Part shown: piece after piece, positions 1 to 64,000 of the stretch
How the letters are laid out: every line of letters starts with the position of its first letter
How positions within the stretch are numbered: position 1 is the first letter of the stretch
Assembly (NCBI GenBank): GCA_036984305.1
Contig: BQWY01000001.1
Coordinates: forward strand, 3,183,501-3,247,500
Direction: 5' to 3'
DNA length: 64,000 bases
Source of the DNA: Nitrospira sp.
GTDB lineage: Bacteria > Nitrospirota > Nitrospiria > Nitrospirales > Nitrospiraceae
Translations under genes and position numbers: made by a program
Notes under the pieces: generated by a model
Told to the model about the DNA's origin: nothing
The model's database searches: none
Seen by the model: only the letters and a program-made list of their open reading frames with translations

Positions 1-1915
1 ACCCCCTATCCTCCAGCACGAGAGCACCCAGACGACGCTGCCGCCGAGTACACACGCTCAGTGTCCGTTCGTCCCACTCGATCAGATCGACATCATGGAC
101 GAGCGTACCCGCGCAGAGATCGAGTTGTGAACGTGCGATCGGCGCCGAGAGCGCGATACGAGCCCACTCCCTATCCCCGTCGAGATCGGCCACCACGAGG
201 TATTCCTCGGATTCCAACGCATCGCGCTCGGGGAAACAGGCTCCACGCCCATTCGCAAGTCGATAGCGGGTCGGCTCGCCCTTTGCGGCGAAGACCCTCT
301 GAGCAATGCGATCCGGATAGGCCAGCGCCAACATCGATCCCACCCACGATCCACCGTCCCGGGAATCGGACGCGGCCTTCTGTGTCCGGTCGGCACGGAG
401 AAGCCCCAACTGTCGCCGCCAATGTTCCGCGGCTTGCCGCACACGCGCTACCGCGTAGCCATCCGCTCTGTGGTCCTCCGCGTGTGAGCGAGTTCCAGTA
501 AGCAGGTCCAGCCGAGTTCGAAGATCGGCGCCCCGACCCTTGACCGGACCACGCACGAAATCCCGCTCGCTCAGGAGCGCCGCCACCGCGCAGGCTTCCG
601 AACCGCGATGCCACCCCATCGCCGTCAGTATCATATGGGCGAGCCTTGGATGCAGCCCCAACTCGCTCATGCGCCGTCCATGATCGGTCGCCACCCCATC
701 ATAATCGACTGCACCGAGCTGCACGAGCAGACGGCGAGCCTCTGCGATAGCCCCGGAAGGAGGTGCGTCCATCCAGCTGAGTTCCTCCGGCTCCTTCACA
801 CCCCACACGGCCAATTCCAATTGGAGTCCCGTCAGATCCGCATCAAGAATTTCGGGGGGGCGTCGAGGCAGGAGTCCGTGATGCTCCACGGACGTCCAGA
901 GCCGGAGGCAGAGGCCTGGTGCCGTTCGACCGGCTCGTCCGCAACGTTGATCCGCGGAATCCTTGGTGACGCGGATAGTGTCCAGCCGAGTCAACCCGGT
1001 GCGCGGCGCATAACGCGGTACGCGTAGCCATCCCCCATCGATCACGACGCGCACGTCCTCGATCGTCAAGCTCGTCTCCGCGATCGACGTGGCCAGCACG
1101 ACCTTCCGACACCCGGAGGGTGCCGGAGCAATCGCTGCCTCCTGCTGCTCCTGCGGTAAATCGCCGTGCAGCGGGGCAATGATCGTGTCTGCGCCCAATT
1201 TGCACTCGTGTAAGCGTCGTTCCACGCGGCGAATCTCGCCCATGCCCGGCAGAAACACGAGCACGCTACCATGCTCCTGTCGCAACACACGCCGCACGGC
1301 GTCGGCCGCGACTTGATCGAGCGGCTCTGTTCGTGCTCGATCGAGGTATCGGACCTCGACCGGGAAACTTCGTCCCTCGCACGTCACCACGGGAGCATGT
1401 CCCAACAACGACGAGACACCGGTGCAATCCAACGTGGCTGACATGACAAGGATGCGAAGGTCGGGACGAAACAGTCGCTGGGTCTCACGAGTCAGCGCCA
1501 ATCCGAGATCGGCGTGGAGCGAGCGCTCATGAAATTCATCGAATACGACACACGCGTACTCAGCGAGCGACGGATCGTGCTGCAGGATACGTGTGAGGAT
1601 GCCCTCGGTGACCACCTCGAGTCGGGTCATTGGCCCAATTTTGGACTCGTGACGTATCCGAAACCCGACCGTCCGTCCGAGCGGCTCTCCCAACGCTCGT
1701 GCCATACGAGTCGCTGCCGCCCGCGCGGCGAGGCGACGAGGCTCCAGCAGGATGAGCCGCTTCGAGCTCAACCAGGACTCCTCAAGCAACGCCAGCGGCA
1801 CGCGTGTCGTCTTTCCGGCGCCCGGCGGCGCCGTCAGGACCGCCGCTTGATGGTCGGTCAGTACACGTGCGAGGTCGGGAAGCACCGCGTCGATCGGCAA
1901 GGCCGTCGTCTTCAT
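1..1915 (-). CDS. hrpB: ATP-dependent helicase HrpB (3' end cut by window)
   Basis: DEAH-box family superfamily 2 RNA/DNA helicase of the HrpB type. The reading frame runs without a stop from an ATG at 1915 down to base 1, giving the first 638 residues; the C-terminus lies outside the window. Near the N-terminus sits Walker A APPGAGKTT (residues ~28-36), then motif II DEFHER (HrpB-like rather than DEAH), motif III MSATL, and the C-terminal helicase core with ATSIAETSLTIEDV and the motif VI stretch QRCGRAGRTAPG. The following region with LHPRLAHMIL is typical of the HA2-like and HrpB-specific part. HrpB has no firmly established substrate in most bacteria. Its neighbour, the small gene at 2017, is divergent, so the ~100 bp between them must hold both promoters. 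Confidence 0.93.
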   Translation of the reverse strand, partial: MKTTALPIDAVLPDLARVLTDHQAAVLTAPPGAGKTTRVPLALLEESWLSSKRLILLEPRRLAARAAATRMARALGEPLGRTVGFRIRHESKIGPMTRLEVVTEGILTRILQHDPSLAEYACVVFDEFHERSLHADLGLALTRETQRLFRPDLRILVMSATLDCTGVSSLLGHAPVVTCEGRSFPVEVRYLDRARTEPLDQVAADAVRRVLRQEHGSVLVFLPGMGEIRRVERRLHECKLGADTIIAPLHGDLPQEQQEAAIAPAPSGCRKVVLATSIAETSLTIEDVRVVIDGGWLRVPRYAPRTGLTRLDTIRVTKDSADQRCGRAGRTAPGLCLRLWTSVEHHGLLPRRPPEILDADLTGLQLELAVWGVKEPEELSWMDAPPSGAIAEARRLLVQLGAVDYDGVATDHGRRMSELGLHPRLAHMILTAMGWHRGSEACAVAALLSERDFVRGPVKGRGADLRTRLDLLTGTRSHAEDHRADGYAVARVRQAAEHWRRQLGLLRADRTQKAASDSRDGGSWVGSMLALAYPDRIAQRVFAAKGEPTRYRLANGRGACFPERDALESEEYLVVADLDGDREWARIALSAPIARSQLDLCAGTLVHDVDLIEWDERTLSVCTRRQRRLGALVLEDRG

Positions 1916-2001
1916 ACCATCTCGCTCTGGCTCGACTGTATCAGATTCGAGCGACAGTTGGCCCCGCCCGCGTCCTAAAGACACACGCGGGGAGTTCGTC
2001 G

Positions 2002-2007
2002 TATAAT
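2002..2007 (+). promoter_or_regulatory. Candidate -10 box TATAAT close to a start codon
   Basis: A perfect TATAAT lies 9 bases before the ATG of the 77-residue gene at 2017. A transcript starting 6-8 bases after the hexamer would have a leader of 0-3 nt, so this mRNA may be leaderless. No good -35 box is seen at 16-18 bp spacing, which keeps confidence modest. Confidence 0.45.
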
Positions 2008-2016
2008 TTCTCTACC

Positions 2017-2250
2017 ATGGCGACTCGTCGTGATAAAAGCAGTGTGCCCGCTCGCCTTCGGTGGAGTCCAGATCGGCCCAAGAAACCAGGCTGGTATTGG
2101 TACCGAGGGCCCGGGGAAGCAAGCGACCTCTTGGTCGTGCTGGTCGACGAAGCCGGTTATTTTCAATGGCCAGACGGCGGCTTCAGCGAAGCGGAGCATA
2201 CGGATGGTGATTGGGCGGGGCCGTTAGATCCACCAGAAGACCTTTACTAA
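2017..2250 (+). CDS. Small Trp/Tyr-rich hypothetical protein (77 aa)
   Basis: A 77-residue soluble protein I do not recognise. After a basic N-terminus (MATRRDKS) it carries WSPDRPKKPGWYWYRGPGE, then a hydrophobic strand LLVVLVDEAGYF and an acidic tail ending PLDPPEDLY. The pattern 'KPGWYWYR..' resembles short beta-barrel proteins that present tryptophans, but no function follows from that. ATG 2017 is chosen because the upstream part of the frame overlaps hrpB and because a TATAAT box sits just before it. There is no Shine-Dalgarno, consistent with a leaderless message. It is divergent from hrpB and convergent with the cytochrome gene at 2412. Confidence 0.7.
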   Translation: MATRRDKSSVPARLRWSPDRPKKPGWYWYRGPGEASDLLVVLVDEAGYFQWPDGGFSEAEHTDGDWAGPLDPPEDLY

Positions 2251-2335
2251 GCCTATCCCCTGCCGGATACCCAGACCTCAGATCGAGAAGGCGGCCCTCT
2301 TGGCGCCTCACGACGGAGGACTACCCAGCCGATGT

Positions 2336-2372
2336 GAAAAGGCCGGAGCCGCCAGGATGGCGACACCGGCCG
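2336..2372 (-). terminator. Rho-independent terminator of the DUF3365 cytochrome gene
   Basis: An inverted repeat GGCCGG...CCGGCC (2341-2371) with a second inner stem GCCGCCA/TGGCGAC is followed, reading the minus strand, by TTTTC. It lies 40 bases past the stop of the gene at 2412-2942. Confidence 0.55.
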
Positions 2373-2411
2373 TTAGCGCGCTGATCGGTCAAATGCGTGC
2401 GGGAAGTCGTA

Positions 2412-2942
2412 CTATTTGTTGAAGCGAACGATGATAGCCCCCAGCATGTCACCCTCTTTCCAATCCTTTTTCGTCGCGCTCGGATGCGCATTGTGGCAGT
2501 CGGCGCACGACTTCACCACCGCGACATCGGCGGCCATGCCCTTGAACTGCCCTCCGTCCGAGAAGGTCACCGTCTGCCCCTTGGTGAGCTTCTTGAGCGC
2601 CTCGGCCTCGGCTGGTGTCTTTGGACCATTTTCCTTATAGAGGGGCTGTAGACCTACCAGCCCTAACTCAAAGTCTTTTACTTCCGCCCCGGCTGCCTTG
2701 AGAAACTGCGCTGGCAACATGATCGCATGATCGTCTTTGGTCCAATTTTCGTTCGGTTTGACGCCAGCCTTCTTCGCCTGCTCGACGATGCTCTTGGCGT
2801 ACACCGTCCGAAACGCTTTCGCCGTGGCAAGGATGTACTTGGCCGCGGTCTCTTGCGAAATATCAGCGGCCATAACCATTGGTGCCGTCACCGCCACGAC
2901 GACAGCGGTAACCCCCATCTTCTTCCAGTTGGCGAATCTCAT
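2412..2942 (-). CDS. Exported c-type haem protein, DUF3365/Tll0287-like
   Basis: A 176-residue periplasmic protein. ATG 2942 is chosen because AGGAGGT lies a few bases upstream; the longer frame has no better signal. The signal peptide MRFANWKKMGVTAVVVAVTAPMVMA is followed by a helical domain with the order seen in the DUF3365 family, and near the C-terminus one haem site CADCH (motif SCADCHNAHP). Known members are one-haem sensor or electron-transfer domains, stand-alone or attached to kinases; here it is stand-alone. The haem would be attached in the periplasm by the cytochrome c maturation machinery, not encoded here. A terminator follows. A redox or NO-sensing role is only inference. Confidence 0.85.
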   Translation of the reverse strand: MRFANWKKMGVTAVVVAVTAPMVMAADISQETAAKYILATAKAFRTVYAKSIVEQAKKAGVKPNENWTKDDHAIMLPAQFLKAAGAEVKDFELGLVGLQPLYKENGPKTPAEAEALKKLTKGQTVTFSDGGQFKGMAADVAVVKSCADCHNAHPSATKKDWKEGDMLGAIIVRFNK

Positions 2943-3084
2943 CGAGACCTCCTGGGTTGTAGGGCTAGATGCAGACCGATCGGAGCGCGGCCTAAGCGGT
3001 ACTCCTTTCCCCAAATGAAGTCAAGGCAAGACCGCCGGGTTGTGATCGGTTTGTACCTAACGAGATCCCTTGAGGCGGGGGTTG

Positions 3085-3792
3085 CTAGAGGGTGGCGGAA
3101 CGGGGGACCCGCAGGGTGTAGTCCATCATCCAGTCGATGACCTGCCGGGGCGGTTCCTGAACCGCCGGTTGCAGATGAACGCCCTTGACACACCACAGGC
3201 CGGCCGTCGCGGTCTTGGCCAAGGTTGCCACATCCCCCGCCAGAAAATCGACGATATAGGCCCGGGTACGGTCCAGGCCTGGTGTATCGCTGGACCAGTA
3301 AACCGCCCCGGACACGCGGGTGAACGGGTGGCCGGCGGGAAGCAACGGCACACCAGTGCGGCCGGAGAGGGACGGCTCGACCAACGTCATCAGTTCAAAA
3401 AACGAGGGAAGCCTCCAGCCTCGGCGGCCTCCAACCACTTTGACCCCACAGTCGCTCTTGGCCCGATACCAGGCCGTTGGCCGTGGGTGAGGCGCACGTT
3501 CCCAGATCAGTCCGGTCTGCGTGTCGAGAATCGCCTCGCCTTCGAACTCATTGAGAGACTGAAAGCGGGGCTGGCTGACGGAAGGACCGAACGCTTTCCC
3601 ATCTTGGGGGGCCATCGGAAGGATCAGGACCATCGACAGGAGAAAGATGCAGAACGCCCCTAGGAGGGTCTGCTCGCCAGATGGTGCGGCCCCGAGGGAC
3701 TTCATAGGTACGCGCGAGATTCCTATCCGGGAATTCGAGACATGACCCAGCAACTTCCAGGCCACATGAGAGCCGAACGTCTGCATTGCCAT
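3085..3792 (-). CDS. Membrane-anchored DUF1566 (Lcl C-terminal domain) protein
   Basis: The protein has one hydrophobic segment (LLGAFCIFLLSMVLILP), then a DUF1566 domain: LDTQTGLIWER, CGVKVVGGRRGWRLPSFFEL, YWSSDTPG and GLWCVKGV are the hallmark 'tGLiWer / gWRLPt.eEL / yWSst / vwcV.g' strings. DUF1566 domains are extracytoplasmic and occur in adhesin- or lectin-like proteins, with no defined enzymology. The start is uncertain: ATG 3792 and ATG 3786 both follow an AGGA box (spacing 2 and 8), and ATG 3705 would give a more ordinary signal anchor. Upstream reading into the ferritin-like gene at 4010 is not supported. Two conserved cysteines could form a disulfide. Confidence 0.75.
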   Translation of the reverse strand: MAMQTFGSHVAWKLLGHVSNSRIGISRVPMKSLGAAPSGEQTLLGAFCIFLLSMVLILPMAPQDGKAFGPSVSQPRFQSLNEFEGEAILDTQTGLIWERAPHPRPTAWYRAKSDCGVKVVGGRRGWRLPSFFELMTLVEPSLSGRTGVPLLPAGHPFTRVSGAVYWSSDTPGLDRTRAYIVDFLAGDVATLAKTATAGLWCVKGVHLQPAVQEPPRQVIDWMMDYTLRVPRSATL

Positions 3793-4009
3793 CGTCCTGC
3801 CCCACTCCCCACGTGACACTTGGAATAAACCCGCGAACCGGCTCCAGGTGCCGGTTCTGGGTGCTCTCAGCCAATCACAGCACCGATCAGCGCATATAGC
3901 GGAGCCTACGCTGTGTTCTGATCGAATGTTCTTCTTTGTGCGGGCAGGACGAAAAATCGGCGCGGCGTTACAAGGAATGGGATGCGGGACTTCGATGACC
4001 GGCTGGGAT

Positions 4010-4648
4010 TCAGATCGCTTGGGTGGCGATGGATTCCTCGCGGCACGCATCCGGCGCTGGTGAGGGCAGCAGGTTCAGCGCCACGAAGCGTCGTTCAATG
4101 TGCATGAGGATGTGCCCACTGATCGACTCTCGATACGGTCCAAGGCTCTCATCGCTCAAGTACCGATCGAGTGTTCGCGGTAGCTTGCGCCACCAGGAGC
4201 GCGCCGAGGTCGTCGTGCAACGACTCGGTCTAGTACCCCGGCTCATGAGACTACGCACCTCACGTTCGAAGAACGCCACGTGGGCTTCTTCGTCTCGGAG
4301 GATATCGAACAGATCGGGGCGCCGCGCAGCCAGGAGCTTCGCAAACTCGAGCCCCAGCGCTTCATAGCCAAATAGATGGACAGCCAAGGCACACCATGGT
4401 TGCGGCACCGCCGGAAGCCGCGCCCGCCCCCACGAACGAACCCCCAACATAGATTCGAATCGTTCCAGATGCTCCGCCTCATCCGCTTCGTGCCGTTGCA
4501 GAAACGCGCGGACCGAGGTCGGCACGTCCTGTAACTGTGCGGCTTGTACGGCCCACATGGCCATGGCCTCAGCCTTGAGAAAACGCTCGAGGAGCGCACG
4601 CTCGGTGCTGGGGGGAAGTAGGGGAACACTCGGGTCGGCGGAGTTCAT
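4010..4648 (-). CDS. Ferritin-like di-iron protein
   Basis: About 212 residues, all helical. Iron-ligand patterns of the ferritin-like superfamily are seen: a first-helix Glu ([11 protein letters not shown]), [12 protein letters not shown] in helix two, and [15 protein letters not shown] later, i.e. two ExxH pairs. This is the arrangement of MiaE-like hydroxylases, rubrerythrin-like proteins and other di-iron carboxylate proteins. Length and the lack of rubredoxin cysteines fit an oxidase or hydroxylase better than classical ferritin, but substrate cannot be inferred. ATG 4648 (MNSADPS) is preferred to an upstream TTG at 4684; neither has a strong ribosome site. Divergent from yacG (81 bp gap). 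Confidence 0.72.
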
Positions 4649-4729
4649 TGTTGGAAGTGTAGCGGATTCGATAGCCAAGGCCAACTATGCCTCTGGTGCC
4701 GCCCTCCGACCTACGGCTACAATAGTCGA

Positions 4730-4921
4730 ATGAGGTGTCCCGGCTGCCGGCGGGAAACGAAGTGGGAAGGGAATCCAACGCGCCCTTTCTGTTCCGAGCG
4801 ATGCAAGCTCATCGACCTCGGGCGGTGGGCATCGGGCCAATACCGCATCCCAGGGGAGCCCCTCACGGCGGACACCGATACGGACCCGATGGAACCCACA
4901 AATCAAGCGACGGAGGAATAG
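4730..4921 (+). CDS. yacG: DNA gyrase inhibitor YacG
   Basis: 63 residues, the usual length for YacG. The N-terminus [12 protein letters not shown] and the later [18 protein letters not shown] give the four zinc cysteines (CxxC...CxxxC) and the 'IDLG.W' signature. YacG family proteins bind one zinc and inhibit gyrase by binding GyrB; this is known from E. coli. The short acidic tail is typical. Divergent from the ferritin-like gene. Confidence 0.93.
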
Positions 4922-5081
4922 CCGCATTTCTCCGGTCGCCTTGGTCCACGACACTTACGTGGAACGTTCCACCCTTACCGGATTTCGCTTAGTCCTTGCA
5001 CGTACTGTCCTTCGTGCTAAGGTTACGCCTGTAGGGTGTTCCACAGATCGCTTTCTGATTCCTGGCAGAAAGGAGTCGGAC

Positions 5082-5417
5082 ATGGAGTTCCGCAACAACG
5101 GCCGTGTTCCCGTTGATTACCAGGTGTGGTACACCACTCCCGATCAGACCGTAGAGAAAGGGACGATGTACGACCTCTCGCCGGGAGGCTGCGCCGTGTC
5201 CACCGTGGGAGCCGTCGAACCCGGTGCGCGCCTTGCGCTCACCATCCTGGACCCTGACCAACCAATTCCCATCACGGTGGAATCGGCATCCGTTCGATGG
5301 ACCGTGTTGGGAGAATTCGGCGTGGAGTTCGAGGGACTCACCGAACACGATCGAACTCGACTGAGCCAACTGCTGACCCGTGCGATGCGAAACCTGTCGG
5401 ATTTCGGACGTCGTTGA
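5082..5417 (+). CDS. PilZ domain protein
   Basis: 111 residues. ATG 5082 follows AAGGAGT at ideal distance, so the long upstream extension of the frame is rejected. The sequence has the PilZ fold order: N-terminal EFRNNGRVPVDYQVWY, then DLSPGGCAVST (the D/NxSxxG motif), strands LALTILDP and SVRWTVLGEFGVEFEG. The RxxxR half of the c-di-GMP site is degenerate here (one Arg, NNGR), so ligand binding is uncertain. It stands alone, convergent with the SDR gene. This is one of three PilZ genes in the window. Confidence 0.85.
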   Translation: MEFRNNGRVPVDYQVWYTTPDQTVEKGTMYDLSPGGCAVSTVGAVEPGARLALTILDPDQPIPITVESASVRWTVLGEFGVEFEGLTEHDRTRLSQLLTRAMRNLSDFGRR

Positions 5418-5459
5418 ACCACCTCCAGCTATACTATGTTCAACAATAGACGACCCTCA

Positions 5460-6332
5460 CTACGGGGCCGGCGGCAGGTTCAGAAACTTCCCCACGAGCC
5501 AATCCTGTCCTCGATCGGGCAACACGTGTTTGAGAAAGGCACGAAATTGGGCGTCGAGGCCCACGAGATACCGCGTTTTCGGCCGTCGAACGGTCAGCGC
5601 CCTCGCCACGACCTTCGCGACTTCGTCGGCTGGGATCGCCCGTCCGGCGGCCTTCTGGATCACCTCCTGCATACCTGCGAGCGCCTTCTCGTACAACGCC
5701 AGCTTTTCTGGATCCACAGTACTTCGCATCTTCGTGGCCAGGGCGGCCGAACGCTCCCAAATCGGTGTGGCAATCGCACCCGGCTCCACGCTCGACACCT
5801 CGATCCCCCACGGGCGCAATTCCAGTCGTAGCGCATCCGTCAACGCCTCCAAGGCAAACTTGGAGGCCCCGTACCAACCGAGAAACGGGGTCGCGGCCAG
5901 ACCGGCAATCGAGCTCATGTTCACGATCCGCCCACGTCCGTGACGGAGCAGCGGCAGGAACGCCTGGGTGACGGCCATCTGTCCAATCACGTTGACCTCG
6001 AGTTGGCGGCGTGCGTGTTCAATCGGAACCGCCTCGATCGGCCCGGCTACGGCGATCCCGGCGTTGTTGACCAGCCCCGCCAGCCCGGCCGGCCGCACCG
6101 TCCGCTCGACCAGCGCGACGGCCTCGGCGATCGAGCGCTCCACCGTCACATCAAGATAGACCGGCACCAAGTCCGTTGAAGCCGATGCCGACAGCGTCCG
6201 TCCATCGCCGATGCTACGCACACCGGCAAAAACCTGGAACCCCAATCGATCGAGATACCGCGCGCAGGCCGCTCCGATTCCGGTGGACGCACCGGTCACG
6301 ACCACGCTTCGCTTGATGTCCTCATGAGGCAT
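5460..6332 (-). CDS. Short-chain dehydrogenase/reductase
   Basis: 290-residue classical SDR. The Rossmann motif TGASTGIG is at residues ~14-21, the NNAGIA motif follows, then the catalytic Ser in MSSIAG and YGASK (YxxxK) about 13 residues on, and PGAIATPIWE after it. The length and the C-terminal extension (LKHVLPDRGQDWLVGKFL) match SDRs of lipid or retinol-dehydrogenase-like groups, but the substrate is unknown. An NAD(P) cofactor is expected. Convergent with the PilZ gene, without a clear terminator between them. Confidence 0.88.
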   Translation of the reverse strand: MPHEDIKRSVVVTGASTGIGAACARYLDRLGFQVFAGVRSIGDGRTLSASASTDLVPVYLDVTVERSIAEAVALVERTVRPAGLAGLVNNAGIAVAGPIEAVPIEHARRQLEVNVIGQMAVTQAFLPLLRHGRGRIVNMSSIAGLAATPFLGWYGASKFALEALTDALRLELRPWGIEVSSVEPGAIATPIWERSAALATKMRSTVDPEKLALYEKALAGMQEVIQKAAGRAIPADEVAKVVARALTVRRPKTRYLVGLDAQFRAFLKHVLPDRGQDWLVGKFLNLPPAP

Positions 6333-6537
6333 CGCTGAACGTTAGCACGACTCCCTCGCACGACGATAGATACCGCCACGGTGGTGCAACTTGAGAATGG
6401 GGCCTTCCTTGGGTGATGCGCGTGAACAATTCTGTTGTGGTAGATCGTCACATCGCCTATGCTATTTCCACGTGCGTCGTCCCTCGATCGAGGCCGTCCC
6501 GTCTGGCTCGCTCACACTCCACGAAAGGATTCCGTCC

Positions 6538-7212
6538 ATGCGAAGCATTGCGATTGTACTGACCGGCTATCTGTGTCTTGCCGGCACGGGGGCGCTGGCC
6601 GCCTCGCCCGCTCCAACCACAGATGAACAAAAAACTCTCTATGCCCTGGGCCTGGCGCTCAGTCAAGGATTGGGATCGTTCGCGTTGAGTGAGGCGGAGT
6701 TGGAACAGGTCAAGGTCGGCTTGACCGATGGCGTGCTGAATCGCCCGCCCAAGGCGGATCTCAAAGCCTATGGCCCCAAGATTCAGAAACTGGCGGAGTC
6801 ACGGGCTGCTGTCGTCGCCAATGCCGAAAAGAAGGCCGGTGCCGCGTATGTTGCCAAGGCGGCCTCCGAATCAGGCGCCAAGAAAACCGCCAGTGGGGCG
6901 GTCGTCATCCCTATGAAGGCGGGCAACGGCCCCTCTCCGACAAAGGATGACACGGTCAATGTTCATTATCACGGCACCCTGATCGATGGCACTGTCTTCG
7001 ACAGCTCCGTGCAGCGGGGGGAACCAGCCCGCTTCCCCTTGGGGAACGTGATCAAGTGCTGGACCGAGGGACTGCAAATGATCAAAGTAGGCGGGAAAAG
7101 CAAACTGGTATGTCCGTCGGACGTCGCGTACGGCGATGCCGGACGCCCCCCGGCAATCAAGCCTGGGGCCACTCTGATCTTCGAGGTCGAGCTGCTGGAG
7201 ATTGTGAAGTAG
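6538..7212 (+). CDS. FKBP-type peptidyl-prolyl isomerase, exported
   Basis: 224 residues. ATG 6538 follows AAAGGA by 9 bases. A signal peptide ends near ALAASPAP. Residues ~25-100 are the FkpA-type N-terminal dimerisation domain (ALGLALSQGLG, with the 'G...' helices), and residues ~115-224 are the FKBP domain: VNVHYHGTLIDGTVFDSS, FPLGNVIKCWTEGLQMIKVGGK, AYGDAGRPPAIKPGATLIFEVELLEI. The active-site residues are largely kept. It catalyses proline isomerisation in the periplasm and probably acts as an envelope chaperone. A strong hairpin follows. Confidence 0.93.
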   Translation: MRSIAIVLTGYLCLAGTGALAASPAPTTDEQKTLYALGLALSQGLGSFALSEAELEQVKVGLTDGVLNRPPKADLKAYGPKIQKLAESRAAVVANAEKKAGAAYVAKAASESGAKKTASGAVVIPMKAGNGPSPTKDDTVNVHYHGTLIDGTVFDSSVQRGEPARFPLGNVIKCWTEGLQMIKVGGKSKLVCPSDVAYGDAGRPPAIKPGATLIFEVELLEIVK

Positions 7213-7218
7213 AAGCGT

Positions 7219-7263
7219 ACGGACCCCGGTGACGGCGGCACCCTTTCCACGCCGGGGTCCCGT
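7219..7263 (+). terminator. Hairpin after FKBP gene
   Basis: Inverted repeat ACGGACCCCGG / CCGGGGTCC(C)GT just after the isomerase stop. No U-tract follows, so it may be a strong stem that ends transcription with Rho or protects mRNA ends; it could serve both convergent genes. Confidence 0.5.
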
Positions 7264-7331
7264 ATCGACGATCCTTGTTCCCGCCGTGTCCGAATGTCCG
7301 AATCACACGACCAATTCAGCGGATATCGAGC

Positions 7332-8144
7332 CTACCGGTTCTCCTGAGATGCGGGCGCAAGGGTCAGGGTCATGGACGTTTGGTGTCCTGCCCTGAGCGT
7401 CACCTTTGCCTCCTGATATCCCAACACCGGATGCCATGCGCCGATCGTGTGAGTCCCCGGTGGAATATCGGCAAGGCTAAAGCGGCCTTGTTCATCAGTG
7501 ACCGTTGCATAGGGATTGACGGTCACGAGAATCCAGCTTTCCATGAAACGGTGCTGATCGCAGCTGAGCTGCAGGATGCTACTGCGTTTGATGGCGAGCG
7601 GGATCGCCTGCTCTGATCCCGGATTCATGGCGGATGACATGAACACCGGAAGGCGCTTGTTGGCCACCATTTCCCATCCACGGACCTGATGCAGAATGTC
7701 GTCCTCGCTGGCAACCGTGAGGAGCTGCCCAACCGGCCCGGTGCTGACGAAGGGACCGAAGCGGCAGCGATCGATGGACACCCGAGGCCCTTCCTTTGGA
7801 ACTGGTTTTCCTTTTTCCACTTCTTGAAGAAACACCACGACGTCAGCCAATTCTTGCTTGGGCGACACGCGCACCTGATTCAGGATCACGTTGCCCTGTG
7901 CATCCGCGATTGCCTGGCAATATTCCGGATTCGATCCCATTTTCACGTTATAGCGTCGCGGATCCGGGACCACCCCACTGAATTTCACCACACCGACCAC
8001 GGAGGCGCCGTCGGAGACAGGGATTTCCTCATAAGCATGAGAGGAGATCACGCCGACCCACGCCATCGAAACCATTGCGAGAGCCGTCAAGAGTACTGGC
8101 CTCACGTTTGCTCTCCTCATCTCCCATTTGACTATGAGATACAT
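7332..8144 (-). CDS. Exported carboxypeptidase-regulatory-like domain protein
   Basis: 270 residues with an N-terminal signal segment (VLLTALAMVSMAWVGVISSHA). The body contains VVGVVKFSGVVPDPRRYNV, PEYCQ, and near the C-terminus DEQGRFSLADIPPGTHTIGAWHPVLGY, the pattern of a carboxypeptidase regulatory-like (SdrD-B/CarboxypepD_reg) beta domain. Such proteins in nitrifier and methylotroph genomes are often periplasmic and lie near cytochromes. Conserved Cys and His residues (PEYCQ, CDQHRFME) could bind a metal. ATG 8144 follows GGAGGG at 11 bases; ATG 8120 is possible but its ribosome site abuts the codon. Function not known. Confidence 0.7.
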   Translation of the reverse strand: MYLIVKWEMRRANVRPVLLTALAMVSMAWVGVISSHAYEEIPVSDGASVVGVVKFSGVVPDPRRYNVKMGSNPEYCQAIADAQGNVILNQVRVSPKQELADVVVFLQEVEKGKPVPKEGPRVSIDRCRFGPFVSTGPVGQLLTVASEDDILHQVRGWEMVANKRLPVFMSSAMNPGSEQAIPLAIKRSSILQLSCDQHRFMESWILVTVNPYATVTDEQGRFSLADIPPGTHTIGAWHPVLGYQEAKVTLRAGHQTSMTLTLAPASQENR

Positions 8145-8390
8145 GCTATGTCGTCCCTCCATTGCGCACCAACGAGTTTCCTCCCCCACCATGCGATCGT
8201 CCAAAATTTCCCCTAGTCCAGCACCGACGACGTGCGAACGCTGCGCGTCCTTTCCGATGCGTTCGCTGAGCAATCATACATCGATGATACCGTTGGATGT
8301 GCAGGGCGCACAAGAACACCAGGCTCAATTCATCCTGCGTCTGCGGCTCTTGGATTCCCCCACCGACATCCGTATACTCCTGGCTTCTCG

Positions 8391-9335
8391 ATGCGACGTC
8401 CCGCCCCGTTGCCCCAGCCGGTCAGTAGTCGCCGGATCATGTTCCGATCTGCGGCGGTACTCGTATTCGTCGTCCTTGTCTTTGGTACCACACCAAACGC
8501 CGATGCCGCCGACTCATCGCTCGCGGTCAACATCGACCTCATTGCACCCGCGTCTGGCGAGGCGATTTTACCGGGTGACCCTTTCACCATCCGCCTGAGC
8601 CTGACCGATCCTACGCAGTCTCCCCCGGAGGACTTGGTCGTCGTGATCAGCAGCCCTCACCTCCCGACCCGAATGGTCCCGCTGGACGCCAACCCGGGTT
8701 CGACGGAGGCGTCGGCCGACGTCGACATCGACGCGCCCTTCTTCGAGGACTCGGCATCCGATCGCCGCCGGTTGCCGTTGACGTTTCGTATCGCGCACCG
8801 AACGGGGCAGCGCTTGGTCACACGCGCCACACGAACGTTTCAGCTCACCGTGACCATACCACGCGAGTCGGACCACCAACCGGCCGGGCCGGCTTCTGAC
8901 GCACCACGCACGCTCGCCCTCACGGATGCCCCCACGGCCGATCCCGTCGGTGTTCTCGATCCCCCGCTGAAGGCGCTTGCCGTGGCGCCGGCTCGCATTG
9001 AGGAACAGTCCCTCTTACCAAGTCATTCCGCAAAACCAAGTCCCGCATATTGGGAGCGCGTCAAAGGACGCATCACCGAGCGGATCAGTGAACACACGTT
9101 CACCTCGACGGGCACCATGCCCGGCCGGACACCGACACTACATTTTCGACTGTTCGCCAACGGCAGCGCCCAATCCATCCGTCTCGATCCCGGGACCGGA
9201 AATGCCGCAATGGATCAACTGATCCTGCAATCGGTCGTCGATGCTCAACCCTTTCCGCCGTTCCCACCGGACGTGGCAGACCCTCACCTGGACGTCCACC
9301 TCGCCATGCCTCCTCTCCCGACACGCACGGAGTGA
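8391..9335 (+). CDS. Exported protein with TonB-like C-terminal domain
   Basis: 314 residues. The N-terminal segment SSRRIMFRSAAVLVFVVLVFGTTPNADA is a signal peptide or anchor; ATG 8439 is an alternative start. A beta-rich middle part (DPFTIRLSLTDP...) looks like an immunoglobulin-like domain. The last ~80 residues, with LHFRLFANGSAQSIRLDPGTG and MDQLILQSVVDAQPFPPFPPD, match the energy-transducing TonB C-terminal fold (the '..s.G.v..v.l..sSG...ld.aal.av..a.pfpp.P' pattern). No ExbB/ExbD partner is nearby, so it may not be a true energy transducer. Confidence 0.68.
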   Translation: MRRPAPLPQPVSSRRIMFRSAAVLVFVVLVFGTTPNADAADSSLAVNIDLIAPASGEAILPGDPFTIRLSLTDPTQSPPEDLVVVISSPHLPTRMVPLDANPGSTEASADVDIDAPFFEDSASDRRRLPLTFRIAHRTGQRLVTRATRTFQLTVTIPRESDHQPAGPASDAPRTLALTDAPTADPVGVLDPPLKALAVAPARIEEQSLLPSHSAKPSPAYWERVKGRITERISEHTFTSTGTMPGRTPTLHFRLFANGSAQSIRLDPGTGNAAMDQLILQSVVDAQPFPPFPPDVADPHLDVHLAMPPLPTRTE

Positions 9336-9472
9336 CACCTCGCCGGGGTGAGCGCGACAGGAGCCGAGAACAAAGTTGCGCGGCTATCAATTAATTCCGC
9401 GGCACTGCGTGTGTGAGTGAACACAGTCGAGAGATACGCGAGGGAGGAAGGAATCCTGAGGAAGGCGACCGG

Positions 9473-9694
9473 TTATTTCGAGCCTCGAGCACAGGCCAAC
9501 CCAATCGCGGCGCCGAGGGTGAGGGCACCAAGGCACGCAGCCAACACCTCCCCTTCGGTCCACACGCGACGAGTCCGTTTCCCATCTATCGTGTCATAGT
9601 GCGATCCGAGGAACGCTTCCCCACCCAACCAGTCCTCCGGAGTTGCCTGCGCGTGGTTCATGGCGTCATCCGACGCTTTCAGTGGGTCACTCAT
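9473..9694 (-). CDS. Small single-pass membrane protein (73 aa)
   Basis: A 73-residue protein with a polar N-terminal half (ATPEDWLGGEAFLGSHYDTIDGKR) and a C-terminal hydrophobic helix VLAACLGALTLGAAIGLACA ending ARGSK. AAGGAGACC precedes ATG 9694. It would be tail-anchored. The helix has GxxxG-like small residues that favour packing. Function not recognised. Confidence 0.7.
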   Translation of the reverse strand: MSDPLKASDDAMNHAQATPEDWLGGEAFLGSHYDTIDGKRTRRVWTEGEVLAACLGALTLGAAIGLACARGSK

Positions 9695-9795
9695 GGGGTC
9701 TCCTTTCGGCTTCTGTGGCCGATCACGGGAGCTCTCACACCGCCGACAGACGATAGTCTCATAGGCTCGACGCTTCTAGGATACGGATCGCTCGC

Positions 9796-9966
9796 TTATT
9801 CGTCCTCTTCCGCTTCCTCAATGTCCTCGATCCCTTCATAGCTGATGTCGCCTTCCGGCACCGATGTCGCGGCCTTTTCGCAAACGGTCTCGATGAGCTC
9901 TTCCGCCTCCTCCGGAGAGTCGGCACTGATCAGGAATTTCACAATGACACCATAACGCTGATTCAC
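9796..9966 (-). CDS. Small acidic hypothetical protein (GTG start)
   Basis: 56 residues. The start is GTG 9966, decided by GGAAGGAG seven bases upstream; the longer ATG version at 10005 would place this site inside the gene. Sequence NQRYGVIVKFLISADSPEEAEELIETVCEK is a beta-alpha unit, followed by an acidic tail EGIEDIEEAEEDE. It looks like a ferredoxin-like or ACT-like half domain. No function assigned. Confidence 0.68.
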   Translation of the reverse strand: MNQRYGVIVKFLISADSPEEAEELIETVCEKAATSVPEGDISYEGIEDIEEAEEDE

Positions 9967-10133
9967 AATACACTCCTTCCCTGCAGGCGTTCGACTCGAC
10001 GTCATATGACTCTGTGCTCAGATACCACACACGCGATACCCCTGTCACCAGGCACGAGAGCAAGAGCGCGCGCGGGATGAACACGCAGGAGGTGCGAACA
10101 TCGAGCCGGAGTGCGATCCGTCGGAAGGCTGAG

Positions 10134-10176
10134 GCCGGCCATGTCCGAGTCCCACGGAGACTCGGGCATGGCCGGC
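10134..10176 (-). terminator. Long hairpin downstream of pal-like gene
   Basis: Two 18-base arms pair completely with one G-U (GCCGGCCATGTCCGAGTC and its partner at 10159-10176), loop of seven. It starts 14 bases after the stop of the OmpA-type gene. No U-tract is present, so intrinsic termination is not certain. Confidence 0.55.
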
Positions 10177-10189
10177 ACGTGCAGGGAGA

Positions 10190-11065
10190 TCAGTGTTCAC
10201 TCAACAGGAAGTGTCCTCTCCGGTTTTGACGATGGCACGACTCATCGTGCTCGGCGCAGAACGGCCGATTTTTCCCGAACGAAATGGTCGTGATCTGTGT
10301 CGGATTGATCCCCAGATCGATCAGGTAGCGCTTCACCGCCTTGGCCCGCTTATCCCCGAGCACGAGATTATAATCCTGCGTCCCGCGCTCGTCGCAATGC
10401 CCGGACACTTTCACTTTCGCTCCGGGGTGTTCCTTGATCCAGTCGGCATTACTCGCCAGCGAGTCGTGCGCCTCGCCCTCGATCGATGCGCGATCATACC
10501 CGAAAAAGGCGTCTCGAAATCCCGCCGCAATCGCGGCCTCTTCTTCACGCCGCAACTCGGCCATTCGCTTGTCGCGCATGTCGGACGACAGCATCCGCGA
10601 GGAAATGTCGCCTCTGCCGATCCGCTCTTCCGACGGGGTGTCGCCCGGAGTCAGGCTGTCGAACCCGCTGAGCGCGCCACCGTCGATGGACGCATACTGG
10701 TCGCGATCGGACCCTCCGTGCATCGAAAGCTCCGGGCTCGTAGACTCCTGACCATACCCCGACGACGTGCCGTTGCCTGAGGAAACGTCATCGGAGCCGG
10801 AGGAAGACCCGCTCGAATCCGAAGAGGGACCGGTGGATCCAGATAGGCCATTCATCGTGCTTTCGCTGCTCATGGTGGTTCCATCGGCCTGAGCGGATTG
10901 GGATCCAGCGGCACTTCCTGAATCGGCAATCGACTGTTCCTGCCCAGGAGTCGACGTTTCACCGCCTCCCGAGAGCCACTTGCTGCTGCACCCCGGCATG
11001 GCCAGCACGGCGAACCCCGCGACTGCGATACACCACTGTGCCCGTGTCGTATGCCTCATAGTCAT
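10190..11065 (-). CDS. Pal-like OmpA-family lipoprotein with Ser/Gly linker
   Basis: 291 residues. After a signal segment (CIAVAGFAVLAMPGC) the lipidated Cys is likely at 25, although MPGC is a weak lipobox. Residues ~30-140 are a Ser/Gly/Asp-rich low-complexity linker. The last ~110 residues are an OmpA peptidoglycan-binding domain: FFGYDRASIEGEAHDSL, VKVSGHCDERGTQDYNLVLGDKRAKAVKRYLIDLGI and FGKNRPFC. The D and R of the diaminopimelate site (NLxLGxxRAxxV) are kept. It tethers the outer membrane to peptidoglycan. AAGGAG precedes ATG 11065 and ATG 11059; the second has better spacing. No tolA/tolB adjoin. Confidence 0.87.
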   Translation of the reverse strand: MTMRHTTRAQWCIAVAGFAVLAMPGCSSKWLSGGGETSTPGQEQSIADSGSAAGSQSAQADGTTMSSESTMNGLSGSTGPSSDSSGSSSGSDDVSSGNGTSSGYGQESTSPELSMHGGSDRDQYASIDGGALSGFDSLTPGDTPSEERIGRGDISSRMLSSDMRDKRMAELRREEEAAIAAGFRDAFFGYDRASIEGEAHDSLASNADWIKEHPGAKVKVSGHCDERGTQDYNLVLGDKRAKAVKRYLIDLGINPTQITTISFGKNRPFCAEHDESCHRQNRRGHFLLSEH

Positions 11066-11154
11066 TCACTCCTTGTTGAGTTCGATGGTCATCCGGTCTC
11101 AAAAATGTGGGGCCTGCAGGCAGTTGGCCTGACCGGTCAACCGCCGTGTTAGCT

Positions 11155-11337
11155 CTACGGCGTTAGTGCAAGAACCGGTACCAGAGCCGCTTCAGATGCG
11201 GCTTCGCACGCGACGGTTTCGCAACAGATTGAAATCGTGTGGCATTTGGGCGTGCGTCCAGTGAAGAGACCCTGGATGCTTTTCCTTACGATGGAAAGAC
11301 TTGCACACAGAGGACAAATTTTTGCCGGCTCGTGCAC
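11155..11337 (-). CDS. Possible Cys-rich small protein (60 aa)
   Basis: A GTG-started frame with CPLC near the N-terminus and then CHTISICCETVAC, which could make a zinc ribbon. There is no Shine-Dalgarno, and third-position GC is only moderate, so this may be a chance ORF. Confidence 0.28.
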   Translation of the reverse strand: MHEPAKICPLCASLSIVRKSIQGLFTGRTPKCHTISICCETVACEAASEAALVPVLALTP

Positions 11338-11371
11338 ACGCAGCGTGACTAGCTGAATTCCACGTCTGCGC

Positions 11372-11377
11372 TATACT
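11372..11377 (+). promoter_or_regulatory. Candidate -10 box TATACT
   Basis: TATACT lies about 63 bases before the ATG at 11440. A GTGACT is upstream, but 21 bp away, too far for a standard promoter. Confidence 0.35.
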
Positions 11378-11439
11378 TCTCCTGATCAGCGGCACCGCTC
11401 TATGCACGAGCGACGACCCGATGATACAGGGAGGAACGC

Positions 11440-11640
11440 ATGGCGATGTTTTCAGCGTGGAATGGGATGCAAGCGATGCAGAGTCTCATGTCGATCGTTT
11501 TTATCATGAGCGTCGCGACTGTCCTCGGCTTGTTGGTGACTCAAACGGTTGTTCGCCTGTGGCGAGAAGATCCTGCGCCACTACTGCCGCTTCCGATCGT
11601 TCCTCGGGAATCGGATCCACTGCTGAAGAAAGCCGCATAA
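11440..11640 (+). CDS. Small single-pass membrane protein (66 aa)
   Basis: ATG 11440 follows GGGAGGA at good spacing. The helix SIVFIMSVATVLGLLVTQTVV (residues ~18-38) is followed by a short basic-proline tail (RLWREDPAPLLPLP). The Met-rich N-terminus (MAMFSAWNGMQAMQSLM) is amphipathic. It precedes the bactofilin-like gene by 128 bases on the same strand, so the two could be co-transcribed. Function unknown. Confidence 0.68.
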   Translation: MAMFSAWNGMQAMQSLMSIVFIMSVATVLGLLVTQTVVRLWREDPAPLLPLPIVPRESDPLLKKAA

Positions 11641-11768
11641 CCCTTCCTACCTCATATCCTCCGACTTCGGTCATATGCAGGTTGTTCTTCGCCAGACTTA
11701 CTCTGTCCGAGCAGACCAGTTCGAGCGAACTCGCTTGAAGTATTCGGAAGAAAAGAGTAACGGGAGGG

Positions 11769-12980
11769 ATGCTCAGCTCCTGCCTTCGCCCGCTCGTACC
11801 AGCCGTCGCCTTGTTAGCCCTGCACGGCGCCGTTCCAGCCTGGGCCGATCCGAGCCTGGAAAACGAAGTGGTCACGGGCTCCGTCGTTGTGCTTCCCGCC
11901 GATCGGATCATTGACCGCGACTATGTTGCCATAGCGGAGCGCGTGGACATTGCCGGCACGGTGAATGGAGACGTTCACGTCTTCGCACGCCAGGTCAAAC
12001 TCAGTGGGACGGTCAACGGCGATTTGCTCGCATCGGGGGCCACGGTCGAGATCATCGGCACTGTCTCGCAGAACGCGCGCGTCGTAGCTGGCCGCGTGTC
12101 GATGTCTGGCACAATCGGCCGAAACCTCAGCATCGCCTCATGGGATGCCGCGTTGGATCCACGGGGGACGGTTGAAGGGGCATTGTTCGCCGCAGGGAAG
12201 ACGGTGCGTGTCGATGCATCGGTGGGCCGCACGGTGACAGTTGCGGGCGACACCGTCACGTTAGGAGGATCGGTAGGAGGATACGTGAATGCGGCCGCCC
12301 GAGCACTCGAGGTCGCATCGACGGCCAAGATTGCCGGCCATGTGAGCTACCTAGGACAGAACCCTCCGCAGATACATCCGGATGCGCAAATCGGAGGACC
12401 GGTCAACCGGCGTGACATCCCGACGATTCAGATACCTTGGGCGGACCAGCTCGACCAAGTTTGGCAGTGGCTGGGGGTCGGGCTATTGCTGACGAGTGCC
12501 CTCTCAACGCTCGTGCTCGGAGTCGTGATCGTGGGTCTGTTCCCGCGTTCGGTCGAACGGACGATGGAGCAGCTGTCCGGGAACCTCCTGCAGTCCGGCG
12601 GGATCGGCCTTTTGCTCTGCATCCTCACCCCCGTGCTCATCGTCATGCTGCTACTCAGTCTGTTCGGACTTCCCATCGCTCTGGTCCTGCTGGGCGTATT
12701 GGCTGTCATGTTGTATGTGGCAAGAATTTTCACGATGACATGGGTCGGCCGAGGCATCCAAACCCAGCTGGGATGGTCGAGGCCAACGACCCCGGCGTTC
12801 ATCATCGGCCTGGTCATCTACTACGCGCTGCGGTTGATTCCGGTGTTCGGCCCAGTGGTCGGTGTGGTGGCTACTCTTGTGGGGCTTGGGGCTGTGGCGC
12901 GTGCAGCGGTTGCGGGAGACCATGGTTCTCCTCTCGAGACTCCACGACACCGGCGGTTCGCTGCTCGAGAATTTGAGTAG
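11769..12980 (+). CDS. Bactofilin-like (polymer-forming) protein with C-terminal membrane domain
   Basis: 403 residues. GGGAGGG precedes ATG 11769. After a signal peptide (ALLALHGAVPAWA), residues ~50-200 repeat the right-handed beta-helix units of the polymer-forming cytoskeletal family: VDIAGTVNGDVHVFARQVKLSGTVNGDL, VEIIGTVSQNARVVAGRVSMSGTIG. Residues ~220-390 contain about five transmembrane helices (VGLLLTSALSTLVLGVVIVGLF and others). The signal peptide puts the helix outside the cytoplasm, unlike classical cytoplasmic bactofilin. It may scaffold the envelope; this is inference. Confidence 0.8.
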   Translation: MLSSCLRPLVPAVALLALHGAVPAWADPSLENEVVTGSVVVLPADRIIDRDYVAIAERVDIAGTVNGDVHVFARQVKLSGTVNGDLLASGATVEIIGTVSQNARVVAGRVSMSGTIGRNLSIASWDAALDPRGTVEGALFAAGKTVRVDASVGRTVTVAGDTVTLGGSVGGYVNAAARALEVASTAKIAGHVSYLGQNPPQIHPDAQIGGPVNRRDIPTIQIPWADQLDQVWQWLGVGLLLTSALSTLVLGVVIVGLFPRSVERTMEQLSGNLLQSGGIGLLLCILTPVLIVMLLLSLFGLPIALVLLGVLAVMLYVARIFTMTWVGRGIQTQLGWSRPTTPAFIIGLVIYYALRLIPVFGPVVGVVATLVGLGAVARAAVAGDHGSPLETPRHRRFAAREFE

Positions 12981-13016
12981 ACATACTCACGCGTCGGCCT
13001 TGCCCTGAGACTAGAG

Positions 13017-13718
13017 CTACTTGCACCCGGAAGCAGGATTGCGGATGCAACGGGCAACCCAGTCGGCCATCTCGTCCACTGCCTTGGCCACGGCCCGATT
13101 GGCAGCCATGGCTCCGCCGTAGGCATCCTCGGTCGGTGCCGGTTCGATCGCCTCGAACGCGTGCGACCCCAGCACGGCGTGATCGGATAACCGCACCAAT
13201 CGAGCACGGAATGCAATCCGCGCGTGACTGGGAACATCGAAAAACTCCTGCACAGCCTCCACCCCATCGACGTCCAACCTGAGGTCGCCTCGCGCAGAAC
13301 TGGGTAAGCCTACCACGGCCCGAGCGACGCCTTGTTGTTCTATGGCCCGAACGAGCAGTGGTGCCAGCATGCGAGTGGGTTGATCGACCCACTCATTGGA
13401 CGAGAAATACTGCAATTCATACGGACGCTTCATGTAGGTCATCCGAGGCGAATCGAATCCAGGCTGGGCCTGGGGTTGAGCCACAATTATGACTCCGATC
13501 GGCGCCTTTGCGGCGTCCGAAGCGGATACGGATTGGGTCTGCCGATCCTGCGGGGCACTCCACAAAAACGTCCGTACCGGGCCGGTCCCCTCTCGCGGCA
13601 GAGAGAGGCAGCCAGGCAACACCATCCACAGAGACGCCACAAGCAGCCATGTCACGCGGCTCTCCAATGTCCGTGGATTTCTACCGGCTCTCTCTTTTCG
13701 CATAGCCACCTTCGTCAT
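13017..13718 (-). CDS. ABC-type transport auxiliary lipoprotein (Mla/Pqi-linked)
   Basis: 233 residues. A signal segment VTWLLVASLWMVLPGC gives a lipid-anchored Cys near residue 37. The body matches the auxiliary lipoprotein family that accompanies MCE transporters (the 'Y......W...P...l...L...l' pattern in LQYFSSNEWVDQPTRMLAPLLVRAIEQQG). Its ATG overlaps the mlaD stop as ATGA, so translation is coupled. It likely sits in the outer or inner membrane and helps hand over lipid. Last gene of the operon. Confidence 0.82.
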   Translation of the reverse strand: MTKVAMRKERAGRNPRTLESRVTWLLVASLWMVLPGCLSLPREGTGPVRTFLWSAPQDRQTQSVSASDAAKAPIGVIIVAQPQAQPGFDSPRMTYMKRPYELQYFSSNEWVDQPTRMLAPLLVRAIEQQGVARAVVGLPSSARGDLRLDVDGVEAVQEFFDVPSHARIAFRARLVRLSDHAVLGSHAFEAIEPAPTEDAYGGAMAANRAVAKAVDEMADWVARCIRNPASGCK

Positions 13719-14677
13719 TCACCCGGGCCACGAGCCCCGGCACGCCTCCCAAACACCAGCGCGTTCGGGTCTTGCTCCAATTGGCGAGCCACTTGTTGGA
13801 GCGTGCTGGTCAGCTGGCGCAGTTCAGCGACGAGTTGACCGGTTTCGGACAGCGTCTGCTGAGTAAACTGCTGAATCCCAGGCTGGCTCTCGCGGACGAC
13901 CTGCCCCATGGCCTGGCTCGTGCTCGCTAATTCCTCCGTCATCGTCTGGACTGCGGCGGCGCTCTTTCCGATGCGGGCTATCAGGGCGGGTATTTCCCGG
14001 TTGAGACTCGCGGTCATCTTCGCCAAATTGTCGGCCGCCTCTGTCGCACTGACGAGACCTCGGTCCAGTCGATCATGTCGGTTGGCCACAGTCTGGGTGA
14101 TTTCGGACAGGTCTTGGAGCGTACGCTTCAACAACGCACGATTTTGCTCGTCCAGAACCGAGTTGGCGCTCTTGCTCAGCGCATTCAGATTGGCCAACAG
14201 TTGGCTCAGCCCCTGTTCGGAGAGGAGCCGCGAAATGGCCATGTCCACACGACCGAACAGCGACGGGGCGCTGGTAATCACCGGATACACGTACCCATCC
14301 TTGGCCGTCAGTGGCGGCGCATCGCGGCTTCCCCCGGTCAAATTCAAGGTCGCGAGCCCCGTCAGTCCTTGCGTCACGAGGATTGCCACCGTATCCGTCT
14401 TGACCGGCGTGTCCCGCAAGATATCCAGGGTAATCCTCACTTCCTCGGGGTCGTCAGGATTCAAGATGATTTCTTTGATGCGACCGACGTCGACGCCCTG
14501 ATATTTCACCGTGGAATTCACGCTCAGCCCGGAGACCGATTCCTTCGTGAAGACGTAGTAGCGGTCATAGGCCCCGCGATAGTCGGACTTCGCGAGCCAC
14601 ATGATCACCGCGATGATCGAAGCCCCGAGCACCACCGCGAAGGTGCCTACGAGGACGTAGTTGACTTTCGGTTCCAT
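13715..14677 (-). CDS. mlaD: MCE-domain lipid-binding protein MlaD
   Basis: 320 residues. ATG 14677 (MEPKVNYVLVG) is preferred to the longer frame, since an N-terminal transmembrane helix LVGTFAVVLGASIIAVIMWLA follows directly. The MCE domain (~40-120) shows FTKESVSGLSVNSTVKYQGVDVGRIKEI and TQGLTGLATLNLTGGS, family hallmarks. A long helical C-terminus follows, with coiled-coil-like segments (LSEITQTVANRHDRLDRGL). It binds phospholipid in the periplasm. Its start overlaps the mlaF stop by 31 bases. Confidence 0.92.
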   Translation of the reverse strand: MEPKVNYVLVGTFAVVLGASIIAVIMWLAKSDYRGAYDRYYVFTKESVSGLSVNSTVKYQGVDVGRIKEIILNPDDPEEVRITLDILRDTPVKTDTVAILVTQGLTGLATLNLTGGSRDAPPLTAKDGYVYPVITSAPSLFGRVDMAISRLLSEQGLSQLLANLNALSKSANSVLDEQNRALLKRTLQDLSEITQTVANRHDRLDRGLVSATEAADNLAKMTASLNREIPALIARIGKSAAAVQTMTEELASTSQAMGQVVRESQPGIQQFTQQTLSETGQLVAELRQLTSTLQQVARQLEQDPNALVFGRRAGARGPGE

Positions 14678-15459
14678 TCGTAGTGCCCCGCTGCGGCACG
14701 CCCCCTCGGACCGTGAAAATACTCTCGCACCACCGGCTCTTGGGATTCGGCAAGTTCGGCCATCGTGCCGATACCAAGCACGCGGCCGTCTCCGAGTACG
14801 GCGACCCGGTCGGCCGTACGCCACAAGAGGTCCAGGTCGTGGGTCACCATCACGACCGTCAGTCCCAAGAGAGCTTTCAGGTTGACGATCAATTCGTCGA
14901 TCCCGGCTGAACTCATGGGATCGAGACCCGCGGTCGGCTCGTCCAAAAACAGCACCTGAGGATCCATCACGATGGCACGAGCCAGCGCCCCTCGCTTCCG
15001 CATTCCCCCGCTCAATTCGGACGGAAATTTCTTGCCGCTGTCCGGTGGAAGCCCGACGGCCGCTATTTTCAGCGCCACAATGTCCTTGATCGTGTCGGCC
15101 TGGAGGGTCGTGTACTCTCGCAAGGGCACCGCCACGTTCTCGGCCAGCGTCAGGGAGCTAAAGAGTGCGCCATGCTGAAACATGACGCCCACACGCCGGT
15201 AGACGCCATGAATCGATCCATTCTGAAAGGTCGTCGTATCCACGCCGAACAGTCGGACCGTGCCCTGGCTCGGACGCTGCAGTCCGATGATTTCCCGCAG
15301 GAGCACGGATTTGCCGCACCCGCTCCCTCCGGCAATCCCGAAGATCTCGCCTCGCTGGATGGTCAGATTGACATCGCGATGCACGACCGCATTTCCGAAT
15401 TGCGTGCGGACGTGTGTGACCTCGATCAAGGGATGCGCCGCGTCCGTACCGGGGACCAT
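14647..15459 (-). CDS. mlaF: Lipid-transport ABC ATPase MlaF
   Basis: 270 residues, cytoplasmic. Walker A GGSGCGKSVL, Q-loop in VGVMFQHGALF, signature LSGGMRKRGALARAI, Walker B VLFLDEPTAGLDP and switch His in MVTHDLDLL are all present. It drives lipid transfer together with MlaE; MlaFEDB-type complexes in E. coli move phospholipids between membranes. ATG 15459 lies 4 bases after the mlaE stop. Confidence 0.95.
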   Translation of the reverse strand: MVPGTDAAHPLIEVTHVRTQFGNAVVHRDVNLTIQRGEIFGIAGGSGCGKSVLLREIIGLQRPSQGTVRLFGVDTTTFQNGSIHGVYRRVGVMFQHGALFSSLTLAENVAVPLREYTTLQADTIKDIVALKIAAVGLPPDSGKKFPSELSGGMRKRGALARAIVMDPQVLFLDEPTAGLDPMSSAGIDELIVNLKALLGLTVVMVTHDLDLLWRTADRVAVLGDGRVLGIGTMAELAESQEPVVREYFHGPRGRAAAGHYEWNRKSTTSS

Positions 15460-15462
15460 GCC

Positions 15463-16581
15463 TCACCAACCCCACCAATTGAGGAGGATGCTGCAAAACG
15501 CATCGAACACGATCACCAGGAAGATACTCTGTACGACGCTCAGGGTGGTCCGACGTCCGACCTGATCCACACCGCCCTGAATTTGGAATCCTTGATAGCA
15601 GCCGACGAGGGCGATGATCAGGGCGAACACGGGGGCCTTGGCGAGTCCGATCACAAAATGCCGCAGCGCCACCGCCTCGTCGAAACGAGAGAGAAATTCC
15701 GTAAAACTGACCTGTAATTCACTGGCCGCGATGAGCATCCCGCCGAACACCCCCAACACATCGGCATACACGGTCAGCAGCGGCACCGCCACCATTAACG
15801 CGAGCGCACGGGGCATCACCAGCAGATCCATGGGCGACAACCCGAGGGTGCGGATGGCGTCCAATTCTTCCGTCACTTTCATCGTCCCGATCTCGGCCGC
15901 ATAGGCCGATCCGGATCGGCCGGCCAGAAGAATCGCCACGATTATGGGCGCAATTTCGCGCACGAGCGAAATGCCGACCAGATCGACGACAAAGATGTTC
16001 GCGCCGAACTGCCGCAACTGCTCGGCTCCTTGGTAGGCGATCACCACTCCCATCAAGAAAGTCAGCAAGCCGACGATCGGAAGAGCCTGCACGCCATCCA
16101 GTTCGAGGCTGCGCAGCACCATTCGCCACCGCACGCGCGACGGCGAGGCCACCTGGCGGGTCCACACCACCACGCTTTCGCCGATAAACGCCAATCCGGT
16201 GATCAGTCGGCGTGACCGTTCATCCAATACATGACTGAGTCGCTGGAGAAAGGAGCGATGCGGAATCATCGAGACGGGTGGAGTCCGCTCGGCCTGTGTC
16301 TCCACACGGCTCAAGAGCGCGGCAAATTCAGCCTGGAGTCCTTGGATTTCCACATGCCGTCCCTGCCGACGCAATCGGTCCAGGATCCGATGCAGGACGA
16401 CCGCGCCGCCGGTATCCATCGCCGTCAATTCTCTTGCATCCCACACCAGGTCCATGCCCCGCGGCCAGGCGATGTGTTCGAGTTGACGCTCGACCGGCGC
16501 GAGATGCGCCAAGGTCCACGAACCCACGCAGCGGGCTATCCCCCGGTCGCTGAGCACGACGGCGGCAGTTTGGGCGGACAT
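15463..16581 (-). CDS. mlaE: Permease MlaE fused to an N-terminal STAS domain
   Basis: 372 residues. Residues 1-95 are a STAS-like domain (GSWTLAHLAPVERQLE, DARELTAMDTGGAVVLHRILDRL), equivalent to the separate MlaB subunit in E. coli. Residues ~150-372 are the MlaE permease (LPIVGLLTFLMGVVIAYQGA, ILLAGRSGSAYAAEIGTMKVTEELDAIRTLG, with about five to six helices). The STAS part is expected to bind MlaF in the cytoplasm. First gene of the operon; this fusion is known in several phyla. Confidence 0.94.
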   Translation of the reverse strand: MSAQTAAVVLSDRGIARCVGSWTLAHLAPVERQLEHIAWPRGMDLVWDARELTAMDTGGAVVLHRILDRLRRQGRHVEIQGLQAEFAALLSRVETQAERTPPVSMIPHRSFLQRLSHVLDERSRRLITGLAFIGESVVVWTRQVASPSRVRWRMVLRSLELDGVQALPIVGLLTFLMGVVIAYQGAEQLRQFGANIFVVDLVGISLVREIAPIIVAILLAGRSGSAYAAEIGTMKVTEELDAIRTLGLSPMDLLVMPRALALMVAVPLLTVYADVLGVFGGMLIAASELQVSFTEFLSRFDEAVALRHFVIGLAKAPVFALIIALVGCYQGFQIQGGVDQVGRRTTLSVVQSIFLVIVFDAFCSILLNWWGW

Positions 16582-16881
16582 CGCAGTGATACAGGCTCTC
16601 CTACGAAGATGGTCTAAGGTCTAGCTGCTACAGCATACAGAACCTAGGGAAAGAGCGCAAAAGGAAGGTGCGAATCGGAGGGGTCTTATCTGGTTTTTGA
16701 TCTCAGCTTGCTTCCGGGCTCGTGAATGACCCCACGCACGCTACGATCCGGCACACGTGGGACCATTCTTCCGGTTCTACGTACTTTCGCGTCGAAGCCC
16801 TCGGCAGACATTCCCCATGAATGACCGATGCTGCGTTCTGGCGGCACTGCCACCAGCTCTGCTTGATCCCGCCATCAACAG
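16582..16881. other. Intergenic stretch, nothing recognised
   Basis: Between mlaE (start side) and the end of the OsmC gene. It must contain the mla promoter. I see no convincing gene, repeat or hairpin. Confidence 0.5.
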
Positions 16882-17304
16882 CTAGAGCAGCTTCGCATCC
16901 ATCGTGACGGTGGTGTTCAGCAGGCGCGAGATCGGACACCCGGCCTTCGCGGCATTGGTCGCTTTCTCCCACGCCGCGGCATCGGCCTTCGGAACGCGTC
17001 CCCGCACGTCCAGATGGATCTGCGTCACGGTCCAGCCAGCCTCTTGCTTCTCGAAGTTCACCGTCGCCGTGGTTTCCAATTCATCAGGAACCAATCCCGC
17101 ACTACCTAGCTGTCCGGAAAGCGCCATGCTGAAACAGCCCGCGTGCGCGGCCGCGATCAATTCCTCTGGGTTGGTGCCCTTCCCGCTTTCGAACCGCGTG
17201 CTGAACGAATATTGGGTCTCGGACAGGACCCCGCTGTCCGTCGACACCGTGCCCTTTCCCGCCTTCAAATCACCGCGCCAAATCGCTGAGCCTTTCCGTT
17301 TCAT
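16882..17304 (-). CDS. osmC: OsmC-family peroxidase-like protein
   Basis: 140 residues. ATG 17304 follows AAGGAGGT. The order is KGSAIWRGDLKAGKG, TNPEELIAAAHAGCFSMALS (active-site Cys and the Glu/Ala helix), and KAGCPISRLLNTTVTMDAKLL at the C-terminus with the resolving Cys (KAGCPIS). These are the OsmC/Ohr marks; the 'AHAGCF' and 'CPIS' strings point to the OsmC branch. It reduces organic hydroperoxides using thiols. Divergent from the SDR at 17668. Confidence 0.9.
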   Translation of the reverse strand: MKRKGSAIWRGDLKAGKGTVSTDSGVLSETQYSFSTRFESGKGTNPEELIAAAHAGCFSMALSGQLGSAGLVPDELETTATVNFEKQEAGWTVTQIHLDVRGRVPKADAAAWEKATNAAKAGCPISRLLNTTVTMDAKLL

Positions 17305-17667
17305 CAGGACCTCCTTCAATGGAGAGAGTGAGTGATGGTTCGCGCCGCGCAAGGTCCGGATCACCGCGCACTTCACCGGGGTACAGATCCCGTGGAGTGA
17401 GCCGTATCGTGCCTCCCGTTGCTCTATGATGTTCTGCGAACACTCGCTATTCAATCAGAATCTCCGCGACAGACCGCCTGAGTGTACCTTCCCGTTCCGC
17501 GGCGGCCGGTTGAACGGATTCGCAAAATCGATAGCTTACAAGCCACCTGCGTTCTCCTCTGGCAGTCATCAAATCACCTCGGACACCTCGCCGTAAGGAG
17601 TTCGAACTCGCCAGTATCCGGTTTGTATAATAAAGGGACCCTACGTGGTGGCGGAGGAGAGCGGCGT
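17305..17667. other. Divergent intergenic region
   Basis: 363 bases between OsmC and the SDR, likely holding both promoters. A TATAAT for the SDR is at 17626-17631. No gene seen. Confidence 0.5.
17626..17631 (+). promoter_or_regulatory. Candidate -10 box for SDR
   Basis: TATAAT 36 bases before the SDR ATG. The -35 region (TCGAAC, about 18 bp away) is poor. Confidence 0.45.
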
Positions 17668-18360
17668 ATGACTGGCATCGCACTCGTGACAGGCGCGAAC
17701 AAAGGCATTGGGCTGGAGATCGTCCGTCAGCTCGCGACCAAGCGGTGGCGTGTGTTCTTGACCGGCCGCTCGGCGGCATCTGTCATGAAGGCGGCGACCT
17801 CGCTCCATTTCCCTGTGATCACGCCGCTGCCCCTCGATGTGACGAATCCCACCAGCATCGAAGCCGCCGTGACGAGCGTTTCCCAAACGGTGGACCACCT
17901 GGACGTGCTGGTGAACAATGCCGGCATTCTGGATGACGACGACGGATCGATCTTCGAGCTTCCACCCGAACGCCTGCGCCGGATGTTCGAGACCAACACG
18001 ATCGGGCCCCTGCTCGTGACCCAGGCGTTTCTGCCGCTCCTCCGCAAGAGCGCACGGGGCCGCATCATCAACGTGTCCAGCGGCTCCGGCCAACTGACCG
18101 ACATGGACACCTGGGCACCGGCCTACAGCATTTCGAAGACCGCCTTGAATGGCGTGACCGGCCAGTTCGCCGGAGCGCTCAAGGCCGCCCGCATCGCCGT
18201 CAATTCCGTCTGCCCCGGCTGGGTCCGAACCGACATGGGCGGTCACGAGGCGACCCGATCGGTGGAAGAAGGTGCCGATACGATCGTGTGGCTGGCGACG
18301 GAGGCACCGCAGGAAATGACGGGCCTCTTCGTGAAAGACCGGAAACCGATTCCGTGGTAG
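17668..18360 (+). CDS. Short-chain dehydrogenase/reductase (carbonyl-reductase-like)
   Basis: 230 residues, start at ATG 17668 after GGAGGAGAG. It has TGANKGIGLEIVRQL, NNAGILDDDD, NVSSGSG with the catalytic Ser, YSISKTALN (YxxxK) and CPGWVRTDMGG. The 'TGANKGIG' and 'CPGWVRTDMGG' strings are typical of carbonyl-reductase-like SDRs (CBR1/plant menthone reductase group), NADPH-dependent. Substrate unknown; detoxification of carbonyls would fit its divergent neighbour OsmC. Confidence 0.9.
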   Translation: MTGIALVTGANKGIGLEIVRQLATKRWRVFLTGRSAASVMKAATSLHFPVITPLPLDVTNPTSIEAAVTSVSQTVDHLDVLVNNAGILDDDDGSIFELPPERLRRMFETNTIGPLLVTQAFLPLLRKSARGRIINVSSGSGQLTDMDTWAPAYSISKTALNGVTGQFAGALKAARIAVNSVCPGWVRTDMGGHEATRSVEEGADTIVWLATEAPQEMTGLFVKDRKPIPW

Positions 18361-18547
18361 TGGGTCGATTGAGTCACAAAAGCATCACGTCGTTCCTGAA
18401 TCGCCACTCAAGAGAATCATCAAGGGATGTGATAGCAACACGACCGCCCGCTCATTAACCATTACCCCGGCATCCACGAAACCTGGGCGAACTCATCTCG
18501 GTTGCTTTATAGTTGGTGCAGTCCTTTGTTTCTTGAGCGACTCCCTC

Positions 18548-19252
18548 TTACCCTATTCGGACCTTCCCGGTGGCAAGGTCGTACACCGCCGCTTCGACGA
18601 TGACCTGTCCGGCATTGGTGGCCGCGCGGATCACGGTCGAAGACGTCCGCAACAACTCAGCCTGAAGCTTGGCATTAATTTCGATCGCGGCATCGAGTTC
18701 GCCTCGAGCCCGTTCGACAGCCGGCCGAAGATGTCGGTATAAGACGCTGATTTGTCCCGGCGCCTGATCCGCGGTCATCGCGGCTTTGACGGCTCCGCAG
18801 TTCCGGTGGCCAAGCACGAGAAGCACCTTGATGCCCAGGGCGACGACGCCGTATTCGAGGGAGGTGATCACCTCCGGGGTCACGATATTGCCGGCGAGTC
18901 GAGTCACGAAGATGTGGCCGATCGTCTGATCGAAGATCAGCTCGACCGGGACGCGGGAATCCGCGCAGGCAAGGACGGCTGCAAACGGTTCTTGTTTATG
19001 GACGGTATGCTCTTTGAGCATGATGAGATCATGCTCGATCGAGGTCAGTTGATTGGCGGCGAATCGGTCGTTGCCTGCAAGCAAAGTCCGCAGCGCGGCA
19101 GTGGGACTGAGAGCGCTCTGAGCCCGAACCGCGGGCGCAGAGGCGAACTGAATTCCAGCCTGCGTGGCAACCCCGGCCACGGCCCCTACAAGAGCCCCGT
19201 GCAGGAATTGCCTTCTCCCGATATCTGAATGAGCGTGCCTGTCTTTCGACAT
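18548..19252 (-). CDS. Beta-class carbonic anhydrase, Tat-exported
   Basis: 234 residues. GGAGGGG precedes ATG 19252. The N-terminus has the twin-arginine motif IGRRQFLHG and a hydrophobic stretch ending ASAPAVRAQ. The zinc site shows ACADSRVP (Cys, Asp-Arg dyad) and GHRNCGAVKAAM (His-x2-Cys). It converts CO2 and bicarbonate, in the periplasm. A folded zinc enzyme explains Tat export. In an autotroph this may aid inorganic carbon supply. Family length 200-250 fits. Confidence 0.94.
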   Translation of the reverse strand: MSKDRHAHSDIGRRQFLHGALVGAVAGVATQAGIQFASAPAVRAQSALSPTAALRTLLAGNDRFAANQLTSIEHDLIMLKEHTVHKQEPFAAVLACADSRVPVELIFDQTIGHIFVTRLAGNIVTPEVITSLEYGVVALGIKVLLVLGHRNCGAVKAAMTADQAPGQISVLYRHLRPAVERARGELDAAIEINAKLQAELLRTSSTVIRAATNAGQVIVEAAVYDLATGKVRIG

Positions 19253-19580
19253 GACAGATTCCCCTCCCTGGAAGCGTGAACCTCAATCTTGAATCGACAA
19301 GCGAACCGTGATCCGCCCGGCTCTTGCCAGACGCCCCATGTCCTTATGATGGGGGCAATCTATTGCGACGGTTCTCCTCCATGTTCACAATCGCTGGTCA
19401 TTCGGCCACCAGCGTTAACGGGCGCCAGCTGTATCGAAGGGATGATTCCATTGGCAAGACGGCGAATCAGCACACCGTTACTGTTCCCATCGAGCCATGT
19501 CGACGATATGTGCCGGGGTAATCGAACCAGGGATATTGGTCTCGACCAATGACGGAAAGAGCAAGATCACGGCGAGGGGG
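19253..19580. other. Intergenic stretch, nothing recognised
   Basis: 328 bases between the carbonic anhydrase start and the end of the gene at 19581. Short ORFs here lack ribosome sites and family resemblance. It must contain the anhydrase promoter. Confidence 0.5.
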
Positions 19581-19910
19581 TTAGCGTGCATCCCTCGCAC
19601 TCGTTACCTGACGATGAGCGGAGATGACGATGGCGATGCCGGCCAGCAGTGGACCTGACCCAAAGATTCCGCCCAATCCGCAGAGATTGCCCGCACCGTC
19701 AGAGCCGCAGAACCACGCGATACCCAGAGCCGCCCCGGCAACAAAGGCAACCGCGCCGACCATGGCCAAGCCCAACACATAACGACCGACCTGCGCCTTC
19801 CCTTCCTCGTTTCGAGGAATGTGTCCGGACACGCCATACACAATAGCCAACGTAACGCTCAGGAAGAAAACACCAGGGCCGATCTTGATCAGGATATTCA
19901 GCAGGTCCAT
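19581..19910 (-). CDS. Three-helix membrane protein (109 aa)
   Basis: Helices at residues ~8-28 (IGPGVFFLSVTLAIVYGVS), ~43-68 (YVLGLAMVGAVAFVAGAALGIAWF) and ~82-98 (GSGPLLAGIAIVISAHR). Two cysteines flank the second loop (FCGSDGAGNLCG), possibly a disulfide. No family recognised; no strong ribosome site before the ATG. Confidence 0.6.
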   Translation of the reverse strand: MDLLNILIKIGPGVFFLSVTLAIVYGVSGHIPRNEEGKAQVGRYVLGLAMVGAVAFVAGAALGIAWFCGSDGAGNLCGLGGIFGSGPLLAGIAIVISAHRQVTSARDAR

Positions 19911-20101
19911 ACGCGCCCTCGCGATGTACGAGTGGGACGATGCGCCGCATGAATGCGCTGCTCATCTCCTCATTGCGCTAAAACGACACCCGTCACGTTG
20001 GCCGTTGCGGTCCGCGTTTGGCGGAGCGGAATGTCGTGAATCAGTCGGGCGATGCTGCGCCAGAAAATCTTTCCTACCCTCACCGCCGTGACCCGCATGT
20101 G

Positions 20102-20875
20102 TCATTGGATCGCCTCGCGCAGCGTTTCGAAGCGCCCGGGATAGTACGTCACATTGTGCCACGGCCGCCTGCTCAGCGAGTCGGCCAGGGATCGTGCTTG
20201 GGCGGCATCGCGTCCGAACAGCACGATTCGCGTATTGAAATCATCCTTCGGCAGCGGGGCCTGGTCCAATGCGCCCGCCGAGAGCCGGTCGGCAGGAACG
20301 TTATGCGCACCCGGGAGACTACCCCTGGCGAACTCCTCGGGCGATCGGGCGTCGAAGAACACGGCCGTCCGGTCGTATTGGTAGATCCGGACGATACCCT
20401 CCAGTTCGATCTCGGTCGGGCCGCCGAGCGCGCGCCAGACCGGCATTCCGAGCTGGTAACGCTGTACGCGGGTGAATCCGGCTGCGACCAAGTGCTCGCC
20501 AAGTCGCCGGCTCGCCTGGCAATACGGGCCGTTGCAATAGAGCACCAGCGCCCTTCCCTTGTCCTCTTTCAGCAGCCGTTCGAGCGCGGCGGCCACCTGG
20601 TCTGGCGGGACGTCAAAGTTCAACGCGCCGGGAATATGGCCGGTGACGTACTCCGATCGCGTCCGGGCGTCGATCACGACGACGCTGCCGTCTGCCAGAA
20701 CCCGCCTGATCTCGTCCGTGTTGACCTCGTGCGTCTTTTGGTCATGATCGCCGACGATGGCCTGGTCGATGGGGCCGCTCTGCGCGACCGCCGTGGGGTG
20801 AGCCGCCAGGAGGGATGTTGTGAAGATCCCAAGACCCAGCCTTACCCTGAGGATCCTCCAAGCCCGATAGTTCAT
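20102..20875 (-). CDS. Exported double-rhodanese protein
   Basis: 257 residues. ATG 20875 follows GGAGGCGG. A signal peptide ends near PTAVAQS. Domain one (~45-140) has VVVIDARTRSEYVTGHIPGALNF and the catalytic loop LYCNGPYCQASRRL. Domain two (~165-255) has AVFFDARSPEEFARGSLPGAHNVP, but its loop is LFGRDAAQARSLA with no Cys, so it is catalytically dead. Sulfur transfer in the periplasm by domain one, with domain two structural or ligand-binding, is the simplest reading. Confidence 0.87.
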   Translation of the reverse strand: MNYRAWRILRVRLGLGIFTTSLLAAHPTAVAQSGPIDQAIVGDHDQKTHEVNTDEIRRVLADGSVVVIDARTRSEYVTGHIPGALNFDVPPDQVAAALERLLKEDKGRALVLYCNGPYCQASRRLGEHLVAAGFTRVQRYQLGMPVWRALGGPTEIELEGIVRIYQYDRTAVFFDARSPEEFARGSLPGAHNVPADRLSAGALDQAPLPKDDFNTRIVLFGRDAAQARSLADSLSRRPWHNVTYYPGRFETLREAIQ

Positions 20876-21061
20876 CGCCGCCTCCGTGCTGTGCCTCAAA
20901 GGGTCAAGTCGTTGCTGGATGTATGTTATGGATAGAGAGAAAGTGGCCATGTGGTCAGCAACTGTGTGCCATTCATGCGTGGGTCCGTTTGGCTTGCTTC
21001 GACCGCCGGAGTATCATCGCGGCGTCGGCGGCACAGGAGGTCGTAAATCCCGCACAACAGC

Positions 21062-21466
21062 TTACGGATGAAACGACTTCGTCCGATGTTGACGGTCGCG
21101 TACCACGAGCGAGGGCTCGCCTTGGGCATCCAGGCTCAGCACCAGCCGCGTTTTCCCGTCGGTATCCCGGACGACAACGCCGGTATCATTGGAAATCCCC
21201 ATCCAGACGCGATGGGTGTCGTTCTGATCCCGCAGATGGAGGAAGGGCTCGCCTTCTTCTGAAAACGAGAGGAGCGCGCGCACGCGCCCCCTATCATCGA
21301 CCAGTCGAAACTCTTGCGCAGCAACCGCGCTGGGCGTGTCCGGCTCAGTGGAGGGTCCGGGTTGGGCCACCACGGAACTATCAGCGAGAAATGATCCACA
21401 GACACCGCCGATCAATCCTGTAAAAAATGTCGCCACAATGAACAATCGTGGATACTCGAGAACCAT
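21062..21466 (-). CDS. Membrane-anchored beta-repeat protein
   Basis: 134 residues. ATG 21466 follows AAAGGAG; the earlier ATG at 21481 would put this site inside the gene. One N-terminal helix (LFIVATFFTGLIGGVCGSFLA) is followed by a periplasmic part built of short repeats of the form 'R.V..s....eP.L.lrD' (FRLVDDRGRVRALLSF, PFLHLRDQNDTHRVWMG, TRLVLSLDAQGEPSLVVRD). This beta-repeat family occurs widely with no known function. Confidence 0.7.
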   Translation of the reverse strand: MVLEYPRLFIVATFFTGLIGGVCGSFLADSSVVAQPGPSTEPDTPSAVAAQEFRLVDDRGRVRALLSFSEEGEPFLHLRDQNDTHRVWMGISNDTGVVVRDTDGKTRLVLSLDAQGEPSLVVRDRQHRTKSFHP

Positions 21467-21523
21467 ACCGACTCCTTTCATGCGATTCTTTGCGTGACGT
21501 CGAGCCTTGCCGTCAAATCCATC

Positions 21524-21955
21524 TCAACCTAACCCCACAAGGAATTCCAGTTCACGGCGAGCCGTGATTCTGAGACGGCGCGGAACAATTTCATCACTGG
21601 CAATTGCCTCCAACGCACTGAGCTGGCCATGCTGACCCGGCCACAAGGCTGCCCAATACCGCGTCTCCAAATCTTCGCTAGGATTACGTGCCAACGCACG
21701 CATGGCGGGAACGGCTGCTTCCCCCTGCCCGTCCCTCGCAAGATGATGCGCGCACCGGACGCGTACGTAATCCGGCGTGGACTCGGCAGTTAGAACATCC
21801 ATCAGCCATTCGTCTCGACCCTGGGCCAACACGAAACCAATGGCCTCATCCAGATTCGGCGGCCCTCCCTCTTTGAGCACCGCCACAATCCCGCGGCAAC
21901 CCTTTTCAACGGCCCCTTCGAGGACATGAAGTTTTGGCCGATTGGTATTTTGCAC
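21524..21955 (-). CDS. Helical hypothetical protein (GTG start)
   Basis: 143 residues. An in-frame TGA is two codons upstream of GTG 21955, so this or a later codon is the start; there is no clear ribosome site. Sequence such as AVEKGCRGIVAVLKEG and AVPAMRALARNPSEDLETRYWAALW looks like HEAT-type helical pairs. No function recognised. Confidence 0.6.
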   Translation of the reverse strand: MQNTNRPKLHVLEGAVEKGCRGIVAVLKEGGPPNLDEAIGFVLAQGRDEWLMDVLTAESTPDYVRVRCAHHLARDGQGEAAVPAMRALARNPSEDLETRYWAALWPGQHGQLSALEAIASDEIVPRRLRITARRELEFLVGLG

Positions 21956-21990
21956 GGTTCATTTGATTTTCCTAACGTCGGCAAATCTTT

Positions 21991-22203
21991 GTGTCGTCGC
22001 TAATATATGTACTGATGCTCGGTCTGAATCTGGCGGTGCGCTGCTTCGAAGCGATTGGCCGCGTGGCGGAGGAAGATCACCCCAAGGGGAGCCTGGAGTT
22101 GACTCAAATATCCTTCAAGCTACCTGTATTCATGTCCTATGGAGATGGGTTGCAGTATGCCGTGAATACATGGGAGCGGCCGAAGGATACCCTTTTGGAT
22201 TAG
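21991..22203 (+). CDS. Possible small protein (70 aa, GTG start)
   Basis: Codon usage in the first half (GC-rich third positions) looks coding: SSLIYVLMLGLNLAVRCFEAIGRVAEEDH. The start and ribosome site are weak and I know no family. It is divergent from the gene at 21524, with only 35 bases between the starts. Confidence 0.4.
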   Translation: MSSLIYVLMLGLNLAVRCFEAIGRVAEEDHPKGSLELTQISFKLPVFMSYGDGLQYAVNTWERPKDTLLD

Positions 22204-22292
22204 AGAAAGCACGCCCGGCTCCGACCTCGGCAGAATCCCAGGCGAGAACGGACTTGCCCCCCTCCTGAATATCACCAGTTCAGAAATTTTGC

Positions 22293-25200
22293 TTACGGAA
22301 CTGCTGCCCCAGTTAACTTACAAAACAAGTTCACCAACTGCATCTCATCCAACGATCCCGGAATCGCTCCGGCAATACGAGGGTCTGCCACCATGACGGC
22401 CAGGCACTGGGCTCGTGAAATGGCCACGTTGATCCGGTTGCGGTCGAGCATGAAGGCCAGGCCTCTGGAGCCATACTCTCCATAACTGGAACAGAGTGAG
22501 AGGATGCAGACCGGTGCCTCTTGGCCTTGGAATTTGTCCACGCTGCCGATTCGCGCGTCATTAGGAAGCGCCGATTTGAGAGCACGGACCTGCGCATTGT
22601 ACGGGGCGATGAAGAGAAAGTCGTCGAGGTCCAATGCTTTCGTGGAGCCGTCTTTCCCGGCAAACGGACGGCCGAGCAGCTCGTGAAAGATCGCCTTCAC
22701 CCGCTCCACTTCCTCATCGCTTTGCTGCGTATTCCCATCATGCTCCATCGGGCTGAAGACGATGCCGTTTTCCTGGTCTATGAGGCGATGGGCTCCGCCG
22801 GCGAGTTGGATGCGCTGGCGGTTGCAGTCGGGATGCGAAACCAGGCGGCCTTCGTAGATACTGTCGGAAATGAAGCGGCAGATGGCCGGATGCATGCGAC
22901 GGGATTCGCCGAGGAACAGACCGTACTCAGGCGGCACCACGGAATGGAACACCGGCAGATCCGGCACGCTGGCCTGCGTGTCTTTCAGCGCATATTGGAG
23001 GACGGACAGACCGGCATCGCCCGGATGTGAGCCTTGGATCGGCTGCTCCAACTGCATCTGATCGCCGAGCAGCACCAGATTCTTGGCGCTCCTCGCCATG
23101 GCGATGGCATTGGCGAGCGAGACCTGCCCGGCTTCGTCGATGAAGAGGAAGTCGAGCACGTCCTCCCATTCAGGCCTGGAGAACAGCCAGGCCGTACCCC
23201 CGACCACGTTTCCTGTATAGGCTCCCCTTGCGTCAGGCGAACTGCCCACGTGTTTGATACCAGGATTGGCTGAAAAGAAGCGCGGGTCTTCTTCTCCGCC
23301 GACTTTAATGCCCGTGATGGCTCTCCCCGCCTGCCGCTCCGCCTTCCCAGACTCGTCCATCAAATTGAAAATTGCTTTGTGGCTGTTGGAGGCGATCCCG
23401 ATCGATTTCCCAGCCGCGAGCAACGACGCGATGACCCGGGAGGCGGCATAGGTCTTCCCGGTTCCCGGAGGACCCTGGATCACGAGGCAACCGCCGGACA
23501 TCGCCCCGGCGATTCGAATCGCGGCGTCGATCGCCAACTCCCCACTCTGCTGCATGACTGCTGCCGGCGGGCGGCGTGCCAGCAACGCTTCGACTGGCGC
23601 ATGGGGCTGGCCTGAAAGGTGTCCAGCCGCCACTGCGGTGAGGGCTTCGGGAATAGGAGTTGGATTGACATACTCATCGGCGAGGAGTGATCCCTGCGTT
23701 GGAAATGCCCCGTCGCACTTTTGGTCGAGACTTTTCTTGCCGATTTTCAACAGGAGCTGCCCCGTCGTGGCGTCGATTTCTGACAGCGTGAAGGTGGCAT
23801 CGAGATTATGCGCGAATCGGACCTTGTCCTCCGCGGCCAGCTTGCACTCTTGCGACGGATCGAAGCGGTACCCCTGTGCCAGGGACTGCTTGACCGCAAC
23901 ACAAGACCCATCTTCGACGATCCCTTCGATGCAGCCGGGGTCGTCGCGACGCTCTTCCGGTGCGGCGTTGGCACGATCGAACATGCGCCACCAGACCGGC
24001 TTCTGCTCCCGTCGATGGAAATCGGTGACCTCCGCCAGCACCGTTGCCAGTTCATCGCCATGCCGGCGAAGCTGCTTGATCGTCTCTTGACGTACAATGA
24101 CTTCGGGGCGCAATTCCGGAGGTGCCGGCGCGTCGGATGGAAGATGATGCGGCTCGGAAGAAATATCGAGATCTCGCGCGACGTGCCGTAGCCATTGGCA
24201 GAGTTGAGCGGTGGACGCGCAATCGTCTTGGTTGTACTCCCGGATAGCTTTGAGAATGCTGCTCTTGTTCCAATCGCCCTGTTGGCCGCTTTCGATCCAG
24301 CGGGCGTACTGCACGATGGAGTCGGTCCCCGTCGCCACGTCGGTGCTCCGCCTCTGGCGGTACAAGCGCTCCACCGCTTTAATGGAATAGCTGTCTTCTC
24401 CGAGACGCAAGCCTTGGCGGACGATCCGGTAGAGATCGACGAAGACTTCGTTCCGTAACAAGCCGTCGACTTCGTCCTGCTTCGTATCGTGCCGCGTGCT
24501 GAGCCGTCTGACCGCGCTGACCTCGTAGCCGGCGTAATGATAGATGTGCATGGCCGGATGGGATGTCCACCTGGCGTGGACCCAGTCGATGAAGTCTTCG
24601 AAGGCCCGCTTTTCTTCGTCCCGGTCGTGGGCCCACCAATCTCTGAAGGCATACGACGCCGACTGAGGCTCCCAGACGCAGGCGCCGAAGAGATATTCCA
24701 GACCGCCTGGCGCCAGGGGGTAGCCTTCCATGTCGAAGAACACGTCGGCCGGGTCTTCCGGCGGGAGCGCGGCAAGGCCGATCGGGTATCCGTTCGCGTC
24801 CATGGGGGATAGCAGTTCATACCGAGGCGGCGCATCGGCGTTCGTGACGCGATCCGTCATGGTGGTGCATTGCAGCCGGGCTTGCGCGGCCAGCTTGTCC
24901 AATGTGTCCCTGCTGAGCTTCGGGATCGACCGTCCGCCTGCCTCCGCCAACCGGGCCATCGTCGCGATGCCGGCCTTGTGGAGCTTTTTGATCTGGCCAA
25001 CCGTGATGCCAGCGACCTGCACGAGATGATCCCGTTCCTTGAAGAACGCTTCGGCATGCGAGGTCCATTCATGATGATCCGCTCGTGGCAACGGTTCAGG
25101 CCGGTCCGCGAGCTGACCCGTGAAGCGTTCCTGCATGGTCAGGAACGCGTGTTTGATGTGGCGATAGTAGTGAACGAACTCTTCCAGGCGGAACTGGATC

Positions 25201-25715
25201 CGTTCCTTCGTCCCCAAGATGATCCCGAACCGGTCCGACACGCGGTCCTCGTCGATCATGTCGGCTAACATCTCGGCATAGCAGCAGAGCTGCATCGCAT
25301 AATATGGTTTCGGCGAACGGGCCAATTTGGCCTCCCAGACCTGGTACCGCCCGGCCGCATCTAGCATGAGGAAGTCGGCGTAACCGGCGAACGGGCCGCT
25401 GTGGAACGTAGCCTGGTAGATGATCGGCGCCTTGGCCGTGATCGCGTCCAGCGTCTGGCGACGCGCCGCCGCTAGATCGTGCGTCTCGATTTCGACGACG
25501 TCGGCCTGGGAGGGTTTGAGGTCACCAAGGACCGCGTACTCATGCCGGACGCCGGTGTCCATGATCAGTTGCTGGTCTTCAGATTGTTTGTCAGGCGTGA
25601 CGAGTCCCGGATATTCCAGATTGTACCGGTCCATCCACGAGGCGAACGGAGAGGCGAGATATCGCACCAGGTCGCTCGGGGAATAGACGAGTTTCCCCTC
25701 GGTCGACTTTTTCAT
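22293..25715 (-). CDS. TM0106-family RecB-like nuclease fused to Upf1-like helicase
   Basis: About 1140 residues; ATG 25715 (MKKSTEGKLVYSPSDLVRYL) is preferred to GTG 25733. N-terminal ~60-250: RecB/Cas4-type nuclease with GYADFLMLD and VWEAKLARSPKP (Asp and Glu-x-Lys catalytic core, Lys at ~127-130). Residues ~320-480: RNase H-like exonuclease-type part with FFDMEGYP. Residues ~720-1120: superfamily 1 helicase with Walker A QGPPGTGKTYAASR (~743), DEAGQVSLANAIA (~862), LLGDQMQLEQP, KFQGQEAPVCILSL and NVAISRAQCLAV. The same order is found in TM0106 homologues, which resemble Dna2. Biological role is untested; repair, replication or defence are all open. It stands alone. Confidence 0.88.
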   Translation of the reverse strand: MKKSTEGKLVYSPSDLVRYLASPFASWMDRYNLEYPGLVTPDKQSEDQQLIMDTGVRHEYAVLGDLKPSQADVVEIETHDLAAARRQTLDAITAKAPIIYQATFHSGPFAGYADFLMLDAAGRYQVWEAKLARSPKPYYAMQLCCYAEMLADMIDEDRVSDRFGIILGTKERIQFRLEEFVHYYRHIKHAFLTMQERFTGQLADRPEPLPRADHHEWTSHAEAFFKERDHLVQVAGITVGQIKKLHKAGIATMARLAEAGGRSIPKLSRDTLDKLAAQARLQCTTMTDRVTNADAPPRYELLSPMDANGYPIGLAALPPEDPADVFFDMEGYPLAPGGLEYLFGACVWEPQSASYAFRDWWAHDRDEEKRAFEDFIDWVHARWTSHPAMHIYHYAGYEVSAVRRLSTRHDTKQDEVDGLLRNEVFVDLYRIVRQGLRLGEDSYSIKAVERLYRQRRSTDVATGTDSIVQYARWIESGQQGDWNKSSILKAIREYNQDDCASTAQLCQWLRHVARDLDISSEPHHLPSDAPAPPELRPEVIVRQETIKQLRRHGDELATVLAEVTDFHRREQKPVWWRMFDRANAAPEERRDDPGCIEGIVEDGSCVAVKQSLAQGYRFDPSQECKLAAEDKVRFAHNLDATFTLSEIDATTGQLLLKIGKKSLDQKCDGAFPTQGSLLADEYVNPTPIPEALTAVAAGHLSGQPHAPVEALLARRPPAAVMQQSGELAIDAAIRIAGAMSGGCLVIQGPPGTGKTYAASRVIASLLAAGKSIGIASNSHKAIFNLMDESGKAERQAGRAITGIKVGGEEDPRFFSANPGIKHVGSSPDARGAYTGNVVGGTAWLFSRPEWEDVLDFLFIDEAGQVSLANAIAMARSAKNLVLLGDQMQLEQPIQGSHPGDAGLSVLQYALKDTQASVPDLPVFHSVVPPEYGLFLGESRRMHPAICRFISDSIYEGRLVSHPDCNRQRIQLAGGAHRLIDQENGIVFSPMEHDGNTQQSDEEVERVKAIFHELLGRPFAGKDGSTKALDLDDFLFIAPYNAQVRALKSALPNDARIGSVDKFQGQEAPVCILSLCSSYGEYGSRGLAFMLDRNRINVAISRAQCLAVMVADPRIAGAIPGSLDEMQLVNLFCKLTGAAVP

Positions 25716-25733
25716 GTCTACCCCGTGTGTCAC

Positions 25734-26146
25734 TCAGCAGGGCGTCCGCTGCGTTCCGCTCAGCTAGTGCAGCAGGAGCCATTGGCACGTGACTTAGTCG
25801 TTCAGCAGCATGCTGCCCACTCAGGCTCTCCCGCTTAGGTATTGCTCGATATCGATTCGAAGCGCAGCATAGGGCGCTAGGCGGCACTACGTCCACGGTT
25901 ACTGAGAAAGGAATATATAATGCTATCACTGTGATGGTCGAGGAGGTGCGGAATCGAGAAATGACGGAAGGCGGTGGTGTCGTATAACATTCCAGGGCAA
26001 TGCGCCGCCACTTGTTATCCAGAAATCAACGCCCTCGTATCGGTCCGGAGCGTTGACGAACGGAGTGACCAGCCTGCATTTGAGTCTGTGCGAATTACTC
26101 TAGCGCCATCATCGTCTCAGGTCGCGATGACGTAAAGCTGAGGCAA
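25734..26146. other. Intergenic stretch with an isolated -10 box
   Basis: 412 bases without a recognisable gene. A plus-strand TATAAT at 25916-25921 (within GGAATATATAATGC) has no ORF behind it on that strand; it could drive a small RNA or be chance. The minus strand must hold the nuclease-helicase promoter. Confidence 0.4.
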
Positions 26147-26359
26147 TTAGCTCTTGGCTGGGGACCCAGCACTCTTCAAGTCGGTCTCGGCTATCTTGCT
26201 GGCAAGTGCGATCACGTGCGCACAGGACGAGCATAATTCTTCGATCACATTCCCGTCGCTCAATTCGTAACCGTACTTTTGGCGAAAGAGGTGGCCGGTA
26301 ATGCAGAGTGGTGTCCCGCCTTGAGGAGCAACCTTCTCCATGAGATATCGGCATCCCAT
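26147..26359 (-). pseudogene. C-terminal half of a Cys-rich protein, shifted frame
   Basis: From ATG 26359: MGCRYLMEKVAP, then a CxxC-like CSSCAHVIA near the middle, ending in SAGSPAKS. In this frame, coding sense continues upstream without a start codon (…SIHLCMGCRY), so CMGC appears to be the true zinc motif and the natural start lies earlier. The frame joins smoothly to the gene at 26260-26613 if one base is shifted near 26415-26440. A functional overlapping gene starting at ATG 26359 is the alternative. Confidence 0.5.
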
Positions 26360-26613
26360 GCAAAGATGGATGGAGTAGTCTGTCTCGAGCAGGTTCGCAT
26401 ATTGAGGTTGGACGCGGGAAGGGAGATCTGAATGCTCCCATTTGCGAAGCGATGCAAAGTGAGGCGTCCGTCTTGCGGCAAGTGCTCGACCGCGAGAAAC
26501 ACTTCATTCCAGGAGCGATTCGAAAGCTGCGAGACCAGGTCGTCAATGAAGCAACTCCCGGTTCTCCGAACCTGGATCAGAATCGCATCCTCAAGCGTAT
26601 AGTAAGTGGCCAT
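26260..26613 (-). CDS. FeoC-/winged-helix-like small protein, probably frameshifted
   Basis: ATG 26613 has GGAGGTGG upstream. The first 67 residues (TYYTLEDAILIQVRRTGSCFIDDLVSQLSNRSWNEVFLAVEHLPQDGRL) look like a winged-helix domain of a small family I associate with Nitrospirota. After SLPA the frame becomes unlikely (Ser/Arg-rich, RTCSRQTTPS) while the adjacent frame carries sense with a CMGC motif. Together they would be one protein of about 155 residues. See finding. Confidence 0.6.
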   Translation of the reverse strand: MATYYTLEDAILIQVRRTGSCFIDDLVSQLSNRSWNEVFLAVEHLPQDGRLTLHRFANGSIQISLPASNLNMRTCSRQTTPSIFAWDADISWRRLLLKAGHHSALPATSFAKSTVTN

Positions 26614-26921
26614 CCGCCACCTCCCTGTGAAGGGAGTGAGGTGCTGACGAGGCCACAAATGATGCGCCAAATGCGTGTTTTTTCAAGAACACGATTCCGC
26701 TGACCAGACTCCTGTCTAGCGGGATCACCCTAGCGGTCATTGCGGGTGCGTGAGGGAGCATGCTCGCCTTCCCGTAAGTCATGGATAACATTGGACATCT
26801 TGAGGCCATTTTACCCTGCTTGGGAGGTACACCCTGCGGGGAATGTGGGACCTGGCTCGGAGCGATAGGCTTCGTTCAGAGTAGCGTAGAGTCGATTGCG
26901 GACTACGACAAGGAGGAGATG
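26614..26921. other. Divergent intergenic region
   Basis: 308 bases between the winged-helix-like gene and the PilZ gene. An imperfect hairpin (CCGCT...AGCGG, with AGAC/GTCT inside) lies near 26698-26725. No gene seen. Confidence 0.4.
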
Positions 26922-27314
26922 ATGGGACAGCACTTTCTCCCGCGCCAAGATCACCGATATCCGGTCCGAGGAACCGCCGTCTACATGGGGGATGATTTCG
27001 TCGGGCAAGCGTCGATCCTGAATCTCTCCCTGGGCGGTGTACATCTCATGGGCACCTACCCCGTGCCACCGAAATCACGGATTAGTCTCCGGCTCTATCT
27101 CGGCGAGGGCGATGAATATGTGCACGTTCCCAAGGCCGCCGTTCGCTGGACGACCGGGCATGAGTTCGGGCTTCGCCTTGGGCTGCTGCCGGAGCCTGCA
27201 CGGCGCCAGCTCTTGGATCGTGTCACCTATCTGGCCGAGCAGACCCACTATCGTTCAGCGCTCTATGCGGCATGGACTCCGATGGATGAACAACGTGCCG
27301 AAACGGTGGAGTGA
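26922..27314 (+). CDS. PilZ domain protein
   Basis: 130 residues. ATG 26922 has AGGAGG five bases upstream; ATG 26919 is too close to that site. It has QDHRYPVRGTAVYMGD (R-x3-R c-di-GMP motif) and ILNLSLGGVHLMG (NxSxxG), then strands RISLRLYLGEG and AAVRWTTGHEFGLRL. Both halves of the c-di-GMP site are kept, in contrast to the PilZ gene at 5082. Followed 34 bases later by a response-regulator gene, probably in one operon. Confidence 0.88.
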   Translation: MGQHFLPRQDHRYPVRGTAVYMGDDFVGQASILNLSLGGVHLMGTYPVPPKSRISLRLYLGEGDEYVHVPKAAVRWTTGHEFGLRLGLLPEPARRQLLDRVTYLAEQTHYRSALYAAWTPMDEQRAETVE

Positions 27315-27348
27315 TTGAGCCGAGGTTTACCACAGAGGGGGGAACGCC

Positions 27349-27864
27349 ATGGCGCGCACACTGGATACGAGCACAACACGCCTTGCAAAACTAACCGTGA
27401 GCGCGCCGGCCATTCTCCTCGTGGATGACTCCAAGGAGTTCCTCGATTTGTGGTGGCGCCGTCTTTCTTCTCACGGATTTCACGTCTTCACGGCGGCAGG
27501 AAGTTCCGAGGCTTTGCAGCTCGTACGCTCGCATCACCCTGTGATCAAGGCGATGATTCTCGATCTCGTGTTGGAGCCGCCAGTGCTTCGGCTTGCCTCA
27601 CGGAAACAAGCGACGCCCCGTGTCCACGGTGACCGGTTAGCCAAGGTGCTCAGGCAGCGGTATCCCGATCTGGGTATCGTCCTCACCTCGGCGCTCTCGG
27701 AGCGGGAACTGACCCGGCACGGTATTCGCCCTGATCTTGGACAATTCCCCTTCTTGCCCAAGCCGATCGAGGAGAATCGCTTGATCGCCGAACTACACAC
27801 AATCGTGTCAAAGAAACGGACGGACCCCGCTCCGCCTCTGGAGGCCCCACCACGGGCTGTCTAA
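27349..27864 (+). CDS. CheY-like response regulator with an insert
   Basis: 171 residues. The receiver domain starts AILLVDDSKEFLDLWWRRL (DD acidic pocket), has the phospho-acceptor in KAMILDLVLEP and the switch residues LTSALS and PFLPKPIEE (Lys). Between the phospho-Asp strand and the next helix there is an extra loop (ASRKQATPRVHGDR), longer than in CheY. There is no output domain, so it signals by protein contact. No cognate kinase adjoins. Its probable partner is the preceding PilZ gene. Confidence 0.85.
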   Translation: MARTLDTSTTRLAKLTVSAPAILLVDDSKEFLDLWWRRLSSHGFHVFTAAGSSEALQLVRSHHPVIKAMILDLVLEPPVLRLASRKQATPRVHGDRLAKVLRQRYPDLGIVLTSALSERELTRHGIRPDLGQFPFLPKPIEENRLIAELHTIVSKKRTDPAPPLEAPPRAV

Positions 27865-27879
27865 TGTGGAAGGGCCGGC

Positions 27880-28173
27880 TTATATCGCGGGTGGTGGACG
27901 CTTTTGCTGGAGTGAAAAGGCCCGCCGTAACCGTTCCAGGTTAGCTGGTTCCGCCGTAGGCCCCGGCAGCCCCCCCAGCAGTTGGCGGACGGAGGCAATC
28001 TGGGTGGCATACGCCTCGCATCCGGCACATGTGGCCAAATGGAGCGCCATGCGGGATGTCGACGCGTCGTCCAGTCGTTCGTCAAGGTAGGCCGAGGTCG
28101 ATTCGGTCACTTGCCTGCAGGTGATCTCAGGCACAACTCGATCGGGTGAATCATCTGTCATAGTACGGAGCAT
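27880..28173 (-). CDS. Zinc-finger anti-sigma factor (ZAS)
   Basis: 97 residues. It has C-x(n)-HLATCAGC, the HxxxCxxC zinc motif of anti-sigma factors: PEITCRQVTESTSAYLDERL...MALHLATCAGCEAYATQI. No transmembrane helix is seen, so it is a cytoplasmic ZAS protein, which may sense redox through the zinc cysteines as RsrA does. It follows the ECF sigma gene by 47 bases and surely regulates it. The start is ATG 28173 or 28161. Confidence 0.86.
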   Translation of the reverse strand: MLRTMTDDSPDRVVPEITCRQVTESTSAYLDERLDDASTSRMALHLATCAGCEAYATQIASVRQLLGGLPGPTAEPANLERLRRAFSLQQKRPPPAI

Positions 28174-28220
28174 TCGATCACGGGGGTTTCATACCCTGTG
28201 TCTCCCCTTCCACCGAATTC

Positions 28221-28949
28221 TTACAGCGGTTTTTCCTTGCCCTCCAAGTATGATTCTACCGCCAGCCGGACGCGTTCCCTGGCTCGGTGCAACCTCACAT
28301 ACAGGTTGGTTTCAGTGATCTTCAGCAATTCGCACACTTCCTGTGAGTCGATACCTTCGATATCGCGTAGCACCAATACATCTTTGAGAGTCGCCGGTAG
28401 TGCGTCGATGGCGCTGTTCATCGCGTTGATCGCCTGCCGACTGGCGAGCAATTTTTCAGGCGTCTGGTCGTCCCAAGGCTGTGGGGGGAAGGTCCACCTA
28501 CCAGCCCGGTCTCCCGACTGCTGGAATCGGGACGGATCGATGGCGTCCTCACTATCCTCGGCGAAGGATTGGAAGTCGGAGAAGGTGGTGCTCCGTTTGT
28601 CTCGCATACCCCGATCTTTCGCTTTGTGAATCAGAATTCCAAATACCCAGGTCCGGAGCGACGACCGGCCTTCGAAGCGATTCAGCCCCTGGATGACCGC
28701 GATCCAGGTGTCCTGAACGACTTCTTCCGCACTTTCGCGATCAGCGACGTATCCCATGGCCATGCGAATCAGCGCGCCATGGTGTTTGTTCACCAGTTCA
28801 TCAAACGCCGCTGGCTCGCCCTTGCGCAGTCGGGCAAGGAGTGTCTCTTCCATCTCGGACAGACCGAACATGGTGGCCTGAGGCATCGTACGATTAAGCA
28901 AGGTTCCGCGAGTTATGGACTCTGGGTAGGTGGTCTCGACTGAAGCCAT
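28221..28949 (-). CDS. ECF sigma factor
   Basis: 242 residues, longer than the usual ~190. GGAGGC precedes ATG 28949. Region 2: FDELVNKHHGALIRMAMGYVADRESAEEVVQDTWIAVIQGLNRFEGRSSLRTWVFGILIHKAKD. Region 4: AIDALPATLKDVLVLRDIEGIDSQEVCELLKITETNLYVRLHRARERVRLAVE. The linker of ~60 residues between them (FSDFQSFAEDSEDAIDPSRFQQSGD...) is extended. It directs RNA polymerase to a stress regulon, restrained by the ZAS protein downstream. Its start is 2 bases after the STAS stop. Confidence 0.92.
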   Translation of the reverse strand: MASVETTYPESITRGTLLNRTMPQATMFGLSEMEETLLARLRKGEPAAFDELVNKHHGALIRMAMGYVADRESAEEVVQDTWIAVIQGLNRFEGRSSLRTWVFGILIHKAKDRGMRDKRSTTFSDFQSFAEDSEDAIDPSRFQQSGDRAGRWTFPPQPWDDQTPEKLLASRQAINAMNSAIDALPATLKDVLVLRDIEGIDSQEVCELLKITETNLYVRLHRARERVRLAVESYLEGKEKPL

Positions 28950-28951
28950 GA

Positions 28952-29215
28952 CTAGCCTCCGATTTGGAGCAGCTCCGTCACATAACTGGGAGCGCTGATA
29001 AGGGTGACTTGCTTCTGGGGGAGGTTTTTCAGAACCTCGACTCCTCGGGTATCAATGAACGCGACGTTCGAGCAATCCAGGCGCACAACTTTCTTGTTTC
29101 GGAGAAACGACCGGCATTCCCTATCGAGGAGCGCCGCCCACTGCTCCGTGATTTTGCCTTCCAGCTTGAGCAGCACTTCCGCTCGGTTTTCCCGAATGGT
29201 CGTAATCTTGAGCAT
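28952..29215 (-). CDS. STAS-domain protein
   Basis: 87 residues, ATG 29215 after AAGGAGAGGGAGG. The STAS fold is seen as EVLLKLEGKITEQWAALLDREC, VRLDCSNVAFIDTRGVEVLKNL. In SpoIIAA-type anti-anti-sigma factors the loop is D-S-S-G with the second Ser phosphorylated; here it is DTRG, with Arg at that place. So control by a classical STAS kinase is unlikely, or Thr takes over. First gene of the STAS-ECF-ZAS operon. Confidence 0.85.
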   Translation of the reverse strand: MLKITTIRENRAEVLLKLEGKITEQWAALLDRECRSFLRNKKVVRLDCSNVAFIDTRGVEVLKNLPQKQVTLISAPSYVTELLQIGG

Positions 29216-29447
29216 CACCCTCCCTCTCCTTCGTGATCAGTGATGGCCAAGCACTTCAGCAATGCCCGTGCCTGATCAAAACGGAGGCGATGGAAGTCAT
29301 GTAACCTATGGAAAATGCGGAAAAGAATGTCGTTGTGATTTAGAAAGTGAAGGAGGAAATGAAAGGAATCACAAACGAAATTCCCAAGATATTGGGACAG
29401 TCACAATATGTTGGGAAATTTCTGAGGATGGAGGAGGTTCGGATGGA

Positions 29448-32264
29448 TTACGCGGAAGTTTTGGTTTTTCGTTCAATTCCCAGCTTCTTCATCCGTGCTT
29501 CCAAGGTGGTGGGGTTGAGGCCCAGAATTCTGGCCGCTCCTTTGTCACCGCTGACACGCCAGTTGGTCTGGCCGAGTACTTCGATGATATGAGCTCGCTC
29601 TACTTCTTCCAGGGTGGAGGTCGATCCATTACCGGCCGGAGCGGCGCTCTTCGGCTTCCAATCTCCAAGGTCGAGCTCCGGTCCATGGCTCAGAATGACG
29701 GCACGTTCGACCATGTGCTCGAGCTCGCGAATGTTCCCGGGCCAGGGATAGCTCTTCAGCATCTCCATCGCCTTGGCCGACACCGAATCAACCCTCTTGC
29801 CCATGATCGAGGAGAACTTCTTCACAAAATATGACACCAGAAGCGGAATATCCTGCGTCCGTTCGCGCAGCGCCGGCAACGGAATCGGAAACACTTTGAG
29901 TCGATAATAAAGATCCGAACGAAAGCGTCCCTCGCGGACCTCTTTCTCCAGATCGCGGTTCGTCGCCGCGATCACGCGTACGTTCGCCTTCAAGGTCTTC
30001 GTACTGCCCAGCCGTTCAAACTCACCCTCCTGCAACACGCGCAGCAGTTTTGTCTGTAACTCCAGCGGGATCTCGCCGACTTCATCGAGGAAGATGGTCG
30101 CCTTGTCGGCCAGCTCGAACCGGCCAACTTTTCGAGCCAGGGCGCCCGTGAATGCGCCTTTTTCATGACCGAATAATTCGCTCTCGATCAAGCCGGCCGG
30201 AATGGCCGCGCAGTTCACTTTTACCAACACGCTCTGTTTTCGGGGGCTCAGATTGTGGATCGCACGCGCAATCAATTCCTTGCCGGTTCCAGTTTCACCG
30301 GTGATCAGAACGGTGGCGTCCGTTGTCGCGACCTTCTCAATGGCTTGCAGCACTTTCCTGATGGCCGTGGAGGTACCGATGATTTCCTCAAAGTTATGCT
30401 CGGTCTTGATTTCCTCCTGCAGGTAGACGTTCGCCGCTTCCAATCGAGCCTTCTCCTGTTCAACCAGCACCTGCTCGGTGATGTCGATAAACATCGTGCG
30501 CGTATACGTTCCGCTCGAATCGGGCCGCGACCACCATTTGATCCAGAGCGGTTTGCCGTCGTCTTTCCGACGGAGTTCGAGCACGACGCCGCCGGTATCG
30601 ATGCCCTTACCGATTGAAGTGAGCGCATCTTTCAGGCGATGTTGGGCCTCCGGCGTATCGGGGATGAAGGACCTGCCATAGGTGCCCTGAATTTGGTCCG
30701 GCGTGATGCCCAAGCTCTTCATGGCGGTCTTGTTGGCGCGGATAAACCGGGTGTCGAGCCCTTCGTGCACATAGGCGATCGGCGCCTCGTCGAAGAGATC
30801 GCGCAACCGCGCTTCATTCTCCTTGAGTTGCACGTCCATGCGCTGGCGTTCCAATTCGGCGCCGGCTCGGACACCAAAGATTTTGAAAACAGACAAGACG
30901 CGCGGATCGTCGTGCATCGGCTTCGTGTCCATCACCGCCAGATGGCCCATGACCGAGCCCGCACGGTCCAGCACGGGGATTGCGAGATAACTTTCGACGG
31001 CGAGTTTGGCCAGATCTTCACGATGGTCTGGGAACAAGTCCTGAACGCGGTTCGGAAACAGGCACACTTCCCCGGCGAGCACACGCTCGCAAGGGGTATG
31101 AGGCAAGTCGTATTCGAAATCGTCGAGATAGCCGTCGCCATTCCAGAAAGCCAGCGTCCGTACCCGCGTCCGTGTACCTTCTACGAATTTAGAGACGAAG
31201 GCGTATCTGGTTTGCAGCGCCTCGGCGAGGTTTTTGACCAGCGAGGGGAAAAAGGCTGGGCCGGTGGCCGCGGCGGTTCCTTCGTCGATCTTCCGCAGGA
31301 TGAGATCGCTCTTGCGTAAGGCGCGCTCGAAGGACAATCGGTCGAATTCCGAGGCGGCTCGTGTCGCGAAGATTCCAAGGATCGACGTGGCACGCACGGT
31401 GTCCGGCATCGGCTTGGAATCCATAATGGCCAGGTGTCCGATGACGCGTTCCGAGGCGTCGACAACCGGTACGCCGCAATAGCTCTCCACCCCGATGTCC
31501 TGAATCAGCTGCACGTGAGGATACAAGGCTCGAAGCTGGTCGGGGTGATGGACACATTTGCGGGTCAGCACCGTTTCGCAGGGTCCCTGGGCCGGAACCT
31601 GGAAGGGTGACAGCGGGCGGCCCTTGCCCCAAGCGGCACGCGAACTGAACGTCGTTCCGTCTTTGCTGAGTTCGGAAACGTAGGCGTAGTCGACGTCAAG
31701 GGCGGACGCCAGCTGTTGGACGAGTGAGGGGAAAAAATGCTCGCCGACTTTCGATTCGACACCTTCGACGATTTCCTGCAAGGTCGTACTGGTCTGAGCC
31801 AAGTCTTGCGTGCGTATTCGGACCTGTTCCTCCAACTCCTCACGCGAGCGTCGCAGTGCAAGCTCGCCCTGTTTGAGCTCCGTCACGTCGCGCGAAATAG
31901 CCAAAAGCTTCTCCGGCCTGCCATCCTTGTCGAGAATGGCCGTGACCGAGACATCCCACCATTTTGGTGTCTTTGTCTGCCTGATGGGAAAGGATCCGGT
32001 AAAGCGGCCGAGGCGGTCATGCCTGGCCTCTTCGACCGCCATACGGGCCCCCTCTTGGTCTTCGCCCTCCCAGAACTCGATCCAGGGCGAGCCGATCAGG
32101 GGACCGATGCCGCAAACCTCCAAGGCCGTCAGGCCATGGGCGTTCATGGATAGAAGGCGGCCCTCAAGATCGAGGATTGTGATGCAATCGCGGCTGCTTT
32201 CTAGGAGACGAGTAGCAAGCTCTTCGCTGCGATGGAGGGCTTCGTCAAGATCGGGAGACGACAT
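29448..32264 (-). CDS. Sigma-54-dependent activator with PAS-GAF-GAF-PAS sensors
   Basis: About 938 residues. Domain order: PAS (~10-130), coiled coil ([18 protein letters not shown]), GAF (~180-315), GAF (~330-480), PAS (~490-615), AAA+ (~628-870) and a Fis-type helix-turn-helix (~890-938). The AAA+ part has Walker [16 protein letters not shown] intact ([12 protein letters not shown]) and Walker [10 protein letters not shown], so it can engage sigma-54. GAF domains may bind cyclic nucleotides, NO or haem; no ligand can be named. Start is uncertain (ATG 32264, 32270 or 32300). No target promoter with -24/-12 elements was seen beside it. Confidence 0.93.
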
Positions 32265-32557
32265 CGGCATCACCCGTGGGGGCATTGCGAGTGGGGACAA
32301 TAACGCGAAAGTCTAGCATCGGAAGTGAAATCGCTGCAACTCGGCTAAAAATGGGCTGTTTGGTGCCGCATCCCATGCTGCCGACATAGGCGAAGGCACA
32401 GTATGGACCTTCAGTCTGGTGTCAGCAAAAGCAAAAGCGGGACAGAGCCCTTCCGGCCAAGGTATGCGTAAGACCAATTTGAGTGGAGTGGGCTGGAGTG
32501 AGATGAACTTGAGCCCAGAATGAGCACCATGAGATTCGAACGCGGCTTCATCGCCGA

Positions 32558-34117
32558 TCAATTAATAACCATCTTCTTGTTGATGGATGGCGAAGTAATG
32601 AATTCGGTCTGTCCATTCGGGCGCAGAATGACCACACGCCGAACCCGTGCGAGCCCGCCCAGTCCGAAGCTCAGCTCCGGGGTTTGATCAGTCAGCATGC
32701 CGATGCTTCCGATGACCTCGCGTGCGTAACTCTCACCCCTGTCCGTCTCAATTCTGATACGGGTACCGATGGCCGCAACCGTGTCGGGCACGCTGATTGT
32801 GATGTAGTTTCCAGGAGAAGTGTTCAGAAACGCGCGCACCGGACCATCTATATTGATCCACACGAGATCCTGTCTTCCATCCCCGTCAATATCGACGATC
32901 AAGGGCGACTGGCCAAAGTATTTATTTTCCATTTCCAGGGACGGAGTATGTTCAAACGCGCGTACCTCGTTTTCGGCAAGCTGCAGGTACGTGCGACCCG
33001 AGAGCTTAAACAATTTGTGGATCGGCCACTTGATGTAGTTCTGAGCCACAAAAAGATCGAGCTGACCGTCCAGGTTCAAATCTTCGAACACGGCACCCCA
33101 AGCAAACCCTTCACCCGTTAGGCGGTACGCGTCGGTCACATCGGTGAAGCGAAAGTTACCGTCATTTCGCAATAGCATCCATTCGTGCGTATGGCGCTGA
33201 TCGTCCCGCAGATCGCCCGAAGTCAGGAAGAGGGGAATGGAGCGGCCCACATTCGTAAAGAAGAGATCCTGGTCACCATCGTTATCGATGTCCCCGAGTG
33301 CCAAACCCATCCAAAAACCGAAATCTGAGTTTGTGTCGATACGATGAAACGTACGATCCTTCATATTGCGGAATATCTCAACCGCGCCAGTATTTTGGGA
33401 CACCACGAGATCTTGCCAGCCGTCGGAGTCCAGATCAGCGAATACGGAGAGGAAGGTATTTTGTCTGCTGGCCGTGCCGGATGATTCGGTAATATCCGTA
33501 AACGTGAGATCACCGTTGTTCAGCAGCATCCGATTGGCCTTGGCGTGCTGAGGGTCATTGAACGTCGCACTGCGGAACGACGACGCATTCACGAACACAC
33601 TGACATAGAGGTCTCCGTCCCCATCGTGGTCGATATCCGCCACCGCCACAGCGAATGGGACCGACTGTTCAGGAAGATCGACCGGGATGGGCCTTTCCAG
33701 GAACCGCCCGCCCTCATTGAGATAGAGGAAGATGCCATGTTCACGTGCCACGATCAGATCGGTGTCCCCATCGGCATCCATGTCTATCGCCGTACTTCCG
33801 TAGGTCGCACGGTCGTGTGAGAGACCGGTCCCGTTTTCAATGTTCACCAGACGGCCATTTCGGTAGCTTAATAAGGCGTCCCGCTGCCCCTCTCCACCGC
33901 CGACAAAGATTTCAAACTTCCCGTCACCATCGATGTCGATCACCGCCGCACCGGTAAAGGGATGCGTGTTCTTCTTCCACACATGCGTAAACTCAACCGG
34001 AATTTCGGTAAATGGTGCGGGAGGAGGAAGGGCGTCAGTCCGCGATGCACATCCACCGAGCAGCAACACGCATGCCACTAGCCTGACATAGCTACGAATC
34101 TTATCGTCTGCGAACAT
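32558..34117 (-). CDS. FG-GAP/VCBS-repeat lipoprotein with ASPIC/UnbV domain
   Basis: 519 residues. The lipobox is LLLGGC (Cys ~23). Repeats with DxDGDGxx(D) calcium loops (IDIDGDGKFEIFVGGGEG, DMDADGDTDLIVA, DIDHDGDGDLYVS, DLDSDGWQDLVVS, DIDNDGDQDLFFT, DLNLDGQLDLFVA) build a seven-bladed beta-propeller. The C-terminal ~110 residues (GTRIRIETDRGESYAREVIGSIGMLTDQTPELSFGLGGLARV) match ASPIC/UnbV, as in CRTAC1. It probably faces the periplasm or cell surface and binds calcium. Ribosome site GGGAG is present. Confidence 0.9.
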   Translation of the reverse strand: MFADDKIRSYVRLVACVLLLGGCASRTDALPPPAPFTEIPVEFTHVWKKNTHPFTGAAVIDIDGDGKFEIFVGGGEGQRDALLSYRNGRLVNIENGTGLSHDRATYGSTAIDMDADGDTDLIVAREHGIFLYLNEGGRFLERPIPVDLPEQSVPFAVAVADIDHDGDGDLYVSVFVNASSFRSATFNDPQHAKANRMLLNNGDLTFTDITESSGTASRQNTFLSVFADLDSDGWQDLVVSQNTGAVEIFRNMKDRTFHRIDTNSDFGFWMGLALGDIDNDGDQDLFFTNVGRSIPLFLTSGDLRDDQRHTHEWMLLRNDGNFRFTDVTDAYRLTGEGFAWGAVFEDLNLDGQLDLFVAQNYIKWPIHKLFKLSGRTYLQLAENEVRAFEHTPSLEMENKYFGQSPLIVDIDGDGRQDLVWINIDGPVRAFLNTSPGNYITISVPDTVAAIGTRIRIETDRGESYAREVIGSIGMLTDQTPELSFGLGGLARVRRVVILRPNGQTEFITSPSINKKMVIN

Positions 34118-34367
34118 TGCGCTGTCTCCCAGGTAGAGGGTTCATGTCACCTTGCCGTTGCCATGGAACCTTCACAATGCGACGGACGAAACAACCCTGA
34201 AACTTGAACGGGCGCCTCGTTTCGAGAATCTGGCGACCTGAACATTACCTCTGTGCTTCACAGTCGCCACGGGCTCCATCTGAGGAAATGGTTGCGGTTC
34301 GATGAAACACTTCACTCACGTACAACTAGCCCGTGGCGGAAGGCATGTGACACGGTGACACGATTGC

Positions 34368-34862
34368 TTAACCGGCAATCCAGTGCCAGAACTCGACGTA
34401 CCAGGGTGTTCCGCCATCTTCGACAATGTTCTGAACGACAAAGGGCATGCGATGACCTTCTGAAGCGCCGACATCCATGCGCAGCACATTGCCTTGACTA
34501 TCGACGAAAATAAAGTTGTCCTTGGTAATGGTCGGTGCGACCATCGCATACGTCTCGCCATTCGGAGCGACGAGGGCCTTTGGAGCCAAATGCTCCTTCT
34601 TATCCAACTTCATCAGAGCGCTGGCTTGCTTCTGTAATGCTTCCGAAGAAATCACGGTGCCCCCAATGTCAGCATGCAACGGCTCGGGATTGCCCGTGGT
34701 AGCAAGCGTGACCAAGGCGTCTGAAGCCCGTCCTGATACTGAGGATGGTACGTCTGTGGCGTAGCTTGGTACCGAGAATGCCAGTATCAGAGCGAACGTC
34801 ATAGATGCATGCAAGACATCACTATCCTTGTGCACCTCATTGCTCATCGTTGTACGTGTCAT
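34368..34862 (-). CDS. Exported hypothetical protein (164 aa)
   Basis: ATG 34862 follows TAAGGAGGT. The N-terminus is long before the hydrophobic stretch (MTRTTMSNEVHKDSDVLHASMTFALILAFSVPSYA), cleaved probably after YA. The mature part (ALMKLDKKEHLAPKALVAPNGETYAMVAPTITKDNFIFVDSQGNVLRMDVG) is beta-rich, ending PWYVEFWHWIAG. No family recognised. Confidence 0.72.
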   Translation of the reverse strand: MTRTTMSNEVHKDSDVLHASMTFALILAFSVPSYATDVPSSVSGRASDALVTLATTGNPEPLHADIGGTVISSEALQKQASALMKLDKKEHLAPKALVAPNGETYAMVAPTITKDNFIFVDSQGNVLRMDVGASEGHRMPFVVQNIVEDGGTPWYVEFWHWIAG

Positions 34863-35338
34863 GATCGACCTCCTTAGTTCGACGGTAAACGTTGACTGCC
34901 CATTATCTGCACCGTAGTCTGCGCGCATGCCAGGATCTTACAAGGTTCATTGGTTTGCTCATTCGGGGCCTTAGACAAAGAGGCAGACAGTAACGACTCG
35001 TGGAGAGCTAAGATCATCCACGTATATTACAAATGCCTATCCAAGAGGCTGTGGGACGGTGTCACAATCTTGGAGCAGGTGGCGATATGGGGAACAAACT
35101 TGGGTCAGTCGATAGGATCGACGACGGTAGCGCGCATGGAAGTGATTGATGATGTGGCGGACCGTGTAGGGGTCGACCTAGGGCTCGCAGATTAGGAGAG
35201 ACAGGAAGCTATTTCTGGAAAATCTCGCGCCCCCAGTTGTTACATGGGTGACTGCCGCCGGATTAGACCGGTCCATGAGGATCCCGCCCGGAAGGCAGAA
35301 GAGTATTAACGCCCCTACAGATGACAGGAGTTTTTCCG
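34863..35338. other. Intergenic stretch with a doubtful ORF
   Basis: 475 bases. A plus-strand TTG frame from 34950 to 35195 (VCSFGALDKEADSNDS...) has a fair ribosome site (AAGG) but no family resemblance, and GC is low; I do not annotate it. A promoter for the gene at 34862 must lie here. Confidence 0.4.
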
Positions 35339-35878
35339 TTACCTAGGCTCTGTCGGCGATGCCGCGTTGGCGAAGGAGACTTTGGCGAGGACGGGGTGTT
35401 CAGCCATCGCGGCTTGCAGAGCCTGAAGCATAGTCAGCGGTGTGGTATCCCCTGACGGAAATAGGGTTTTGTGCTGTTCCTGCACGAGGACAAAGAACTC
35501 CGATTGATCTTCCTCAGGCACTCCGAGCAACGTCGCAAGGGACGCGAGATGCTCTCCTCCTCCTTGGGCCATTTCTTGTGCCAAATCCTCAAATGTGCTG
35601 CTTGCCATATTGATGGTCTTGTTCTTCATGATCACGCCATCGTTGGTGCAGCCGGAGGTGCCGGAGGAGATTCCAAACGTCTGACTACCGAACGTCCCGT
35701 TTGTTGTCGCCATCATGACCTGAGGTGCGATCTGCTTCGGTGCCCCGTAGTCCATCCAGGCGAGTTTTCCCAACCCGCAGCCAGGCCCATTGTCCGGATT
35801 GGCTCCTCCATAAACAGTCGCAGCAGTAAGCACCACGAAGGAGCAGGTAACCGGAAGGGACAACATTTGCCGAATCAT
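35339..35878 (-). CDS. DUF3015-family exported protein
   Basis: 179 residues. AAGGAGG precedes ATG 35878. A signal peptide ends at VYGGANPD. It has the DUF3015 order: PDNGPGCGLGKLAW, QVMMATTNGTFGSQTFGISSGTSGC, and a helical C-terminal half with DLAQEMAQGGGEHLASLATLLGVPEEDQSEFFVLVQEQHKTLF. DUF3015 proteins are periplasmic or surface proteins common in nitrifiers and Gammaproteobacteria, of unknown function. Two cysteines probably form a disulfide. Confidence 0.88.
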   Translation of the reverse strand: MIRQMLSLPVTCSFVVLTAATVYGGANPDNGPGCGLGKLAWMDYGAPKQIAPQVMMATTNGTFGSQTFGISSGTSGCTNDGVIMKNKTINMASSTFEDLAQEMAQGGGEHLASLATLLGVPEEDQSEFFVLVQEQHKTLFPSGDTTPLTMLQALQAAMAEHPVLAKVSFANAASPTEPR

Positions 35879-36270
35879 ATTTCCTCCTTATTGCTAAGCC
35901 AGATATTCCATACTGAACCAGTGTCCAGAGTACCGCTCATGAAGGGACAGTCAAGCAAAATGCCGTCGTTTATTCTCTCGTCCCCAAGGCAGGAACAAAA
36001 ATCGCACTAAGGATAATCAAGGGGCATCAGTGATTGAGACGAATAGGGGAGAAGTCAAATCGACAACAACATAGTCCGGTTTTGCTTTCCGTCAGGCTCT
36101 GCTGGGTCATCGCATGACCGGGATGACGGCTGGCCATTCCCATGTGAGTCGGGCATGGGACCAGAGGCTACGATCCGCAGTCGTCTTGCTCGACGAAGCC
36201 CTCAATTAATCCTATGGATTGTCCTATGAACGGCCCGCGTGGCGGTGGGAGATCCTAACGGCTTGAAAAG
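35879..36270. other. Intergenic stretch with one hairpin
   Basis: 392 bases between the DUF3015 gene and tRNA-Lys. A seven-base stem TCCCATG/CATGGGA (36138-36160), about 110 bases past the tRNA 3' end on the minus strand, might end its transcript. No gene seen. Confidence 0.4.
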
Positions 36271-36346
36271 TGGTGAGCCGGCTGGGACTCGAACCCAGGG
36301 CCCTCGCCTTAAAAGGGCGATGCTCTACCGACTGAGCTACCGGCTC
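36271..36346 (-). tRNA. tRNA-Lys (UUU)
   Basis: A 76-nt cloverleaf with encoded CCA. Acceptor GAGCCGG pairs with CCGGCTC. The anticodon stem TCGCC/GGCGA encloses loop CTTTTAA, anticodon TTT. The T arm has TTCGAGT. On the minus strand behind purA. Confidence 0.97.
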
Positions 36347-36390
36347 ACCGAACCGGGTGATTGCGATGGCGATGCGTCGTGATGCCGGCG

Positions 36391-36420
36391 ATCATACCAT
36401 CGGGGATTGTGCGATGAGAA
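36391..36420 (-). promoter_or_regulatory. Candidate promoter of tRNA-Lys
   Basis: On the minus strand TTCTCA, 18 bp, TATGAT. The -10 box is 45 bases before the tRNA 5' end. It overlaps the region just after the purA stop, so the tRNA may have its own promoter apart from read-through. Confidence 0.45.
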
Positions 36421-36428
36421 GCGGGGGG

Positions 36429-37745
36429 TCAGCGCTTTTTACGCTTTGTCGTTGCCGACGTGAGTGGATTCGACACGACGATGGTGTCGCTTCGTTTCGA
36501 CCCCGTCGAAATGATTTGGATCGGACACCCGGTTAACTCTTCCAGCCGCGCCAGGTACCGTTTGGCGGCAGCCGGCAGTTTCGAATGGCTGCTGATGCTT
36601 GTCGTCGGCTGTTTCCAACCCGGCACGGTTTCATAGACCGGCTCGCAATGGGTCAGCTTCATCAAATCAGAAGGCATCTCCGAATAGAGCTTTCCCTGAT
36701 AGCGATAGGCTTTACAAATCTTCAGTTCGTCTGACCCGTCCAAGACGTCGAGCTTCGTAATCGCTTGTCCTGTCAGTCCGTTCACGCGCACGGCATGTCG
36801 GACTGTCACCGCATCAAACCACCCGCACCGTCGTGGACGACCGGTGGTGGACCCGAATTCCCGCCCGCGCTCTTGCAAGCCCACACCGACTGCATCCTGT
36901 AGCTCGCTGGGAAACGGGCCACTGCCCACGCGAGTGGTATAGGCTTTCGTCACCCCCAGGACCGCTTGGATCCTGGTCGGCCCCACGCCGGTACCGGTGC
37001 AGGCCCCACCTGCGGCGGAGCTGGAGGAAGTCACATACGGGTAGGTCCCGAAATCCACATCGAGATGGGTACCTTGTGCGCCTTCGAACAATATGGTCCG
37101 CCCCTTTGCAATCGCACGATCCAAAATCACCGACACGTCGCCGATGTGGCTGGCCAACCGTTCTCCGTACGCACGGTACTGCTGGAAAACCTTGTCGAGC
37201 TCCACTCCTTGTACGCCGTACACCCGCTCCAGAAACGTGTTCATCTCCGCCACATTGACTTCGAGTTTGGCTCGAAGCAATTCCGGATTGATCAGGTCAC
37301 CCACGCGAATTCCGATCCTCGCCATCTTGTCGGCGTACGTGGGGCCGATTCCCCGACCGGTGGTGCCGATCCGGTGCGGTCCCTTCGACTCCTCACTCGC
37401 CTTCTCGACCGCCTTGTGGTAGGGCATGATGACGTGCGCGCGATCGCTGACGATTAGATTTTTCCCGATCGACACGCCCTTCGCCAGCAGTCCTTCGATT
37501 TCTTCGATGAAGGAACCCGGATCGATGACGACACCGTTGCCGATGAGGCAGAGCTTCCCACGATACAGTACCCCGGATGGAAGCAGGTGGAAGATGTAGG
37601 ACCCGCGATTCGTCACCACGGTATGTCCGGCGTTCGAGCCGCCCTGATAACGGACGACGACGTCGGCATCCCTGGCGAGCAGGTCGACGATCTTGCCCTT
37701 CCCTTCGTCGCCCCACTGTGTTCCGACCACTACAAGATTGGCCAT
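36429..37745 (-). CDS. purA: Adenylosuccinate synthetase
   Basis: 438 residues, the normal length. N-terminal VVVGTQWGDEGKGKIVDLLA is the GTP/IMP site, followed by GGSNAGHTVV (catalytic His), IGTTGRGIGPTYADK, ILFEGAQGTHLDVDFGTYPYVTSS and TTGRPRRCGWFDAV. It joins IMP and aspartate using GTP in AMP synthesis, in the cytoplasm. The basic C-terminal tail (TSATTKRKKR) is short. Flanked by two tRNA genes. Confidence 0.97.
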   Translation of the reverse strand: MANLVVVGTQWGDEGKGKIVDLLARDADVVVRYQGGSNAGHTVVTNRGSYIFHLLPSGVLYRGKLCLIGNGVVIDPGSFIEEIEGLLAKGVSIGKNLIVSDRAHVIMPYHKAVEKASEESKGPHRIGTTGRGIGPTYADKMARIGIRVGDLINPELLRAKLEVNVAEMNTFLERVYGVQGVELDKVFQQYRAYGERLASHIGDVSVILDRAIAKGRTILFEGAQGTHLDVDFGTYPYVTSSSSAAGGACTGTGVGPTRIQAVLGVTKAYTTRVGSGPFPSELQDAVGVGLQERGREFGSTTGRPRRCGWFDAVTVRHAVRVNGLTGQAITKLDVLDGSDELKICKAYRYQGKLYSEMPSDLMKLTHCEPVYETVPGWKQPTTSISSHSKLPAAAKRYLARLEELTGCPIQIISTGSKRSDTIVVSNPLTSATTKRKKR

Positions 37746-37914
37746 GTCATTCGTGTTTGCTGGAAGTCACAAAAAAAGCCCTGACCTGTGGACAGATCAG
37801 AGCCACGCCGACTCCGAGTATGAAGAGGGTATCAGAACCTGGACCTTCGCATGCTATGCCCAGCCGGAGGCTTTGTCAAGAAGCACTGCCCCATCCGCTC
37901 GTTCCATGCGTTCC

Positions 37915-37943
37915 TTGACTGGCTTGGACCTGCATGGTAGCAT
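37915..37943 (+). promoter_or_regulatory. Promoter of tRNA-Ala
   Basis: TTGACT, 17 bp, TAGCAT: good -35 and fair -10, placed so that transcription starts about 40 bases before the tRNA. Confidence 0.6.
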
Positions 37944-37991
37944 GCTGAAAATTCAGGATTTTCTCCCGTTTTCATCCCTCTGATCCTGAGT

Positions 37992-38067
37992 GGGGCTGTG
38001 GCGCAGTTGGGAGCGCGCGTGAATGGCATTCACGAGGTCGCCGGTTCAATCCCGGCCAGCTCCACCA
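37992..38067 (+). tRNA. tRNA-Ala (GGC)
   Basis: A 76-nt cloverleaf with encoded CCA. Acceptor GGGGCTG pairs with CAGCTCC, giving the G3:U70 pair that marks alanine tRNA. Anticodon stem CGTGA/TCACG encloses ATGGCAT, anticodon GGC. Confidence 0.97.
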
Positions 38068-38102
38068 AAATTACGCCCGCCAAGCCACCGGCTCTTGCTT
38101 GA

Positions 38103-38131
38103 AGCCTGCTGCCGATGTCGGCAGGTTGGCT
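38103..38131 (+). terminator. Possible hairpin terminator after tRNA-Ala
   Basis: Stem CTGCCG/CGGCAG with loop ATGT and an outer AGCC/GGCT pairing, 36 bases after the tRNA. No U-tract. Confidence 0.35.
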
Positions 38132-38295
38132 CCTCAGGGATGTGAAAGTGTTGAGTTCATGACCGCCATGCATCACCGCACCGCTCTACGTCTGCGCAAC
38201 TTTCGGCTCCCCCGACTGCCGACCTGCTAGACCCCCATCAGTTTTCGGTTTTCTCCGACCGCGCTCAGGCCTTTGACAACGAGGGGTGTGCATCC

Positions 38296-40134
38296 ATGCT
38301 TCAGATAGAAGACGTCTCGAAACATTTTTCCACGCGGGTGCTCTTGAAGGACGCAACGGCGCATTTGCGACCACAGACGCGCGTCGGCCTCATCGGTCCC
38401 AATGGGAGCGGAAAGACCACATTGCTACGGATGATCGTCGAGGAGCAGGCCCCCGACACGGGAACGATCCGAAAGCGCCCGCGACTGCGCATCGGGTACC
38501 TGGCCCAGGAGCTGGAGCCTCTGCTGGGGAAAACCATCGTGGAAGCCACGCATCGGGGTATCTATCCCGAGCATGAAGCCAAACGCATCTTGATGGGCCT
38601 CGGCTTTTCGGTCGCGGATTTCTCGAAACTCGTAGATGCCTTGTCCGGTGGATATCGCATGCGCGTGGCGCTCGCGCATCTGTTACTGTCGCATCCGGAT
38701 GTGCTCCTATTGGACGAGCCCACGAATCACCTGGACAAGCCCACGCAGCGGTGGTTCGAGGAATTTCTCAATGCCTCCACGATGACTCTACTGGTCGTCA
38801 GCCACGATACCCGCTTCCTGGACCGCATCTCGACCCATATCTGGGAAATTCGTCACCAGCAAATCAAAGAATACCGCGGCAACTACACCAAATTCCTCGA
38901 ACTCAAAGCAGAAGCCGACGCCCAGCAAGAGGCCGCGATCGCGCGACAGGAGAAGGAAGTCGCACGCGTCCAACAATTCATCGACCGCTTTCGGTATCAA
39001 GCCAACAAAGCGAGACAGGTCCAATCCCGCATCAAGCAACTCGACAAGGTCAAGCTGCTCGAACGTCAGCGTGATGCGCGCCGCGTGAAGTTCAAATTTC
39101 CGCAGCCTTCCGCCAGCGGGCGTCGCGTGCTCGACCTGGAAGGCATCGCGAAGAGCTACGGTTCGAAGGTCGTGTACTCGTCGCTGGATCTGTCGGTCGA
39201 ACGCGGTCAGCGGGTCGCCCTTGTGGGCGAGAATGGAGCCGGCAAAAGCACGCTGCTCAAAATGTTCGCGGGCGTGCTCCAACCCGACAAAGGTCTCCGA
39301 AGTGTCGGTCACGGCGTGACGATTCACTATTTCGCCCAGCACCAAGCCGAGACCTTGAATCCGGAGCATACGATCCTGGACTCGCTGCACGAGGTCGCCA
39401 ACATGGCCGAGACCAATTTTCTGCGTGGATTGGCGGGAGCCTTTCTCTTTTCCGGAGACGACCAGAAGAAGCCGATTAAGGCCTTGAGCGGAGGCGAGCG
39501 CAACCGCGTGGCGTTGGCCCGCATGTTGGTGGAACCCGCGAACACGCTGCTCCTCGACGAACCGACGAATCATCTGGATCCCGCCTCCGTCGACATCTTG
39601 ACCGACGCCCTGGCCGATTTCCCCGGCACACTGATCTTCATCTCGCACGACGCGACCTTTCTCTCACGGATCGCCACCCGTGTGATCGAAATCGAGGAGG
39701 GCCAGGCGCGGGACTACATCGGCGACTATGAATACTATCTCTGGAAGCGGGCGAAGGAACTCGAGGATCAAGGCGGTCGAGAGGATGCGGACACGGCGCA
39801 CGCCGACGCCTCCTCAGCGACATCGGCCGCGTCCAACCGGGCCGGATCCACTAAGGGAAAGGCGTCGGAACGTCGGGATCTGGGTAAGGCTCAGGCTCGG
39901 CTGGAGAAGCAGGTGGCACGAGCGGAGGCGGAGGTGGCGGATTTGGAGAAGAAGGTGGCGCATCGAGATCGTGAGTTGGCGGACCCCGATCTCTACCAAG
40001 ACCCCAATCGCTGGAACCTGCTACACGAAGAACATGGTCAGTGGAAAATGGAGTTGGAACGGCTCACCGAGAAATGGGAAGGACTCACTCAGGAGCTGGA
40101 GCGCGTCAAAGGTGCATTGGCAGAACTCAACTAG
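38296..40134 (+). CDS. ABC-F family ATPase
   Basis: 612 residues, cytoplasmic, no membrane helices. Two nucleotide-binding domains: Walker A GPNGSGKTTLLR with signature LSGGYRMRVALAHLLL and Walker B VLLLDEPTNHLD; then GENGAGKSTLLK with LSGGERNRVALARMLV and LLLDEPTNHLDPASVD. Between them is the charged P-site tRNA interaction linker (KAEADAQQEAAIARQEKEVARVQQFIDRFRYQANKARQVQSRIKQL), and the C-terminus is a coiled coil (KAQARLEKQVARAEAEVADLEKKVAH). ABC-F proteins act on stalled ribosomes. It is nearest to Uup/YheS types; resistance function cannot be claimed. Confidence 0.95.
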   Translation: MLQIEDVSKHFSTRVLLKDATAHLRPQTRVGLIGPNGSGKTTLLRMIVEEQAPDTGTIRKRPRLRIGYLAQELEPLLGKTIVEATHRGIYPEHEAKRILMGLGFSVADFSKLVDALSGGYRMRVALAHLLLSHPDVLLLDEPTNHLDKPTQRWFEEFLNASTMTLLVVSHDTRFLDRISTHIWEIRHQQIKEYRGNYTKFLELKAEADAQQEAAIARQEKEVARVQQFIDRFRYQANKARQVQSRIKQLDKVKLLERQRDARRVKFKFPQPSASGRRVLDLEGIAKSYGSKVVYSSLDLSVERGQRVALVGENGAGKSTLLKMFAGVLQPDKGLRSVGHGVTIHYFAQHQAETLNPEHTILDSLHEVANMAETNFLRGLAGAFLFSGDDQKKPIKALSGGERNRVALARMLVEPANTLLLDEPTNHLDPASVDILTDALADFPGTLIFISHDATFLSRIATRVIEIEEGQARDYIGDYEYYLWKRAKELEDQGGREDADTAHADASSATSAASNRAGSTKGKASERRDLGKAQARLEKQVARAEAEVADLEKKVAHRDRELADPDLYQDPNRWNLLHEEHGQWKMELERLTEKWEGLTQELERVKGALAELN

Positions 40135-40473
40135 AATCTATCCTACAATTGCTCAATCAACGGTGGCGGGACAGTGTTCGTGAAACTCCGTCGGCTGGCG
40201 AGTGGTGAGCCGCACCAGCCTCGCCATGATGCGTTGATGTTGGGCACACCGGCCGGAGTTCTCGGATTGCCTGGTCGCCTCCAAGGAGCAGGTCGGATCG
40301 GCGACCAGCAGCGCGTCAACCTCACTGGCATCGGTCTCCGCCATGGCGAAGGCCGGCAGACTCATCCACTCCAGCCGTAGAAAAAGGGAGAGCGGTGCGG
40401 GGGCAGACCGCTCGAAAGCTTGTCCCCGCTCGGAGTCACGGCGTTAGTCTATGAAGCAATTATGAGATAGGGG
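40135..40473. other. Short region with one doubtful small gene
   Basis: 339 bases between the ABC-F gene and the PilZ gene; contains only the small ORF at 40153. Confidence 0.4.
40153..40365 (-). CDS. Possible small exported Cys-containing protein (70 aa)
   Basis: Third-position GC is high, as in real genes here, and GGAG precedes ATG 40365. The start LPAFAMAETDASE resembles the end of a signal peptide with cleavage after AMA, but the hydrophobic part is missing. Coding sense could begin upstream at a non-standard codon. Three cysteines. No family recognised. Confidence 0.4.
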   Translation of the reverse strand: MSLPAFAMAETDASEVDALLVADPTCSLEATRQSENSGRCAQHQRIMARLVRLTTRQPTEFHEHCPATVD

Positions 40474-40845
40474 CTAGGCGGGCGATTTGAGCGTTTCTTC
40501 CAGATAGTAATAGAGCCACCGGTTCCGCTCGGGCGTCACCACGTCGTCCCACACCACGCCGACCAGATAGCCCTTTTCCCAGGGCTTCACCCAGGATACC
40601 GTCCCCACCAGCTTCTCCTGCTGCTCCGTCCCGGCTTGGTCGAGAAAGGCCAGCGAGACGGTCACGGAATCCTTCGGCGCCACTTTGGCCTTGGTGTGGA
40701 GGCCCGCGCCTAATTTGTTGACGTTGTCCAGCACGGCTGTCACACCCGGTCCACCAGACTTCGGTGTGAGCAGTGCCGACCCAATGAGCGTGGCCCGAAC
40801 CAAGCGTCGGCGTTCACCTGGGGCGGGTGTGGGTGGCTTGCTCAT
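40474..40845 (-). CDS. PilZ-like domain protein
   Basis: 123 residues. GGGAGGAG precedes ATG 40845. RRRLVRATLIGSALLTPKSGGPGVTAVLDNVNKLGAGLHTKAKV follows the PilZ fold, with NVNKLGAGL in place of the NxSxxG motif (Asn-x-Asn-x-x-Gly). Strands VSLAFLDQAG and VGTVSWVKPWEKGYLVGVVWDD follow. c-di-GMP binding is uncertain. Third PilZ-type gene of the window. Confidence 0.72.
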   Translation of the reverse strand: MSKPPTPAPGERRRLVRATLIGSALLTPKSGGPGVTAVLDNVNKLGAGLHTKAKVAPKDSVTVSLAFLDQAGTEQQEKLVGTVSWVKPWEKGYLVGVVWDDVVTPERNRWLYYYLEETLKSPA

Positions 40846-40976
40846 GATCTCCTCCCTGGCAGAATACTCAAGATGCTCCAGCTCGTGTCCTTGCGGGAAG
40901 AAGCCGGGTGATCAGAACATCCTACCTCGCAGAATCGACGCTCCGTGCGCCCAACGCGAGATCGCCCGCGGTGACG

Positions 40977-42287
40977 TTATCCCTTTGGTCGGTAGTATCG
41001 ACGGCCTTGGAGCGCCGCCGGCAAATGCGATTGTTCAAGCGCCGCTCCGGGATCGTCGTGCACGTATCGGTACCCCTTGCCATACCCAACATCACGCATT
41101 AAGGACGTGACGGCGTTGCGCAGATGCATGGGGACGTCCAGGTTTCCCAGCTCTTTGGCATCTCGTTCCGCCTCGCGGAGACCCACGTAGGACGCATTGT
41201 CCTTTTCGCACGATGCCAGGTACGTGGTGCCCTGCGCGAGATTAATGCGTGCCTCCGGCAGACCGACCAGCTGTACCGCCTGTGCCACCGCGGTTGCCAC
41301 CACAATCGCGTGAGGCTGTGCGTTGCCCACGTCCTCCGACGAGAAAATGACGAGACGGCGCGCAATGAACACCGGATCTTCTCCGCCCTCGAGCATTCGT
41401 GCCAGCCAGTACAACGCCCCGTCCGCATCCGAATCCCGCAGACTTTTGATGTAGGCCGAGATGAGATTGTAATGCTCTTCTCCTGTCCGATCATACCGCA
41501 ACGCCGAGGTCAGGAGCGCCGCGTCCAACACGCGTTCGTCGATGACCATCTGTTGGCCCGCCACCTGTGGGGTATGCGTGACGACGTGTTCCAACATCGT
41601 CAACATCGCCCGCGCGTCACGATTCCCGTGCGCGATCACCCGACGGCGAGCCTCTGGCGTGAGCACGGCACGATAGGCACCCAGCCCGCGCTCCGAATCG
41701 GAGAGCGCGCGATCGAGAATGCGCCCCATCACCTCCTCGTCGAGCGGCTTCAAGACGACAAGCAGCGACCTCGACAGCAACGGGGCGATGACCTCGAACG
41801 AGGGGTTTTCGGTCGTCGCACCCAGCAGAATGAGCGTTCCGTCTTCCACGTGAGGAAGAAACGCGTCCTGTTGAGCCTTGTTGAAGCGATGGATTTCGTC
41901 GACGAATACGATCGTGCGTTGACCGCTGAGGGCTCGCCGCTGTCGCGCGGCCTGCACGATGCCCCGGAGTTCAGCCACCGTGCTGGTGACCGCCGAAAAA
42001 AAGACAAACGCGCCCTGGGTCCGGCGCGCAATCACGTGCGCGAGCGTAGTTTTCCCGGATCCCGGTGGGCCCCACACAATTGCCGACGACAGCGTATCCG
42101 ATTCGATGGCTCGACGTAGCGGCCGATCGGCTCCGAGCACGTCGTCCTGCCCAAGCAGTTCGGAGAAATCCTGTGGGCGGAGGCGATCAGCCAGAGGCTG
42201 ATTCGACACAACACGATCCTCCGGTGCGTGAAACAGACGGGCTTGCGTGTCCTGCGACGCGGACATAGTGAGGGAAAGTGGCGTCAT
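40977..42287 (-). CDS. rarA: Replication-associated recombination protein RarA
   Basis: 436 residues. AAA+ ATPase: LADRLRPQDFSELLGQDDVLG, Walker A GPPGSGKTTLAHVIA, Walker B IVFVDEIHRFNKAQQDAFL, sensor ATTENPSFEV, arginine finger PLLSRSLLV, and C-terminal RSDADGALYWLARMLEGGEDP, the MgsA_C region. It acts at stalled forks. ATG 42266 (MSASQDTQ) is an alternative start. Confidence 0.96.
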   Translation of the reverse strand: MTPLSLTMSASQDTQARLFHAPEDRVVSNQPLADRLRPQDFSELLGQDDVLGADRPLRRAIESDTLSSAIVWGPPGSGKTTLAHVIARRTQGAFVFFSAVTSTVAELRGIVQAARQRRALSGQRTIVFVDEIHRFNKAQQDAFLPHVEDGTLILLGATTENPSFEVIAPLLSRSLLVVLKPLDEEVMGRILDRALSDSERGLGAYRAVLTPEARRRVIAHGNRDARAMLTMLEHVVTHTPQVAGQQMVIDERVLDAALLTSALRYDRTGEEHYNLISAYIKSLRDSDADGALYWLARMLEGGEDPVFIARRLVIFSSEDVGNAQPHAIVVATAVAQAVQLVGLPEARINLAQGTTYLASCEKDNASYVGLREAERDAKELGNLDVPMHLRNAVTSLMRDVGYGKGYRYVHDDPGAALEQSHLPAALQGRRYYRPKG

Positions 42288-42396
42288 TGTAACCAGATTT
42301 CAGGCCCTTGCGCAAATCCCGCAGGAAGCCCTCCGGGGGGGCCTGATTGACCCTTGGTGGTGGGCATGTTACAGGAGGCCCAGGCCTTCTCGTAGC

Positions 42397-43197
42397 ATGA
42401 GTGTGAGCACCGTTACCACAAACGGACTTCGTATCGTCTATTCCGACACGGGCACCGGACACCCGGTCGTCTTCGTGCACGGTTTTCCCCTCAACCGGAC
42501 GATGTGGCACCCTCAGGTCCAGGCACTGTCATCGACCTACCGCATCGTGACCGTCGACCTCCGCGGTCATGGAGAGTCAGACGCGCCGCTGTGGCGATAT
42601 CGTGTCGAAGATTTCGCGGGGGATATCCTCACGGTCTTGGACGACCTCAGACTGCCGCGTGCGATCCTGGTCGGACTCTCGATGGGCGGGTATGTGGCAT
42701 TGGCGTTTGCACGCTTGTTCCCCGGCCGACTGAATAGTCTCGTGTTGACTGACACACGGGCGCAGGCGGACTCCCCTGAAGGCCGCCAGGGAAGATTTCA
42801 GCTGGCGCAAGCCGCATACGAACGAGGGGCCGGCGCAGTGGCCGACGCCATGCTCCCTAAACTCCTTTCTCCCAAGACGCGGGACACCCGTCCTGAACTG
42901 GTCGCGGACGTTCGTCACATGATCGAAAGCATGCGGCTCGGCGGCATCGTTGGCGATTTGATGGCCATGGCGGACCGTCCGGATTCCTTGCCCCTGCTGG
43001 GAGCCATAGGCTGTCCCACACTCGTCGTCGTCGGAGCTGACGACCAGACGACTCCGGTGAGTGACGCACGACTCATGGCCGAGCGTATCCCTGGTGCCCG
43101 GCTGGAAATCATTCCCGAGGCAGGCCACCTTCCTAACCTGGAACAACCGAGCGCGTTTAATGCCTGCCTTGATCGCTTCCTTCGGGAACTCTCGTAG
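42397..43197 (+). CDS. Alpha/beta hydrolase
   Basis: 266 residues. ATG 42397 (MSVSTVTTNGLRIVYSDTG) fits the usual N-terminus. HGFPLNRTMW carries the oxyanion HG, GLSMGGYVALAFA the nucleophile Ser, VVGADDQTTP the acid Asp and EAGHLPNLEQP the His. It is of the 3-oxoadipate enol-lactonase-like/esterase group; the substrate is unknown. Divergent from rarA with only 109 bases between starts. Confidence 0.88.
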   Translation: MSVSTVTTNGLRIVYSDTGTGHPVVFVHGFPLNRTMWHPQVQALSSTYRIVTVDLRGHGESDAPLWRYRVEDFAGDILTVLDDLRLPRAILVGLSMGGYVALAFARLFPGRLNSLVLTDTRAQADSPEGRQGRFQLAQAAYERGAGAVADAMLPKLLSPKTRDTRPELVADVRHMIESMRLGGIVGDLMAMADRPDSLPLLGAIGCPTLVVVGADDQTTPVSDARLMAERIPGARLEIIPEAGHLPNLEQPSAFNACLDRFLRELS

Positions 43198-43573
43198 ACC
43201 CTGCCACGCTGCTGATGCCTCATCTCAGTGGTCACATGGAAGTTTCCACCTAACCGGCTCGTCGGGCGGTTGCCTTCGATGAGATCGGTCAGGGTCAGTG
43301 CAATACTGGTGAGACCAGAGCGGTGTCGAGCCGGGACGGCGATTGTGCAGACTCTCGACCGACCCATACGGCAGGACGCATGAGGGTTTGGGCGGGACGG
43401 TCCGGTTCGGCTTTCGATCCGTGTACTTGCTCTGTACAGACAGCCGAGGAGGTGGGAGCCAAACAAACGGAGTACCGATGAGAACCTATCCTTCGATAGC
43501 TCGTCCCGGCAGAGACGTTCGGTTGACGAGAGGTGCGCCGCGTCAGTCTTTCAACGCAGTGTTGAGATAGGGT
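43198..43573. other. Intergenic stretch, nothing firm
   Basis: 376 bases between the converging hydrolase and folE genes. A 30-residue plus-strand ORF at 43478-43570 has a CGGAG site but no other support. No clear terminator seen. Confidence 0.4.
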
Positions 43574-44209
43574 CTAGTCACCGTCGCCGACACTGCCCTG
43601 ACGGATCAACTTCAAGAATTCGTTGCGAGTCTGCTCTTGTGTTCGAAACGTCCCCAACATATGACTGGTAACCGCGACTGTATTTTGCTTTTCCACGCCA
43701 CGCATCATCATACACAGATGTCGCGCTTCCATCACGACGCCGACGCCGCGGGCGTTGAGCTTTCGCTTGAGCGTTTCCGCGATCTGCACCGTCAACCGCT
43801 CTTGCACCTGTAGCCGGCGGCTAAATGCGTCCACGATGCGCGGGATCTTGCTCAGGCCGACCACCTTCTTGTTGGGGATGTACCCGACGTGGCATCGCCC
43901 GAAGAACGGCAGCAAATGATGTTCGCACAGGCTAAAGAAGTCGATATCCTTCACGATCACCATTTCGTCGTAATCGATCGGGAACAGCGCCTGGTTCACT
44001 AATGCGTCGATATCCTGATGATACCCGCGTGTCATGAACTGAAGGGCCTTGGCTACGCGTTTCGGTGTTTCCTCCAAGCCCGGCCTTCCCGGCGTCTCCC
44101 CCAGCTGAATCAATAGTTGGGTAATCAATTCCTCCGGGGTTCCGCGGAAGGGGACGGCAGAGGGCCCCATTCCACTCGGACGGCGACCGGCTGATTTTCT
44201 CCCACGCAT
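43574..44209 (-). CDS. folE: GTP cyclohydrolase I
   Basis: 211 residues. ATG 44209 follows AAGGAGACG. The zinc and active-site motifs are [47 protein letters not shown] and [18 protein letters not shown]. It converts GTP to dihydroneopterin triphosphate, the first step in folate and other pterins. It lies right after the PTPS-like gene on the same strand: they are an operon. Confidence 0.96.
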
Positions 44210-44260
44210 TGACGTCTCCTTACGATTCAAGCCATCAGGAACAGCGAACCTGCTCGCCAC

Positions 44261-44677
44261 TTAGGATCCGGCATACTCGAAATAGTTATCCCTCGTCTCG
44301 ACGACGCCCACCCGCTCGAGTCGACCTTGTGGGATATCTGCGACGAGCAGATCCCAGATTAACCGAGCGAGGTTCTCACCGGTGGTCGTCGCAGCCTGAA
44401 ACGCCGGGTCCCGATTGAGATCCTGATGATCGAACCGAGCCACGACCCGCTGATCAACGATACGATCCAACGCCTGAAGATCCACGACTTGACCGGTCTT
44501 CTCGTCCAACGGACCGCGGACCGTCACATACACCACGTAATTGTGGCCATGTCCATTGGGGTTGTTACACTTCCCGAAGACACGCCAATTCTCTTCCTCG
44601 GACAACTGGTCGCTATGGAGTCGATGTTGCCCGCAAAAGCGATATCGCCGGGTCAGGCTGACCACTGTCGATTCCAT
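44261..44677 (-). CDS. 6-pyruvoyl-tetrahydropterin synthase family protein (PTPS-like)
   Basis: 138 residues, ATG 44677 after GGGGGCA. The active-site block FGKCNNPNGHGHNY and DLQALDRIV match animal-type PTPS more closely than bacterial QueD (as I recall it, CxxxHGH), with Zn ligands in GQHRLHS and HGH and the catalytic Cys. TTGENLARLIWDLL and VGVVETRDNYFEY complete the family. It would turn dihydroneopterin triphosphate into 6-pyruvoyl-tetrahydropterin, or act as a QueD homologue. It is followed by folE, which makes its substrate. No queuosine genes lie near. Confidence 0.88.
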   Translation of the reverse strand: MESTVVSLTRRYRFCGQHRLHSDQLSEEENWRVFGKCNNPNGHGHNYVVYVTVRGPLDEKTGQVVDLQALDRIVDQRVVARFDHQDLNRDPAFQAATTTGENLARLIWDLLVADIPQGRLERVGVVETRDNYFEYAGS

Positions 44678-44884
44678 TGCTGCCCCCCGTGTCCGTTTCC
44701 CTGGAACAAAATGGCCGGTCGACCCCGCCTGGATCAGACCGGCCATGACACCCCTTGCTTGATCGGCGAGCGGTATGGGCTGGGCATTCAGTCAGGAGAC
44801 TCGCCGACACACTATCAACGATCGAGACGACTCACCGCATTTGTGGCCAGCTAGACACACCGGCTCCGCGTGAGGCGACGCTGG

Positions 44885-45205
44885 TTAGGCGCTGAACGAA
44901 CTTCCACATCCACACGTGGTCTTGGCCTGCGGGTTCTTCACGGAAAATCCAGAGCCCTGCACGCTGTCGATATAGTCCACTTCTGCTCCGGTCAACAATG
45001 GGGCACTTTGTGGGTCGAAGATCACCTGGATCCCGTTCTTTTCGATGACGGTGTCGTCCTCTCCTACCTTGGACTCGAAGGCCATCCCGTATTGATACCC
45101 GTGGCATCCTCCACCACGCACGTAGATTCTCAACCCCACGGCATCCTGTTCTTCCACGATCAATTCTTTGATCTTGTTCGCCGCGACATCCGTCACTGTA
45201 ATCAT
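44885..45205 (-). CDS. erpA: A-type Fe-S carrier ErpA/IscA
   Basis: 106 residues. GAAGGAGG precedes ATG 45205. Three ligand cysteines are in RGGGCHGYQYG and TTCGCGSSFSA. Known family members deliver [4Fe-4S] or [2Fe-2S] clusters to apo-proteins. The gene lies just after a ferredoxin and a NuoF-like gene, whose clusters it may help mature. Strand and spacing (20 bases) suggest one operon. Confidence 0.94.
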   Translation of the reverse strand: MITVTDVAANKIKELIVEEQDAVGLRIYVRGGGCHGYQYGMAFESKVGEDDTVIEKNGIQVIFDPQSAPLLTGAEVDYIDSVQGSGFSVKNPQAKTTCGCGSSFSA

Positions 45206-45225
45206 TGCGTGTCCTCCTTCTCCTG

Positions 45226-45615
45226 CTATGGACGTTTCACCGACCCTGATGCCACCGAATCCGAACGGACAGATGCATCCCCTTCCAGGCTCGTCCCCTC
45301 CTCACTTGCCGGGCGCTCGAATTTGTGCAACGGGACGCGCACGACGACATCCCCCCGTACCCGGGCCTGGCAGCCAAGCCGGTGCCATGACTCGGTGAAC
45401 GCCTCGCGGTCGAGCAGGTCCTGCTCTTCGAAATCGATCTCCGTCAGACACTCCGCACCGGAAAGAATCTCCACCCGGCACGTCGTACACGAGGCATTCC
45501 CCCCGCAATCGTGAGGAAGCGGGAATCCCAACTGCTCGGCGGCCTCCAACAGCGACGTATCCGTGGGCACATCGCCGCTCAGGCCTTCTGGGTGCTGAAA
45601 GGTGACGCGCGGCAT
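45226..45615 (-). CDS. [2Fe-2S] plant-type ferredoxin
   Basis: 129 residues. ATG 45615 begins MPRVTFQHPEG, 13 bases after the NuoF-like stop. Cysteines: HDCGGNASCTTCRVEIL (C-x5-C-x2-C) and the fourth in RLGCQARVRGDV. The C-terminal tail of ~30 residues (EEGTSLEGDASVRSD) is acidic and unusual. It probably passes electrons to or from the neighbouring NuoF-like flavoprotein. No Shine-Dalgarno before the ATG; translation may be coupled. Confidence 0.93.
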   Translation of the reverse strand: MPRVTFQHPEGLSGDVPTDTSLLEAAEQLGFPLPHDCGGNASCTTCRVEILSGAECLTEIDFEEQDLLDREAFTESWHRLGCQARVRGDVVVRVPLHKFERPASEEGTSLEGDASVRSDSVASGSVKRP

Positions 45616-45628
45616 GCTGTGTCCGTTG

Positions 45629-46936
45629 TTACGCGGTCCCGGCTGACGCCGTCCTGTAGGGACAGCGTTGCAGTCGGATATGATCTTCGAATTCTTCCGG
45701 GAACAATTTAAGCGCACTCTGCACCAACACGGCGGCCCCTGTGACCAAGGTGCAGTACCCAGTTCCCTTGACGAAGCCGCAGATCTGTTTCAACGTATCC
45801 AAATCCTTTTGGGTCCCCTCGCCCTGCTCGATCTTGGTCATGACGGTGGCGAGATTAATGGTCCCCATGCGACACGGTGGGCACTGCCCGCAGCTTTCTC
45901 CCTTGAAAAAGTTTGAGAAGTGGAGGGTTTTGGCCACCATACACGTGGCATCGTCCACGACAATGACCCCCGCAGACCCCAACCCCGTTCCCGCGGCCTT
46001 GAGGCTATCGAAGTCCATGGGCAGGTCGAGTTGATCGGCTGTGACCATGGAGAAGGCGGGACCTCCGGGAAAGACGGCCTTGACCCGTCGCCCGTTCGCG
46101 ACTCCCCCACCGCACCGCTCGACCAATTCCCGTAGAGGCGTCCCGAGGGGCAGCTCGTAGATGCCCGGCCGATTCACGGATCCGCTCAACGAGAACAACA
46201 TCGTCCCGGGACACTTCTGTGTCCCAACCTGTCCAAACCAGGAGGCTCCGTTTCTCAGAATGAGCGGGATGTTGCAAAGCGTCTCGACATTGTTCACGAG
46301 AGTAGGCTTCCCATACAGCCCAAAATCTGTGGGGTAGAACGGTGGTTTCTGGCGGGGCATCGCCGGACGCCCCTGCATCGACTCCAGCATCGCTGTTTCT
46401 TCGCCTGCCACGTAACTCCCTTGGCCGGAAAAGACTTCCAATTCCAGATCGTGGCCCGTGCCAAGAATATTCTTCCCGACCAACCCTTGCTCACGAGCCA
46501 GGCTCAATGCCTTCCTCAAATTTTCCTGCTCGTCGTGATATTCATGGTTGAGATACACGAACGAGGCCTTGGCTCCAACGGTGAAGGAGGCGATCAAACA
46601 TCCTTCGATCAACTGGTGCGGGGCATGCTTGAGAAGATGGCGGTCCTTGAACGTGCCCGGCTCATGCTCGCCGGCATTGCAGACGAAGTATCGCTCCTTC
46701 ACTCTGTGGTTCAACACCTTGTCCCACTTGACCCCGGTGGGAAACCCAGCCCCTCCGCGACCTCTCAGACCAGCCCGTTTGATTTCTTCCACTACCTGCT
46801 GACGTTGGCCCTCCGTCACGACCTTCTTCCACGCTTCGTAGCCGCCTCGTTTGGCGTACGCCTGGATATCCCAGGCCTCACCTTCGAGCGGACGGAGAAC
46901 ACGGGCTTCGGATTGAGGGGCTGCAGCAGTCGTCAT
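45629..46936 (-). CDS. nuoF: NuoF-like NADH-binding flavoprotein
   Basis: 435 residues. It contains GLRGRGGAGFPTG (FMN/NADH), the block CNAGEHEPGTFKDR and the [4Fe-4S] ligands ESCGQCPPCRMG plus GYCTLVTGA near the C-terminus. In NuoF and related FdsB/HydB/HoxF proteins the block reads N-A/G-D-E-x-E-P-G; here D is replaced by G, at the flavin site. No nuoE or nuoG partner is adjacent. It may serve as a ferredoxin:NAD oxidoreductase with the next gene or be part of a hydrogenase/formate dehydrogenase-like complex. Confidence 0.88.
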   Translation of the reverse strand: MTTAAAPQSEARVLRPLEGEAWDIQAYAKRGGYEAWKKVVTEGQRQQVVEEIKRAGLRGRGGAGFPTGVKWDKVLNHRVKERYFVCNAGEHEPGTFKDRHLLKHAPHQLIEGCLIASFTVGAKASFVYLNHEYHDEQENLRKALSLAREQGLVGKNILGTGHDLELEVFSGQGSYVAGEETAMLESMQGRPAMPRQKPPFYPTDFGLYGKPTLVNNVETLCNIPLILRNGASWFGQVGTQKCPGTMLFSLSGSVNRPGIYELPLGTPLRELVERCGGGVANGRRVKAVFPGGPAFSMVTADQLDLPMDFDSLKAAGTGLGSAGVIVVDDATCMVAKTLHFSNFFKGESCGQCPPCRMGTINLATVMTKIEQGEGTQKDLDTLKQICGFVKGTGYCTLVTGAAVLVQSALKLFPEEFEDHIRLQRCPYRTASAGTA

Positions 46937-47154
46937 CGTCGTCTCACAATGTTTCGTAACTATACGGTTCTACGTTGGAATCCGTCAAGCAATGTCAAGG
47001 GAGGTGGGGCTGAATTCCAGACGAACTGGGCCTACTTGCCCCAGCATGAACCCCGAGCAATTGGGTCTTTCAGGGCAGTTGAGCACGGATCGGTGGAACG
47101 GCGTCGCGCAAGCTCCTCTACGCCGTTCCACTCCGATCCGATCTACCGGTCTGA

Positions 47155-47745
47155 CTATTTGAAGTGACTGCCGGCTCCCATGAAGAACAGCATGGGAATG
47201 GACAGCATCACATTGATTCGAGAGGCATAGAGCGCCGTTTTGGCCCATGCCGCCATTTCCGGCGGCGGCGGCGGCCCGCCGGCCGATGCCTGGGCAACGG
47301 CCGCGATGATTTTCTTTTGGTTCGGCCAAATGATGCCGTGCACATTCCCCAGCATGATCAGCCCCAGAAGCCCCCCGATCGCCAAGGCGATTGCGCCCGT
47401 CCCCCCGTGAGCATAGAGGTAGAAATAGAGCGCGATCCCAGCCAGGACCGTGACCGTTGCGCCATGGCGGAACCAATTCAACGCCGGCGGCATCAGCTTG
47501 GGAATGACCACGTTCTTGGTGGGACCGTCCAAGCTCTTTAGAAACGCCGCATTGATCAGGTTGAAGAAATAGAGCAAGCCGATCCAGGTAATGCCGGCCA
47601 GGAAGTGGACCCACCGAAGCAACACGCCGACCCAATCCGCCTGGTCTGCGCCGATTCCAGCCATGCCCATGAATACGATTATCAACACGACCGCCAGTGC
47701 GAATCCCGCCCCGATGGTCTGCATCGGATCTTCAAGAAATTTCAT
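47155..47745 (-). CDS. PuuD N-terminal-like (Urate_ox_N) membrane protein
   Basis: 196 residues with about five helices. RWVHFLAGITWIGLLYFFNLINAAFL and GNVHGIIWPNQKKIIAA match the membrane part of the bacterial urate hydroxylase PuuD family; conserved histidines (VH, WFRHG, HGIIW) may bind haem. The usual C-terminal cytochrome c domain is missing. A quinone-linked or electron-transfer role is possible, but urate oxidation is doubtful. No terminator seen downstream. Confidence 0.78.
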   Translation of the reverse strand: MKFLEDPMQTIGAGFALAVVLIIVFMGMAGIGADQADWVGVLLRWVHFLAGITWIGLLYFFNLINAAFLKSLDGPTKNVVIPKLMPPALNWFRHGATVTVLAGIALYFYLYAHGGTGAIALAIGGLLGLIMLGNVHGIIWPNQKKIIAAVAQASAGGPPPPPEMAAWAKTALYASRINVMLSIPMLFFMGAGSHFK

Positions 47746-47830
47746 CGACCCACCGCCTTTCGGTTAAGTACTATATGGGGGTCTCTATCGCAGAGTTCCG
47801 CACCCTGTCAAGAGAGCCTTCGTCGCAGTG

Positions 47831-48766
47831 CTAGCCCATCACGCGATCCACGGCCTCGCACAGCTCTCGCACCGCGCGAGCCGACGTGGTGAGCGCCGCT
47901 TTTTCTTCGTGAGACAAATCGAATTCCATCACCCGCTCGGCCCCGCCGGCGCCCAATTGCACCGGCACGCCGACAATCTCGCGGAGTCCGTATTCTCCCT
48001 CGCACCGGACAGCGCAGGGGAGGATCCGTTTGTGATCGTTCACGATCGCTTCGACCATTTCCACGGCCGAGGCCGACGGCGCATAGTAGGCGCTGCCCGT
48101 CTTCAAGTAATTGACGATCTCCGCTCCACCGTTTTGCGTGCGCTTGACCAGTGCTTCGAGCCGCTCTTTTGGAAGCAGCTCCGTGATCGGACGCCCGGCC
48201 ACGGTCGTATACCGTAACAACGGCACCATCGTATCCCCATGCCCGCCCAGCACCATGGCGTGTACCTCAACACTCGAGACGCCTAGTTCCTCGGCGAGAA
48301 AGTGGCGGAACCGGGCGGAGTCCAGGACGCCGGCCATGCCGATCACACGCTGGCGCGGTAAGCCGCTCGTCTTCATCGCCACGTGCACCATGGCGTCGAG
48401 AGGATTGGTCACCAGGACGAGGAACGCCTGAGGTGACCGAGCCAAGACCTCGCGGACCACACTTTGAACGACTTTTGCGTTGGTTGCCAGCAACTCGTCG
48501 CGGCTCATGCCCGGCTTGCGCGCAATTCCGCTGGTGATCACAGCCACGGACGATCCGGCAGTCGCATCGTACGAGTTAGTTCCCGTGACATAGGAATCGT
48601 GCCCATAGATCGCTCCGGCCTGCATCAAGTCCAGGGCCTTTCCCTGCGGCACGCCTTCGACGATGTCGACCAGCACGACGTCGTATCCATTCCGTTCGGC
48701 CAGCCGCTGGGCCACCGTTCCGCCGACATTTCCAGCCCCAACTACTGTGATCTTCGGTTTTGCCAT
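47831..48766 (-). CDS. mdh: Malate dehydrogenase (LDH-like)
   Basis: 311 residues. GAGAGGG precedes ATG 48766. [19 protein letters not shown] is the NAD site; [15 protein letters not shown] has the substrate-specificity Arg of malate dehydrogenase; [10 protein letters not shown] and [11 protein letters not shown] with the catalytic His are intact. It works in the TCA cycle, forward or reductive. Good length. Confidence 0.96.
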
Positions 48767-48882
48767 GGTCCCTCTCCGTGCTCATGATTCGCGATGCGTG
48801 GACCGGCAGCCAACCCGTTCGCCGTACCGAGCCCTCCCGGCTCAAGCGATGCGCACATACCCGCCGAACCAACTCACGGCAG

Positions 48883-49293
48883 CTAGTGCTCCTCGTGTCC
48901 GGTCCAACCCGCGACTTTGAAATTGATCGTGCACACAAAATTTTCGCCGTCGTAAAAATTAACCTTGATCTTTTTTTTCCCATAGTGTCGCGCCAAAAAG
49001 TCTTCCGGCGCGTCGATCAGTCCCTGGTAGTCCCCCGCCGCATACCCGCCAAGCTCCACAAAGCTTACGATCATGCCGGTCTTGACCTCTTGAAGAATTT
49101 TCACCGTACACCGGGGAAACACCTCCCAGAACTTGGCATCGATGTCGGCCTTGGTCGGCTCCGGTCGATCCTCACCCGGAGCGACGCTCCGATTGGCGAA
49201 TTTGGCCAAGCGACGCACGTAGGGATACTGGTGACCGGTGAATAGCTTATATAGCCAAGGAGGCATCTCGCGGTTAAGCAATGAGTCCATCAT
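48883..49293 (-). CDS. Conserved-looking hypothetical protein (136 aa)
   Basis: I do not recognise this. It opens MPPWLYKLFTGHQYPYVRRLAKFANR, has an alternating beta part VKILQEVKTGMIVSFVELGGYAAG and ends KVNFYDGENFVCTINFKVAGWTGHEEH. GC-rich codons suggest a real gene; the start (ATG 49293 or ATG 49266) is weakly marked. No signal peptide. The His/Glu at the C-terminus could bind metal. Confidence 0.65.
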   Translation of the reverse strand: MMDSLLNREMPPWLYKLFTGHQYPYVRRLAKFANRSVAPGEDRPEPTKADIDAKFWEVFPRCTVKILQEVKTGMIVSFVELGGYAAGDYQGLIDAPEDFLARHYGKKKIKVNFYDGENFVCTINFKVAGWTGHEEH

Positions 49294-49405
49294 CCTAGTC
49301 CATGCTCTGTCTATAGGCTTCCGTCCGAATGTACGTCAACCGTTTATCCAAACTGCCACGGTGTGCGGAGGGCGGCATTGTGAGAGCGGGCCACGGGCCT
49401 ATGCG

Positions 49406-52400
49406 TCAAGCCGTCAACCGGTGATACAGGCGCGGAAGCCGTTCAGGCAAGCCCTCGACCCGATCAATGACCAAATACCGGACCTCCCCATACATCCTTC
49501 GAACGTAGATCTCGGCATCAGGATCGACCGTGATACAGAAGGGATCGACTCCCTGTGCCCGTGCTTCCCGCAACGCCATTTTGGTGTCCTCGAGCGCGTA
49601 CTCCTCGACATACCCATCGTCGAGAGGCTTTCCGTCGCTGATGAGCACCAAGAGCTTGTGCCGAGCTCCGGTCCGAAGCAGGTTCTGGGTTGCATGGCGA
49701 ATAGCGGCACCGTCCCGGTTCTGACGCCGCGGCTCCAGGCCGCCGATCCTCGCGAGGGCTTCCGTCCGCCCGCCCGCACCAAACTGCTTCAAGACCATCA
49801 GCTCAACGTTGCGCCGTCCCGAACCCGAAAAGCCATACATGGCATATTGATCACCAACCGCCTCCAAGGCCTCGCACAGAAGAACAAGGCCGGCCTTCTC
49901 CACGTCGATGACGCGCTGGCCCCCTCCGGAAATTCGACGACTGGTGGAGCCGCTGATGTCGATGAGAAACGCCACCGCCACATCACGGCGCCGACGTTCA
50001 CACCGCACATATAATCGATCGGACGGTTCCACGCCCGCGGCCGCTTCCGTCCGGAAACGGACTACCGCGTCCAGGTCCAGGTCCTCTCCGTCTGGCATTC
50101 CATGCACCAGTTCAAGCCCTGGGGGACGGATACTTTCGAAATACCGACGCAGTAACCGCACCGCCGGCCCATGTCGCCGGAACACTTCCTCCACAAAATC
50201 GGGATCTTGTGCCGCGTCGGCCTGCTCCAACACTTGGCACCACTGCGTTCGGTAGTCGCGGAGCATGCCGTCCCATTCGTCATACAGCATGGGCTTCCCA
50301 TCGGCTGAAGCCGGCTCCCATCGAACCCGCCGCGTATCGGTGATCGAGACCAGTTCGTGGGCGGCTCCGTGTGGGGTACTTTCGGCGCTTTCCATGCTTC
50401 CGTCGGAGTCAGAGGTTGCGTGTTCGAGAGCCTTCGTGCCGCGACCTGCCGTGCGCAAAGTCTCCATTTCCCCAAGGCCAGGGACATCCTTCTGCCGTTT
50501 CGACTCGGAGCTCACCTTCCCCACCAGCTCAGGATCCATGCCGCCACGAAATTCGAAGTTGTCGATGGGGCGATAGTCGGCGGTAGTTGTTTCAGTGGCC
50601 GGAGGCCCCGAACTCGCCGCCTCTTCCGACCTCGTCTCGGTTTCGACAGTCTCGAGGGAATCCGGAGGAGCGTACGTACCCATCGTCGCCGCGAGGTGTA
50701 CGTACAGGCAATCCGCGGTATGCACGGCATCGGCGGCCGTCGCGGTGGCGTTGAGGACGGGCATACACAATGCCCATGCCTGTTCCAACGGCGCGCGCAA
50801 GGATTCGGGCATCTCCACGTCACGGACTCCGGCCGAGTAGATGAGGAGCCCATCGAGTATCATTTCCCGCACCGACATCCCCTGCGAGAGTGACCGAATC
50901 GAGATCGCATCCTTCGCCACGGCTTGCAACTCATCCCGGAGGCCCGGATACTGCGTCCGCAACTGATGCTCCACCCGCGCGTCCTCCAGAATCGTCCAGA
51001 GATCTCGGATGATCCCCGGTTGCGGGTACCACGCAAACAGCTCGGCCAAGGTACGGGGAGCCGGCAGATCCCGATTCCCATAGCGGCACGCCACGGTGTG
51101 CGCGAGGCCCGCCAGGGAGTCCATCGAGAGGTCATAGGTGCCGAATTCCAGGTGCCCCGCCTCATGAGCCGCCATCACGGTATACACGCGTCGATTGAGG
51201 TCTCGGTCTGTATGGCGGCGCACCAGGCCGGGCAGAAATAATGTCCGCCCGTCCGCACTCACCCGCGCACGAGCCGAGAATGCGGGGGCCCCCTCTTCGT
51301 TCGGCAACTCCTGGATCGAAATATCGCGCCCACAGAGCGCCTGGACGAACAGCTTGACGGAGCGCGCGACCTGTCGGAGCGGCACGCCGCTTTGAGCCTC
51401 CTGCAGGGCACTCATCGCCTGCTTGGTTTCCAATGCAAAGTAGGCTCGCGCGCCCTCGGGACTATACGACAGCACCTCCATGCCGCTCTTGAACCAGTCG
51501 TCGTACGCCGTTCGAGCCCGATCGTCATATCCCAACCATCTCACCACCTCGGGACACCGGCGCAGGTACATCTGCGCCGACGCGGCATCTCGCTCGGCAA
51601 TGAGGAGGGCGCGCTGCAACATACGGTGCTGCCAATCGGCGCTGTCGATACGGTGCAACAGCGCCGGTGCCTCCGCGAGCACCTCCACGGCGACCTGTGG
51701 CTCACTCGCGGCCATTGCCGTCGCGATCTGCACGACCAGTTGACGACAGCGTATCGCAGACACTTGCGACAACAGACGGGGACTGGTCCGTAGGTATTCG
51801 AGTGTGGCGAAGTAGTCGGTTTTCCCGAACTGGTTCGTCGAAAGCAGACGCAACCCCAATTCGATCCAGGCGCGGATGTCGTCGAGCGGCACCGCGTCGA
51901 CGATATGCGGGCTCTCTCGAAAGAACTCCAACCCCAATACGTAGTCGCGGTCCGCCAGGTCGCATCCGATCTCGGTGACCGCCACGAGGTCGGCCTCGCC
52001 GAGATGCCTGGTCAGCTCGGGAGCGACGCGGACAAATTCCAGCGCCACGTTCGCGTCGCGCTCGGCCAATTCGAGTGCATGTTGGAGCATCTGGACTCTG
52101 AGTTCGTGGCCTTGGAGCATGCCGAGTAACCAGGGACTTTCTTTGACCCATTTCAACGCCGCGGCCCCGGATGATTCGGCGATCGTCACGCAACAGTCGA
52201 GCCACACGGAGACCTCATTAAGCCCGGCGCGAAGCTGTAACTCGGATAGACCCTCCAGAACAGCCCGACCGACCTTCGGCGAGACCTCCCATAGTTCATC
52301 GAGCAGGGCCGTCACGGCAGACAGATGTCCCGACCCGTGCAATGCGTCGATCAGACCGGTGGCGGTCGAGGGGTCCAGAATGCCGTCCATACGACTGCGC

Positions 52401-52435
52401 AGCCGGGACCGAATTTGAGGAGATGGTGTGGTCAT
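49406..52435 (-). CDS. norD: NorD/CbbO-type von Willebrand factor A protein
   Basis: 1009 residues. ATG 52435 is the first sensible start. The N-terminal half (~20-400) is helical, made of repeated ~35-residue units (ALELAERDANVALEFVRVAPEL, LRLLSTNQFGK...). In the middle, MAAHEAGHLEFGTYD has a HExxH motif. The C-terminal VWA domain has the MIDAS motif DISGST and later YGFSGSG and LISDGKPLDDG. In known pairs the AAA+ NorQ/CbbQ and this protein together activate a metalloenzyme (NO reductase, Rubisco, or others). Here norQ lies 2.2 kb away on the same strand. Confidence 0.88.
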   Translation of the reverse strand: MTTPSPQIRSRLRSRMDGILDPSTATGLIDALHGSGHLSAVTALLDELWEVSPKVGRAVLEGLSELQLRAGLNEVSVWLDCCVTIAESSGAAALKWVKESPWLLGMLQGHELRVQMLQHALELAERDANVALEFVRVAPELTRHLGEADLVAVTEIGCDLADRDYVLGLEFFRESPHIVDAVPLDDIRAWIELGLRLLSTNQFGKTDYFATLEYLRTSPRLLSQVSAIRCRQLVVQIATAMAASEPQVAVEVLAEAPALLHRIDSADWQHRMLQRALLIAERDAASAQMYLRRCPEVVRWLGYDDRARTAYDDWFKSGMEVLSYSPEGARAYFALETKQAMSALQEAQSGVPLRQVARSVKLFVQALCGRDISIQELPNEEGAPAFSARARVSADGRTLFLPGLVRRHTDRDLNRRVYTVMAAHEAGHLEFGTYDLSMDSLAGLAHTVACRYGNRDLPAPRTLAELFAWYPQPGIIRDLWTILEDARVEHQLRTQYPGLRDELQAVAKDAISIRSLSQGMSVREMILDGLLIYSAGVRDVEMPESLRAPLEQAWALCMPVLNATATAADAVHTADCLYVHLAATMGTYAPPDSLETVETETRSEEAASSGPPATETTTADYRPIDNFEFRGGMDPELVGKVSSESKRQKDVPGLGEMETLRTAGRGTKALEHATSDSDGSMESAESTPHGAAHELVSITDTRRVRWEPASADGKPMLYDEWDGMLRDYRTQWCQVLEQADAAQDPDFVEEVFRRHGPAVRLLRRYFESIRPPGLELVHGMPDGEDLDLDAVVRFRTEAAAGVEPSDRLYVRCERRRRDVAVAFLIDISGSTSRRISGGGQRVIDVEKAGLVLLCEALEAVGDQYAMYGFSGSGRRNVELMVLKQFGAGGRTEALARIGGLEPRRQNRDGAAIRHATQNLLRTGARHKLLVLISDGKPLDDGYVEEYALEDTKMALREARAQGVDPFCITVDPDAEIYVRRMYGEVRYLVIDRVEGLPERLPRLYHRLTA

Positions 52436-52544
52436 ACGAACTGGGACAAATCTGAAGGTTGGCAAAACGCGATTGTAAAGGAGGCCTCCTGGCTTGTAAA
52501 CTGAAGTCCTACCGTACAAAAGAGCCGGCGCACAAGGGGGAGAG

Positions 52545-52964
52545 ATGGCGGAGCCCAGCCAGGAAAGCCTCGATAAAATGTGGAAATATGCGAAGGGGTT
52601 TGCCGAGAAGAGCGGCACCTCCTTCCATCCGAACCAGGCGGTGACGGAATCGGTCGTGAAGGGCCTCGCCGCGAATGTCGACGAACTGGGTAAGCCCCTG
52701 TGTCCCTGTAACTTTTACCAAGACAAGCAGGCCGAGGCGAAACTGCGCCGCTGGATTTGCGCCTGCGACGAAATGCAAATATACAAGTATTGCCACTGCC
52801 TCCTTTTCGTCAACGAAGAGGGCATGCCCATCACCGAGTACCTGCCAGAGGACCATGAAGGACGGCAGGTCTATGGTCTGATCCCCGACCCCACCCCCAC
52901 CAAAGGCCGAGCCCTCAAGCACAAGGCGCCAAGTCAGGAATCCTTACGTGCGCCAGAAAAGTAA
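52545..52964 (+). CDS. ftrB: Ferredoxin-thioredoxin reductase catalytic subunit
   Basis: 139 residues. All FTR motifs are present: CPCNFY, then CACDEM and YCHCLLF (CPC-x16-CxC-x8-CHC pattern), which bind the [4Fe-4S] cluster and active disulfide. It takes electrons from ferredoxin and reduces thioredoxin-like proteins. The variable chain (FtrA) is missing here, as in many non-cyanobacterial FTR homologues. The gene diverges from norD with 109 bases between starts. Confidence 0.94.
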   Translation: MAEPSQESLDKMWKYAKGFAEKSGTSFHPNQAVTESVVKGLAANVDELGKPLCPCNFYQDKQAEAKLRRWICACDEMQIYKYCHCLLFVNEEGMPITEYLPEDHEGRQVYGLIPDPTPTKGRALKHKAPSQESLRAPEK

Positions 52965-53011
52965 CCACCCGGAACAACAAGCTCCATTTCCGACTGGTAT
53001 CCGACATTTCC

Positions 53012-53716
53012 TTATTTTGACGACCTCTTCATAACTTCGACAAAATCTTCCATTTGTCCAATTCCCTCGTCTGTAAAATTATTCACGAATATTCTTGCTC
53101 CACTGGGGCCATTAATAATCTGACTACTCCCATTAATAATCTGACTACACAGTGAGCATATGCGATCGGCCAAAAATGTGCCGACTTGTAAATGATTCAG
53201 CTTTCCCCCCTGACTCTTTTTATTCTTAGGGATCTGCTCGATTCGCGGAATTGAAATTGCCGAGGGAATCGATCCGGTGAACTGATTGGTGTTCGGTATC
53301 TCCGCCAATCTCTGCGCAACGTATTTCTCAACGGCTGCGCGATGCTCCTGGGTAAGATCCTTGCGGTCATAGTAGAGAGAGATTTTTGCGTCATTCATTC
53401 CTACTGCTTTTTTCAGATAGGCCATGGCCTCGGCCACTGTGAAGAGAACAATCACGGACCACGCACAATCGCTTCGGCTGATCCTTGATATATCGTTGGT
53501 TGAGATATCACTGCCGCATTGGATGAGACTCAGAGGGAAATCGCAGTAGCCCACCACCGCGATACCCTTACCCTCTTCCAGGACTGTTTCTATTTGTTGC
53601 AAATGTTTACTTTTTCTGAAAGCTCCAATCCGGCCTGCTTGGGGAGCCATGGTGGCCCACCCTTCGGCGCTAACGACAACGGCTCCAATAATCAACCGTC
53701 TGTGCGACTGGGACAC
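53012..53716 (-). CDS. AT-rich orphan protein with 21-bp tandem repeat
   Basis: 234 residues from GTG 53716 (AAGGAC upstream). It is markedly AT-richer than its neighbours. I recognise no domain. A hydrophobic start (LIIGAVVVSAEGW) and mid-part helices (DCAWSVIVLFTVAEAMAYLKKA) do not look like a clear signal peptide. Near the C-terminus SQIINGS is repeated as SQIINGP from a 21-bp tandem duplication at 53110-53151. Likely acquired by transfer. Confidence 0.6.
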   Translation of the reverse strand: MSQSHRRLIIGAVVVSAEGWATMAPQAGRIGAFRKSKHLQQIETVLEEGKGIAVVGYCDFPLSLIQCGSDISTNDISRISRSDCAWSVIVLFTVAEAMAYLKKAVGMNDAKISLYYDRKDLTQEHRAAVEKYVAQRLAEIPNTNQFTGSIPSAISIPRIEQIPKNKKSQGGKLNHLQVGTFLADRICSLCSQIINGSSQIINGPSGARIFVNNFTDEGIGQMEDFVEVMKRSSK

Positions 53717-53889
53717 CTGTCCTTCGAAGCGTTCGTCAAGGAAGATAAGAACTTCTTTTGAGTCGATGTCCGTGATCTAGTTCTCCGTAGGCTTGGGCCG
53801 GCACAGATTTACTTCAGAAAGTGTATCGGGTTGAGGTTTTCACTCAAAACGGGCAGGGCCTGTACACTGCCATAGCTCCTATATCTGTT

Positions 53890-54345
53890 TCACTGCCAAC
53901 CTGATACTTCGTAGCCCTTTTCGGCAAGACATCGATTGACGACATTGACGTACGCTTGATTCGGCGTCGATGACCCGAACATCCAACCGAACAGCCACCT
54001 GAACAACCCCCACACGGCTCCGCTGGCCGCTCCGATCGCCGCTCCCAATCCAGGACTACCTGAAATCGCCCCACCGACAGCGCCGCCCGCAGCGCCTGCC
54101 CCTGCGCCCATTGCCGTACTTCCGGCCGCCCGCCCAGCCTGGCCGCTGCCCTCTTTGGCACCGGCCTCCTCCGCGACCTTGCGGCACTCCTCGATATCCT
54201 GCTCCACGACGGCATCTCCGGCCGACGTTTTTTTCGCATTCGGGTACAAGATCGGCTTCGGGCCGGAACACCCAGGCAGAAAGAATACGAGGGCACTCAT
54301 GCAAACGATGCAGACGAGTTGCGTCGATCGCTGCTCGCGTCTCAT
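53890..54345 (-). CDS. Glycine-zipper lipoprotein
   Basis: 151 residues from ATG 54345, after GGGGAT. Signal VCIVCMSALVFFLPGC gives the lipobox Cys ~26. The central part GAGAGAAGGAVGGAISGSPGLGAAIGAASGAVWGLFRWLFGWMFGS is a glycine zipper that can insert in membranes. The frame overlaps the DUF167 stop by 4 bases. A member of the glycine-zipper outer-membrane lipoproteins, function unknown. Confidence 0.78.
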   Translation of the reverse strand: MRREQRSTQLVCIVCMSALVFFLPGCSGPKPILYPNAKKTSAGDAVVEQDIEECRKVAEEAGAKEGSGQAGRAAGSTAMGAGAGAAGGAVGGAISGSPGLGAAIGAASGAVWGLFRWLFGWMFGSSTPNQAYVNVVNRCLAEKGYEVSGWQ

Positions 54346-54656
54346 ATCCCCAACGCTTCTTTGACCGAGGAAAGGGTCGCTCCGCGGAGCAGAATCCGCT
54401 TCCGTCGTGAACTCCCCCCGGACTGAATCACGACCGCATGAACGGGTAGCCTTACTGTTTTGGCGAGAAACCGCACGAGCGCCTCGTTGGCGGCGCCGTC
54501 GACCGGAGGGGCCGCCACGCGGATCTTCACCGCGCGATCGTGAACCCCGACGCACTGCGTGTGAGTCGCTTTCGGTTGGATGAGGACGAAGAGGACGATG
54601 CCGTCGGCGACAACGTGCGCCCACCCGTCGGGCGTGTCGACATGAGCGGGACTCAG
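54342..54656 (-). CDS. DUF167 (YggU) protein with a CTG start overlapping norQ
   Basis: The conserved DUF167 sequence [36 protein letters not shown] and [13 protein letters not shown] covers bases from ~54630 down to the stop at 54342. The only standard start is GTG 54530, which would remove the first strands. In the full frame the first possible start after norQ is CTG 54656, whose last two bases plus A form the norQ stop (CTGA). AAGGCGGT upstream could serve as ribosome site. Length 104 fits the family (~95-105). Confidence 0.75.
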
Positions 54657-55465
54657 AACACCGCCTTGATCAGTTCTGTTATCGTTCTCTGCATGTCCTG
54701 ATCGTCGGTAATCGGACGGGTGATGGCCACATCGCAGGCTTGTGCGACCGGCACCCCCTGTCGGATGAGCGTCGCGGCATAGACGAGCAGCCTGGTACTG
54801 ACGCCTTCCTCCAATCCGTGATTCTTCAGGTTCCTGACTTTCTCGGCCAATTTCACCAGCGCGTGCGCGACCTCGGTGCCCACCCCGGCCTCACGTTCCA
54901 ACACAGACGCCTCGACGGCCCGATTCGGGTACTCGAACTCAAGCGCCATGAACCGCTGCTTGGTGCTCGGCTTAAGATCTTTCAATACACTTTGATACCC
55001 AGGGTTGTATGAGATCACCAGCATGAAGTCGTCGACGGCCTCGACAACCTGTCCCTTTTTTTCCAGGGGCAAGATTCGCCGATCGTCCGTGAGCGGATGA
55101 ATGATGACGGTCGTGTCTTTCCGTGCCTCGACCACTTCGTCCAGGTACACGATCGCGCCATGCTTGACGCCGACCGTCAGCGGACCGTCGATCCAGACTG
55201 TTTCCTGTCCTCGCAACAGATACCGCCCGACGAGATCGGAAGCCGTCAGATCTTCATGGCACGCAACCGTGATCAGCGGCCGCTTCAACCGGTACGCCAT
55301 GTGCTGAACAAACCGGGTTTTCCCACATCCGGTCGGCCCCTTGAGCATTACAGGAATCCGATTCGCGGCAGCAGTGGTGAACAGGGCGATTTCGCCTCGG
55401 GACTCCAGATAGAACGGCTCCTCGCGCAAGCGGTATTGCTCGATCCCCAGCTCCTGTCCCTTCAT
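54653..55465 (-). CDS. norQ: NorQ/CbbQ-type MoxR AAA+ ATPase
   Basis: 270 residues. ATG 55465 follows [25 protein letters not shown] is Walker [16 protein letters not shown] Walker [16 protein letters not shown] and [11 protein letters not shown] the sensor 1 region; a C-terminal lid follows. It works with NorD/CbbO (at 49406 here) to remodel a target enzyme with ATP. It is in the middle of a minus-strand run: fusion gene, hybrid kinase, norQ, DUF167, lipoprotein. Confidence 0.93.
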
Positions 55466-55594
55466 GGCTCCCTCAGTACCCATGCACATGTGCCGCGTCG
55501 GCCATCAGGGCCTTCACCGCGGACACCACCATAAACGGAACTGTTCGGGAAGATCAAGCGAAGTGGGTGCACAAATCAACCACCCGTGGGCCTG

Positions 55595-58500
55595 CTAGGC
55601 AGTGAGACGCGATGCAGGCTGCGGACGGTCCAACACTTCCCGGACCTTCTGGGCGAGTTCATGCGGGGAGAAGGGCTTTTGCAGCAAGGTTGCTTTGGTT
55701 TTGACCCCACCGTGGGAAAATGCCGGATGATCCGGATATCCCGACATATACAGGACCCGCATGTCGGGCCGAGCGAGACATAATTTTTCAGCGACCTCCG
55801 GTCCGCTCATTTGCGGCATGACCACGTCCGTCAACAACAGGTGAATCGACCCCATATGCTTCGCTCCGGTCAGTAACGCCTCAATCCCATGCCGCGCCAT
55901 GAGCACCTGGTAACCATGCATGCGCAATGTTTCCTGAACCAGAAAACGGACCGCAGGCTCGTCTTCGACGACGAGGATGGTTTCCTTGCCACTAACCCCG
56001 GCGATCACGGCGGGTTTCGGATCCGGGGCCATGACGGATTCCTCGATCCGTGGGAAATAGATCCTGAACCGCGCCCCTTTCCCGGGCGCGCTTTCGACCT
56101 CGATGTGTCCTCCGGCCTGCTTGACGACTCCGTATACCGTGGACAGTCCCAGCCCGGTGCCCTTCCCCTTCTCCTTTGTCGTGAAGAACGGCTCAAAGAT
56201 ATGGGTCTGTGTCTTGTCGTCCATTCCAAAACCGGTATCGCTGACGACGAGCGACACGTATTCTCCCGGCTCCAGCGAAAACGGAGCTAAGGGATGTCCC
56301 TTGGCGATGGAGACGTTCCGGGTTTCGACGGTGAGTTTGCCTCCATTCGGCATCGCATCGTGGGCATTGACCGCCAGGTTCATGACCACCTGCTCGATCT
56401 GTCCAGGATCGGCTTTGATGGTCGCCAGGTCAGGGGCCAGCACGGTACACAACTCAATCAAGTCCTCGCCGATCAGGCGACGCAACATCCCGTCCATTCC
56501 GCTGATGACTTCGTTCAGATCGACGACCTTGGTCGTAATGAACTGACGCCGGCTGAACGCCAGCAGTTGATTGGTCAGCGACGCCGCACGGTCCCCCGCC
56601 TTTTTGACCTCCTCCACTTCCTTTCTCATCGGCTCCTCCTCGCGGAGTCGGTTGAGAATGAGCTCGCAATAGCCACGAATGACGGTCAGGAGGTTGTTGA
56701 AATCGTGGGCCACGCCGCCGGCCAAGCGCCCCACGGCTTCCATCTTCTGACTTTGGCGAAGTTGATCCTCCGTATGTTGGAGTGCCTCTTCCGCTCGCAG
56801 TCGTTTCATGAATTGGCCGAGCCGCAGCCCGACGTCGGATGCCATCCGGATCAACTCTTCATCCGGTTCGCGCACCTGACGCGTGAACAATTCCATCACG
56901 CCCAGGACGTCGCTCCCAACCACGACGGGAAATGCAAACGCTCCGTGCAGGCCGGCCTGAAAGGCCGTGTCTCGACGAGGAAAATTGGGATCGGTGGTCA
57001 CGTCGCGGACCCAGGCCGGTTTCCCATTCGACAGCACGCGCCCTGGAAGCCCCACCCCCTGCGCAAAGGTCTGTCTCCAGGTCGCGTTGACGAACTCCTC
57101 TGCACTGCCCGGCTCCGCGTTCCACAGGTCGAAGCATCGAAGCAGGCGGTGGGTCTCGTCCGTCAACCAAAAGACACTGAGGTCCCACTGGAGCTGGTCA
57201 CAGATCGCTTTGAGGATCTTGGGAATGGCCTCATTCAGCGTCTGCGAGTCTGCCACGACTTGCGTCACGGCAAATTGCGCGGCCAATCGCTGTTCCGTTT
57301 GCTGTCGCTCGGTAATATCCCGCACGAAGACACTGAAGATGTGCGTGTGCCCGATGAGGGAAGGCGACACCGTCAATTCAACCGGAAACTCGTGCCCATC
57401 TTTTCTGTTGGCGGTCGTTTCAACGCGTCGATTGAAGAAGGGGCCTTCGCCCGTCGTGAGAAAATGGTGCAGGCCCTGCTCGTACATTTCCCGGTACCGG
57501 GGAGGGATCACGGTGTCGGAGAAGGATCTGCCCACCGCTTCGTGCCGCGTCCACCCGAAGAGTCTGACCGCCTGGACGTTCCATTCCGTGATGCGGCCGT
57601 CCGCATCCATACTGATGACCGCATCCAGGGAAGTATCGACAACGGCCTTGATGCGTTGCTGGCTCTGCAACAGCGCGGATTCTGCCGCTCGAGCGCACTG
57701 GCTTTCGTACTGTGCCTGGACGGATTCACGGCGTAACCGGCGGGCGGACCAGAAGAGAAGGCCGAGTGCCGGCAGCCCGATCGCCCCACTGGCAAGCCAC
57801 AGTTTGTCCAGCACCCCTTGAATCGGGGTGAGGATGTCGCTCCGATCGCGCCGTAGCAGCACGGTCCAGCCGAATCCTTTGAAGTCCGCGTACCCTTGAC
57901 TGCGGGCATAGCCCGTGACCACCTCCACCTCACGCCGCTGGTGTCGTTCTTTGACATAGCCGGGAAGCCCCGACAAGCTGAGGACCGCCGATGGAAGCCC
58001 GACGTCGCGCAAGTTCACCTGCCCATGGTAGTCACCTTCCGAGTCGATAAACGGCACCCCCTCGCGCGTGAGAAACTGGAACTCGATTCCGCCGGGAAAC
58101 TCCGGTTTCTCACGCATGGCCCGGACGGTGCGAGTCATGACGTCTTCGAGCGTTTCCAGTCCCACAAACGCGCCCAGAACACCCGCAAACCGGCCTTTGG
58201 CATCGAGAATCGGCGCGGACAGGGTTAGGACCTGGCGCCCATCCAGGTCGCCACTCACAGCCACGTCCCCCACGAAGACGCGTCGCTCATCCCGAGCGGA
58301 CGTAAACCAGTCCGTGCGCGCTCGGTCGTGGCCCAACACGGCTCGTTGGGTCGAGGCGATGACGTGCCCATTTGCATCGGTAACGGTCAACCGCGCGTAC
58401 ACCGGGCTGTACGCCTCCTTCATCCACGCCAGATGCTCGTTCAAATACGCATGGTCATCCATGCGCCGTCCGAATGTGCGCGCCATTAACTGCACGTCGC

Positions 58501-58711
58501 CGTACCGTTCGAACAGCAAGCGATCCAGTTTGTCCGCGATTTCAGCGGTCGCTAGCGACAAACTTTCCCCGGCCGTATCGACGAGGCGATCTTCGAGATA
58601 GCGCATCGCCGTCTTCATGGTGACGATCGCCACCACCGTCAACCCGACGATCAGCAGCAGCAGCCACCGGTAGGGCTGCGACCGGGAGGTTTCTGGAATG
58701 GTCGTGCTCAT
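55595..58711 (-). CDS. Hybrid sensor histidine kinase, Cache-PAS-GAF-HK-REC
   Basis: 1038 residues. Two helices flank an extracytoplasmic Cache-type domain (~20-310; LLIVGLTVVAIVTM and LASGAIGLPALGLLFWSAR). Then PAS (~350-470), GAF (~480-640), HisKA with phospho-His GGVAHDFNNLL (~670), HATPase (ITxNxVxNAxDAM-like VVMNLAVNAHDAMPNGG, DTGFGMDDKTQTHIFEPFFTTKEKGKGTGLGLS), and a receiver (~905-1025) with HLLLTDVVMPQMSG. It starts one base after the YkgJ-DUF2156 stop (TGAATG), so both are coupled. Confidence 0.94.
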   Translation of the reverse strand: MSTTIPETSRSQPYRWLLLLIVGLTVVAIVTMKTAMRYLEDRLVDTAGESLSLATAEIADKLDRLLFERYGDVQLMARTFGRRMDDHAYLNEHLAWMKEAYSPVYARLTVTDANGHVIASTQRAVLGHDRARTDWFTSARDERRVFVGDVAVSGDLDGRQVLTLSAPILDAKGRFAGVLGAFVGLETLEDVMTRTVRAMREKPEFPGGIEFQFLTREGVPFIDSEGDYHGQVNLRDVGLPSAVLSLSGLPGYVKERHQRREVEVVTGYARSQGYADFKGFGWTVLLRRDRSDILTPIQGVLDKLWLASGAIGLPALGLLFWSARRLRRESVQAQYESQCARAAESALLQSQQRIKAVVDTSLDAVISMDADGRITEWNVQAVRLFGWTRHEAVGRSFSDTVIPPRYREMYEQGLHHFLTTGEGPFFNRRVETTANRKDGHEFPVELTVSPSLIGHTHIFSVFVRDITERQQTEQRLAAQFAVTQVVADSQTLNEAIPKILKAICDQLQWDLSVFWLTDETHRLLRCFDLWNAEPGSAEEFVNATWRQTFAQGVGLPGRVLSNGKPAWVRDVTTDPNFPRRDTAFQAGLHGAFAFPVVVGSDVLGVMELFTRQVREPDEELIRMASDVGLRLGQFMKRLRAEEALQHTEDQLRQSQKMEAVGRLAGGVAHDFNNLLTVIRGYCELILNRLREEEPMRKEVEEVKKAGDRAASLTNQLLAFSRRQFITTKVVDLNEVISGMDGMLRRLIGEDLIELCTVLAPDLATIKADPGQIEQVVMNLAVNAHDAMPNGGKLTVETRNVSIAKGHPLAPFSLEPGEYVSLVVSDTGFGMDDKTQTHIFEPFFTTKEKGKGTGLGLSTVYGVVKQAGGHIEVESAPGKGARFRIYFPRIEESVMAPDPKPAVIAGVSGKETILVVEDEPAVRFLVQETLRMHGYQVLMARHGIEALLTGAKHMGSIHLLLTDVVMPQMSGPEVAEKLCLARPDMRVLYMSGYPDHPAFSHGGVKTKATLLQKPFSPHELAQKVREVLDRPQPASRLTA

Positions 58712-60235
58712 TCAGGACTCGTACACCGTCGCAACCTGGATGACCTGTGCGGGATGATACGACTGCTTCGAGCGGGCCAACGATTCAAGGCCCGATGAGT
58801 CCATGCTGTTCGCCCATCGGCACCCTGCCTCCGCCGCACGGCGCACCGTCTCGCGAAACGTCCAGTTGGAAAGACCGGCAATCGAACGATCGGCAACCTC
58901 AGCCACGACACACCAGACATTCGACCCGATACGCGCACCAAAGGTATAGGCGCGAAGCCTCCCGTCCACGCGCACCACACGCCCGGTAAGCCCCACGACG
59001 TGCGCCTCGGAGAGCAGTCGGCGATGGAAGGCCTCGGAATCCTCCAAAAGGAGCGCTGCCCACTCGGCGTCGCGCTGCGGGTGCGCACCGAGGCGTTTCT
59101 GCACCTGCCAGTCCGCATGGAGTGTCAGGCACTCAGCTCGATGGGATTCGTTGAAGGGTTCGATCGTGACCTCGTGCTCGCGAACGAGCTTGTTGCAGGC
59201 CGCTCGTTGGGACTTGTAGCGGTCTCCCTTGAGTTCCACGAGATCCTCGGCCCTGTACACATACTCGGGCTCCCCCGGCACCGCCGGATAGCCGTGTCGG
59301 GCCCACGCGTCTGCCCACGTCTGCGGAACCTGTTCAATTCTGGCGACTCGATGTCCGCGCGAGTGATGGTTCATCACGTCGAAGACCTCAGCCAGCAGGT
59401 CGGCGTCCGTGTTCCCTCCGAGAGGCGGAACCGGCATAAACCATCCATCCGCACACTCGGCGAACAGGCAGAGACAACCGCGAATTTCACGCCAGCTATA
59501 CCGCAATCGATCCCGCCACAGGGCATGGTTTGCAAAGAGCCATGCGGAGGGACACTCGGGATCGTCAGGCAAGGTCCGTCGCGCGGCGGACTCGAACCGA
59601 GCGCGATCGTCCAACGTCAGGAGCAGCCCCATCCCAAACGGGAAGCGCACACGAAGTCGCTCCGTAAGCACCGGAAGCGACTGCAGCACCACGACATCCT
59701 CCTGGTACCGCGTTACCAGCGAAGGGTTGCGCTCGATGAGTCCAAGTCGCGGTTCGCACTCCAAGGTCGCCGCAACTTCCCGGGCGTAGCAGGATAACTC
59801 ATGGGGCACTTGGGCAGCCGACGCGGGCGGTTCGAGATATGGGCACTTGGAATCCCAACCCAGCATGACCACGCTCTGGTCGGCATTCCACATAAGCGCA
59901 AGCGGGTAGAGTTGGCAATCGAGGGGGCGATCGGCATAAATCGAGCAGCAGTTGGAGGCGACATCATAGGCTGGACAAATGTACCCCTCCTGGCTCGAGT
60001 GTGGCACGAGGACGACCTGTCCACCTCGCTCATTGGGAAAGGCTGCCGCTGGAATGCCGCACGCAACCGCTCGCTGGATTTCCTCGGCAGTAAAGTACGG
60101 CCGCAGGAAGCTGTCCGCCTCCGGAAAATGGCAACACACGTCGCACGTCGCACACACCCGACCGGGAACATATTGCGCCAGGGGAGCGAGCGGGAGTTGG
60201 CGAACCGTATGGGACATCGCCTGAGCGGACGGCAT
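58712..60235 (-). CDS. Fusion of YkgJ cysteine cluster and DUF2156 acyl/aminoacyl-transferase-like domain
   Basis: 507 residues; no signal peptide. N-terminal half: C28, C31, C34, C35, C87, C96, C97 and C107 form the YkgJ-type (Fe-S/zinc-chelating) signature (CATCDVCCHF, ICPAYDVASNCC, RPLDCQLYPL). C-terminal half (~300-500): DUF2156-type GNAT-like fold (YVYRAEDLVELKGDRYKSQRAACNKLV, LRAYTFGARIGSN, RWANSMDSSGLESLARSKQSYHP), the domain that in MprF transfers lysine to lipid. Fusion of these is rare to me. Ends directly before a hybrid kinase. Start 60235 or ATG 60217; ribosome site weak. Confidence 0.8.
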   Translation of the reverse strand: MPSAQAMSHTVRQLPLAPLAQYVPGRVCATCDVCCHFPEADSFLRPYFTAEEIQRAVACGIPAAAFPNERGGQVVLVPHSSQEGYICPAYDVASNCCSIYADRPLDCQLYPLALMWNADQSVVMLGWDSKCPYLEPPASAAQVPHELSCYAREVAATLECEPRLGLIERNPSLVTRYQEDVVVLQSLPVLTERLRVRFPFGMGLLLTLDDRARFESAARRTLPDDPECPSAWLFANHALWRDRLRYSWREIRGCLCLFAECADGWFMPVPPLGGNTDADLLAEVFDVMNHHSRGHRVARIEQVPQTWADAWARHGYPAVPGEPEYVYRAEDLVELKGDRYKSQRAACNKLVREHEVTIEPFNESHRAECLTLHADWQVQKRLGAHPQRDAEWAALLLEDSEAFHRRLLSEAHVVGLTGRVVRVDGRLRAYTFGARIGSNVWCVVAEVADRSIAGLSNWTFRETVRRAAEAGCRWANSMDSSGLESLARSKQSYHPAQVIQVATVYES

Positions 60236-60380
60236 ACCGTCAAGGGAACACCGATGAAGAATCGGTATTCTAGCACTGTTTCGCGACCTCGCCTACCATT
60301 TCCTGCCCTGACGCGACGAGTTTTCCCCTAGAGCCAAACAGCCCCCTCCGAACCCGCGTCATCCAAAATTTCACAGTGGC

Positions 60381-60409
60381 TTGACGGGTCTTCGATTGGC
60401 TGAAATACT
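60381..60409 (+). promoter_or_regulatory. Sigma-70-like promoter of GGDEF gene
   Basis: TTGACG, 17 bp, AATACT; start expected near 60416, with a leader of about 40 bases. Confidence 0.6.
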
Positions 60410-60454
60410 GCGTGGGAAATACACAATGCTATTCTCATCGTGCGACGTGAGTCT

Positions 60455-61456
60455 ATGTCGGCACCTCCCCCAGCAGAACTTCCTCGGCCGAAACCATCGG
60501 CCTACGATCCGAAAAGCCTTCTAAACGCGCAGCCGGTGGTCGTGGCCGTCATTTCACCAGATACCTATAAGGTCGTGTTTCAGAACGAGGTGTCGATCGA
60601 GAAGTTCGGGAACCTGGCGCAACAAACGTGCCACGAAAAAATCGCCGGCAGTGCAGCCCCATGCGAGTTCTGCAAAATGCGAGAAGCCGTGTTGACGGGC
60701 CGGCACACGGCAGCCGAGGTGCCCCTGCCCGACAATCAGTTCATGCTGGTGCAATGGGCCGCGGTCAAGACGATGGAGGGCGAGGTCCACGTGGCCGAGA
60801 CCATCACCGACATCACGGCCATTAAACGTCAGCAGGTCGAGAAGGAAGCACTTATCCGTCAACTCGAACATGCCAACAGAAAGTTACACGACGTCAATCT
60901 GCAACTGCACGATCGGTCGATCCGTGACGGACTGACCGGACTCTACAATCATGCCCATTTCCAGACTCAACTCGCGCACTTGCTTTCGCAAGCGGAGCGC
61001 AGTGGCTCGCCGCTTTCGCTCCTCTTTCTCGACCTGGACGACTTCAAATTGATCAACGATCGTTGCGGTCATGGCGTCGGAGATCACGTGCTCATTCAAA
61101 TCGGCGCCCTGTTGGACGGACACTTGCGTCCGACCGAACAACGTCGGCTCCGGCGCGCCAGTGATATTGCCGCGCGATATGGCGGAGACGAATTTGCTTT
61201 GCTGCTTCCGAATACGCCCCTCGAAGGGGCCCAGGTGGTGGCCGACCTTCTCTCCCACCGGCTGCCGACCTTGCGATGTCTTCCCGAACTGGCCCCCCTT
61301 GACGCACAGGGGCTCTCTCTGAGCTGCAGCATCGGGATCGCCGCATTCCCAACTCACGCCTCGACGCCCATCGATCTCCTGGCCGCCGCCGACGCCGCTG
61401 TCTACGTAGCCAAACGCAACGGCAAGGGGCAAGCGGCCGTGGCGCCCTCCCGCTAG
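60455..61456 (+). CDS. PAS-GGDEF diguanylate cyclase
   Basis: 333 residues. Residues ~20-125: PAS-like sensor with three cysteines (QTCHEKIAGSAAPCEFCKMREAV), a pattern seen where PAS binds a metal cluster or senses redox. A coiled coil (RQLEHANRKLHDVNLQLHDRS) leads to the GGDEF domain with DGLTGLYNHAHF, LDLDDFKLINDRCGHGVGDHV and active site RYGGDEF. It makes c-di-GMP, cytoplasmic. No RxxD inhibitory site was noticed. ATG 60455 is preferred to GTG 60440. Confidence 0.92.
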   Translation: MSAPPPAELPRPKPSAYDPKSLLNAQPVVVAVISPDTYKVVFQNEVSIEKFGNLAQQTCHEKIAGSAAPCEFCKMREAVLTGRHTAAEVPLPDNQFMLVQWAAVKTMEGEVHVAETITDITAIKRQQVEKEALIRQLEHANRKLHDVNLQLHDRSIRDGLTGLYNHAHFQTQLAHLLSQAERSGSPLSLLFLDLDDFKLINDRCGHGVGDHVLIQIGALLDGHLRPTEQRRLRRASDIAARYGGDEFALLLPNTPLEGAQVVADLLSHRLPTLRCLPELAPLDAQGLSLSCSIGIAAFPTHASTPIDLLAAADAAVYVAKRNGKGQAAVAPSR

Positions 61457-61628
61457 AATCAACTCCGTCCGATTCGCTCCCGCGGTCGGCGCTCCAGGGC
61501 TACCCCTGCGTTGCATCAGGCTTGTCTGCCCCAGATTCGCGTGTTACGATGCCCTCGTATGACCGTCAGATGGCGGCTCTCCCGAACACCCCGTTGCCCC
61601 TCATACACATCGCGTAAAGGACCGAGCT

Positions 61629-63104
61629 TTGGTACCGTCGCCCAGCGATTCGGCGCAGACTTCTCCGGACTTAGCTACCCTGCGCTGCTCCACCATCCGT
61701 GACAGTCTGATCCAGGAGGGTTTATTTCACTCCACTGCTTCGGATTCGGATGGCGGCTTTGCCTCGACCTGGCGTGTGTCCCCCACCCCCTACGCGCTCT
61801 CGGCTTCGGACTTGCTCTTTTTTGAGGCTTTGGGTCCGCAGCTCCTGGCGTTTTACCGCGCTGTCAACCGCCTCTACATGGACAGCGTACGAGGAGACCA
61901 ACCGGCCTGGGTGGCGCGCTATCTCGACCAGGGGAAGCCTGAATCCCTCGTGGCCTTCGGCAGAATGAATCGTTTCAAATCCTCGTTACCCAGTGTGATC
62001 CGGCCCGATGTCCTACCGACGGACGAGGGTATGATCATTACCGAACTCGACTCCGTTCCCGGAGGAATCGGCCTGACCGGCGCCTTGGGTCGGCTCTATG
62101 CGAGCCACGTTGAAGGCAAACCGGCGATCGCAGGCGGCCCGGACGGTATGGTCGAAGGTTTCGGACGGATGGCACAAAGTCTACTGGCACCGGAGGGTGG
62201 ACTCACGGCCATCGTGGTGTCGGAAGAAGCCAAAGAGTATCGTCCCGAGATGCAGTGGCTTTCGAACGCCCTCTCCCGGCAAGAGGTTGAATGCGTCTGC
62301 ATCGAACCGCGGGACGTACGATTTACCGAGGATGGACTGTGGGCGCTCGTCGGGGGACGGGAACAGCCCATTCGCTTGCTCTATCGGTTCTTTGAGCTCT
62401 TCGATTTGAAGAACGTCCCAAAGACCGAGCTGGTCATGTACAGCCTGAAGAAAGCGCAGGTCGCGGCAACTCCTCCATTCAAACCCGCGCTGGAGGAAAA
62501 ACTCGCCCTCGCGCTCTTTCATCATCCGGTGCTGTCGTCCTACTGGCGCCGCGAACTCGGTGACGAAATCATGACGGCTCTGTCTGCCGTATTTCCCCGA
62601 ACGTGGGTACTGGACCCTGCTCCACTACCTCCGACCGCCGTGATCCCCGATTTGACAATCGGCGGGAACCCGGTCACCGACTGGCAGCAGGTGAGCCAGG
62701 CAGGGCAGCGGGAACGGCAGCTGGTCATCAAACCGTCCGGCTTTTCGGCACTTGCCTGGGGGAGCCGAGGCGTGTCGATCGGGCACGACATGCCGCAAAC
62801 GGAGTGGGCCCAGGCGCTCAAAGGGGCCCTCGGATCGTTCGACACATTGCCCCACGTCTTGCAGCATTTTCATAAGGCGCGATCCATCTCGATGTCCTAC
62901 TTCGATCCGGATGGGAACCGTCTGGTGCCGATGCAAGGGCGGGCGCGACTCTGTCCTTATTATTTTGTCGTCGAGGATCGCGCCGAACTCGGAGGTATCC
63001 TGGCCACCGTCTGCCCGGCGGACAAGAAAATCCTCCATGGGATGCGCGACGCCATCTTGGCGCCCTGTGCGGTCGTACCCGGTGACCAGTCTGGTGATCA
63101 GTAA
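61629..63104 (+). CDS. ATP-grasp-like protein of unknown function (TTG start)
   Basis: 491 residues. The start is TTG 61629 with AAAGGA eight bases upstream; no ATG lies before ~61880. Motifs: ELDSVPGGIGLTG, then in the C-terminal half QLVIKPSGFSALAWGSRGVSIGHD (Lys of the ATP-grasp strand), LQHFHKAR, MQGRARLCPYYFV, VCPADKKILHGMRDAILAPC. This looks like an ATP-grasp ligase of the glutathionylspermidine-synthase-like kind; not a named family I can identify. Short spacing (85 bases) to the next gene, glutaredoxin, suggests an operon with KamA. Confidence 0.72.
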   Translation: MVPSPSDSAQTSPDLATLRCSTIRDSLIQEGLFHSTASDSDGGFASTWRVSPTPYALSASDLLFFEALGPQLLAFYRAVNRLYMDSVRGDQPAWVARYLDQGKPESLVAFGRMNRFKSSLPSVIRPDVLPTDEGMIITELDSVPGGIGLTGALGRLYASHVEGKPAIAGGPDGMVEGFGRMAQSLLAPEGGLTAIVVSEEAKEYRPEMQWLSNALSRQEVECVCIEPRDVRFTEDGLWALVGGREQPIRLLYRFFELFDLKNVPKTELVMYSLKKAQVAATPPFKPALEEKLALALFHHPVLSSYWRRELGDEIMTALSAVFPRTWVLDPAPLPPTAVIPDLTIGGNPVTDWQQVSQAGQRERQLVIKPSGFSALAWGSRGVSIGHDMPQTEWAQALKGALGSFDTLPHVLQHFHKARSISMSYFDPDGNRLVPMQGRARLCPYYFVVEDRAELGGILATVCPADKKILHGMRDAILAPCAVVPGDQSGDQ

Positions 63105-63189
63105 GGAGTGAACGGTGAGAGCCAAGAGATCGATAACAAACCCTTCGCCGTCCCCATTACTGTTCGTATCTTTCGCCTAGCCCACTATC

Positions 63190-63420
63190 ATGCTGACGCT
63201 CTATCACGTTGCATGGTGCCCCGAATGTGCGGTAGTCAGGGACAAGCTCGAAGCGCGGAACCTGGCTTATGAAAGCGTCATCGTACCGGATTTCCGTCCG
63301 ATGCGCCGTCAGGTCATCGACGTGTCGGGACAAAGCTTCGTCCCCGTCCTCACGGACGGAGACACGGTGTTGACTGAGACGTCCGATATCCTTGACTACT
63401 TGGAGCGCGTCAAGCCCTAG
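63190..63420 (+). CDS. Glutaredoxin-like protein
   Basis: 76 residues. Active site CPEC (AWCPECAVVRDKLEARNLAYE), then SFVPVLTDGDTVLTETSDILDYLERV: thioredoxin fold with cis-Pro (VPVL) and the GST-N-type glutathione strand TETSDILDYL. Glutathione-dependent disulfide or adduct chemistry. Gene lies between the ATP-grasp-like and KamA genes. Confidence 0.9.
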   Translation: MLTLYHVAWCPECAVVRDKLEARNLAYESVIVPDFRPMRRQVIDVSGQSFVPVLTDGDTVLTETSDILDYLERVKP

Positions 63421-63450
63421 CCCCGGCAGGGGCGAACCAAAGGAGTGCCT

Positions 63451-64000
63451 GTGGAAGAGTGGAGACGTATCCTGGCGGACAGCATCGTGAAGCCGAAAGA
63501 CCTGGCCGAACGATTCGGGCTCGACGCCGCTGAACTGGAAGCGATCGCCGGCCCCTATCCGATGCGCATCACACCCACCGTGTTGTCGACGATCAAGAAG
63601 AAGGGCGACGCCATTTGGAAGCAGGTCATCCCAGAGGCCGAAGAACTGGCCGATCTCGATGCGGTCGACGACCCGCTCGAAGAAGACCTCATGAGTCCGG
63701 TGCCACACCTCGTGCATCGCTACCCAGACCGCGTGCTGTTGATGGTCACGAATCAATGTCCGATCTACTGCCGATTTTGCACGCGAAAGCGGCTCGTCGG
63801 AAAACCCGGCTTCCTCAAGAAGGGTGAATTAGACCGGGCCATCGCGTATTTGCGCGTGCATACCGAAGTCCGCGACGTCATTTTGTCGGGAGGTGATCCC
63901 TTGCTGCTTCCGGATCATCTCCTGGAGCGGATCTTGAAGGCCCTGCGGACCATCCCGCACTTGGAGTTGATTCGAATCGGCTCGCGCGTGCCTGGGACGC
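63451..64000 (+). CDS. kamA: KamA-family radical SAM aminomutase (3' end cut by window)
   Basis: The first 183 residues. GTG 63451 follows AAAGGAG. After a helical N-terminus (WRRILADSIVKPKDLAERFGLDAAELE) comes the ITPTVLSTI and the radical SAM motif CPIYCRFC (C-x3-C-x2-C), then VRDVILSGGDPLLLPDHLLERIL and RIGSRVPGT as in lysine 2,3-aminomutase. It uses SAM, PLP and a [4Fe-4S] cluster; the PLP Lys would lie past the end. The substrate could be lysine, glutamate or another amino acid, or lysine on EF-P (EpmB type). Confidence 0.88.
   Translation, partial: MEEWRRILADSIVKPKDLAERFGLDAAELEAIAGPYPMRITPTVLSTIKKKGDAIWKQVIPEAEELADLDAVDDPLEEDLMSPVPHLVHRYPDRVLLMVTNQCPIYCRFCTRKRLVGKPGFLKKGELDRAIAYLRVHTEVRDVILSGGDPLLLPDHLLERILKALRTIPHLELIRIGSRVPGT

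Follow-up and report, generated by a model that had tools for sequence, protein, structure and literature searches.

A YkgJ-type cysteine domain and a DUF2156 tandem-GNAT domain, fused or adjacent across Nitrospirota, as one probable enzyme

A YkgJ-type cysteine domain and a tandem-GNAT domain of the DUF2156 type are joined in a single Nitrospira protein, here called P0001, and are encoded by neighbouring genes in many of its relatives. Comparison across genomes provides strong evidence that the two halves work together, and they probably form one uncharacterised enzyme. It is best pictured as a soluble, two-domain aminoacyl-tRNA-dependent transferase with a dedicated YkgJ subunit, probably an iron-sulfur protein, that the reaction needs; the probability of this reading is put at about 0.45. 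That is, the tandem-GNAT half would move an amino acid from aminoacyl-tRNA to an acceptor; the YkgJ half, with its eight cysteines and putative iron-sulfur cluster, would be an obligate subunit that either switches transfer in response to redox or iron conditions or else handles the acceptor.

P0001 is encoded by an ATG-initiated reading frame in the window, the whole 64,000-nucleotide stretch of DNA that was analysed (Table 1). A preliminary description had placed a gene at exactly this position, which is borne out, on the minus strand; it had also read the product as eight cysteines in the YkgJ pattern ahead of a DUF2156/GNAT domain, and both assignments hold up, the second by Pfam profile and predicted fold alike. 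The CxxCxxCC (YkgJ) profile matches residues 28-113 at 28.6 bits (curated cut-off 23) and the LPG_synthase_C (DUF2156) profile residues 234-499 at 105.8 bits (curated cut-off 27.5); no NCBIfam model matches P0001. DUF2156 is single-copy in the window's genome, where PF03692 has three matches.

Table 1. Features of the window discussed in the text
Feature	Position	Strand	Basis and remarks
CbbQ/NorQ-type AAA ATPase	54653..55489	-	Pfam AAA_5 + CbbQ_C; syntenic in order Nitrospirales only
Hybrid histidine kinase, dCache-PAS-GAF-HisKA-HATPase-receiver	55595..58711	-	Pfam; translationally coupled; accessory, not core
YkgJ-DUF2156 fusion P0001, 507 aa	58712..60235	-	ORF; Pfam PF03692 + PF09924; AlphaFold2 model
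DUF2156 / LPG_synthase_C tandem-GNAT domain, residues 200-507 of P0001	58715..59638	-	PF09924 + fold comparison
YkgJ-type cysteine region, residues ~21-140 of P0001, eight invariant Cys	59816..60175	-	PF03692 match + Cys conservation
ORF491, divergent neighbour without known family	61629..63104	+	syntenic in order Nitrospirales only
KamA-family radical SAM protein	63445-64000	+	adjoins ORF491; ortholog L031:13947-15143

Seen as a phylogenetic profile, the pairing is no one-off: it is fused or adjacent across Nitrospirota and present as a pair in one member of the Bacillota. A scan of genome contigs with an alignment as query (a single-protein query gave 0 matches) yielded 282 confirmed homologous stretches, and homologues are present in 44 of 61 related genomes; the reading frame of P0001 is therefore not a product of chance. 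Among the named relatives, the best 80 come almost all from Nitrospira, Nitrospiraceae or Nitrospirae assemblies. A profile of the fused form matches 173 of 295 sampled Nitrospirota genomes, some of them weakly or over one domain only. Fused forms occur in families f1, f2, f5, f9, f12 and f18; in families f2, f3, f6, f10, f20 and f21 the halves are split into adjacent genes on the same strand, YkgJ first, and so they are even in f21, a group just 23-32% identical to the protein of the window. Wherever a sampled lineage has both halves, they are fused or adjacent. In 16 of 17 split pairs the second gene starts between -14 and +56 nt from the stop of the first, and five pairs overlap by 4 bp (-4); start codons were chosen by script and a few may be off. 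On a tree of 24 rows, which replaces one of 34 rows in which a row (L189) was mis-framed and some branches were very long, there are five changes between the fused and split states, two of them forced by well-supported branches. Within family f3, both halves are found in seven genomes, neither in at least 13, and one alone in none. The systematic survey covered Nitrospirota; the pair beyond that phylum is one case, Monoglobus pectinilyticus (Bacillota), in which genes annotated as YkgJ and as a phosphatidylglycerol-lysyltransferase-domain protein lie 7 nt apart. Such lasting adjacency, together with repeated fusion, argues strongly that the YkgJ and DUF2156 proteins work together. DUF2156 genes with no adjacent YkgJ gene are found in family f32, Bacteroides and Acetoanaerobium; the fold in itself thus does not require a YkgJ half.

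The C-terminal half is a predicted tandem GNAT. In the AlphaFold2 model of P0001 (mean pLDDT 88.5), residues 200-507 take up this fold and compare with DUF2156 structures at Z 19-33: the closest is 2HQY (Z 33.2, rmsd 2.2 over 290 residues), and the synthase domains of MprF score about 19-21; among other tandem GNATs, Sba18/Sbb17, peptide synthases that depend on aminoacyl-tRNA, score about 18 and FemX about 17. Profile searches agree with the model: profile A5, which includes a Bacteroides relative, finds 2HQY at E 7e-98, and a Nitrospira-only profile finds it at E 3.9e-28. Profile A5 also reaches the MprF lysyl-phosphatidylglycerol synthase L-PGS (4V36) at E 0.0011 over GKKRAGLRAIYNRFEREG, the counterpart of which in P0001 is GDRYKSQRAACNKLVREH; this segment covers the R..xN..R motif. 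Between Nitrospira, Bacillota and Bacteroidota, residues R344, N348, E446, N476, G482 and K490 change little or not at all, and K490 is invariant across 15 divergent rows. Tandem-GNAT enzymes of the FemABX and VlmA type, which use aminoacyl-tRNA, have a conserved C-terminal catalytic lysine, Lys305 in FemX and Lys329 in DhpH-C (PMC12945691); judged from the ends of the aligned ranges, K490 would fall at about the same place in the model. Soluble aminoacyl-tRNA enzymes of this fold do exist, VlmA for example (PMC2922099; PMC12945691). The earlier suggestion of an aminoacyl- or acyltransferase is strengthened as to the transferase: the nearest structures of known function are aminoacyl-tRNA-dependent, and the motif aligns with that of MprF L-PGS.

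The same fold would also suit a GNAT that depends on acyl- or acetyl-CoA and has lost the link to tRNA; YkgJ would then bind metal and have a regulatory or structural role. The family is, after all, GNAT-fold; the acetyl-CoA tandem GNATs 2c27 (mycothiol synthase) and 5kga align with the model at Z of about 14; and 2HQY has no assigned substrate. However, the aminoacyl-tRNA enzymes outrank these CoA enzymes in the fold comparison, the CoA pyrophosphate loop pattern [QR]xxGx[GA] is conserved at no column of the alignment of divergent rows, and the MprF-type motif is retained, so that a CoA-dependent enzyme seems unlikely.

Among known systems, 2HQY, a soluble DUF2156 protein of Bacteroides thetaiotaomicron, shares with P0001 the tandem-GNAT domain, the R..xN residues and the C-terminal lysine, but has no YkgJ part. 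It is the closest structure, yet one without an assigned function; as a consequence, tRNA is the proposed donor for P0001 and not an established one. A relative in Bacteroides finegoldii has no YkgJ neighbour: CidA/LrgB genes precede the standalone DUF2156 gene, and a GNAT N-acetyltransferase gene follows it directly (L210:4638-6585). These neighbours may possibly be a different partner for proteins of the 2HQY type. The aminoacyl-tRNA-dependent transferases FemX, VlmA, DhpH-C, Orf11 and Sba18/Sbb17 resemble P0001 in being soluble tandem GNATs and may share with it a C-terminal catalytic lysine (PMC12945691), but act on peptidoglycan precursors or antibiotics; no cysteine-cluster domain is described with any of them in the literature examined. 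Fusion of a DUF2156-type transferase to a partner domain is also seen in LysX and ErdS, in which an aminoacyl-tRNA synthetase is joined to an MprF/DUF2156 domain (PMC9437257); the partner there charges tRNA, whereas in P0001 it is a cysteine cluster.

The synthase domain of MprF (L-PGS, 4V36; A-PGS, 4V34/4V35) shares the fold and the R..xNRF.RE motif with P0001, at 11-15% identity. P0001 differs in having the extra YkgJ domain and in lacking the N-terminal multi-pass membrane flippase domain that would place it in MprF. One might nevertheless suppose that P0001 makes an aminoacylated membrane lipid, as MprF does, and that YkgJ takes over positioning from the membrane domain. The synthase fold of the C-terminal half is consistent with this, as is the setting of the split pair in family f20, behind transglycosylase, LolA-like and dCache-HAMP-GAF genes. 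But these envelope genes are confined to that one family; P0001 has no membrane segment (its highest 19-residue hydropathy is 1.11); and the isolated catalytic domain of MprF makes no lipid in cells (PMC8131360). A lipid product is thus quite improbable.

The YkgJ half is the less familiar one. Its pattern cysteines are C28, C31, C34, C35, C87, C97, C107 and C131, that is, a CX2CX2CC motif followed by later cysteines; not one of the eight varies across the 66 Nitrospira-type relatives of alignment A2, whereas the four further N-terminal cysteines do. The eight are kept in the distant split forms as well, C97 being displaced in Monoglobus only. Modelled alone, residues 1-200 reach a pLDDT of 88.5; comparison with the PDB gave no fold match (best Foldseek E 0.58; VIA Z 2.1), nor did comparison with viral models, and the lack of a PDB match does not show that the modelled fold is new. 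YkgJ proteins may bind zinc. The one experimental lead found to its function is FliB, in which a CX4CX3CC motif holds a single [4Fe-4S] cluster; FliB, too, has eight conserved cysteines, and its authors liken it to PF03692 (PMC8598068). P0001 has a like N-terminal C..CC motif and a like number of conserved cysteines; by analogy, the YkgJ half probably carries an iron-sulfur cluster. The CX2CX2CC spacing of P0001 does not fit the FliB motif, and for this reason membership in FliB is not claimed; moreover, FliB transfers methyl groups from SAM and has no described DUF2156 domain.

The analogy can be pressed further: the YkgJ half may itself be catalytic, a FliB-like iron-sulfur modifier, and the DUF2156 half would then act on that substrate in turn. 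The cysteine-bound cluster of FliB does serve a SAM-dependent lysine methylation (PMC8598068), and residues 20-140 of P0001 are more conserved than the transferase half, including positions other than cysteine (S42, R45, P46, R103, D106, W127 and D128). Two points tell against such a two-step enzyme: the cysteine spacing is unlike, and no solved enzyme resembles the N-terminal model. This reading, too, is doubtful. Against the preferred one, a transferase with a dedicated YkgJ subunit, it counts that no conserved third partner indicates a substrate.

A neighbour tightly coupled to the fusion is the hybrid histidine kinase: its start codon begins at 58711, right next to the stop of P0001 (junction TGA/ATG). 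This coupling, pointed out in the preliminary description, is real in the window and in most Nitrospira: the kinase start lies within 20 nt of the fusion stop in 55 of 59 Nitrospira loci with the kinase, usually with a 4-bp overlap. As a core partner, however, the kinase is rejected: it is missing from some Nitrospiraceae, and none was found directly beside the pair in lineages outside the order Nitrospirales. Because it is apparently absent from the deeper lineages, though tightly coupled in most Nitrospira, it is best regarded as an add-on. Its sensor is variable: in one Nitrospira set, only the part from about residue 270-322 onwards resembles the window kinase, a hint that the dCache sensor has been exchanged. 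Family f20 has a sensor gene as well, of the dCache-HAMP-GAF type and immediately upstream of the split pair; a sensory neighbour thus recurs, though a different one. In four genomes of that family (L185:5046-10367, L186, L187 and L190), the transglycosylase, LolA-like and dCache-HAMP-GAF genes precede the pair in the same orientation. The distant split pair of family f21 lies directly downstream of hflX (L180, L182, L183, L184 and L198).

KamA, ORF491 and CbbQ were considered as members of a pathway shared with the fusion; within the order Nitrospirales their synteny is strong, but it ends there, and the idea was rejected. ORF491 belongs to a conserved family of proteins of about 490 aa, with 62% mean column identity over 42 relatives, and is divergent from the fusion throughout the order; it has no match in Pfam, NCBIfam or the PDB. 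By eye it resembles the ATP-grasp ligases, a candidate assignment. The KamA-family protein is about 80-90% identical in most relatives and about 70% in the deepest; its ortholog in L031 falls below the cut-offs for AblA, EpmB and glutamate 2,3-aminomutase. A role as EpmB, acting on EF-P, was likewise rejected: the ortholog in genome G012 reaches a score of 235.9 where 369.3 is required, and no protein of the window's genome attains the cut-off for EpmA; the one that comes nearest is a 516-aa frame, about as long as LysRS.

Each of the two domains is already known; for their pairing, no describing paper was found in the open-access literature (most subscription journals lie outside that search), nor any account of the fusion as a well-characterised family. 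YkgJ proteins occur widely, most of them with no assigned function, and soluble DUF2156 proteins, 2HQY among them, lack an assignment too. Since the two have fused repeatedly and stayed adjacent, each unassigned family is tied to the other, so that both can be tested jointly. A bolder extension, tentative and on balance unlikely, is that the pair is a cross-phylum enzyme not described before, whose iron-sulfur protein would have a direct part in the tRNA-dependent aminoacylation of a cell component, or gate it directly, and so would link redox or iron state to transfer. We know of no earlier tRNA-dependent aminoacyl transfer that a metal-cluster domain serves. If the transferase works as proposed, and depends on its cysteines, the YkgJ-DUF2156 pair would be the first known.
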